Shown piece by piece: positions 1-34,788 of a DNA stretch of 34,788 nt. Positions within the stretch are counted from its first letter, which is position 1, and the number at the start of each line of letters is the position of its first letter. The stretch spans positions 1 to 34,788 of the forward strand of contig RFHH01000080.1 in NCBI GenBank assembly GCA_003696075.1, given 5' to 3'. Source of the stretch: Acidobacteriota bacterium. GTDB taxonomy: Bacteria > Acidobacteriota > Polarisedimenticolia > J045. The notes beneath the pieces were generated by a model. It was not told the DNA's origin, made no database searches, and saw nothing but the letters and a program-made list of their open reading frames with translations. Both the position numbers and the translations under genes were made by a program.

Positions 1-1173
1 CGCCCGATCCAGGACATCGCGGGCCGTACGGTAGATCCCGTGGGGAGACGCGTCATCGAGATGGGACATGACGCGTGGGTCGTCCGGCACGCTCCCGTAC
101 TGCTCGTCGGCGCAGTTGACGATGCCCATTCGGTTGACGAGGAAATCGGGAACGTAGACGATGCCGCGGCCCGCGAGTCGCTCGTCGTCCGCCTCGGGAT
201 CCTCGAGCTGGTTGTTCGCCGCGCCGCAGACGACCCGTGCCCGCACCGAGGGGATCGTCCTCGAGTTGAGCACGCCCCCCACCGCGCACGGGGAGAGAAT
301 GTCCACCGGCTCGGCCAGGATCGACTCGTCTCCGGCCGGGACCTGGCGCAGCTCCAGCGGAGCGTCCGGATGCCGGCGCCGGAGGGCTTCGATCCGGCGC
401 GCATCGGGATCGGCGCCGACCACCCGCGCCACCCCCGCCTCCAGAAGATGCGTGACCAGCCTGCCGCCCACCTCTCCGAGCCCCTGCACAGCCACCGACT
501 TGCCGCGCAGCCCACCCATCCCCAGATGGTCGAGCGCGGCGCGCATTCCGCAGACGACACCCCGCGCGGTCGGCCCGGAGGGGTTGCCGCTTCCGCCGAA
601 CTCGGGCGGGATGCAGGTCGTAAAGCGCGTCCGGCTGAAGACGGCCGCCATGTCCTCGGCCGTCGTCCCGGAATCCTCGGCGGTCACGTAGCATCCACGA
701 AGCGAGCTGATGAACGCGCCGTACTCTTCGTACAGCCGGCGGCGCGGGCCGGGCTGTTCGGGGTCGATCGCCCCGGCGGGGTCGATCACCCCCTTGCCAC
801 CGCCCCACCATAGACCGGCGAGCGCGTTCTTGAGCGTCATTCCGTACGACAGGCGGAGCCCGTCCCGGAACCACGATTCGATCGTGTCGTAGCGCCGGAG
901 CCGCACGCCGCCCGCCGCCTGGCCGCGGCACGTCCGGTGGACGAACGCCCCTTGCAGCGCCCCCGTCTCCGGCCCGACCTGGAAGAAGACCGCCTCGTGC
1001 TCCCGGTGATCGCGGCGTTCGGAAGCGAGCCAGGCCGCCAGCGGGGCCAGCGCTTCGTGCGAGGCCCGGGGCGGCTCTCCCGGCCGAGGCGGCGCGAGAA
1101 AGGCGCGGCGGATCCCCCGCTCGCGAAGAAAGGCACAGAACGATTCCGGGTCGAGGCGATGGAGCTCGGGCAT
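1..1173 (-). CDS. Leu/Glu/Phe/Val-type amino acid dehydrogenase, C-terminus cut by window edge
   Basis: NAD(P)-dependent oxidative deamination of an amino acid to its 2-oxoacid, most likely a branched-chain one (leucine dehydrogenase type). 391 residues are visible and the gene runs off the left edge still open. Seen: the Gly-rich substrate loop GGGKGVI around residue 124 with the family's catalytic Lys at 127, the CYVTAEDSGT block at 161-170, NPSGPTARGV near 187, and the dinucleotide-binding GLGEVGG at 231-237. GAANNQLEDP near 338 matches the family. The ATG at 1171-1173 has a GAGAGG ribosome binding site about 7 bases upstream. The family assignment is solid; leucine versus glutamate or phenylalanine is an inference from the GGGKG loop. 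It diverges from the PqqB-like gene. A 2-oxoacid dehydrogenase E1 gene lies 8 kb away and could use its product. Confidence 0.88.
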   Translation of the reverse strand, partial: MPELHRLDPESFCAFLRERGIRRAFLAPPRPGEPPRASHEALAPLAAWLASERRDHREHEAVFFQVGPETGALQGAFVHRTCRGQAAGGVRLRRYDTIESWFRDGLRLSYGMTLKNALAGLWWGGGKGVIDPAGAIDPEQPGPRRRLYEEYGAFISSLRGCYVTAEDSGTTAEDMAAVFSRTRFTTCIPPEFGGSGNPSGPTARGVVCGMRAALDHLGMGGLRGKSVAVQGLGEVGGRLVTHLLEAGVARVVGADPDARRIEALRRRHPDAPLELRQVPAGDESILAEPVDILSPCAVGGVLNSRTIPSVRARVVCGAANNQLEDPEADDERLAGRGIVYVPDFLVNRMGIVNCADEQYGSVPDDPRVMSHLDDASPHGIYRTARDVLDRA

Positions 1174-1496
1174 GGGACAGCCTCTCGGGGCGGGGATAGA
1201 GGCTGGACCGATCCGCTGCCTCCCGCAACCCGACACGGCGGCGCCGTGAACGATCCGCGGGAAGGGCGGCGGAGGGAGCTCGGGGGCTCCGGGCGGTCGG
1301 CCGACGGATGGGGCCGGGCGGCCGGCTCGGCCGCCGGGCGGCATTCCGGGAGCCGTTCGGCAACACCGGCGGCGGCCGCCCCGGTCTCGCCAGGGCCCCG
1401 GGGCTCTCCTCCTCCGGTGGCCGAACGGCGGCCGAGGCGATGCGGGCCCGCCCCCGGGGGGTTTCTCCCGCTTCCCGTTTGTGGCAGTGTGCGCCC
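1174..1496. other. Divergent intergenic region between the dehydrogenase and the PqqB-like gene
   Basis: 323 bp without a credible gene. It is very GC-rich, with Gly/Arg/Pro-rich open frames that look like chance. The only AT-containing element near a start is a TATCCC-like hexamer on the minus strand at 1193-1198. I see no clear promoter for the plus-strand gene and no strong hairpin. Confidence 0.6.
1193..1198 (-). promoter_or_regulatory. Possible -10-like hexamer for the dehydrogenase gene
   Basis: On the minus strand the sequence CTCTATCCCCGCC lies about 20 bases before the ATG at 1173, and TATCCC is a weak -10-like match. No -35 is evident. It is included because similar hexamers occur before other starts in this window. 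Confidence 0.22.
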
Positions 1497-2468
1497 ATGG
1501 TCGACGCCGTGTGCCGGTGGGCCGGGCTGGCAGCCGCACTCGCCGGAGCGCTGGCTTGCGCGGCCGGCTCGCGCGAGGCGAACGGAGAGCGTCCCGGCCG
1601 GCCTCGGATTCGCGTGCTGGGGACGGTCCAGGACGGGGGACTGCCCCACCCGGCCTGCACCTGCCGCCGGTGCGAGCGGGCCCGACGGAACCCTGCGGCT
1701 CGGCGCTTCGTCGCCTCGATCGCGATCGTCCTTCCCGACCGGCGGATCTTCCTGGTGGACGCGACTCCCGATCTTGCCGCCCAGCTCGATCTCCTTCGGG
1801 ACGTGCGCCGGGCGCCGGAAGGTCGGGTCGATCGGTCACCCTTGGCCGGCGTTTTCCTGACCCACGCCCACATCGGCCACTATCTCGGCCTGGCCTACCT
1901 CGGCTACGAGGCGGTGAGCACGCGCGGCATTCCCCTGTACGGGACCCCGTCGATGCTGGCGTTCATCGAGGAGAACGAGCCCTGGCGGCTCCTCGTCCGG
2001 CGCGGACACGTGTCGCCGCGCGCGATCCGGCCGGGCCGGCCGGTCTCCCTCGGCGGGGGCGTGACCGTGCGCCCCCTTTCCGTCCCCCACCGCGACGAGC
2101 TCACCGACACGGTCGGCTTCGCGATCGAGGGACCCCGGCGCAGCGTCCTGTACGTCCCGGACACCGACGGGTGGGACCGGTGGGACCCGCCTCCGGAGGA
2201 GATCGTCGCGCGGTTCGACGCCGCGATCGTCGACGGAACGTTCTTCTCCGGAAACGAGCTTCCCGGGCGGTCCACGGCGGAGATCGGTCATCCGCTCGTT
2301 CGCGAGACGATCGACCGGCTCGGACCGGTGGTGGCGCGAGGCACCGAGATCCTCTTCACCCACCTGAACCACTCGAACCCGGCCCTCGATCCCGGCAGCC
2401 CCGAGCGCCGGCTCCTCGAGAAGGCCGGATTCCGGGTCGCCCGCGAGGGCGAGGAGCTGGATCTCTGA
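1497..2468 (+). CDS. PqqB-like metallo-beta-lactamase-fold lipoprotein
   Basis: 323 residues. The N-terminus has a short hydrophobic stretch ending in ALAC, so Cys21 is a likely lipid-anchored Cys of an exported lipoprotein. The mature part resembles the PqqB branch of the metallo-beta-lactamase fold: GTVQDGGLPH at 42-51, a Cys cluster ACTCRRC at 53-59 as in PqqB, the metal motif THAHIGH at 122-128, later His residues in VPHRD near 207 and FTHLNHS near 298, and Asp residues in VPDTDGWD and IVDGTFF. The family hydrolyses or rearranges small molecules; the substrate here is unknown. No other pqq genes are present, so a PQQ role is not supported. The start at 1497 is chosen for the signal peptide although no good ribosome site is visible; an ATG at 1440 is in frame with GAGG just upstream. 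The 3' end overlaps the convergent symporter gene by 113 bp. Confidence 0.82.
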   Translation: MVDAVCRWAGLAAALAGALACAAGSREANGERPGRPRIRVLGTVQDGGLPHPACTCRRCERARRNPAARRFVASIAIVLPDRRIFLVDATPDLAAQLDLLRDVRRAPEGRVDRSPLAGVFLTHAHIGHYLGLAYLGYEAVSTRGIPLYGTPSMLAFIEENEPWRLLVRRGHVSPRAIRPGRPVSLGGGVTVRPLSVPHRDELTDTVGFAIEGPRRSVLYVPDTDGWDRWDPPPEEIVARFDAAIVDGTFFSGNELPGRSTAEIGHPLVRETIDRLGPVVARGTEILFTHLNHSNPALDPGSPERRLLEKAGFRVAREGEELDL

Positions 2469-3996
2469 ACGGCGGCGGTGCCTCCGGGAGCCGGGGTGCC
2501 GTTCGGTCCGCCGCCTCTTCACCACGCGGCCGGATCCAACTCGCCGCCAAGAGCACGAGGAACGAGGCCGCCAAGGCGACGGCGGAGGGGACGGCGCCGG
2601 CCGCGAGCGGCGGGCGCGGCAGCCCGGGAAAGAACGGCTGGCGCTGCAGGAACTCGAGGGCCACGTTCAGCACGAGGCCGGTTCCGATCGAAAGGCTGGC
2701 GGCGCGCGCCGTCACTCCCGGCCAGTTCAGCCCGACCGCCAGCGCCGGCGCGAGCGCCGCGGCGAACGTTCCGAACGCGAAGGTCCCGAGCAGCGCGATG
2801 AGGTCGGCGTGCAGCCACGCGAGCACGGCCGCACCGACCAGCAACGCGCCGGTGGCGATCCGTCCCCAGAGCAGCTCGCGCCGCAGCGGCCGCCCCAGCG
2901 CCCGCGGAAGATCCCGCACGATCGCCGCCGCCCCGACGTTCACGAAGGAATCGACCGTGGACATGATCGCCGCCAGAACTCCCGCCAGGGCGAGACCGAC
3001 CACCCCGTCGGGCGCGATCCGGAGCAGGAACGCGAGCGTCGCCTCGTCGGGCCGGTCCAGCGGTGGGAGCCTCCCCTGCGCCACCAGCGCCGGAACGGCC
3101 AGCCCGAGACCGAACCAGATCGCCAGACACAGCGCCTGCCCCGAGGTCACGGCGACCGGAAGCCAGCGGAGCTTCGCCGGATCGCGAAGCATGAAGAACT
3201 TGTGGAGCAGATGCGGCTGCCCGAGCGTTCCGACCGAGAAGACGAACCAGAACCCCAGCGCGGTCGTGACCGGCGCCTGCCCGAAGGGCTCGAGAAACCG
3301 GCTGCCGAAGCGGCTGGAGATGGAGGCCGCCATCGCCGGCAGCCCTCCCCCCTCAGCGATGGCAACGCCGAAGACGCCGACCGCTGCCGCCACCATCAGC
3401 GCGCCCTGGAGCAGGTCGGTGTAGGCGGCGGCCACCATGCCGCCGGCCGAGGTGTAGGCGAGAACGACGATCGTCCCCGCTGCCATCGCGACCGGGAGGC
3501 TCCACTCGCCGAGACTGGCGCGCGTGCCGAACACGGCCTCGACGACGATGCCCAGCGCCAGGATCTGCGCCCCGAGGTAGCCGCAAACCCCGACCACCAC
3601 CGCGAGCGCCGCGAGGCCGGACGCCGTCCGGCTGCCGTACCGCTGGAGGATCACGTCCGGCACGGTGAGCACCGGCGCCGCGCCGGCCAGCTCCCGCAGG
3701 CGCCGGCCCACCGTCCAGCAGAGCATGGCCGAGGTGAACCCGACCGGCAGGCAGATGAAAAGCGAGCCGAGCCCGATGCGGTAGGTCAGACCGGGCCCCC
3801 CGAGGAAGACGAAACCGCTGAACGCGGCGGACATCGTGGCCGCCGCGGTGACCCAGAGTCCCAGGTCCTGCCCGGCGATGAAGAAGTCGCGGGCCGTCCG
3901 GGTCCGGCGGCCCGCCCACAGGCCGACGGCCAGCACCGCCAGCCCGTACAGTCCCGCCGCGGCGACCACGAGCGGGCGCCCGAACGCTGGCGCCAT
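2356..3996 (-). CDS. Sodium:solute symporter (SSS family)
   Basis: 546-residue polytopic membrane protein with about 13 hydrophobic segments. Family marks: an early RTARDFFIAGQDLG block, the SSS signature-like TSAGGMVAAAYTDLLQG in the middle, GTLGQPHLLHKFFMLRD (compare GQPH in PutP and related carriers), and the IMSTVDSFVNVGAAAIVRD stretch of TM8 that in the family lines the Na+ site. It should import a small organic solute (amino acid, carboxylate or similar) with Na+; the substrate cannot be read. The ATG overlaps the stop of the upstream small membrane gene (TGATG), so the two are co-translated. The C-terminal 40 or so residues are Arg/Pro/Gly-rich and lie antisense to the PqqB-like gene. 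No in-frame stop occurs earlier, so the 113 bp convergent overlap appears real. Confidence 0.9.
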   Translation of the reverse strand: MAPAFGRPLVVAAAGLYGLAVLAVGLWAGRRTRTARDFFIAGQDLGLWVTAAATMSAAFSGFVFLGGPGLTYRIGLGSLFICLPVGFTSAMLCWTVGRRLRELAGAAPVLTVPDVILQRYGSRTASGLAALAVVVGVCGYLGAQILALGIVVEAVFGTRASLGEWSLPVAMAAGTIVVLAYTSAGGMVAAAYTDLLQGALMVAAAVGVFGVAIAEGGGLPAMAASISSRFGSRFLEPFGQAPVTTALGFWFVFSVGTLGQPHLLHKFFMLRDPAKLRWLPVAVTSGQALCLAIWFGLGLAVPALVAQGRLPPLDRPDEATLAFLLRIAPDGVVGLALAGVLAAIMSTVDSFVNVGAAAIVRDLPRALGRPLRRELLWGRIATGALLVGAAVLAWLHADLIALLGTFAFGTFAAALAPALAVGLNWPGVTARAASLSIGTGLVLNVALEFLQRQPFFPGLPRPPLAAGAVPSAVALAASFLVLLAASWIRPRGEEAADRTAPRLPEAPPPFRDPAPRPRGRPGIRPSRGAGARGCRDRGPGSSGSGG

Positions 3997-4379
3997 CAGC
4001 GGCTCCCGCGCCCGCCCGAGCCGTCTTCCCTGTCGAAGTCCCAGGCGTAGAGCCAAGGCACGACCACGAGCGGGACCACGCCGAGACCCAGGAGCATCAG
4101 GACCGTCTTCGCTGGAAGTCCGAACCACCCCGGTTCCCCGCCTCCCGGAGCGAGCACCAGCGCCAAGCCGACGGCTTCCAGCTCGAACGCGAAGGCCGCC
4201 AGCGGGACCCGGAGCCGGCCGAGCGTTCCCCGGCGGGCCGCCCCGAGCGCGATGAGCGCGGGCGGGAAACCGAAGACGGCGAGGGTTCCGGCCGCCGCGG
4301 CCAGCGGGTGATCGACGGTGAAGGCGACGAGGGCCAGGAGCGAGGCGGAGGCGATCGCCGGCAGCAACGGGTCGCGCAC
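3996..4379 (-). CDS. Small four-helix membrane protein paired with the symporter
   Basis: 127 residues with four hydrophobic segments and a polar C-terminal tail beginning AWDFDRED. I do not recognise a named family. The GTG start at 4379 is preceded by AGGAAGGA at a good distance, and the stop overlaps the symporter start (TGATG). Small membrane partners are found next to several SSS carriers, so an accessory or assembly role for the symporter is the natural reading, but that is inferred from context only. Confidence 0.72.
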   Translation of the reverse strand: MRDPLLPAIASASLLALVAFTVDHPLAAAAGTLAVFGFPPALIALGAARRGTLGRLRVPLAAFAFELEAVGLALVLAPGGGEPGWFGLPAKTVLMLLGLGVVPLVVVPWLYAWDFDREDGSGGRGSR

Positions 4380-4504
4380 GTCCGGTCCTTCCTGCGGAGT
4401 CCGAACCGCCGCGGCCGCTCGCCCGAATCGCGCCGGCGCGGCACCGCCGGGACCCCGGACCCTCCCGCGCCCCGGTGCGCCCGGCCGCGCGGTCGGTTTT
4501 CCGC

Positions 4505-4510
4505 CATAAT
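4505..4510 (+). promoter_or_regulatory. Possible -10 hexamer CATAAT upstream of the DUF481 gene
   Basis: CATAAT matches TATAAT at five of six positions and stands out in GC-rich surroundings. It would give a leader of about 80 bases before the ATG at 4596. No -35 box is recognisable at 16-18 bases upstream. The 216 bp between 4380 and 4595 also has to serve the divergent symporter operon. Confidence 0.28.
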
Positions 4511-4595
4511 GCCGCTTCTTCCCGCGCGGAAGCGACCCCGGGCGGGCCGGACGGTGCGCCCACCGGGCGGAGCCGCGCACGGAGGGTTCGGAACC

Positions 4596-5453
4596 ATGAC
4601 CCGTACCGCCGCCCTCCTGGCGGCCGTTGCCATGATGCCGTCCATCCCGGCCGCCTCCGCTGAAGAGGCGGCCCCCAAGCCGTGGAGCGACGCCGCCGAG
4701 GTGTCGATCGTGACCACCAGCGGCAACGCGGAGAACACCAACCTGTCCATCGGCAACAAGTTCGTCTACAAGTGGGGTGAAGCGACCGACCTGACCATCG
4801 ACGCCGGGGCCCTCCGCACGGAGACCACTTCGTTCCTCTACGACGTCGATCCGGACGACACGTCGAGGGCGGTCGTCGTCGGAAAGACGAGGACCGTCAC
4901 GTCGGAGCGCTTCTATGCCGACGGAAAGTACCGGCGAACGATCCGGGACGGCTTTCTGTGGTACGTGGGGGCCGGCTGGGAGCGCAACGAATTCGCCGGC
5001 ATCGACCGGCGCTTCTACGGCTCGGGCGGTCTCGGCTACCGGATCTTCAAGGACGAGCGGCATTCGCTGGCGTTCGAGCTCGGCGCGACGTACACGGACG
5101 AGACGTACACCGACGCCGACCCGAAGGGCCGCTCGCAGGCCGACTACGCCGGCGCCCGGGGGTTTCTCGGCTACGAGCGGAAGCTCTCGAAAACGTCCCG
5201 GTTTTCGAGCCAGATCGAAGTTCTCGAAAGCCTCGACAACACGTCCGACCTGCGCGCCAACTGGCTCTCGTCGGTCACCGCGAGCTTGACCTCGCGCCTG
5301 GCGTTGAAGGTGAGCTACAACGTGCTCTACGACGCGGAGCCCGCCTTCCGGAAGGTCCCCGTTCCGGTCTCGTCCAACCCCGCCGGCTCGGCGTCGTACG
5401 AACTGGACGAGATCGACACGATCCTTTCGGTCTCGCTGGTCGTCAACTTCTGA
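4596..5453 (+). CDS. DUF481 (YdiY-like) outer-membrane beta-barrel protein
   Basis: 285 residues. A clean Sec signal peptide ends near ASA|EE (residues 22-23). The mature protein is a run of alternating amphipathic strands: SDAAEVSIVTTSGNAENTNL at the front is typical of the DUF481 family, later come GFLWYVGAGWERNEF and LAFELGATYTDETY, and the chain ends in VSLVVNF, with the terminal Phe common in BAM-inserted barrels. The function of the family is unsettled; many members are outer-membrane proteins linked to envelope stress. The ATG at 4596 follows GGAGGG by about nine bases. It converges with the glycosyltransferase gene and overlaps its 3' end by 11 bp. Confidence 0.87.
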   Translation: MTRTAALLAAVAMMPSIPAASAEEAAPKPWSDAAEVSIVTTSGNAENTNLSIGNKFVYKWGEATDLTIDAGALRTETTSFLYDVDPDDTSRAVVVGKTRTVTSERFYADGKYRRTIRDGFLWYVGAGWERNEFAGIDRRFYGSGGLGYRIFKDERHSLAFELGATYTDETYTDADPKGRSQADYAGARGFLGYERKLSKTSRFSSQIEVLESLDNTSDLRANWLSSVTASLTSRLALKVSYNVLYDAEPAFRKVPVPVSSNPAGSASYELDEIDTILSVSLVVNF

Positions 5454-6717
5454 CCGGCGGTGTGGGGACGCGGCGGGGGGGATCGCCTCCCCCGGCGCTC
5501 TTGTCCGCACGAGCCGTCGCGAGGGCGCGTTCCACCGCGGCGAGCGTGGCCGATGGATCGAAGCGGGCGCGCACCCGCCGCGCCGCCGCGGCCCCCATGC
5601 GGTCGAGCGCCTCGGGCTCGCGGAGGAGGGCCGCCAGCCGGGCAGCCAGAGCGTCGCGATCCGGCCGCTCGATCAGGTGCCCCGTCACCCCCGGCTCGAC
5701 CGTCTCGACGACCCCACCCTCCGCTGCGGCCAGCACCGCGCAACCGCACGCCATCGCCTCGACGGGCACGAGACCGAAAGGCTCGTCGCGACCGAGGTGG
5801 ACGGTGAGGCGGGCCGCGCGGTAGCGGGCGACCAGTTCTTCGCGCGGCAGGCGCGAGGCGTGAGCCGCCGATCGGTCCTCCCGAACCCGGCGCGCCACCT
5901 CCTCCGCCAGGGGCCCCTCGCCGACGATCAGGAGCCGATGCGCCCGCACGGCGGGTTCCCGCCGCCGCGCCTCGCGCCAGGCATCCAGCATCAGAAGCGG
6001 GCGCTTGGCCTCCGTCAGCCGCCCCACCCAAAGAACCAGCGGCTCCTTCCGCGGGGGAGCGGCCGGCGCCAGCCGGTGCAGATCGGCCGGCACCGGCGGA
6101 ACGACCTCCGCCCGGCGGCCGTACAGCCGTTCCACCCGATCCGCGGTGAAACGGCTGTTCGCGAGCACGGCGCGGAACAGCCCTACGGCGGCGCGTTCCC
6201 GGTCGATCAGCTCCTCTCGGCCGGGCGCCTTCCCCGTGCGGGCGCGGAGGCGGCTGACCAGCCGCCAGAGCGCCCGCGATCGGTAGAAGCGGAGCGCCGC
6301 CCACCGGCCCCCGGCCGCACCGGTCAGCGGAAGATCCGGCGCCGCCGCCGCCGGATCGTGCAGGGCGGCCGGCGGCTCGTGGCAGTACCAGACGGCGGGC
6401 GGTGCCCCGCCGCGCGCGTGCGCTTCGGCGTACCAGAGGGTGGCGGGGTAGTTGTGCACGAAGAGCACGTCGTGCTCCGACCAGCGCCCGGCGAGCGTGC
6501 GCGCGATCCGCCGCCAATCCCACGGATGGCTCAGCACTCCGCCGTAGCGGTGCTCCACCACGGCGTAGCGAGCGCCGCCGCCCGGCGGAGGGCTCCAGCG
6601 ATGCGTGTAGAGCACCACCTCGTGGCCGCGCGCCTCGAGCTGCTCGAGCAGACCGTGGATGAACCACTCGGCGCCGCCCCATCGGTCGAAAGTCGGCTGG
6701 AGCACGCCGATCGACAT
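5443..6717 (-). CDS. GT4-family glycosyltransferase
   Basis: 424 residues, GT-B fold. The N-terminal domain begins with GVLQPTFDRWGGAEWFIHGL, the usual Gly-rich acceptor-side loop of GT4 enzymes. The C-terminal domain has LWVGRLTEAKRPLLMLDAW and the EX7E motif in EPFGLVPVE (Glu312 and Glu320) followed by AMACGCAVLA. This supports retaining transfer of a hexose from a nucleotide sugar; donor and acceptor are unknown. The ATG at 6717 lies 26 bases downstream of the CtlX-like gene, in the same direction, without a clear ribosome site. No polysaccharide export or other glycan genes are nearby. Confidence 0.88.
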   Translation of the reverse strand: MSIGVLQPTFDRWGGAEWFIHGLLEQLEARGHEVVLYTHRWSPPPGGGARYAVVEHRYGGVLSHPWDWRRIARTLAGRWSEHDVLFVHNYPATLWYAEAHARGGAPPAVWYCHEPPAALHDPAAAAPDLPLTGAAGGRWAALRFYRSRALWRLVSRLRARTGKAPGREELIDRERAAVGLFRAVLANSRFTADRVERLYGRRAEVVPPVPADLHRLAPAAPPRKEPLVLWVGRLTEAKRPLLMLDAWREARRREPAVRAHRLLIVGEGPLAEEVARRVREDRSAAHASRLPREELVARYRAARLTVHLGRDEPFGLVPVEAMACGCAVLAAAEGGVVETVEPGVTGHLIERPDRDALAARLAALLREPEALDRMGAAAARRVRARFDPSATLAAVERALATARADKSAGGGDPPRRVPTPPVRS

Positions 6718-6743
6718 CGGGACCGGGCGGGTGGAATCCGCGG

Positions 6744-7586
6744 TCAGAAGATCTCGGCGATCAGGCAACGGAGGCTCCCCCCCGCCTTCTCGAACTCCGA
6801 GACATCCACCGCATGGAGGCGGAAGCCCCAGGAGAGGATCTTGGCGCGGCTCTCCGGCCGCAGCTTCCGCTCGGCGGTGACGCTCATCATGACGTCCTGT
6901 GGGGTGACGGCGAGGCAGTTTCCGGCGAACGCGAGCGTTTCCTCCTCGGTGAGCTCGAGCACCCGCCCGTCGTAAATCTCGTGGAGGAGCGGCCCGAGCT
7001 GCGGCTCCTCGAAGGCGGGAAGGCGGACCACGGCTGCCCTCCCTGCGAGGATCGCCAGGACGACGTTGGTGTGGTACTCGTCGCGCTTGAGCCGCAGCGC
7101 GAAGGTGATCCGGAGCGCGAAGGCCTCGTGCATGGCCCGGCAGCCCTCCTCGTCGGCCCGCTGGGAGAGACCGCAAAAGCCGATCCCGCGCGGGCGGTCG
7201 ATGACCAGCGCGCCGGTCAGCTCGGCGGTCACTCCGCGCGACCGCAGATCGACGATCTCGTAGCCGAAACCGCCGGCGAACAGCTCCCTGATCTCCCGCC
7301 GCTCCGGCTCGGAACGCCGTCCCGGGTGGCGCATCGATCCCGCGATGAGCCTCCTCGGAATCGTGCCGAAGGCATTGTTGACGAACACCGCGTCGTCCTG
7401 ACCCGGCAGGCCGGCGACCCGCAGGACGGGCAGTCCGATCCGCCCGAGCGCCTCGACGAGGTCGTGATGCTGGGCGCGCGCGCGCGCCGGGTCGACCGGG
7501 TGGACGCGGTCGATGTACTTGTTGTCGGGAGAGGCCTTCGGATCGACACGGAAACCCTCGGGTCCCACCACCAGCGCCGCACGCAT
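6744..7586 (-). CDS. CtlX-like amidinotransferase/arginine-citrulline hydrolase family protein
   Basis: 280 residues of the pentein fold (amidinotransferase, arginine deiminase and dimethylargininase superfamily). Closest by eye to the CtlX (citrulline utilisation hydrolase) group: DDAVFVNNAFG at 64-74, AELTGALVIDR at 111-121, YHTNVVLAI with His162, and SLRCLIAEIF at the C-terminus with the nucleophile Cys274. It should hydrolyse a guanidino or ureido compound. The ATG at 7586 is chosen because the first beta strand (ALVVGPEGF) begins right after it and the resulting length fits the family. The frame is open to an ATG at 7751, but the extra 55 residues are Arg/Pro-rich and run almost into the divergent gene. 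No strong ribosome site supports either start. Confidence 0.82.
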   Translation of the reverse strand: MRAALVVGPEGFRVDPKASPDNKYIDRVHPVDPARARAQHHDLVEALGRIGLPVLRVAGLPGQDDAVFVNNAFGTIPRRLIAGSMRHPGRRSEPERREIRELFAGGFGYEIVDLRSRGVTAELTGALVIDRPRGIGFCGLSQRADEEGCRAMHEAFALRITFALRLKRDEYHTNVVLAILAGRAAVVRLPAFEEPQLGPLLHEIYDGRVLELTEEETLAFAGNCLAVTPQDVMMSVTAERKLRPESRAKILSWGFRLHAVDVSEFEKAGGSLRCLIAEIF

Positions 7587-7729
7587 CGCCGCCGGCCGGT
7601 CGGCGGGCAACGGGGCGACCGTCCGCCAGGCCTCGAGATGTCCGTCTCTCCGGTCGCTGATCAAGGCTGCCTCCAGCGTTCCCCCCGCCCGCACGAGGAT
7701 ACAGGGTCGGCGCCGCGCCGGGGGCGGCG

Positions 7730-7735
7730 TATGCT
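7730..7735 (+). promoter_or_regulatory. Possible -10 hexamer TATGCT before the exported TIM-barrel gene
   Basis: TATGCT lies about 18 bases before the GTG start at 7753, leaving a very short leader that still contains the GAGG ribosome site. No -35 box is evident. Confidence 0.28.
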
Positions 7736-7752
7736 TCCGGACGAGGTCCACC

Positions 7753-8991
7753 GTGCGCGCCTTCGACCAGGCCCTGCCGATCGTCGCCCTGCTCGCCGCC
7801 GCTCCGGCGGCCGCCGCCGGGCACCTCCAGCACTACGGGTTCGCGGTCGTGGATTGCGGCTGGGACGATCCGCACGACGCGGAGCCGCGCACCCGCTACA
7901 CGGATGAGGTGGACTGCTTCACCGACACCGCGCAGCTGTGCGTCTACGATTCGTCCGAACGGGTCGCGGGGCGCATCCGGCTGATGAACCTCGCCGGGAT
8001 CCTTCCGATCCTTCACGTGCAGGGGGTGCTCTTCGAGACGACCGAGACCGGGGTCCGCCTGCGCCCGGACTACGTGGAGCGATGGAACCGGTTCCGGGAT
8101 CTCAACGCCAGCGCCTTGTCGGCCGACCGTGTGGGGGCCTTCTACCTCGTCGACGAGCCGGTCCTCAACGGCCTGCCGCCCGGCGAGTTGGCCGCCGCAT
8201 CGGATCTGGTCGATGCGGACTACCCGGAGATTCCCGGAATGGTGATCGAAGCCGCCGATACGGTCGGGGACCTCGTCGTCCCCCCGAGCATGGACTGGGT
8301 GGGCTTCGACGAGTACGGGATCTACGATCCGGGCACCGACCCCCGCTACCAGGAACACCTGGCGACGCTGAAGGCGCGGCGATCGACTCCGGAGCAGCGG
8401 ATCGTGATGATCATGGACGCCCAGTGGCGCCCGGAGTACCTGCTCCTGGGCTGGCTGCCGGAGACGATGGCCGAGGTCGCGGCGAACTACCACGCCGCCG
8501 CGGAAGCGGACCCCGACGTCGTCGCGCTGATCGGCTACCTGTGGCCCGGAGGGCTCGATCTGCCGGAGCACTTGGGGGCTCGCGACCTGCCGGAAAACGT
8601 GCTCGACGAATACCACCGGATCGGCCGCTCGATCCTCGGCCCGCGGCCGGACTGCCCCGTCTCCCACGTGCTCCTCTTCGACCCGATCTCCACCTACCTG
8701 GTTTGGGACCCGGTACCGGACGAGGCGGGTGCGGTCTACGACGTGACGCGTGGCCTCGTCTCCTCGCTCGGCGCCGGCCCTCTCGGGACCGATCTCGGAC
8801 CGCTCGTGTGCATCGAGGACGACTCCCCCGATCGGAGCAGCGAGACCAACCGGGACGCCGCTCGGCCCCCTCCCGAAGATGCCTTCTTCTACCTGGTGCG
8901 CTCCGAAAAGGGTGGAACGGCAGGCTCGTGGGGCACCGACACCTCCGGAGGAGAGCGCGGCGGAGAGGGAGGCTGCCCACCGGTGCCCTGA
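7753..8991 (+). CDS. Exported glycosidase-like TIM-barrel protein with Gly-rich C-terminal motif
   Basis: 412 residues. The GTG start is preceded by GAGG; a signal peptide of alternating Ala/Leu ends around AAAAG. The central part reads like a (beta/alpha)8 barrel: GILPILHVQG, then VGAFYLVDEPVLNG (an acidic pair at a strand end), DWVGFDEYGIYDPG, IVMIMDAQW and ALIGYLWPGG follow each other as successive strand ends with acidic or aromatic residues, as in glycoside hydrolases. I cannot assign a family. The C-terminal 100 or so residues look like a small beta domain (HVLLFDPISTYLVWDPVPD) ending in FFYLVRSEKGG and GSWGTDTSGGER, a Tyr/Gly/Ser-rich motif I associate with surface or secreted proteins of Acidobacteriota-like genomes. 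The protein is probably secreted or periplasmic. Confidence 0.68.
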   Translation: MRAFDQALPIVALLAAAPAAAAGHLQHYGFAVVDCGWDDPHDAEPRTRYTDEVDCFTDTAQLCVYDSSERVAGRIRLMNLAGILPILHVQGVLFETTETGVRLRPDYVERWNRFRDLNASALSADRVGAFYLVDEPVLNGLPPGELAAASDLVDADYPEIPGMVIEAADTVGDLVVPPSMDWVGFDEYGIYDPGTDPRYQEHLATLKARRSTPEQRIVMIMDAQWRPEYLLLGWLPETMAEVAANYHAAAEADPDVVALIGYLWPGGLDLPEHLGARDLPENVLDEYHRIGRSILGPRPDCPVSHVLLFDPISTYLVWDPVPDEAGAVYDVTRGLVSSLGAGPLGTDLGPLVCIEDDSPDRSSETNRDAARPPPEDAFFYLVRSEKGGTAGSWGTDTSGGERGGEGGCPPVP

Positions 8992-9341
8992 GCGCGCCGG
9001 CCCACCCGGGAGTGTGCCGCGGGACCGCCGCAGCGGAGGCGGCCCCCTCCGGCGATCCGGTCCGGAAACCCGGCGAGAAGCGGGCCGCCCGCCGGTCGGC
9101 CGGTCGGCCGCGGGGCGCAGAGGGACACCGCCGGAGGAGCGCTTCTCCCGGCTCGCGGGCACCGGCGCGAACGCTCCCCTGCCCCGATCGCCGGCGGGCG
9201 AGCGAACCGAGCTCCGCCGCAACTCCGGCCGGCGGCGCCGGCCGGGGTTCCAGCGGGCGGCACGGAGCCGGCCCGCGCCGGCTGGACCGGAATCGGGACG
9301 GGAGATAACGTGTCCCGCTCCCCCGGAGAGCCCCGCCCGAG
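8992..9341. other. Intergenic region upstream of the E1 gene
   Basis: 350 bp with no convincing gene on either strand. There is a short GGTCGGCC-type direct repeat around 9097-9112, and close to the downstream gene a GATAAC hexamer (9304-9309) that may be a -10 element. Otherwise I see nothing structured. Confidence 0.55.
9304..9309 (+). promoter_or_regulatory. Possible -10 hexamer GATAAC before the E1 gene
   Basis: GATAAC, about 32 bases before the ATG at 9342, is the only AT-containing hexamer close to this start. It matches TATAAT at four of six positions. No -35 box is visible. Confidence 0.22.
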
Positions 9342-11573
9342 ATGTCCGAAGACCGGATCAGGATCGTCGAGGGGAACCTCGACCGCTGGCTGGAGGAGGC
9401 GCGCCCGGCGCCGCACCGTCTCCCTCCGGATGCGCCGCTCCGCCCCGGAAGCGGTCTGACGGCGAGACGTGCCGTCGCCCTGTTCGAGGACCAGGCGGCG
9501 AGCCGCGCGATCGACGTCGCCGCCCGCCGCCTCAAGAGGCGAGGACTCTCGTACTACACCATCTCGAGCGCGGGCCACGAGCAGAACGCGGTCCTCGGTG
9601 CCCTCCTCCGGATCACCGATCCCTGCCTGCTGCACTACCGCTCCGGCGCGCTGATGATGGCGCGGGCGCGGAAACGGCCGGGTGCGACCCCCGTCTTCGA
9701 CACGTTGCTCGGCCTGTGCGCCTCCCGCGAGGATCCGGCGAGCGGCGGCAGGCACAAGGTCTGGGGATCGCGGGAGCTGTGGGTCCCGCCGCAGACGAGC
9801 ACGATCGGTTCCCACCTCCCCAAGGCCGTCGGTCTCGCCTTCTCCCTGGCGCGGGCCCGGAAGCTGCGTGTCGATCCTCCTCTTCCCCGCGACACGATCG
9901 TCTGCTGCAGCTTCGGCGATGCCTCGGTCAACCATGCCACCGCCCTCGCGGGCGTCAACGCCGCCCGCTATGCGTACCGCCGGGGACACCCGGTGCCGAT
10001 CCTCTTCGTCTGCGAGGACAACCGCCGGGGAATCTCCGTGGACACCCCTCGGGGATGGGTGGCGGACCTGTTCGGGCCGATGCGGCATCTGACCTATTTC
10101 TGCGCTTCAGGGGAAATCGACGAGATCTGGGACACCGCATCGCTGGCCATCCGGACGTGCCGGTCGACGCGGGGACCGGTGCTGCTGCACCTGCCGTGCG
10201 TACGGTTGTGGGGCCACGCGGGCAGCGACGTCGAGTCGGCGTATCTCTCCCGCGACGAGATCGAGGCGACCGAGCGGCAGGATCCGCTCCTGCGCAACGC
10301 GAAGCGCCTCGTGGAGACCGGCGCCGCCCGGCCGGAGGAACTCCGGCGGATCCTCGCCGACACCCGGGAGCGCGTGGCCGCGGCTGCGGAGGAAGCCGCC
10401 CGGCGGCCGAAGCTGGAAACGAGGGAGGAGGTGGTCGGCCCGCTGGCGCCGTATGACGAAGGAAGGGCACGCCTCGAGGCCTCCCGTCCGGTGGACCGGG
10501 CGCTCCGGCACCGTTCCTTCGGCGGCCGGCTGCCCGAGGAGGAGGCGCTCCAGACGCGCCGGACGATGGCGGCGCACATCAACGCGGCCCTCGCGGACGA
10601 GATGCTCCGCCGGCCGGAGCTCATCCTGTTCGGGGAGGACGTCGGCCGAAAGGGCGGCGTCTACCACGTCACCGCCGGCCTGCAGGAGCGCTTCGGCCCC
10701 GCGCGCGTGTTCGACACCCTGCTCGACGAGACGACGATCCTCGGCCTGGCGCAGGGGGCGGCCCAGATCGGTCTGCTCCCGGTCCCCGAGATCCAGTACC
10801 TCGCCTATCTCCACAACGCGATCGATCAGCTGCGGGGCGAGGCCTGCTCGCTGTCGTTCTTCTCGAACGGCCGCTTCACGAACCCGATGGTGGTGCGCAT
10901 CGCCGCGTTCGCCTACCAGCGGGGCTTCGGCGGGCACTTTCACAACGACAACGCCATCGGCGCCCTGCGCGAGATTCCCGGTCTGCTCGTGGCGACCCCG
11001 TCGCGCGGGGACGACGCAGCGCGGATCCTGCGCGGCCTGATCGCGGTGGCGAAGGCCTGTGGCCGCGTGGCCTGCTTTCTCGAGCCGATCGCCCTGTACC
11101 ACGAGAAGGACCTCTACGAACCGGGCGACCGCGGGCTGCTGACCGACTATCCGCCGCCGGACGAGTTTCTGCTGCCGGGCGAGATCGGCATCTACGGGGC
11201 CGGAAACCGCGATCTCCTGCTCGTCAGCTACGCCAACGGCGTGCGCCTGTCGCGACGGGCGGCGCACCGGCTGGAGCGCGAGGAGGGGGTCCGTTGCCGC
11301 GTGCTCGACCTGCGCTGGCTGAACCCGCTCCCTTGCGATGCCGTCCGGCGGCACGCGGCGGAGTGCGCCGGCGTCCTGGTGGTCGACGAGTGCCGGGCGA
11401 CCGGAGGCGGCGTGGCGGACGCTCTGCTCGCGGACCTGGCGGAGTCGGGCTACCGCCGTGCGGTCGCGAGCGTGCGTGCGGCCGATAGCTACATCCCGTT
11501 GGGGCCGGCGGCCGACACGGTGCTGGTACAGGAGCGGCAGATCGTGGAGGCCGCGCTGGAGATCCTCCGGTGA
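9342..11573 (+). CDS. 2-oxoacid dehydrogenase E1, fused alpha and beta subunits
   Basis: 743-residue thiamine diphosphate enzyme that decarboxylates a 2-oxoacid and would pass the acyl group to a lipoyl E2. The alpha-type half (about 35-375) has TISSAGHEQNAVLGALL, GSRELWVPPQTSTIGSHLPK and the TPP motif from GDAS (192-195) to Asn227 in CEDN. The beta-type half starts around Met409 with MAAHINAALADEMLRRPEL, followed by LFGEDVGRKGGVY, TLLDETTILGLAQGAAQIG and FGGHFHNDNAIGALREIPGL. Alpha-beta fusions are known among branched-chain E1 enzymes; the pattern fits a branched-chain rather than pyruvate enzyme, though substrate is inferred. No E2 or E3 gene is in the window. The stop overlaps the GTG of the acyltransferase gene (GTGA), so the two proteins are made together. 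Confidence 0.9.
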   Translation: MSEDRIRIVEGNLDRWLEEARPAPHRLPPDAPLRPGSGLTARRAVALFEDQAASRAIDVAARRLKRRGLSYYTISSAGHEQNAVLGALLRITDPCLLHYRSGALMMARARKRPGATPVFDTLLGLCASREDPASGGRHKVWGSRELWVPPQTSTIGSHLPKAVGLAFSLARARKLRVDPPLPRDTIVCCSFGDASVNHATALAGVNAARYAYRRGHPVPILFVCEDNRRGISVDTPRGWVADLFGPMRHLTYFCASGEIDEIWDTASLAIRTCRSTRGPVLLHLPCVRLWGHAGSDVESAYLSRDEIEATERQDPLLRNAKRLVETGAARPEELRRILADTRERVAAAAEEAARRPKLETREEVVGPLAPYDEGRARLEASRPVDRALRHRSFGGRLPEEEALQTRRTMAAHINAALADEMLRRPELILFGEDVGRKGGVYHVTAGLQERFGPARVFDTLLDETTILGLAQGAAQIGLLPVPEIQYLAYLHNAIDQLRGEACSLSFFSNGRFTNPMVVRIAAFAYQRGFGGHFHNDNAIGALREIPGLLVATPSRGDDAARILRGLIAVAKACGRVACFLEPIALYHEKDLYEPGDRGLLTDYPPPDEFLLPGEIGIYGAGNRDLLLVSYANGVRLSRRAAHRLEREEGVRCRVLDLRWLNPLPCDAVRRHAAECAGVLVVDECRATGGGVADALLADLAESGYRRAVASVRAADSYIPLGPAADTVLVQERQIVEAALEILR

Positions 11574-12607
11574 GGCGGGCGGCGCTCGTCCTACCCGGAC
11601 GGGGCTCCTACACGGAAGCCTCGCTCGGGTCCCTCCCGGGAGAGCACCCCCTCGTCGCCCGCGCCGAGAAACTGCGGGCCGAGCGGGGATTGCCGCCGCT
11701 GCTCGAACTCGACCGGGCGGAGCGTTTCCGGCCGTCCGTGCATCTGGCCCCCCGCAACGCCTCCGCGCTGATCTACGTGGCGTCCATGCTCGACGTCGAG
11801 CGGGCCTTCGCCTCCCACCGGGTGGTCTGCGTCGGCGGCAACTCGCTCGGCTGGTACACCGCCCTCGCCGCCGCAGGTTCGCTGAGCTTCGAGGAGGGTT
11901 TCCGGCTGGTGCAGGAGATGGCGCTCATCCAGGAGGAGTTCGGCGTGGGCGGGCAGATCGTCTACCCCGTCGTGGGGGAGGACTGGCGTCCCGATCCGGT
12001 GGCGCAGGGGAGGGTCCGGCGGGCGCTCGAGGCCGCGGGGGGCGAGGCCTTCCTCTCCATCAGATTGGGCGGATACGCGGTGCTCGGAGGCACCCGGCGC
12101 GGGCTCGAGCGGGCCGCGGCGGAGCTGCCGCCGGCGGAGCGGCGCGGGCGGCGCTACCCGTTCGCGCTGGCGCGTCACCATGCCTATCACACCCCCCTGC
12201 TGGCGCGAGTGGCGGAGGCGGCCCGGGAGCGGCTCTCCGGCCTCGCCTTCCGGCCTCCGGACGTGACCCTGGTCGACGGGCGCGGCTGCCGGCACACGCC
12301 CTGGTCTGGCGACCCCGCCGGGCTCAGGGAGTACACGCTCGGGGCGCAGATCGTCGAAACGTACGACCTGACGTGCAGCGTCCGCGTCATGCTCCGGGAG
12401 TACGCGCCCGACGCGGTCGTCTTGCCGGGTCCCGGGAACACGCTCGGCGGCGTGGTCGGGCAGATCATGATCGAAGAGGGCTACCGCGGTCTTTCATCGA
12501 AATCCGACTTCGACGCCGCCCAGCGAGGCACCGCGCCGCCCGTGGTCTCGATGGGACGTGCCGAGCCGCCCGAAAGGCAGGGAGGCGATCCGGCACGCGC
12601 GGGCTGA
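11570..12607 (+). CDS. FabD-like acyltransferase with altered substrate site
   Basis: 345 residues, resembling malonyl-CoA:ACP transacylase (FabD). The nucleophile elbow is GGNSLGW with Ser92 in place of the usual GHSLGE, and the His of the dyad is in HHAYHTPL (His207). Q in GAQIVETYDLT probably matches the distal family Gln. Two family residues are changed: the oxyanion-loop GQGSQ reads GRGSY (residues 10-14), and the Arg that holds the malonyl carboxylate in E. coli FabD (Arg117) aligns with Met117 in LVQEMALIQEE. Loss of that Arg argues against malonyl-CoA and for a neutral acyl substrate. The GTG overlaps the stop of the fused E1 gene (GTGA), so transfer of an E1-derived acyl group is a reasonable idea. 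The C-terminal 30 or so residues are low-complexity. Confidence 0.82.
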   Translation: MRRAALVLPGRGSYTEASLGSLPGEHPLVARAEKLRAERGLPPLLELDRAERFRPSVHLAPRNASALIYVASMLDVERAFASHRVVCVGGNSLGWYTALAAAGSLSFEEGFRLVQEMALIQEEFGVGGQIVYPVVGEDWRPDPVAQGRVRRALEAAGGEAFLSIRLGGYAVLGGTRRGLERAAAELPPAERRGRRYPFALARHHAYHTPLLARVAEAARERLSGLAFRPPDVTLVDGRGCRHTPWSGDPAGLREYTLGAQIVETYDLTCSVRVMLREYAPDAVVLPGPGNTLGGVVGQIMIEEGYRGLSSKSDFDAAQRGTAPPVVSMGRAEPPERQGGDPARAG

Positions 12608-12642
12608 GCGACACCCGTGCCCTCCGCCCCGCCGCGCGCCGC

Positions 12643-13950
12643 TCAGCGGGCGAGGTCCGAGCCGAGCCGCAGCGAGGTCAGCAGCTCGACGAAGGCGCGC
12701 CACCGCTCGCCCGGATCCGAACCTCCCCGCAACCTCCGCTCGACCCAGCCGCGCACGAGATCCTTGCCGAGGTTGTAGTTGATGACGTAGCTGCGGTATT
12801 TGTCGATGAAGTCGAGCCTCTTCTCCGCACGCTCGCGCGGCATCAGCGCGTACCGAACGAGGTAGTCCACCGCTTCCTCGCGCCCGATCTTTCCGTCGAG
12901 ATAGTCGCGCGCCGCCTCGTTGCCGGCGTACGACAGGGCCTCGGCCAGCCGGCGCACGGCGGCGAATCGCTCGGCCTCGGCGGGATCGAGACCGGCCAGC
13001 GGAAAGAGGACGTCCCGCTCGAACTCGGTTCGCTCCTCGCCCGGAAAAGCGACTTCGATCCCGTAGTTGGCGCTGCCCTCGGCGACGAGAGACATCGGGC
13101 TGAACAGGGGGTAGATCTGGAACTCCACCCACCCGCGCTGTCTCACGAAACGCTGCTCGAGGAGGACGTTGTAGACGTGGTGCCCGGGATAGCCCTCGTG
13201 GCACGCGAGGTCGACCGCCCGGTCGATCGTGACCGGAAGGTCGGTGTTCACCTGGATGAGGCTGCGGAAGTTTCCCTGATACCAGTTGTAGGCGCTCCAG
13301 GGCTGGCCCTGGACGTATTCCACGTCGAAGCTCTCCCCCTCCGGGAGCGTCACGTGGGCGAGCGTTCGCCGCCGGCACTCCCGTACGGCGGCATCGAACA
13401 CGGCGCGGAGGCGGTCCTTCGGGATCTCGAAGCGCCGCAGGTAGGCGGCGTAACGCTCCGGCACCGGCCCCTCTCCCGGAAGTTCCGCATCCAGCCTCGC
13501 CACCAACGACTGGTAGAAATCGGCGCGATGATGGGGAGCCGTCGCGTCGTACAGGACCTGCGACTCCTCGTCGAACCGAAGCTCCGCCCCGGCGAGCATC
13601 TCCGCCCGCGCGGCGAGGGAGGCGAGCTGTTTGCTCAAGAAACGCCCTCTGGCCGCGAGCAGTCCCCGGCTGCGGGCGGCGGATCCGCTCGCCGTGGCGG
13701 CCAGCTCGCGCGCCCGCTCCGCGATCCGCGCCGGATCGGAAGGGTTCCGCCGGGCCTGCTCCCGCCACTCCTCGGGACCGTAGTAAGCATCGACGTAGTC
13801 CGGATCGTGTTCGCCCAGCTCGAGGGCGAGCTGGACGTACTCGCGCGCGACCTCGTCGAGCACGGCCTCCTCCCCGCCCTCGCCGCCCCGGCACGCCGCC
13901 GCGCCGGCGAGGCCGGCGCCGACGAGTGCCCATGCGATCGCTCGCCGCAT
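12643..13950 (-). CDS. DUF885-family lipoprotein, probable metallopeptidase
   Basis: 435 residues. The ATG at 13950 has a strong GGAGGAGAGG ribosome site. The N-terminus MRRAIAWALVGAG runs into AGAAAC, with Cys20 the likely lipidated residue, so the protein is probably membrane-anchored in the periplasm. DUF885 proteins are predicted zinc-type hydrolases: here CHEGYPGHHVYN places His251, Glu252 and His257/258 in an HE...GHH arrangement, and further on VAEGSANYGIEVAFP supplies the downstream Glu expected of a metal ligand. The substrate is unknown for most of the family; peptides or N-acyl amino acids are plausible. The gene is divergent from the 5-oxoprolinase-type gene with only 97 bp between them, which hints at linked peptide or amino-acid salvage. 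Confidence 0.85.
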   Translation of the reverse strand: MRRAIAWALVGAGLAGAAACRGGEGGEEAVLDEVAREYVQLALELGEHDPDYVDAYYGPEEWREQARRNPSDPARIAERARELAATASGSAARSRGLLAARGRFLSKQLASLAARAEMLAGAELRFDEESQVLYDATAPHHRADFYQSLVARLDAELPGEGPVPERYAAYLRRFEIPKDRLRAVFDAAVRECRRRTLAHVTLPEGESFDVEYVQGQPWSAYNWYQGNFRSLIQVNTDLPVTIDRAVDLACHEGYPGHHVYNVLLEQRFVRQRGWVEFQIYPLFSPMSLVAEGSANYGIEVAFPGEERTEFERDVLFPLAGLDPAEAERFAAVRRLAEALSYAGNEAARDYLDGKIGREEAVDYLVRYALMPRERAEKRLDFIDKYRSYVINYNLGKDLVRGWVERRLRGGSDPGERWRAFVELLTSLRLGSDLAR

Positions 13951-14011
13951 GACCTCTCCTCCCGGGCGATTCTCGCAAACCGCCGCCTGGGCGTCATCTC
14001 CCTTCGCGGCG

Positions 14012-14040
14012 TTGACCGCCGCGCGCCGATCCCGGATCAT
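14012..14040 (+). promoter_or_regulatory. Candidate promoter TTGACC-17-GATCAT for the 5-oxoprolinase-type gene
   Basis: TTGACC at 14012-14017 and GATCAT at 14035-14040 are separated by 17 bases. The expected transcription start falls at about 14046-14048, on the ATG at 14048 itself. No ribosome binding site is visible before that ATG, so the mRNA may be leaderless. The -10 match is only moderate. Confidence 0.35.
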
Positions 14041-14047
14041 CCGCGCC

Positions 14048-17000
14048 ATGTCCCGGAAGCGGCACGGAACGGGCGAGCCGGAGCGCCCCTGGCGCTTCGC
14101 CATCGATGTGGGCGGAACCTTCACCGACGTGCTCGCCGAGGACCCTTCGGGCGCCTTCCACCGGGTGAAGGTCCTCAGCAGCGGCGCCCTTCGCGGGACG
14201 GTCGAGCAGTGGGAAGCTCCCGACCGGCTGCGCGTCCGGCCCGGCTGGCGCGGGGGCTCCCGGGCGGTCCGCGGCGCGCGTCTCGCCGCGCTCGGCCGGA
14301 AGGAGCTCGGCCCGGCGGTGGAGAGCTACGACCCGGCGAGCGGCCGCCTCCGGCTCGCCGGAGCCGCCGTGCCGGAGCTGATTCACCTCCTCCCGCCGGG
14401 CGGTTCGTTCGAGCTCCGGTTCGAGGATCCCGCGCCGCTGGTCGGGATCCGCCTGGTCACCGACACCCCGGCGGGGGATCCCCTCCCTCCGGTTTCGCTG
14501 CGCCTCGGCACGACGCTGGCGACCAACGCCCTGCTGACGCGGTCGGGCGCCGAGGTCGTCCTGTTCGTCACCGCGGGCCACGGCGATCTCCTGCGGATCG
14601 GAACGCAGGAGCGGCCCGACCTGTTCGCACTCTCCATCGAGCGGCCGCCGCCCCTGTACGCGGCGGTGGTGGAGGTCGACGAACGCACCGGTGCCGACGG
14701 GACGGTGGTCCGTCCGCTCGACATCGGCCGGCTCCGGCGGGACGCCCGCGCCCAGCTCGCCGCCGGGAGGCGCTCCGCGGCGGTCGCCCTGCTCCACGCC
14801 GATCGCTACCCCGATCACGAGACGGCCGTCGCCCGCGTGCTGAGAGAAGAGGGTTTCGAGCACGTCTCCTGCTCGCACGAAATGGCGCGGTCGATCAAGA
14901 TCCTGCCCCGCGCCGAGACGGCGGTGGTCGACGCGCGGCTCGCGCCGGTCGTCTCCCGCAACCTGGCCCAGCTCGCCCAGCCGGTGGGCGGCCGGCTGCT
15001 GGTCATGACTTCAGCGGGCGGACTGGTGGGCCACGGCGAGGTCCGGGCCAAGGACATCCTGCTGAGCGGCCCCGCGGGTGGCGTGGCGGGCGCCCGCGTC
15101 GTGGGGGAGAGAGCCGGCGCGTCGAAAGTGATCGGATTCGACATGGGCGGGACGAGCACCGACGTCTGCCGGATCGACGGGGACTTCGAGTACGTGTTCG
15201 AGCACAGGGTCGGGGACGCGCACCTCGTCGCCCCCGCCCTCGCGATCGAAACGGTGGCCGCGGGAGGCGGTTCGGTCTGCGCCTTCGACGCGTCGGGGCT
15301 GCGCGTGGGGCCGGAGTCGGCCGGGGCCCACCCCGGACCGGCTTGCTACGGCGCGGGCGGGCCGCTCGCGGTCACCGACGTGAATCTCCTCCTGGGGCGG
15401 CTCGATCCGGCGCGACTCGAGATCCCGATCGACCGCCAGGCCGCCGAGAGGGCCGCCGAGGCGCTCCGCCGACAGGTGGAAAGGGGAACCGGCGAGCCGG
15501 TGGCCCTCGACGAGATGCTGGAGGGGCTGCTGGAACTGGCGCACGAGAAGATGGCCTCGGCGATCCGTGCCATCTCCCTCTCGCGCGGCTACGCCCCGGA
15601 AGCCTCGACCTTGGTGGCCTTCGGGGGGGCAGGAGGGCAACACGCGACGGCTGTCGCCGCCCGTCTCGGCATGACCCGCGTCCTGGTTCCCGCCGACGCC
15701 GGGCTTCTCTCCGCTCTCGGGATCGCCGCGGCGGCGATCGAGCGGTTCGCGGAACGCCAGGTGCTCGCGCCGCTCGCACGGGTGGGCTCGCGCGTTCCCG
15801 GGTGGCTGTCCGAACTGGAGCGCGAGGCCGCCGGACTGGTGGCGCGGGAAGGGATCGATCCGCGCGCGATCGGAAGGCGGCGCGCGCTGGCCAGCCTCCG
15901 CTTCGCCGGGCAGGAGGCGACGGTGGAGGTGGATGTCCCTGCGGATGGCGACCTGGCAGCCGCCTTCCGGTCCCGGTACCGCGATCTCTTCGGCCATCTC
16001 CCCGAGGCCCGCCCGATCGAGCTCGTGTCGCTGCGGGTCGTGGCGGGAACCCGCCCGGAACCGGTGCGCCCGGCGCCGATCCCGGAGCGCTCCGTGCGGC
16101 CGGAGCCGCGGCGGACCATCGACAGCCGCTTCGAGGGACGGTGGCTGCGGACGCCGGTGTTCGACCGCGAGTCGCTCGAGCCCGGGGCGGCGATCGACGG
16201 ACCCGCTCTCGTCTGCGACCGCTTCGCTACCACCGTCGTCGAGCCCGGCTGGAAAGGGCGTCTCGACGCCGCCGGAACGCTCGTCCTCGAGCGCGGCGCC
16301 CGACGAGGAGCACCCGCGGTCCGCCGGCGGCCGCGAGCCGTCCGGCTGGAACTGTTCACGCACCGGCTGGAAAGGATCGCGAGCGAGATGGGTCTCGCCT
16401 TGGAACGCAGCGCCGTCTCGACCAACGTGAAGGAGCGCCGCGACTTTTCGTGCGCCGTACTCGACCGGCACGGACGCCTCGTGGTCAACGCGCCCCACAT
16501 CCCCGTGCACCTGGGATCGCTCGGGCTGTGCGTCCGGCGGGTGATCCGCGAACGGCCGCTCGACCCGGGAGACGTCGTGGTGACGAACCACCCCCGCTAC
16601 GGCGGGTCGCACCTTCCCGACGTCACGGTGATCGCCCCGGTCGATGCGGGTGGCGTGCGGATCGGATATGTCGCGGCGCGGGCGCACCACGCGGAGCTGG
16701 GCGGCACCCGGCCCGGCTCCATGCCGCCCGATGCGACCCGCCTCGTGGAAGAGGGGGTGGTCATCCCTCCCTTCCGCCTCGTGCGGAACGAGCGTGCCGA
16801 CTGGGACGCCCTCCGGCGGCTCCTGACCGGCGCCCCCTACCCGACGCGCGCTCTGGCCGACAACCTCGCGGATGTCGCCGCCGCGGTGGCAGCGTGCCAC
16901 CGTGGCGCCACGAAGCTCGCCGAGCTGGCGCGCGAGGAGGGGATCGCCGCGGTCATGGAGCACATGGAGGGGCTCGAGCGGCGCGCGGAGCGCGCGGTGC

Positions 17001-17926
17001 GCGACGCGCTGCGGCGGCTGGGCGACGGGCGCAGCGAGGACCGCACCGAGCTGGACGACGGGACGCCGCTCGCCGTGCGGATCGACGTGCGCGGCGGGAC
17101 GGCGCGTTTCGATTTCACCGGTACGGGCGGGGTCCACCCGGGGAACCTGAACGCCACGCCGGCGATCGTCCGGAGCGTGGTGCTGTACGTCCTGCGCCTG
17201 CTCGTGCGCGAGCCGATTCCGCTCAACGAGGGCCTCATGGCGGCCGTGGACCTCGTCGTGCCCTTCGGGCTGCTCTCTCCCCACTTTCCCGACGATCCTG
17301 CGGCCTGCCCGGCGGTCGTCGGCGGAAACGTGGAAACGAGCCAGAGGCTCGCCGATCTCCTCGTCCACGCCCTGGGGCTCGCCGCCGAGAGCCAGGGGAC
17401 GATGAACAACGTCCTCTTCGGCGACGGGAGAGCGAGCTACTACGAGACGATCTGCGGCGGCGCAGGCGCCGGACCGGGCTTCCACGGCGCATCCGCCGTC
17501 CACACGCACATGACGAACACGAGGATCACCGACCCGGAGATCCTGGAACACCGCTTCCCAGTCCGGCTGGAACGCTTCGCGATCCGGCACGGCTCGGGCG
17601 GGGCGGGTCGCTGGCGCGGCGGGGACGGCGTCGTGCGCGAGCTGACCTTCCTGGCGCCGCTCGAGCTGTCCGTGCTCACGCAGCGCCGCCGGGAAGGCCC
17701 CCGGGGCGCGCGGGGCGGCGGAGCCGGCCTGCCGGGCGCGCAGCGCCTGCGGCGCGCCGGCGGCGCCACCGAGGAGTTGCCGGCGATCGCCGGGACCCGG
17801 GTCGGCCCCGGCGACCGGCTGGTCGTCGAAACGCCGGGCGGCGGCGGCTGGGGCGCTCCGGCGCCGGCACTCGGACAGCTCCGGGAGCGTGGGACTGGCG
17901 ATGCGTCTCCGGGGGAGCCGCGCTGA
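14048..17926 (+). CDS. Single-chain HyuA-HyuB fusion, 5-oxoprolinase (ATP-hydrolysing) type
   Basis: 1292 residues, almost exactly the length of eukaryotic-type 5-oxoprolinase (OPLAH). The N-terminal HyuA part opens with FAIDVGGTFTDVLAED (actin-like ATP site), followed by SLRLGTTLATNALLTRSG, SGPAGGVAGARVVGE, the second phosphate loop GFDMGGTSTDVCRIDG, and GPESAGAHPGPACYG. From about residue 765 comes the HyuB part: LERIASEMGLALERSAVSTN, HPRYGGSHLPDVTV, GNLNATPAIVRS, GTMNNVLFGDG and THMTNTRITDPEILE, ending in the usual Gly-rich tail. The family cleaves cyclic amides such as 5-oxoproline or hydantoins with ATP. The specificity is inferred from the undivided architecture. The start is chosen by the beginning of the domain; the frame stays open for 33 codons upstream. 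Confidence 0.9.
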   Translation: MSRKRHGTGEPERPWRFAIDVGGTFTDVLAEDPSGAFHRVKVLSSGALRGTVEQWEAPDRLRVRPGWRGGSRAVRGARLAALGRKELGPAVESYDPASGRLRLAGAAVPELIHLLPPGGSFELRFEDPAPLVGIRLVTDTPAGDPLPPVSLRLGTTLATNALLTRSGAEVVLFVTAGHGDLLRIGTQERPDLFALSIERPPPLYAAVVEVDERTGADGTVVRPLDIGRLRRDARAQLAAGRRSAAVALLHADRYPDHETAVARVLREEGFEHVSCSHEMARSIKILPRAETAVVDARLAPVVSRNLAQLAQPVGGRLLVMTSAGGLVGHGEVRAKDILLSGPAGGVAGARVVGERAGASKVIGFDMGGTSTDVCRIDGDFEYVFEHRVGDAHLVAPALAIETVAAGGGSVCAFDASGLRVGPESAGAHPGPACYGAGGPLAVTDVNLLLGRLDPARLEIPIDRQAAERAAEALRRQVERGTGEPVALDEMLEGLLELAHEKMASAIRAISLSRGYAPEASTLVAFGGAGGQHATAVAARLGMTRVLVPADAGLLSALGIAAAAIERFAERQVLAPLARVGSRVPGWLSELEREAAGLVAREGIDPRAIGRRRALASLRFAGQEATVEVDVPADGDLAAAFRSRYRDLFGHLPEARPIELVSLRVVAGTRPEPVRPAPIPERSVRPEPRRTIDSRFEGRWLRTPVFDRESLEPGAAIDGPALVCDRFATTVVEPGWKGRLDAAGTLVLERGARRGAPAVRRRPRAVRLELFTHRLERIASEMGLALERSAVSTNVKERRDFSCAVLDRHGRLVVNAPHIPVHLGSLGLCVRRVIRERPLDPGDVVVTNHPRYGGSHLPDVTVIAPVDAGGVRIGYVAARAHHAELGGTRPGSMPPDATRLVEEGVVIPPFRLVRNERADWDALRRLLTGAPYPTRALADNLADVAAAVAACHRGATKLAELAREEGIAAVMEHMEGLERRAERAVRDALRRLGDGRSEDRTELDDGTPLAVRIDVRGGTARFDFTGTGGVHPGNLNATPAIVRSVVLYVLRLLVREPIPLNEGLMAAVDLVVPFGLLSPHFPDDPAACPAVVGGNVETSQRLADLLVHALGLAAESQGTMNNVLFGDGRASYYETICGGAGAGPGFHGASAVHTHMTNTRITDPEILEHRFPVRLERFAIRHGSGGAGRWRGGDGVVRELTFLAPLELSVLTQRRREGPRGARGGGAGLPGAQRLRRAGGATEELPAIAGTRVGPGDRLVVETPGGGGWGAPAPALGQLRERGTGDASPGEPR

Positions 17927-17978
17927 GACCGGGACCACCGCGCGGGACAGGCGGCGCCGATTCGGGCACGCGCGATTG

Positions 17979-18211
17979 GAAGTGCTTCCACGACGATGCG
18001 GAATCGCGCCGGAAGGACGCGGGCGCGGCCCGTCCCGCCTCTCGCCCCCGGGACGCGCGCCCTGATCGGCCCTTCCGCCGCACACCGGTTCCGAGGTGCT
18101 TTCCCAATGGTGCGCTGCCGCGCCGGCGGGGCGCGGGTGCGGCCTGCCCAGCACCACTTCCCGCCCCCGGGACGCGCGCGCCGATCGGCTCTTCCGCCAC
18201 ACGCCGGATCC
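17979..18211. repeat. Two diverged tandem copies of a ~115 bp unit
   Basis: Copy one spans about 17979-18092 and copy two about 18093-18211. Both begin GA(A/G)GTGCTT and share CGCCCCCGGGACGCGCGC (18043-18060 and 18162-18179), then GATCGGC, CTTCCGCC and CAC.CCGG in the same order. Agreement looks like about three quarters overall and much higher in the second half; this is by eye. The copies differ by small insertions, so the spacing of matching blocks is 114-119 bases. The sequence just before copy one (CGGGACAGGCGGCGCCGATT) looks like the end of a partial earlier copy. No spacers of the CRISPR kind and no open frame conserved between copies. Confidence 0.7.
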
Positions 18212-18362
18212 CGCCATCCTTCCGGCTCGACCCGGAGGCGAAAAGCCCGCCGCTCCCGCTTCCCCGGTGGCCGCCGCGCCTTCGACGCCGCCCGCCCCGG
18301 CCGGGAGACGCCCGCGACGCCGGGGAGCGGAGCTCGCCCTGCGTTCGGGAACGGCGGTTCGC

Positions 18363-18368
18363 TATCCT
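18363..18368 (+). promoter_or_regulatory. Possible -10 hexamer TATCCT before the alkyltransferase gene
   Basis: TATCCT lies 23 bases before the ATG at 18392 and overlaps the 5' arm of the hairpin at 18366-18386. If it is the -10, transcription would start within the hairpin, so both cannot act in the same transcript; an upstream start is needed for the hairpin to form whole. Confidence 0.22.
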
Positions 18369-18386
18369 CTCCGCGGCGCGGAGAGG
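18366..18386 (+). promoter_or_regulatory. Perfect 9-bp hairpin that overlaps the alkyltransferase ribosome site
   Basis: CCTCTCCGC (18366-18374), loop GGC, GCGGAGAGG (18378-18386). The 3' arm is part of the purine-rich tract GGAGAGGAGGAG directly before the ATG at 18392, so folding would hide half of the Shine-Dalgarno region while leaving GAGGAG close to the start codon. It could equally be a dyad operator in DNA. Confidence 0.5.
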
Positions 18387-18391
18387 AGGAG

Positions 18392-18901
18392 ATGGGCGCG
18401 GCCGGAACGTCGTGGATCGTCGTGCCGGCGCCGTTCGGCGCGGCGCGCCTCGAGGCGCGCTCCGGGCGTCTCGTACGGCTGTCGCTGTTCCGGGATCCGG
18501 GCGCCGCGGCAGCGGGCGTCTCCGGCCGGCCCGCTTCCCGCCCGGCGCCGGCGCCGCTGGAGGCGGCCGCCGAGCAGCTCGCCGCCTACTTCGCGGCCCG
18601 CCGGCGCGAGTTCGATCTCCCTGTCGATCCGGGAGGCACACCCTTCCAGCGGCGGGTCTGGCGGGCCCTCATGGAGATCCCCTGGGGCGCGACCCGGAGC
18701 TACGGAGAGATCGCGCGAGCGATCGGCCGGCCCGGCGCGGCGCGCGCGGTGGGCGCGGCATGCGGCGCGAATCCGATCGCCATCGTCATCCCGTGTCACC
18801 GGGCGATCGGATCCGATGGAGCGCTCACCGGTTTCGCGGCGGGGGTCGACGTCAAGCGCTTCCTTCTCGATCTCGAGCAACGGGGCCGGAAGCTGTTCTG
18901 A
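18392..18901 (+). CDS. ogt: Methylated-DNA--[protein]-cysteine S-methyltransferase (O6-alkylguanine repair)
   Basis: 169 residues, the usual length for Ogt. It removes alkyl groups from O6 of guanine (and O4 of thymine) in DNA by suicide transfer to Cys135 in IPCHR (133-137). Also seen: TPFQRRVWRALMEIPWGATRSYGEIARAIG, split here as the helix-turn-helix DNA-binding part at 83-112, VGAACGANPIAIVIPCHR leading to the active site, and SDGALTGFAAGVDVKRFLL after it, with the family's Asn in GANP at 125-128. The ATG follows a purine-rich GGAGAGGAGGAG tract that is partly inside a hairpin. The gene converges with the hybrid kinase, with nine bases between the stops. Confidence 0.93.
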   Translation: MGAAGTSWIVVPAPFGAARLEARSGRLVRLSLFRDPGAAAAGVSGRPASRPAPAPLEAAAEQLAAYFAARRREFDLPVDPGGTPFQRRVWRALMEIPWGATRSYGEIARAIGRPGAARAVGAACGANPIAIVIPCHRAIGSDGALTGFAAGVDVKRFLLDLEQRGRKLF

Positions 18902-18910
18902 GCCAAGCTT

Positions 18911-21448
18911 TCACGCGTTCGGATGGCGGTCCCGCCGAATCTCCGCGCGGGGCCCGGTGTCGCCGGCAGGATGCGTCCGGTGCGCCAGGGCCTCCGCCAG
19001 CGACCGGCCGAGCTGCTCCTTCCCGAAGGGCTTGACGAGGATTCCGGAGACGCCGAGGGCCGCGGCGGTCTTTCCCTCGAGGCGGCGGCTGAACCCGGTG
19101 GTCAGCAGCACGGGGAGATCCGGCCGGATCGCGCGCAACTCGGCGGCCAGTCGGTCGCCCGGAAGATCCGGCATCGTCTCGTCGGTGACGACCGCGTCGA
19201 AACCGGCCGGATCGCGCCGGAACCGATCGAGCGCCGCGGGCCCGGAGGTCACGGGGACCGCTTCGTAGCCGAGCCGTTCGAGCATGCGCGCGGTCAGCCT
19301 CGCGAGCATCGGCTCGTCGTCCACGACCAGGATCCGTCCCCGCCCCCGCGCGGCGCTCCGAGGCGGGACCTCCTCCGGACCGGCTTCGCGGTCGGCAAGC
19401 GGGAGGTACACGGAGATGGTGGTCCCTTCACCCGGCCGGCTTTCGGCTTCGAGCGTTCCGCCGTAGGAGGACACGATTCCGTGCACCACCGCCAGGCCGA
19501 GACCGGTTCCCCGACCCGCGGGTTTGGTGGTGAAGAAGGGATCGAAGATACGGTCGAGCACCTCGGCCTCGATCCCGCCGCCGTCGTCGCTCACGGTCAG
19601 GAGCTCGTACCGGCCGGGGGCGACCCCGAGCCTCCCGGCCGCCTCGCCATCCAGCGTGACGCGGCGCAAGCCGATCTCGATCCGGCCGCCCCCGCTGCCG
19701 ATCGCGTCCTGGGCGTTGGCGGCCAGGTTCAGCAGGACCTGTTGCAGCCGCGTGGGGTCGGCCTCCACGACGGCCGGCTCGCCGTCCGAGACCACTTCCA
19801 CGGCGGTCGTCGCCGGCAGCGACGCCCGGAGGAACCGAACCGTTTCCTCGACGAGCGGCCGCAGCTCGGTCGGGCGCCGGTCTTCGGGCGCCGCCCGGCT
19901 GAAGGCGAGGATCTGCTCCACCAGACGGCGGCCCCTCCGCGCCGCGACCAGGATCTCGCCGGCGGCACGCGCCTCCTCGCCGCCTTCCGGCAGGGTGTCG
20001 CGGAGGAGTTCCGCATGGCCGAGGATCGCGGCGAGAACGTTGTTGAAATCATGGGCGATCCCTCCTGCGAAACGCCCGAGCGCCTCGATCTTCTCCGCCT
20101 GCCGCACCCGCCGCTCGAGGCGTTCCCGATGAGCGGCCTCTTCCCGGAGCGCCCGGTTCGCCTGCTCCAGGTCGGCGCTCCTGCGGCGCAGATCGGACAC
20201 GGTTCGCCGGAGGGTCTCCGCCATTTCCCGGAACTGCCCGACCAGGGTGCGCACCTCGCGCGTCCTCGCGGCGGGCCACTCCGGATGCCAAGGCCGATCG
20301 AGAGAGCGGGGAATCTCCCGGGCGAGCGCGGCCAGACCGGCGAGGGGGCGCGCCAGGGCTCTGCTGACCTTGAAGGCGAGTGCGAACGCCCCCGCGACCA
20401 GCACGAGCACGACCATCAGGCACACCCGCCCCACCGTGTGCACGCGGTCGCGGACCGCGGCCGCCGACGCCGCCACCTGTAGTCGCCACCCCGGAAAGCC
20501 TGGCAGTGCGATCTCGCGCACATAGGAAGCGTCCTGCCAGCGGAGCGGCGGCGGCCGGTGCACCGGCCGCGGGAGGAGCAGGTAGCGGCCTTTCGAAACT
20601 TCCCGCACCTCGCCCTCCGAACCGGCCGTTCCGAAGGGGCCGTTTCCCGCCGAGGCCACCTCCTCCCCCGCCGGACCGATCACCCGGAAGGGACCGGTGC
20701 CGGCCTCCTTGGCGAACCAGTCCCCGGACAGCGGCGGCCCTTCCGAATCCGGCGGCGCGTGACTCTCGAGCGCGGCGGCGATCCGCTCCGCCCTCTCGTC
20801 GAGCCGCTCCCACAGCTCCGACTCGATCGAGGCGCGTCCCACATGCAGGGCGACCGCCGCGGCCGCCAGCCCGGGCAGCAGTCCGCTCGCGGCCATGAGG
20901 TCGAAGAGCAGGTGGCGAACGGGTGACGGCGCGACCGGCAATCGCAGGCGGCGACACCAATCCACCGGAATGGCGTGAACGAGAAGGCCCGCCAGCGCCG
21001 CGTCGGCGAGGCCGTTGAGGCCGCGCGCGAGCGCGAGGAAAGCGGTCGCATCCGCCCCCAGTGCGAGATGCCAGCCATAGAGCACCGCGACCAGCGGCAC
21101 GCCGCCGGCGAGCCAGAACGCTCCGGCCGCGGCCAGCAGCGGAACTCCACGCTGCACGAGGAGCCCGACGGCGAGCGCCTCGGCGAAGCCGACGGCCAGC
21201 GGGCCGGGGTGGCCCCACACCCAGGACGAGGCGGCTCCGGAGAGGATCCCGGCCAGGACGCCCCATCGGGGTCCGAACAGCCGGATGGTGGCGAAAACGG
21301 CGATCGACCCGAAGCGGAAGTCGATCCCGAACGGGAGCGCGAGCGGAAACAGTCCTCCCGCGATCGCCGCGGCGAGGATCGCGGCGAGAACCGGCCGGCC
21401 CCGCGGTGGAACGGGGCCTTTCGACGGCAGCTCGGCCCTCCCGGACAT
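18911..21448 (-). CDS. Membrane hybrid histidine kinase with C-terminal receiver domain
   Basis: 845 residues. N-terminal membrane module (about 20-190) with six or more hydrophobic helices beginning [20 protein letters not shown], a pattern I have seen in front of other signalling domains but cannot name. An extracytoplasmic loop of about 150 residues follows, then a further helix near 345, a HAMP-like linker and coiled coil, a HisKA domain with His466 in GGIAHDFNN, an HATPase domain ([29 protein letters not shown]), and a receiver domain from about 710 with phospho-acceptor Asp756 in VVTDETMP and Lys in LVKPFG. It would sense an external or membrane signal and autophosphorylate, passing phosphate to its own receiver. 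The ATG at 21448 follows GGGAG. It lies 250 bp after the REC-kinase gene on the same strand, so it may belong to the same regulon. Confidence 0.9.
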
Positions 21449-21602
21449 CTTCTCCCGGAAGCGGCGCTTCCCCGAGCCCTTCGCACCCGATTCCGGAAGC
21501 GCCCGCGCGGCACGGGCGCGGACGCAGGGTATCACAGCACGAACCGCTGAAGAACCGGTGCGGAAGCGGCGGGAAACCGCCCGGCGGGACGGGCTCGAAG
21601 CG

Positions 21603-21621
21603 CCGGCGTCCGTGACGCCGG
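21603..21621. other. Perfect 8-bp hairpin between the two kinase genes
   Basis: CCGGCGTC, loop CGT, GACGCCGG. It lies in the 250 bp between the REC-kinase gene and the hybrid kinase gene, 78 bases past the stop of the former. No T-run follows on the minus strand, so it is at best a weak terminator or an operator for the downstream gene. Confidence 0.35.
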
Positions 21622-21698
21622 AAAACCGGGCTGAGCGCGCGATTCCGGCGAGAGCCGCCGGGAGGCCGGAGCCCCGAGCGGCTCGAGACGGCGGCCGG

Positions 21699-22961
21699 TC
21701 AGGCGACGGGCTCAGCGGCGGGCTCCCCCTCGGGGGTGGCCGCTTCCGCGCCGGCGGCCTCGAGCGGGAGCCGGATCCGGAACCTCGTGCCCTGCCCCTC
21801 CACGCTGTCGAATCCGATCTCCCCGCCGTGCTGCTGGACCACGATCGCGTGCGCGAGCGCCAGCCCCTGTCCGGTCCCCTTCCCCACTTCCTTGGTCGTG
21901 AAGAAGGGATCGAACACCCGGTCGCGGATCTCCTCCGGGATCCCGCAACCGCTGTCCTCGACCTCGATCTCGACCGCTTGGTCCAGGAGGCGCGTGCGGA
22001 GAACGATGCGGCCTTTCGTCTCGGGTCGCTCTCCGATCTTGTCGCGGATGGCGTGGGCGGCATTGACGATGAGATTCAGCAGGACCTGGCTGATGTCGTT
22101 CCCGCGACAGGGAACGAGGGGAAGCCCATCGTGCAGCTCCAACTCCAGATCGGCGACGTACTTCCATTCGCTCCGCGAGACCACGGCCGTGGTGCGAACC
22201 AGCTCGTTGATGTCGACCTCTTCGCGCGACGCTCCGCCCGGATGTCCGAAGCGCTTCATCGCTTTGACGATCTCGGCCACCCGGTTCACCCCGTCGATCG
22301 ACTGCCGGATCGACTGGGGCACCTCCTCTTCGAGATAGGACAGCTCGATCTCATCGGCGCGCCGCGCGACCTCGGCGGCGTCGAGCCGCCCCTCCCGGGC
22401 GGCTCGGGCGACCGCGCCCGCGAAACCGACCAGGTCGCCGAAGCTCTCCTCGAGGAAGCGGAGGTTGTCGCCGATGAACTGGATCGGCGTGTTGATCTCG
22501 TGGGCGATGCCGGCGGCGAGCCGTCCGATTGCCTCGAGCTTGTGGACGTGCCGGAGCTGGGCCTCGACGCGCGCCTTCTCGCGCTCCGCCTCGCGGATGC
22601 GCAGCACCGCCCGCACCTTCGCCAGGAGGATTTCGTCCTCCACCGGCTTGGTGATGTAGTCGAAGGCCCCCAGGTCGAGGCCGGTGCTGATCCGGTCAGG
22701 GTCCCGGAATCTGGCCGTCACGAAGATGACGGGAATCTCCCGGGTGCGCTCGTCGGCTTGGAGGCGGCGAAGGACCTCGTAGCCATCCATCCCCGGCATC
22801 TGCACGTCGAGCAGGATGAGGTCGAACGGGTCGCGGGCCGCCAGCTCGAGGCACTCGGGTCCGCTCGACGCGAGGGTGACGTCGTAGTCGTCCTCAAGGA
22901 TCTGCTCCATCAGATCGAGATTGTCCGGGGTGTCGTCGACGACGAGGATCCTCGCTCTCAT
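21699..22961 (-). CDS. Receiver-histidine kinase (REC-HisKA-HATPase)
   Basis: 420 residues, no membrane segment. The receiver domain (1-122) has the acidic pair VVDD at 7-10, Asp52 in LLDVQMP and Lys105 in YITKPVED. A short coiled coil (123-142) leads to a dimerisation domain with His154 in GIAHEINTPIQF and an HATPase domain (LNLIVNAAHAI, EDSGCGIPEEI, GTGQGLALAHAIV). Such proteins take phosphate at the receiver, which then tunes the attached kinase. It sits four bases after the stop of the RsbT-like kinase, with AGGAG at the right distance in the end of that gene, so it is the last tightly linked member of the stressosome operon and a natural phosphate acceptor for the kinase encoded before it. 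Confidence 0.92.
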   Translation of the reverse strand: MRARILVVDDTPDNLDLMEQILEDDYDVTLASSGPECLELAARDPFDLILLDVQMPGMDGYEVLRRLQADERTREIPVIFVTARFRDPDRISTGLDLGAFDYITKPVEDEILLAKVRAVLRIREAEREKARVEAQLRHVHKLEAIGRLAAGIAHEINTPIQFIGDNLRFLEESFGDLVGFAGAVARAAREGRLDAAEVARRADEIELSYLEEEVPQSIRQSIDGVNRVAEIVKAMKRFGHPGGASREEVDINELVRTTAVVSRSEWKYVADLELELHDGLPLVPCRGNDISQVLLNLIVNAAHAIRDKIGERPETKGRIVLRTRLLDQAVEIEVEDSGCGIPEEIRDRVFDPFFTTKEVGKGTGQGLALAHAIVVQQHGGEIGFDSVEGQGTRFRIRLPLEAAGAEAATPEGEPAAEPVA

Positions 22962-22965
22962 GCCT

Positions 22966-24150
22966 TCACTCCTGCCCAGCGCCGGCCGGTTCCGGGGCGG
23001 CGGCCTGCGCGACCGCCCCTGGCGCGCACAGAGGCACCGTCACGGTGAATCGCGTCCCTCGTCCGACCTCGCTCGCGACGGAGACCTCCCCGCCCAGGAG
23101 CCGGACCATCTCGCGGACGATCGCCAGGCCGAGCCCGGTGCCCCCGGCCCGCCGCGCGTCGCCGCCGTCCACCTGGCGGAACGGCTCGAAGATCACCGGC
23201 AGGGCCTCCTCGGGGATCCCGGGGCCGGTGTCCTCCACCACGAAGCACGCCGTGCCGCGCTCGGCGTCCAGGCGGGCCTCGAGGGTGACCGAGCCGTCTT
23301 CGGTGAACTTGATCGCGTTGCCGAGGAGGTTGGTCAGGACCTGCTTGAGCTTCCCGCGGTCCGTCTCCAGCGCGGCGTCGGCGCCGCCACACACCTCGAA
23401 GCGGAGGCCCTTGTCGGACGCCAGCGGCGCGAGCAGGTCGGACACCTCCTGGAGAAGGTCCGAGAGACGGAATCGCTCCGCGTGGACCTCCATCCGGCCC
23501 GCCTCGATCTTCGACAGGTCGAGCAGGCTGTTGATCAGGTCGAGGAGCTGGCGGGCGTTCCGCTCGACGGTGTGCAGGTTGCGGAGCTGCTTCGGCGGAA
23601 GGACATCTCCCGCCTTGCGCAGGACGCGGGTGGTGAAGCCGATGATCGCGTTCATCGGCGTGCGGAGTTCGTGCGAAACGTTGGCGAGGAACTGCGACTT
23701 GAGCCTCGTCGCTCGCTCGAGCTCTTCGTTCCGCCGCTGCAACTCGGCGAACAGCTCCTCCCGGGTCGGTTCCGCGATCACCGCCTCCAGCGCGGCGGTG
23801 CCGGCGGCGGGCCGAGCCGGAAGCCGCACCGTGACGAGCGTCCCCTGGCGCAGCGGGGCGACACCTCCCCCGGCGCCGAGCACGGCCGCGACGCGGCGCG
23901 CTAGCGTGCCCGGAAGGGCGGGAACCGCGGTCAGTTGCAGCCGGGGGGGATCGGCGAGGAGGGCCACCTCCAGCCGCCCCCCGCCCTCCGAGGCCCCGAT
24001 GCAGCGCCCGATCTCCGACGCCGCCGCTGCGAGACGCGCCGCGGCGATCTCCCCGAGGCCGAGGAGGCCGGCCACGCGCTGCAGCTTGCGGCGGGCGGTG
24101 AGCACCGAGCGGTCCGCGTCCCCGATGCGGATCGTGCCGAGCGCGGTCAT
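22966..24150 (-). CDS. Histidine kinase with degenerate RsbT-like N-terminal domain
   Basis: 394 residues, soluble. The C-terminal part is a standard kinase: His160 in FLANVSHELRTPMNAI, N box LTNLLGNAIKF, EDTGPGIPEEA, GTGLGLAIVREMV. The first 112 residues (IRIGDADRSVLTARRKLQ, AGLLGLGEIAAARLA, then ASEIGRC) follow the layout of RsbT-type serine kinases, but the catalytic Asn of the SELARN motif is Cys50 in SEIGRC and the DxGPGI and Gly-rich lid motifs are gone. It therefore looks like a dead RsbT fold kept as a binding module. A linker with a coiled coil (129-150) joins the halves. The ATG overlaps the stop of the RsbT-phosphatase gene (ATGA). The likely role is to couple the stressosome to histidine phosphorylation, an inference from domain and position. 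Confidence 0.88.
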   Translation of the reverse strand: MTALGTIRIGDADRSVLTARRKLQRVAGLLGLGEIAAARLAAAASEIGRCIGASEGGGRLEVALLADPPRLQLTAVPALPGTLARRVAAVLGAGGGVAPLRQGTLVTVRLPARPAAGTAALEAVIAEPTREELFAELQRRNEELERATRLKSQFLANVSHELRTPMNAIIGFTTRVLRKAGDVLPPKQLRNLHTVERNARQLLDLINSLLDLSKIEAGRMEVHAERFRLSDLLQEVSDLLAPLASDKGLRFEVCGGADAALETDRGKLKQVLTNLLGNAIKFTEDGSVTLEARLDAERGTACFVVEDTGPGIPEEALPVIFEPFRQVDGGDARRAGGTGLGLAIVREMVRLLGGEVSVASEVGRGTRFTVTVPLCAPGAVAQAAAPEPAGAGQE

Positions 24151-25154
24151 CCCGAAATCCTCAGCGCGACACACGCGGCGTCGTCGGTGCCGCGCGCGCA
24201 GCGCTCCAACAGTTGCGCCGCGAGCACCGGTGCCGGCCCGGCGCCCAGCTCAGGGAGCGCCTTTCGGACGGCGCGATCGGCGAGGCCGTCGGTCCAGCAG
24301 ACGAGAGCGTCACCCGCCGCCACCGGCGCTTCGAACGCACGCGCCCTGGGCATCGTTCCCCCCAGCACCCCCGAGCGGCCGGTCAGCCGCTGCACCGAAG
24401 TGCCCACGACCGCCGTGACGGTGTTGCCCACGCCGGCATGGCGGACACGGCCGCGGGCCGCGTCGACGAGCGACACCCCGGCGGCGGCGCCCCGGCTCCC
24501 CCTGACGTGCACGTGAAGCCGATCCAACAGCGCCGCGGGATCGCTCCAATCCTCTCCCCGCAGCCGCCTCAGGAGCCGGCGGGCGAGGCGGTGCGCTTCC
24601 CGCCCGTGGCCGAGGACGTCGACGATCGCCACCCCCCAGCGCTCCCCTTCCTCGACGACGATGGCGGTATCGCCGCAGCGGCTGTCGTCCTGCAGAGGTT
24701 TCAGGGCGATGCCGCATGGCTGTTCGTCCGCGGAGGCGGAACGGTGGCACCAGCGCAGCGCCACGACGCGCGTCCCGGCGTCCGGCGAGGTGGCGATCGC
24801 CACGTCGTCCATGATCCGCACGACGGCCGGGAGCCCGAGGCCGAGCCCGCCACCGGTGCTGTAGCCGGGGCGGAGCGCCGCCTCCACGTCGGCGATGCCG
24901 GGCCCGCGGTCGCGGGCCACGACCGCGAGGCCGCGGCGTCCCGGCTCCCACACGCGCCGCAGGGCGACCTCCCCCCCGCCCCCGTAGCGCACGATGTTCG
25001 TCGCCAGCTCCGAGGTGGCGGTCGCGATCAGCGCCGCCGGAGCGCTGCCGAATCCCATCCGGCTCGCCAGCTCCCGGACGGCCTCGACGAGCGGGCCGAC
25101 GTCGCGCCGACTCCGAATGGCGTGCAGGCCGGTGAGCGAGTCGGTCCCGAGCAC
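24147..25154 (-). CDS. RsbT-type serine kinase fused to an RsbX/SpoIIE-type PP2C phosphatase
   Basis: 335 residues. Residues 1-135 form an intact RsbT-like GHKL kinase: ATSELATNIVRYGGGG with Asn53, RDRGPGIADV with Asp82, and STGGGLGLGLPAVVRIMDD. RsbT phosphorylates RsbS and RsbR and is released from the stressosome on stress. Residues about 137-335 are a PP2C-like phosphatase of the RsbX type: metal-ligand Asp162 in CGDTAIV, Asp179 in VDVLGHGREA, Asp289 in WTDGLADR and DDAA at 324-327. Kinase and reset phosphatase would thus be one chain. The GTG at 25154 is chosen because it starts four bases after the RsbS stop and just ahead of the first strand; the ribosome site is weak. The stop overlaps the next kinase gene (ATGA). 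Confidence 0.87.
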   Translation of the reverse strand: MLGTDSLTGLHAIRSRRDVGPLVEAVRELASRMGFGSAPAALIATATSELATNIVRYGGGGEVALRRVWEPGRRGLAVVARDRGPGIADVEAALRPGYSTGGGLGLGLPAVVRIMDDVAIATSPDAGTRVVALRWCHRSASADEQPCGIALKPLQDDSRCGDTAIVVEEGERWGVAIVDVLGHGREAHRLARRLLRRLRGEDWSDPAALLDRLHVHVRGSRGAAAGVSLVDAARGRVRHAGVGNTVTAVVGTSVQRLTGRSGVLGGTMPRARAFEAPVAAGDALVCWTDGLADRAVRKALPELGAGPAPVLAAQLLERCARGTDDAACVALRISG

Positions 25155-25158
25155 CGTT

Positions 25159-25527
25159 TCATCCGAGGCGGGCGAGCGCGTCGTCCACGGTGCGGGCCGT
25201 GACCGCGTCGTCCGGCGTGAAGCCCAGCGCGGCGAGGGCGGCGGCCACGCCGGGACGCATCGCGGCGATACCGACACGCGCGCCCAAGAGCCGCGCCATT
25301 CGCGCGATCGCCGCCACCGCACCGGCCTGGACGCTGTCGGCCGCCGTCACCGCCGAAAGATCGAACACGAGCGCGCGGGCCCGCGTCGCCGACACGGCGG
25401 CGAGGACGGCGTCGCGAAGGGCGTCGAGTCCCGCGCGGTCGAGCGCGTCGGGAACCGGAACGACGAGCCGGCGGCCGAGGCGCTGCATCGCGAACGGCGC
25501 GCCGCCGGCGATCTCACTTCCCCTCAC
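25159..25527 (-). CDS. rsbS: RsbS-type STAS-domain stressosome scaffold protein
   Basis: 122 residues, a single STAS domain. Aligned by eye with RsbS: RRLVVPVPDALD at the first strands, ALVFDLSAVTAADSVQAG with Ser65 at the phosphorylated Ser position of RsbS (the residue RsbT modifies), then ARLLGARVGIAAMRPGVAAALAALGF. It would form the core of the stressosome with RsbR and hold RsbT. The GTG at 25527 overlaps the end of the RsbR gene by 14 bases and has a GAGG nine bases upstream; an in-frame ATG at 25488 would cut into the first strand region and has no ribosome site. Some stressosome residues are more diverged than in the neighbouring RsbR. Confidence 0.82.
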   Translation of the reverse strand: MRGSEIAGGAPFAMQRLGRRLVVPVPDALDRAGLDALRDAVLAAVSATRARALVFDLSAVTAADSVQAGAVAAIARMARLLGARVGIAAMRPGVAAALAALGFTPDDAVTARTVDDALARLG

Positions 25528-25924
25528 GGGGGCGAACCTCGAGGCCGAGCCGGCCGAAGGCGGTCTCGAGCGCGGCCGCCATCGTCGCAACGGTCTTGAC
25601 CTCTCCCAAATCGATGCCCAGGTGGACCATCGTCTGGGCGACCGCGGGCGAGATCCCCGAGACGATGCACTCGCAACCCATCAGCTGCGTCGCCCGGGTG
25701 ATCTGGATGACGTGGTTGGCCACGGCGGTGTCCATCGCCGTCACGCCGATGATGTCGAGAATGATGACGCGGGCCTGCGTTCTCTGGATCATCGACAGCA
25801 TCGAATCCATCAGCTCTTGAGCCCGCGCCGAGTCGAGAATCCCGAAGACCGACACCATCAGGATCCCGTCCCAGACGACGCTCACCGGCACGCGATCGGT
25901 TCCGACGCTCTCGGAGACTTGCAT
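25514..25924 (-). CDS. RsbR-type STAS protein lacking an N-terminal sensor domain
   Basis: 136 residues. Strong match by eye to the C-terminal STAS domain of RsbR proteins: VIILDIIGVTAMDTAVANHV with Thr66 in DT, IVSGISPAVAQTMVHLGID with Thr98 in AQT, both at positions of conserved stressosome threonines phosphorylated in Bacillus RsbR. Classical RsbR proteins carry a globin-like N-terminal sensor; here only about 15 residues precede the STAS fold, so sensing must come from elsewhere or from a paralogue. The ATG at 25924 has an excellent GGGAGGGGAG ribosome site. First gene of the RsbR-RsbS-RsbT/X-kinase-kinase operon. Confidence 0.88.
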   Translation of the reverse strand: MQVSESVGTDRVPVSVVWDGILMVSVFGILDSARAQELMDSMLSMIQRTQARVIILDIIGVTAMDTAVANHVIQITRATQLMGCECIVSGISPAVAQTMVHLGIDLGEVKTVATMAAALETAFGRLGLEVRPREGK

Positions 25925-25938
25925 GCGGCTCCCCTCCC

Positions 25939-25954
25939 GCGGACGCCCGTCCGC
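25939..25954. promoter_or_regulatory. Palindrome just upstream of the stressosome operon
   Basis: GCGGACG, CC, CGTCCGC: a perfect 7-bp dyad ending about five bases before the ribosome site of the RsbR gene. It could be an operator or a leader hairpin. In such GC-rich DNA a 7-bp dyad may also be chance. Confidence 0.3.
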
Positions 25955-26001
25955 CCGCTTCCGACCAGCGCCCCGAAATGGCCGGATTCCTCGCGATCGG
26001 C

Positions 26002-26022
26002 GGGTCCGCCCCCGGCGGATCC
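26002..26022 (-). terminator. Weak hairpin after the permease gene
   Basis: GGGTCCGC, CCCCG, GCGGATCC forms an 8-bp stem with one G:T-type mismatch, 12 bases past the permease stop on the minus strand. No U-run follows, so factor-independent termination is doubtful. It lies between the permease operon and the stressosome operon. Confidence 0.28.
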
Positions 26023-26033
26023 CGTCACTTTCC

Positions 26034-28241
26034 CTATCGGCCGTCTCCGGCGCCGCTTGACCTCGCCGCCGAGCCCCGATCGGGGTGAAGCTGGACGACC
26101 GAGCACAGCGCCCGCTCGACGATCCGGTCGCTGACCGAGCCGCGGACGAGCCGCCGCAGCGGGGGCTCGTCTTCGGAAGCGAGGATCAGCAGATCGGCGC
26201 CGGCGGTCGCGTGGACGACCGCCTCCACCGGATCGGCCCCCGTGAGGATCTCCGCATCGGCCGGAGCGCCGCACTCCGCGACGAGCCTCCGGTGGAAGCG
26301 CACGACCTCCTCGCGCCGCGCCGCGGGTGCGCCCGGCTCCAGCACGTCCACGAAGGTCAAGCGCCCCCCGTGCGCGCGGGCGAGCGCCACGGCCACCCTG
26401 AGCAGCTCTCCCTCGTGCGGTCCGGGACGCGCGAGCACCAGGATGCGCTGGTAGACGCGCACCCCGGCGTCGCGGAACGAGCCGACCGCCGCCGGGAGAT
26501 GGTGGAGGATCCACAGCAGGGGCCGTCCGACGAAGCTCGCGTACCGCCGCCGCCGGTGGCCGACGATGACCCACTCGCAGTGGGCGGCCGCGGCCTGGGC
26601 GTACAGCGCGCGCCGCGCATCGTGCGTGACGACGACGACGAACGCAGCGTCCACGCCGAGCCGGCCCGCGATGGCGAGCACGCGGCGTCGCACCGCCGCG
26701 ATCCGATCGTCCTCCCCGGTCCCGCCGGCCAGCTCGGTCTGGCCGGGAATCTCGCGCAGGTAGAGGACGTCGATTCGCGATTCCGGCGAGGGCCGCAGCG
26801 CGGCGCCGATCTCGAAGAGCGCCTCGGGAGACCGTTCCTTGCCGAACAGCGCCACCACCACCCGGGCCTCCGGAATCGGGGCCTCCGCGGCGGCTCCCGG
26901 CGGGGCCTCCACGAGGTCGGTGCGGCGGCCGAGGTTCTGGAGGAGCCCGCGCCGGGAGACGCGCGAGCGGCCGTAGGCCAGATGCCACGCCGCCGCGACG
27001 CCGGTGAACAGCGCGATCCCCGCCAGGGCGTCGGCTCCGAGAGCGACCAGCAACGCCATTCCCCCGAGGATCCCGGCCAGTGGCGGGAGGGGATAGAGCG
27101 GGACGCGGTACGTGGGGCGGTACCAGGCGGCGCCGGCTTCCCGGAAGACGATCAGCGAGAGATTTTCGAGGCAGAAGACGAGGATCTGGAATCCCGACGC
27201 GAGCTTTGCGAGCGCCACCACGTCGAGCGCCAGGATGGCGAACAGCATGAAGCCCGCGCAGGCGAGGATCGACGCCACCGGCGTCAGCAGGCGCGGGTCG
27301 ACGGTGCCCAACCGGCCCGGAAGCAGTCCGTCGCGCGCCATCGCGAACGGAAAGCGCGACGCCGCGAGCAGCGTCGCGTTCGCCTCGGATCCGAGCGCCA
27401 GCACCGCCACGGCCGACAGCGCCCACCGCAACGGCACCCCGCCGATCGCGGCGCCGAGCGTGGCGATCGGGGCCGCATCGTGCGCCAGTTCCGCGAGCGG
27501 GATCCTCCCGGCGAGAACGAACGCCACCGCGGCATACAGCGTCCCCATCCCCACCAGCGAGAGAAGGATGCCCCTCGGGATCGTCCTCCCCGGATCCCTC
27601 ACTTCCTCGGCGACGGCGGCGATCTTCGTGACCCCCGCGTAGGAGGCGAAGACGAAGGCGGCGGCGCCGGCGAGGCCGGAAAAGCCGGAAGGCGTTTGGG
27701 GCACGAGGAAATCGCGGCGAATGCCGGGCAGCGCCGCGACCGCGGCCGCGGCCAGGGTGCCGACGGTGATCGCGACGAGCGGCTTCTGGAGCCGGCCCAC
27801 ACGGCGAACGCCGAGCACGTTGAGCGCCGTCACCCCGGCCAGGATGCCCAGGGCGAGGGCGGTCTCGGCGCGGGCCGCGGAACCGTGCGCGCCGGGAGCC
27901 GACGCCAGGACGTACGCCCCCAGACCCGCCAGGGCGAAGCAGCCCTTGAGCAGCAGGGAGAGAGCGGCGCCGATCCCCGAGACGGCCCCCGCGAACGGAC
28001 CGAGGCTCCTCTCGATGAACAGGTAGGTGCCCCCCGAGGAGGGCATGGCGGTGGCCAGCTCCGCCTTGGCGAGGGCCGCCGGGAGAACGAGAACCCCGGC
28101 CAGGAGGTAGGCCAGCCACAAAGACGGTCCCGTCAGCGCGGAGGCGGGCCCGGGGAGGACGAACAGTCCGCCCCCGGCCATGGCGCCGACGCTGATCGCG
28201 ACGACGCTTCTCAGGCCGAGGGAACGGTCGAGCCGCTTCAC
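26034..28241 (-). CDS. APC-family amino acid permease fused to two universal stress protein domains
   Basis: 735 residues. Residues 1-440 form a 12-helix amino acid/polyamine permease: VGAMAGGGLFVLPG at 18-31 (the APC substrate loop), PSSGGTYLF at 67-75, VFASYAGVTKIAAVAEEVRD near 230, and EANATLLAASRFPFAMARDG. From about 457 two universal stress protein domains follow: EARVVVALFGKERSPEAL to about 590 and VYQRILVLARPGPHEGELL to about 720, ending RGSVSDRIVERALCSVVQLHP split here across the usual G-S nucleotide loop. Such permease-USP fusions are known in bacteria and archaea; the USP part likely binds nucleotide and regulates transport. The GTG at 28241 overlaps the stop of the spermidine-synthase-like gene (GTGA), suggesting the two act on related compounds. 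The substrate is not readable. Confidence 0.9.
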   Translation of the reverse strand: MKRLDRSLGLRSVVAISVGAMAGGGLFVLPGPASALTGPSLWLAYLLAGVLVLPAALAKAELATAMPSSGGTYLFIERSLGPFAGAVSGIGAALSLLLKGCFALAGLGAYVLASAPGAHGSAARAETALALGILAGVTALNVLGVRRVGRLQKPLVAITVGTLAAAAVAALPGIRRDFLVPQTPSGFSGLAGAAAFVFASYAGVTKIAAVAEEVRDPGRTIPRGILLSLVGMGTLYAAVAFVLAGRIPLAELAHDAAPIATLGAAIGGVPLRWALSAVAVLALGSEANATLLAASRFPFAMARDGLLPGRLGTVDPRLLTPVASILACAGFMLFAILALDVVALAKLASGFQILVFCLENLSLIVFREAGAAWYRPTYRVPLYPLPPLAGILGGMALLVALGADALAGIALFTGVAAAWHLAYGRSRVSRRGLLQNLGRRTDLVEAPPGAAAEAPIPEARVVVALFGKERSPEALFEIGAALRPSPESRIDVLYLREIPGQTELAGGTGEDDRIAAVRRRVLAIAGRLGVDAAFVVVVTHDARRALYAQAAAAHCEWVIVGHRRRRYASFVGRPLLWILHHLPAAVGSFRDAGVRVYQRILVLARPGPHEGELLRVAVALARAHGGRLTFVDVLEPGAPAARREEVVRFHRRLVAECGAPADAEILTGADPVEAVVHATAGADLLILASEDEPPLRRLVRGSVSDRIVERALCSVVQLHPDRGSAARSSGAGDGR

Positions 28242-28939
28242 CGGCCGGCCCGGTGCCGGCGGATCCGGATGCGGCCGGCCTCGCGGGAGCCGAGCGCGGC
28301 CAGCGCGCGGCGCAGCCGCCGCCCGGCCGCGCGGGGCGGCGGGAGCGCCGACCCGGCGATCGCCACCCGGTTCTCCCACAGCTCCCCTTCGACGACGATC
28401 GTCTCGGGAAACGGCGCGGCCACCGCGGCGATCGCCTCCCGCCAGCTCCCGCCGGGAACCGGGAGCAGGTTGACGACCGCGACGCCGCGAGGGGAGAGAC
28501 GGCGGGCGATCAGGTCCGGCAGGCCGTCGAGGCTGATCGGAGGCTTCACCTGCCCCTCCAGACCGGGCATGGAGAGATCGTCCAGCACCGCGTCGAACCT
28601 CGCCCTGCGGCGGGCGAGCCAGGCGTACGCGTCGGCCCGGCAGACGTGCACCACCCCCGCCCATCCCGCGGCCATCCGCCGGAAGATCTCCTGCCCTCGC
28701 GGATCGCGGTCCACGGCCTCGATCGGCGCCGTCCACCCCAAGGCGCGGAGCGGCGCCACGACGCTCCCCGCAGCGAATCCGAGGAGAGCGAGCCGCGGTC
28801 CGGGAGCGAAGGCGGCCACCGCCGCCGCCAGGACGTCGAACAGGTCGTGGGTCGGACCGGGACGGTCCGGCAGGCTGCTGACGACATCCCCCCGATCGAC
28901 GAGAAGCGCGCGATGCCGCCGGCGGACGATCCTCAGCAC
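28238..28939 (-). CDS. Spermidine-synthase-like (class I methyltransferase fold) protein
   Basis: 233 residues. A Rossmann-type methyltransferase fold is suggested by LALLGFAAGSVVAPLRALG (50-68, degenerate Gly-rich loop), the acidic end of strand two in IEAVDRDP (73-80), CRADAYAWL (100-108) and FDAVLDDLSMPGLEG (115-129, the Asp pair where polyamine aminopropyltransferases carry their catalytic Asp). The N-terminal beta hairpin domain of true spermidine synthases is reduced to about 30 residues. It may be an aminopropyltransferase relative or a methyltransferase. The GTG at 28939 has a strong GGAGGAGGGAAGGG tract upstream. It is first in a two-gene operon with the permease and divergent from the HEAT-cyclophilin gene. 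Confidence 0.75.
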   Translation of the reverse strand: MLRIVRRRHRALLVDRGDVVSSLPDRPGPTHDLFDVLAAAVAAFAPGPRLALLGFAAGSVVAPLRALGWTAPIEAVDRDPRGQEIFRRMAAGWAGVVHVCRADAYAWLARRRARFDAVLDDLSMPGLEGQVKPPISLDGLPDLIARRLSPRGVAVVNLLPVPGGSWREAIAAVAAPFPETIVVEGELWENRVAIAGSALPPPRAAGRRLRRALAALGSREAGRIRIRRHRAGR

Positions 28940-28991
28940 GGTCCCTTCCCTCCTCCGATCCCGTCCCGGCATCGCCGGACGGCGGCCGCCG

Positions 28992-28997
28992 TATGAT
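28992..28997 (+). promoter_or_regulatory. Possible -10 hexamer TATGAT before the HEAT-cyclophilin gene
   Basis: TATGAT matches TATAAT at five of six positions and lies 23 bases before the ATG at 29021, leaving a short leader with the GGAGAGGAG ribosome site. No -35 box is seen. The whole divergent gap is only 81 bp. Confidence 0.33.
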
Positions 28998-29020
28998 GTC
29001 CCACCACCGGAGAGGAGACC

Positions 29021-30979
29021 ATGGGGCGCGAACTGGCCGTGGGGCTGGCCCTTCTGGCCGCCGCCTGCGCGCCGCCGGGGCTCGACTCGATCGCCTCGCG
29101 GGAGGATGCGAGGGTCCCGGACCGGCGCTTCTGGAGCCGCGCCCTGGCGGCGGGGGAACCGGCGGTGCGCGCGGCCGCCGCCCGGGCGATCGGCCGGCTG
29201 CGCGATCCCGGGCTGGCCCCGCTGCTCGCCGGCCGGCTCGGGGCGGAGCGCTCTCCGGCGGTGCGCGAGGAGATTCTGTTCGCGCTGGGGCAGGCGGGCG
29301 GCGAGGCGGCTCGTTCCGCGCTCCGGGCGGCGCTCGCCGCGGTCGAGCCGGGCCAGCGCATGCTCGCCTGCGAGGCGCTCGGCAAGGTCGGAGGAAGGGA
29401 GGAGATCGGCCTGCTGGCGCGGGCCCTCGGCGATCCCGCGGAGGAAGTCCGCGGAGCGGCGGCGCTCGCCCTCGCCCGTCTGGCCGGCCGGCACGCCGCG
29501 GAGCCGGTGCCGCTGGACGCCGGGGAGGCCGGGAAGATCGCCGGGAAGCTCGCCTCGCTCCTCCGCGCATCCGGCGCCGGCGAGAGGTGGCGCGCCGCCT
29601 ACGCTCTGGCGGAGATCGAGGCGCTCCCCCTCCCCGCGCCCGAACTCGAGGCGGCGCTCGCGGACGGCGATCCCCGCGTCCGGCTGTTCGCCGCTCGGGC
29701 GCTCGCCCGAGCGGGTCCCGGCGCCGCCCTCGCTCTCGGGGAAAGGCTCGCCGACCCGTCCCCCCACGTGGCCGCGGCCGCCGCCCTCGCGCTGGCCCGC
29801 GCCGCCGGCCCGCAGGCGGCGGGGCCGCTCCTCGACGCCTTGGATCGGGCGGCCGGGCCGGCCGCGCACCACCTGCGCCTCGCCGCACTCGAGGCGCTCG
29901 AGGCTCTCCCGCTTCCGCGCGAGGCGGCCGGCCGGATCGAGGCTCTCGCCGCTTCCGATCCTTCCCCGCGCGTTCGCGGGGCGGCACTGCGCCTGCTCGC
30001 GCGGTTGGCCCCGGTGCGCGCCCTCCCCCTGTTCCGGGCGGCGGAACGCTCTCGCAATCCCTACCTCCGCGCCGCCGCGGCGCGCGCCGCGCGCAATCTG
30101 CCCGTCAGCGAGGCGGTGCGACTGCTGCGGCGCCTCCGCCTCGATGCCGACCCGCGGCCGGCGTCCGCGGCGCTCGAGACGCTCGGGGAAATCGCTCCGG
30201 CGACGGCCCGCGCCGAAGCCCTCGAGGCGCTCCGTTCGAAGGATGTCGCGATCGCGGGAACGGCAGCCGATCTGCTCGGGCGCGTGGGGCATCCGGGGGA
30301 CGTGGCCGCGCTGGAGCGGCTGTACGGCACGGCACGGGGGCCGGAACGGGTGGAGCTGCGGCTCGGGGCGGTGAGGTCCGCCGGGCGCCTCGATCCGGCG
30401 CGGGCGGAGCGATTTCTCCGGGCCGCGCTGGCCGACCCGGCCCCGGCCGTCGCCCTCGCCGCGCGGGACGCGCTCGAGGCGGCGGGGGAGGAAGGTGCCG
30501 ATCCGTCGCCGGGGCACTGGCGGTCGACGGCGCCCGCCTGGCCGCGAGGCCGGCCGGCTCCCCGGGTCACGCTGCGGACCGACCGCGGGGACATCGTCCT
30601 CCAACTCGACCCGGAGGCGGCTCCGCACCACGTCGCGAGCTTCGTGGCGCGGGCGCGCGAGGGAAAGCTCGACGGCCTTCCCTTCCACCGCGTCGTCACG
30701 GGATTCGTGGTCCAGGGTCTCGACCCGCGCGGCGACGGGTGGGGCACGGGCGGCGTTCTCCTGCGCGACGAGATCGCTCCCCTGCGATTCGACGGCGCGG
30801 GTGTGGTGGGAATGCCCAACGCCGGTCCCGACACGGGCGGCTGCCAGATCTTCGTGACCCTTGCGCCGGCGCCCCATCTGGACGGGCGCTTCACGGTCTT
30901 CGCACGGGTCGTGGAGGGGCTCGGAGTGGTCGACACGCTCGACGTCGGGGACCGCTGCCGCCGCGCGATCGTGCAGTGA
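29021..30979 (+). CDS. Lipoprotein with HEAT-like repeats and a C-terminal cyclophilin domain
   Basis: 652 residues. The first 16 residues (MGRELAVGLALLAAAC) look like a lipoprotein signal with Cys16. Residues about 45-490 are helical repeats of the HEAT/PBS-lyase kind, recognisable by recurring VR.AAA.AL..L stretches (AVRAAAARAIGRL, EVRGAAALALARL, RVRLFAARALARA, RVRGAALRLLARL). From about 512 a cyclophilin-type peptidyl-prolyl isomerase follows: VTLRTDRGDIVLQL, FHRVVTGFVVQG with catalytic-type Arg557, then GMPNAGPDTGGCQIFV and LDGRFTVFARVVEG. The Trp of CypA is not conserved but bacterial cyclophilins often lack it. A periplasmic folding factor or scaffold is the likely role: repeats bind a partner, isomerase acts on proline bonds. 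The start is supported by GGAGAGGAG. Confidence 0.87.
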   Translation: MGRELAVGLALLAAACAPPGLDSIASREDARVPDRRFWSRALAAGEPAVRAAAARAIGRLRDPGLAPLLAGRLGAERSPAVREEILFALGQAGGEAARSALRAALAAVEPGQRMLACEALGKVGGREEIGLLARALGDPAEEVRGAAALALARLAGRHAAEPVPLDAGEAGKIAGKLASLLRASGAGERWRAAYALAEIEALPLPAPELEAALADGDPRVRLFAARALARAGPGAALALGERLADPSPHVAAAAALALARAAGPQAAGPLLDALDRAAGPAAHHLRLAALEALEALPLPREAAGRIEALAASDPSPRVRGAALRLLARLAPVRALPLFRAAERSRNPYLRAAAARAARNLPVSEAVRLLRRLRLDADPRPASAALETLGEIAPATARAEALEALRSKDVAIAGTAADLLGRVGHPGDVAALERLYGTARGPERVELRLGAVRSAGRLDPARAERFLRAALADPAPAVALAARDALEAAGEEGADPSPGHWRSTAPAWPRGRPAPRVTLRTDRGDIVLQLDPEAAPHHVASFVARAREGKLDGLPFHRVVTGFVVQGLDPRGDGWGTGGVLLRDEIAPLRFDGAGVVGMPNAGPDTGGCQIFVTLAPAPHLDGRFTVFARVVEGLGVVDTLDVGDRCRRAIVQ

Positions 30980-30997
30980 CGCCGGCGGCGCGGCCGG

Positions 30998-31831
30998 TCA
31001 GGCGGCGAGCAGCCCGGTGTACCAGGCGGCGATCTCCACTCCCCAGAACATCGCCACCAGCGCCGCCGGGGCGAGGAAACAGCCGAACGGCAGCTCCTTC
31101 GTCATCGACCAGCGACCCGAGAGCAGGCCGGGGAGGCTCAGCAGCGTGCCGGCGAGCGACGCGGCGAAGATCGTGAGGAAGACACCGGGGATCCCGAGGA
31201 AGGCACCCACCCCGAGCATCATCTTGAGATCACCCCCGCCCAGCGCCTCCCGGTCGAACAGGACGCGCCACGCGAGCGCGAGCAGAAAGAAGATCCCGTA
31301 TCCGGCGATCGCGCCGGCGACCGAGGCGGCCAGCCGGCCGCCGGCCCCCGACAGCCCCGCGAGTGCGAGGCCGAAGTCGAGCCGGCCGTTCCAGGGCGCG
31401 GTGAGAAGACCGGCCGCGGCGAGCGGAAGGGTGACCCGATCCGGAAGGAGCCGGTGGTCGTAGTCGGTGAAGAAGAGCACGAGCATCGCCGAGGCGAAGG
31501 GAAGCAGCACCAGGGTCTGCACGGTGAAGCCGAAGCGCCACCCGATCGCCACCCACAGCACGGCGTTGCCCGTCTCCACCAGCGGGTAGCGCAGCGCGAT
31601 CTGGCCGCCGCACGAGGCGCAACGCCCCCCGAGCCAGATGTACGAGAGGATCGGGACGTTCTCGTGCCACCGGATCGCCGCGCCGCAACGCGGGCAGGCG
31701 GAGCGCGGGCGCACGACGCTCTCGCCGCGCGGGAGGCGGTGGATGCAGACGTTCAGGAAGGACCCGACCACGGCCCCGAACGCGAACAGCACCGCGTCGG
31801 TGTAGGCGGACCAGATCGCGCCCGGGGTCAC
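30998..31831 (-). CDS. pilD: Prepilin peptidase (PilD/type IV leader peptidase)
   Basis: 277-residue polytopic membrane aspartyl protease that cleaves and N-methylates type IV prepilins and pseudopilins. Complete motif set: GAVVGSFLNVCIHRLPRGES near the start, zinc-type Cys pairs CPRC (46-49) and CASC (71-74) flanking ENVPILSYIWLGG, the first catalytic Asp in FTDYDHRLLPD (Asp123 or Asp125) and the second in GGGDLKMM (Asp201), and about eight membrane helices. The GTG at 31831 overlaps the stop of the TPR gene (GTGA). It is the last gene of an ABC transporter operon and converges with the HEAT-cyclophilin gene, 18 bp between stops. No prepilin is in view. Confidence 0.93.
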   Translation of the reverse strand: MTPGAIWSAYTDAVLFAFGAVVGSFLNVCIHRLPRGESVVRPRSACPRCGAAIRWHENVPILSYIWLGGRCASCGGQIALRYPLVETGNAVLWVAIGWRFGFTVQTLVLLPFASAMLVLFFTDYDHRLLPDRVTLPLAAAGLLTAPWNGRLDFGLALAGLSGAGGRLAASVAGAIAGYGIFFLLALAWRVLFDREALGGGDLKMMLGVGAFLGIPGVFLTIFAASLAGTLLSLPGLLSGRWSMTKELPFGCFLAPAALVAMFWGVEIAAWYTGLLAA

Positions 31832-32679
31832 CGCGCCTTCTCGAAGGAGTGCCGCGGAGCCGGAAGCGCCCGGCAGTCCTCGGTATCGACGACGAACGGC
31901 GGCGGTTCGCCCTCCACCTCGCCGGGGAGGGGCCCCAGCATCCCGGCTCGCCGGAGCGCGGCCAGATCGGGCGCGCACCGCCCGTACCGCTCGCGATAGC
32001 GGCTCAGCGCCTCGTCCACCTCGCGCAGGCCGATCTCGGTCCGCAGCCGCTCGATCCAGGCGGCGGCCACCGCCTTCGTGCGCTCGTCGGGGGGGTTTTC
32101 GTACAGCTCCTCGTACTCCGCCAGCGCCGCCCGGAGGTCGCCCGCCAGTTCCAGCATGCGCGCGGCGTGGCGCTGGAGTTCCGGCGGGGCGCCGGGCCGG
32201 GCCGCCCCCAGCCTCCAGTAGCGGCGCGCTCCGATGTAGTCCTTCTGGTAGTAGCACTCCCAGCCGGCCCAGTAGGCGATCTCCCAGTTCTCGGGCATCA
32301 TCTCGATCCCCTTGTCGTACAGGCGGAGTGCGAGGTCGGGACGCCGCGCCTCGACCGACATGATCAGCGCGCCGACGAGGTAGGCCTCGAGAAACCTGGG
32401 ATCCAGTTCGGTGATGGCGCCGCGGAAGATCCGGTCGACGAACGCGTAGCGGCTGCGGTCCTCGTAGTTCGAGTAGTACTGGATGGCCCACAGGTAGAGC
32501 AGGTCGGCGAGGCTCTCCTCCTGCCCGAGGCTCATCGCCCGCAGCGCCGCACCCTTCGGCAGATAGAGCAGTCCGGCGGCGACGCGCGTCGTCCCCGCCT
32601 GCTCGAGACCGTAGCGGGCCCCGAGCGCGCCGGCCGCCAGGGCCAGCGCCAGGGCCGCGACGAGGGCCCGCCGCAGCAT
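31828..32679 (-). CDS. TPR-like membrane-anchored protein in the ABC-prepilin peptidase operon
   Basis: 283 residues. One N-terminal hydrophobic helix (residues 5-25), then [20 protein letters not shown] and [16 protein letters not shown], an opening I associate with a group of TPR-like proteins found near secretion and pilus genes. Helical repeats follow: [57 protein letters not shown] and [12 protein letters not shown], typical TPR pairs. It is probably anchored in the inner membrane with its repeats in the periplasm. The ATG overlaps the permease stop (TGATG) and its stop overlaps the pilD start (GTGA), so it is locked between transporter and peptidase. The exact function is unknown. Confidence 0.8.
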
Positions 32680-33443
32680 CAGACGAGGTCCCTCCGGCGA
32701 AACGCCGCGCAGGCGACGAGCAGCATCAGGCCCGCGTACGCGGCCTCGTGGAGGGTGGCCAGCACCAGGCGGTCGGCGGGGATGTCGAGGCCGTGCACGG
32801 CGAGCGGCCGCACGTCGCCGTACTCGAGGTCGGGAAGGACCAGGTACACGGCATGGACGGCCGCTCGCGCGGCCCCCTCTCCGAGCCGCTGTTCGAGGAG
32901 CGGCAGCGACCACAGAAGGTGGCCGACCAGCCAGGTGGCGGCGGTGAACAGTGCGGTGAAGATCGGCGTGGAGAACGACGCGAAGAAGACGGCCGCCGCG
33001 GTGACGAACACCAGCTCCACCCAGAGCATGAACACCGCGACGATCAACGCGGGGTCGAATGCACCCCTGATGGCAAGCACCGCGAACATCGCGGCCGCCA
33101 TGAGCGCGGTGTTCACCGTGATCGCCGCGGCCAGTCCCGCGAACTTGCCGAGGACGTACTCCCAGCGGGCCACCGGCAGGGCGAGGGTGGTCTGGACCGT
33201 CCGCCGTTCCATGTCGCGGAACAGCATCCCCACGCCGACGAAGAGCGTGATCATCAGGCCGAAGAGGTTGATCGCCGACAGGCCGATGTCCTTGATGATC
33301 TTCACGTCGTCCCCGACGGTGAGGAGGGACAGCACGCGGGAGAAGGCGATCAGCACGACGGCGAAGACCAGCAGCAGATAGAGGATCCGCTGGCGGATCG
33401 CCTCGGCGAGCGTCGCTCTCGCGATGGCGGCGACGCGGGTCAC
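32679..33443 (-). CDS. ABC-2-type permease
   Basis: 254 residues with six hydrophobic helices. The opening [20 protein letters not shown] and [20 protein letters not shown] with [12 protein letters not shown] are typical of ABC-2 permeases of the NosY/CcmB-like and gliding/pilus-associated type. It would form the membrane channel with the ATPase encoded before it. The GTG at 33443 overlaps the ATPase stop (GTGA), and the stop overlaps the TPR gene start. The cargo is unknown; the operon context points to an envelope assembly role rather than drug efflux. Confidence 0.87.
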
Positions 33444-34387
33444 GGTTCTTCCTCCCCGCCCACCGCCCGGAGGAAGAGGTCCTCCAGCCGCTCCCGCTGG
33501 GGCACGAGCGCCTGTAGCGACGCGCCCGCGCGGTCCACGGCGGCGAGGATCTCCCCGGCGGTGGCCGAGGCCGGGAAGCGCAGCAGCCGCTCTTCCCCGC
33601 GGACGCTGATAGGCTCCGCTCCGGCGATCTCCTGGCCGCCCCGCACCTCGACCTCCCAGCCGAGGATTCGCCGGCGGCGCGAGAGGGTGCCGAGGTCGAG
33701 CAGCTCGCGCAGCCGGCCGCGGACGAGGATCGCGACGCGGTCGCACAGCATCTCCGCGTCGGAGAGCACGTGCGAGGCGAAGAGCACTGTGACCCCGTCT
33801 CTCTTGAGCCCGAGGATCAGGTCGCGAAACTCCCTCCGGCCCACCGGATCGAGCCCGCTCATCGGCTCGTCGAGGATCACCAGCCGCGGGCGTCCGGCGA
33901 GGGCCCGCGCCATCCCGGCACGCTGGACCATTCCCTTCGAGTAGCGGCGCAGTTTGCGGTCGATCGCGCCGCCCAGACCGACCCGCTCCAGCAGCTCCGG
34001 GACGAGCGACGCCCGCTCGGGCGCGGGGATTCCGTGCATCCGCGCGGCGAAGTCGACCAGCTCGCGGCCGGTCAGGTCGTCCGGAAAGTAGGGGTTCTCC
34101 GGGAGGTACCCCACGGCAGCACGCGCCGAGGGCTCGTCCGCGGGGCGGCCCATCAGCGTCACCTCGCCCCGGTCGGGGAACAGCAGTCCGAGGGCGAGCT
34201 TGATCGCCGTCGTCTTTCCCGCGCCGTTGGGACCGATCAGCCCGAGGATCTCCCCCTCGCGAACCTCGAGCTCCAACCCGTCGAGGGAGACGACCGGCCG
34301 CTGCCAGAAGTGCGTCTTGTAGCTCTTGCGGACGCCGCGGAACCGGATCGCCGCGGTCTGCCGCGCGGTGGGGGCTGGGCTCGGCAT
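33440..34387 (-). CDS. ABC transporter ATP-binding protein
   Basis: 315 residues. Walker [10 protein letters not shown] at 52-60, Q-loop position replaced in [10 protein letters not shown] (the CcmA/NosF/NatA-like form), signature [15 protein letters not shown] from 149, Walker [12 protein letters not shown] from 170 with Asp173-Glu174, and switch His206 in LFASHVLSD. The C-terminal 90 residues are the extra domain usual in exporters of this subgroup. The ATG at 34387 is chosen because the domain starts shortly after it and a candidate promoter lies at 34461-34489; the frame is open to an ATG at 34477, which would precede the predicted transcript start. First gene of a four-gene overlapping operon. 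Confidence 0.92.
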
Positions 34388-34788
34388 GGACCGTCCGACG
34401 ATCGTTCCCTTTCCCCGCTCCGTTTCGCGGGATCGGCCGGCGTGGCCCGAACGCACACGAATCGTACCGGAGGCCACCGGATTTGACGATTATGCGAGCG
34501 GGTGCCGGGTGTCAAGCGCGGCGCGCGCCGCATCGCCCCGCAGCGGTGCGAGCGGCGGGACGCCCTTCCGGCCGGCCGCCGGCGCTCCGGCCGGCGGCGA
34601 TCGATCGCGAGGAATCCGGCGTGGACGGCGATCGGCGCTTCGCCCCCGCGCCGGCCCCCGCCGCCATGCGCCCCCGGGCGCGCTCCTGCCGTTCCGCCGT
34701 GGCGCCCGCGGTCTCCGGCCGGGCGGCCCAGTCGGCAGCCCGGCGCCGGGGGGCGATCGGCGGGGTTCGCCGCAGGAAGATCCCGCAC
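34388..34788. other. Region upstream of the ABC operon, to the window edge
   Basis: 401 bp with no convincing gene. Near the ABC gene it is locally AT-richer than anything else here and holds a candidate promoter. Further out there is a GC-only inverted repeat (GCCGCCGG ... CCGGCGGC at 34575-34598, loop of eight) and Arg/Pro-rich chance frames. Confidence 0.55.
34461..34489 (-). promoter_or_regulatory. Candidate sigma70-like promoter of the ABC-TPR-pilD operon
   Basis: On the minus strand TCGTCA (34489-34484) and TACGAT (34466-34461) are separated by 17 bases, each matching four of six consensus positions. It would start transcription near 34454 and give a leader of about 65 bases before the ATG at 34387. 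Confidence 0.38.

Follow-up and report, generated by a model that had tools for sequence, protein, structure and literature searches.

A putative RSTX-type stressosome module with an RsbT-RsbX fusion and a pseudo-RsbT domain on the adjacent histidine kinase in an Acidobacteriota genome

Results

The window analyzed here, a 34,788-nucleotide stretch of DNA from an Acidobacteriota bacterium, carries a minus-strand run of five closely packed genes (positions 25924 to 21699) encoding an RsbR-type STAS protein, RsbS, an RsbT-RsbX fusion, and two histidine kinases, HK1 and HK2. The module probably represents a minimal RSTX-type stressosome set that is synteny-coupled to the histidine kinase pair, with a degenerate RsbT-like domain of HK1 (HK1N) as the docking point. 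We place slightly more belief than doubt in this reading, taken jointly with the whole mechanism proposed below. The features are as follows.

25514..25924, minus strand: RsbR-type STAS protein, 136 aa (PF01740, E 2.4e-15)
25159..25527, minus strand: RsbS-type STAS protein (STAS, E 4.5e-10)
24147..25154, minus strand: RsbT-RsbX fusion, 335 aa (HATPase_c_2, E 1.7e-12; SpoIIE PP2C, E 3.5e-11)
22966..24150, minus strand: HK1, soluble histidine kinase, 394 aa (HisKA, E 4e-20; HATPase_c, E 1.5e-32)
23800..24150, minus strand: HK1N, predicted degenerate RsbT/RsbW-fold domain at the N terminus of HK1 (hhalign, AF2, Foldseek)
21699..22961, minus strand: HK2, soluble REC-HisKA-HATPase_c protein, 420 aa (REC, E 8e-29; HATPase_c, E 1e-25)

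The original prediction had described five minus-strand genes in this order, overlapping or four bases apart. All open reading frames were found as described, and the domain search matched each of its domain calls (RsbR, RsbS, RsbT-PP2C fusion, histidine kinase, and REC-histidine kinase). The start codon of the fusion, GTG 25154, lies four bases past the RsbS stop codon, the ATG of HK1 (24150) overlaps the stop codon of the fusion (ATGA), and the ATG of HK2 (22961) lies four bases past the HK1 stop codon. A scan of the locus for promoters and terminators returned no match. The same gene order was also found in distant genomes, and therefore it is not a product of chance. Two features had been overlooked: RsbR is sensor-less, and HK1 carries an RsbT-like N-terminal domain. 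The overall reading, an RSTX module whose RsbT and RsbX share one chain and which is synteny-coupled to histidine kinases, stands, but it had missed the HK1N link and the absence of the sensor.

Both STAS proteins carry the phosphoacceptor Ser/Thr residues expected of an RsbR-RsbS pair in an RSTX module. RsbR (136 aa) consists of a STAS domain only, and the domain search detected no N-terminal sensor. Its best PDB sequence match was V. vulnificus RsbR (7o0i, E 2.9e-40), and an alignment of relatives placed putative phosphosites at Ser32 and Thr66. The gene has its own start, with the purine-rich GGAGGGGAG immediately 5' of the ATG. Truncation by a frameshift was ruled out, as the sequence upstream is an intergenic stretch followed by the end of another gene. 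RsbS (best PDB match, RsbS 6qcm, E 3.7e-10) is 109 aa long when counted from ATG 25488, or 122 aa from the alternative GTG 25527, which would overlap RsbR. The residue named earlier as Ser65 is indeed the aligned phosphoacceptor; that number counts from the GTG, and from the ATG the same residue is Ser52, which aligns with Ser56 of Listeria RsbS.

The fusion protein consists of an RsbT kinase domain (residues ~10 to 137), a linker of about 10 residues, and an RsbX-type PP2C domain (~147 to 335). Its RsbT half carries the N-box Asn53 and the DxGxG motif (Asp82-Gly84-Gly86) of an RsbT switch kinase, and its X half carries the metal-binding aspartates of RsbX phosphatases (Asp162, Asp179, Asp289, Asp324, and Asp325). 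All of these residues are invariant across seven fusions. In the AF2 model (pLDDT 84.5), the linker region 138 to 144 was of low confidence, and the best Foldseek matches were Moorella 3zt9, RsbX 3w40, and SpoIIAB. It had been proposed that forward and reset activities share this chain as an arrangement deserving study. The catalytic residues of both halves are intact, and the two activities are predicted. A pairing of this sort on one polypeptide is already known from SypE, HsbR/CrsR, and Rv1364c.

HK1 possesses the catalytic features of a histidine kinase (SHELRTP and the N, G1, and G2 boxes), as does HK2 (phosphoacceptor Asp, His, and G boxes). Upstream of its catalytic region and followed by a coiled-coil linker, HK1 carries HK1N, a domain of ~120 residues with an RsbT/RsbW fold that lacks the ATP-site motifs. 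hhalign matched HK1N to the RsbT profile (98.2%, E 3e-14), while control comparisons with the X and S profiles remained under 1%. The AF2 model (pLDDT 88.7, pTM 0.80) had RsbW 6m37 as its top Foldseek match (E 6e-4, prob 1.0). Among the 17 HK1N members searched, no Pfam family was found, and the aligned N-box Asn and the DxGxG motif were missing in 17 of 17. RsbU_N gave no match at E 1 on HK1 or on the 17 members. As judged from sequence and modeled fold, HK1N is a putative pseudo-kinase domain, retaining the RsbT/RsbW fold but not the N and G boxes required for ATP binding.

We searched the whole genome (3.29 Mb, 98.56% complete, a draft of 231 contigs) for further components. HK1N occurs once, and the fusion was the only HATPase_c_2 match of the RsbT/RsbW type; the remaining matches were weaker and lay in open frames of 455 to 1365 aa, as expected for histidine kinases. 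Apart from the fusion, no PF13581 match of the RsbW/SpoIIAB anti-sigma kinase type was detected genome-wide. Three STAS domains were found, namely, RsbR, RsbS, and an RsbV-like orphan on another contig, and the genome holds no second RsbR. Elsewhere, it encodes five other SpoIIE-type phosphatase domains, and there are 19 matches to sigma-70 region 2.

Outside this genome, T-X type fusions occur in Synechococcaceae and, as part of the order R-S-TX-[pseudo-T effector], in Myxococcota, an Acidimicrobiia metagenome-assembled genome (MAG), and a second Acidobacteriota genus. Within the family, a stressosome module was detected in only 1 of 11 other genomes (G016), where T, T2-X, and T3-HK are separate genes. 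Conservation of the gene order in relatives, on which the original prediction was to be judged, therefore holds for distant genomes but not within the family. The tree of T-X fusions prefers several gains, and a putative common origin of all of them is not rejected by the AU tests (p 0.13 and 0.07 for a single origin). HK1N precedes the effector that follows X in 18 RSTX loci from nine phyla; this effector is a histidine kinase, but in three cyanobacteria it is a PP2C phosphatase. At another 49 loci, the downstream kinase bears a related RsbT-like domain that looks ATP competent.

Discussion

RSTX modules with HisKA/REC outputs have been published, e.g., rsbRSTX-D1-D2 of Vibrio vulnificus (PMC9237108), in line with the earlier remark that RsbRST modules beside two-component genes are known in other bacteria. 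As in V. vulnificus, RsbR, RsbS, RsbT, and RsbX are directly followed in the window by HisKA/REC proteins, without RsbU or SigB, and the V. vulnificus RsbR is the closest to the STAS domain of the window RsbR. In contrast to V. vulnificus, RsbT and RsbX are fused and RsbR is sensor-less. The pseudo-RsbT domain is recognized on the window effector, whereas the N terminus of Vibrio D1 matches HK1N weakly (hhalign 41%, P 2.7e-4; 5.7 bits, narrowly above all 1000 shuffles); this D1 N terminus may be a diverged HK1N member. The Bacillus and Listeria RsbRST-UVW-SigB-X systems share homologues of the RsbR STAS domain, RsbS, RsbT, and RsbX with their phosphosites, but the module described here lacks the RsbU/RsbW/SigB cascade, its effector is a histidine kinase, and its RsbR has no sensor. 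Modules of the type R-S-T-[HATPase-RsbX]-[HATPase-HK], found in Deinococcus radiodurans (plasmid MP1), Janthinobacterium, Bradyrhizobium, and G016 of the same family, follow the same logic, and their histidine kinase likewise bears an RsbT-like domain. They differ in having a separate RsbT, a distinct T2-X lineage, and a kinase T3 domain that keeps the ATP-site motifs.

Like the fusion, SypE (Vibrio fischeri), HsbR/CrsR, and Rv1364c combine an RsbW-like kinase and a PP2C phosphatase in one chain; for SypE and HsbR/CrsR, the reported target is a STAS antagonist. These proteins differ in carrying REC or other domains and in targeting single-domain SpoIIAA-like antagonists instead of an RsbR-RsbS pair. 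Given these published chains and the fusions in other phyla, the RsbT-RsbX fusion is real and recurrent, a variant of a known arrangement and not a new kind. The literature searched described neither an RsbT-RsbX fusion nor histidine kinases with an RsbT-like domain; either could appear in the Pane-Farre reviews of 2005 and 2017, which lay outside that search.

On the basis of its fold and synteny, we propose that HK1N is a docking domain that would bind the stressosome and through which the stressosome would gate HK1. By homology, RsbR-STAS and RsbS would build a STAS scaffold as the binding platform for the fusion's RsbT half. The RsbT half would phosphorylate RsbR at Ser32 and Thr66 and RsbS at Ser52, and the RsbX half, on its short tether, would strip the phosphates from both. 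With RsbX tethered to RsbT, signal and reset would be fixed at 1:1 and act at one site, and the resulting switch would be transient and self-limiting. HK1N may dock at the site of RsbT on the STAS surface or pair with the RsbT half; the departure or movement of RsbT would then alter this contact and gate HK1 via the coiled-coil linker. RsbU is activated by RsbT through the ordering of a coiled-coil linker, and the authors of that study propose an extension to histidine kinases (PMC12143880). HK1 would hand phosphate to the HK2 REC domain, from which it would travel to regulators elsewhere, and no sigma factor cascade would be required. The gene order, the catalytic residues, the single RsbT/RsbW-type kinase and single HK1N in the genome, and the homology of HK1N to RsbT, with its fold recovered by two methods, argue for this scheme. 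So do the recurrence of HK1N at the 18 loci, the RsbT-like domain on the kinase of the 49 further loci, and the grouping of the window X with the X of HK1N operons. Observations that count against it are the sensor-less RsbR, the long branches of the window proteins in the trees, the rarity of the module in the family, and the RsbV-like STAS and five SpoIIE-type phosphatase domains elsewhere in the genome.

HK1N could serve solely for dimerization. It is also conceivable, although unlikely, that RsbT-X phosphorylates HK1 directly on Ser/Thr, a route suggested for Vibrio D1 (Heinz et al.), and that HK1N is a relic of dimerization or substrate recognition. However, HK1N retains the RsbT/RsbW fold and stays when the effector is a PP2C, which favors docking over a kinase-substrate relation; its exchange onto PP2C in three cyanobacteria is as expected of a docking module. 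The sensor-less RsbR, long branches, and patchy presence in the family might instead reflect a decaying or repurposed module that lost its RsbR sensor and is constitutive or vestigial, and the long branches are compatible with changed or relaxed function. We consider this marginally less probable still, since all five open reading frames are intact, every catalytic motif is retained, and the tight spacing is preserved.

The orphan RsbV-like STAS, the other SpoIIE-type phosphatases, and the 19 sigma-70 region 2 matches would suit a classical sigma factor cascade encoded elsewhere as the true output, but this is improbable given that PF13581 yielded no RsbW/SpoIIAB-type kinase beyond the fusion. 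It is equally improbable that the fusion descended from T2-X, the HATPase-RsbX protein found in other operons, and that the true RsbT was lost. The RsbT domain alone does not settle the matter, as AU tests do not reject a clade of T2 plus the window (p 0.37 and 0.59). Conversely, this domain scored 138 bits with the RsbT profile versus 103 with T2 and keeps the RsbT lid and terminal KW-like motif, and the X half clusters with single-domain RsbX, outside T2-X (100/97), and with the X of HK1N operons (100/97), though the AU test against T2-X gave p 0.10. A T2-X origin is thus disfavored by profile score and X tree, while the AU tests do not reject it. Finally, the window comes from a draft genome of many contigs, but in-frame fusions arise independently in several genomes, Synechococcus sp. 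CS-1328 and Vulcanococcus records among them, which makes an assembly or sequencing artifact very improbable.

How stressosomes reach two-component outputs in bacteria lacking SigB is a question that the literature calls open, and most RSTX effectors lack an RsbU_N domain (PMC9237108). The front end of HK1, a worn-down copy of a switch kinase, suggests how stress complexes connect to histidine kinases. In a broader idea, which we hold tentatively and with more doubt than belief, HK1N would be a widespread, portable adaptor, a catalysis-less RsbT paralogue that takes the place of RsbT on the phospho-switched STAS lattice and addresses RSTX effectors, whether histidine kinases or PP2C phosphatases. 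The recurrent RsbT-RsbX fusion, as a one-chain switch-and-reset enzyme of fixed ratio, should lend itself to assays more readily than RsbT and RsbX as two proteins. With a conserved pseudo-RsbT domain that fronts RSTX effectors and is swapped between kinases and phosphatases as the output, the coupling question becomes directly testable.

Organization of the operon and its genome

Five open reading frames run from 25924 to 21699 on the minus strand, overlapping or separated by four-base gaps. This bears out the original prediction of a five-gene operon (RsbR, RsbS, an RsbT-PP2C fusion, a histidine kinase and a REC-histidine kinase), including its order and spacing.

25514-25924, minus strand: RsbR-type STAS protein, 136 aa
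start GTG 25527 or ATG 25488, minus strand: RsbS
start GTG 25154, minus strand: fusion, read as RsbT-RsbX, 335 aa
start ATG 24150, minus strand: histidine kinase HK1, 394 aa
start ATG 22961, minus strand: REC-histidine kinase HK2, 420 aa

Upstream on the same strand (26034-28119) lies what reads as an APC-type amino-acid permease with universal-stress-protein-like C-terminal domains. About 250 bases beyond the module, at 18911-21446, there is a further histidine kinase, a membrane hybrid (HAMP-HisKA-HATPase-REC).

The best PDB sequence match of RsbR was V. vulnificus RsbR (E 2.9e-40), and RsbS matched a Listeria-type RsbS (E 3.7e-10). Putative phosphosites are present in both (RsbR Ser32 and Thr66, RsbS Ser52). 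RsbR (25514-25924) is a STAS domain alone: no sensor domain precedes it, and the genome has no second RsbR. Input to the module may come via the histidine kinases.

In the source genome (3.29 Mb, 98.56% complete), the fusion was the sole RsbT/RsbW-type HATPase_c_2 domain. Other matches to this family were weaker and fell within long open frames, as histidine kinases would give. By this search, therefore, there is no detectable RsbW through which a sigma cascade could run. The genome contains six SpoIIE-type PP2C domains, 19 sigma-70 region 2 matches and three STAS domains, namely RsbR, RsbS and an orphan RsbV/SpoIIAA-like protein (G000:C54:40905-41219; L011), which is present despite no RsbW-type kinase having been found genome-wide.

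A pseudo-RsbT domain at the N terminus of HK1

No Pfam family matched HK1 residues 1 to ~120. We aligned this region, HK1N, from the window and 16 relatives. The resulting profile matched that of RsbT (98.2%, E 3e-14 across 111 columns) and that of T3, the ATP-site-bearing RsbT-like domain on histidine kinases of other operons (98.4%), compared to <1% for the control profiles RsbX and RsbS. The AlphaFold2 model was confident (pLDDT 88.7, pTM 0.80), and its best PDB fold matches were RsbW, UsfX and SpoIIAB. All 17 members lack an ATP site, having neither an aligned N-box Asn nor DxGxG.

HK1N forms the N terminus of the protein encoded after RsbX at 18 loci in Thermodesulfobacteriota, Cyanobacteriota, Myxococcota, Acidobacteriota, Nitrospirota, Fibrobacterota, Actinomycetota, Pseudomonadota and Atribacterota; in the cyanobacterial proteins the remainder is an RsbU-like PP2C rather than a histidine kinase. 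At a further 49 of 77 loci, a sample skewed to Oxalobacteraceae and Bradyrhizobium, T3 with its ATP site occupies this position. In Vibrio sp. THAF64, the D1 kinase encoded after rsbRSTX (L214 10776-13955) has an N-terminal stretch that weakly resembles HK1N and ends in a similar linker motif, SEKTRDDLMHELQIKNREL.

Identity and recurrence of the fusion

The fusion matched the Moorella stressosome phosphatase, RsbX and SpoIIAB among PDB sequences, and catalytic residues are present in both halves (Asn53 and Asp82; Asp162, Asp179, Asp289, Asp324 and Asp325). Many genomes of the same phylum and beyond have RsbR, RsbS and RsbT followed by T2-X (an RsbT-like domain with a PP2C) and a T3-histidine kinase, and a less probable reading is that the fusion is such a T2-X protein. 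The window has no separate RsbT gene. AU tests on single-domain RsbT trees were compatible with a T2-sister placement of the RsbT half (p 0.37 and 0.59), as was that of the X half with T2-X (p 0.10). However, the RsbT half scored 138 bits with an RsbT profile from which it had been left out, compared with 103 bits for T2, and fell outside T2 in the first domain tree. The X half joined an 18-row clade (support 100/97) away from T2-X, containing only single-domain or T-fused RsbX of HK1N-type operons and Synechococcaceae fusions; a concatenated T+X tree agreed (99/99). The window proteins sit on long branches in these trees. Because of the profile scores, the X-half clade and the concatenated tree, we read the sequence as RsbT joined to RsbX.

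T and X are also fused in frame, with no other RsbT present, in MAGs from Myxococcales (L103), Acidobacteriota (L106 and L107) and Acidimicrobiia (L120), as well as in two Synechococcaceae (L111, L112). The tree topology points to three or more gains of the fusion; a single origin is compatible with the data (AU p 0.13). The window, L103, L106/L107 and L120 have the order RsbR, RsbS, T-X and HK1N effector in common. It does not recur within the window's family: of the 11 other genomes, G016 alone carries a module of this kind, and that one is of the T / T2-X / T3-HK type. The module is therefore patchy. The RsbS phosphoacceptor Ser, retained in the window, is replaced in L103, L106, L107 and L120, as well as in L101, L102, L158, L105 and L112; RsbR phosphosites are retained in those loci.

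Deinococcus radiodurans, a genetically tractable organism, carries an R-S-T-[T2-X]-[T3-HK]-[REC-HK] module on plasmid MP1 (L216), annotated just as STAS proteins, anti-sigma regulatory factors and ATP-binding proteins. A related module on an Aeromonas dhakensis plasmid (NZ_CP121799; L215) has R, S and T-X frames apparently broken by frameshifts.

A model for the module

From the observed genes, residues, fold and synteny, we infer all interactions and activities of the following model. The RsbR-RsbS pair would bind RsbT-X via its RsbT half, phosphorylation would shift it, and the tethered RsbX half would reset the phosphates. The pseudo-RsbT domain of HK1 would sense the STAS or RsbT state and gate the kinase via a coiled-coil linker, with phosphate passing to the HK2 REC domain and on to regulators elsewhere. 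RsbT activates RsbU through ordering of a coiled-coil linker, which has been suggested to extend to histidine kinases (PMC12143880). RSTX modules with HisKA/REC outputs are known; most effectors lack RsbU_N, and their coupling was left open (PMC9237108). In SypE and HsbR/CrsR, a kinase and a PP2C phosphatase share one chain and can determine how a STAS protein is phosphorylated. Rv1364c, a single protein that joins RsbU- and RsbW-like domains, offers a structural precedent.

The predicted RSTX-type module stood in part, as to the fused T-X, the adjoining histidine kinase genes and the lack of a detectable RsbW genome-wide, but HK1N had been overlooked. The module is a variant of the known RSTX stressosome, not a previously unknown type of system. 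The pseudo-RsbT effector domain is its most interesting feature: kept while the output swaps, this domain looks like a docking or input module.
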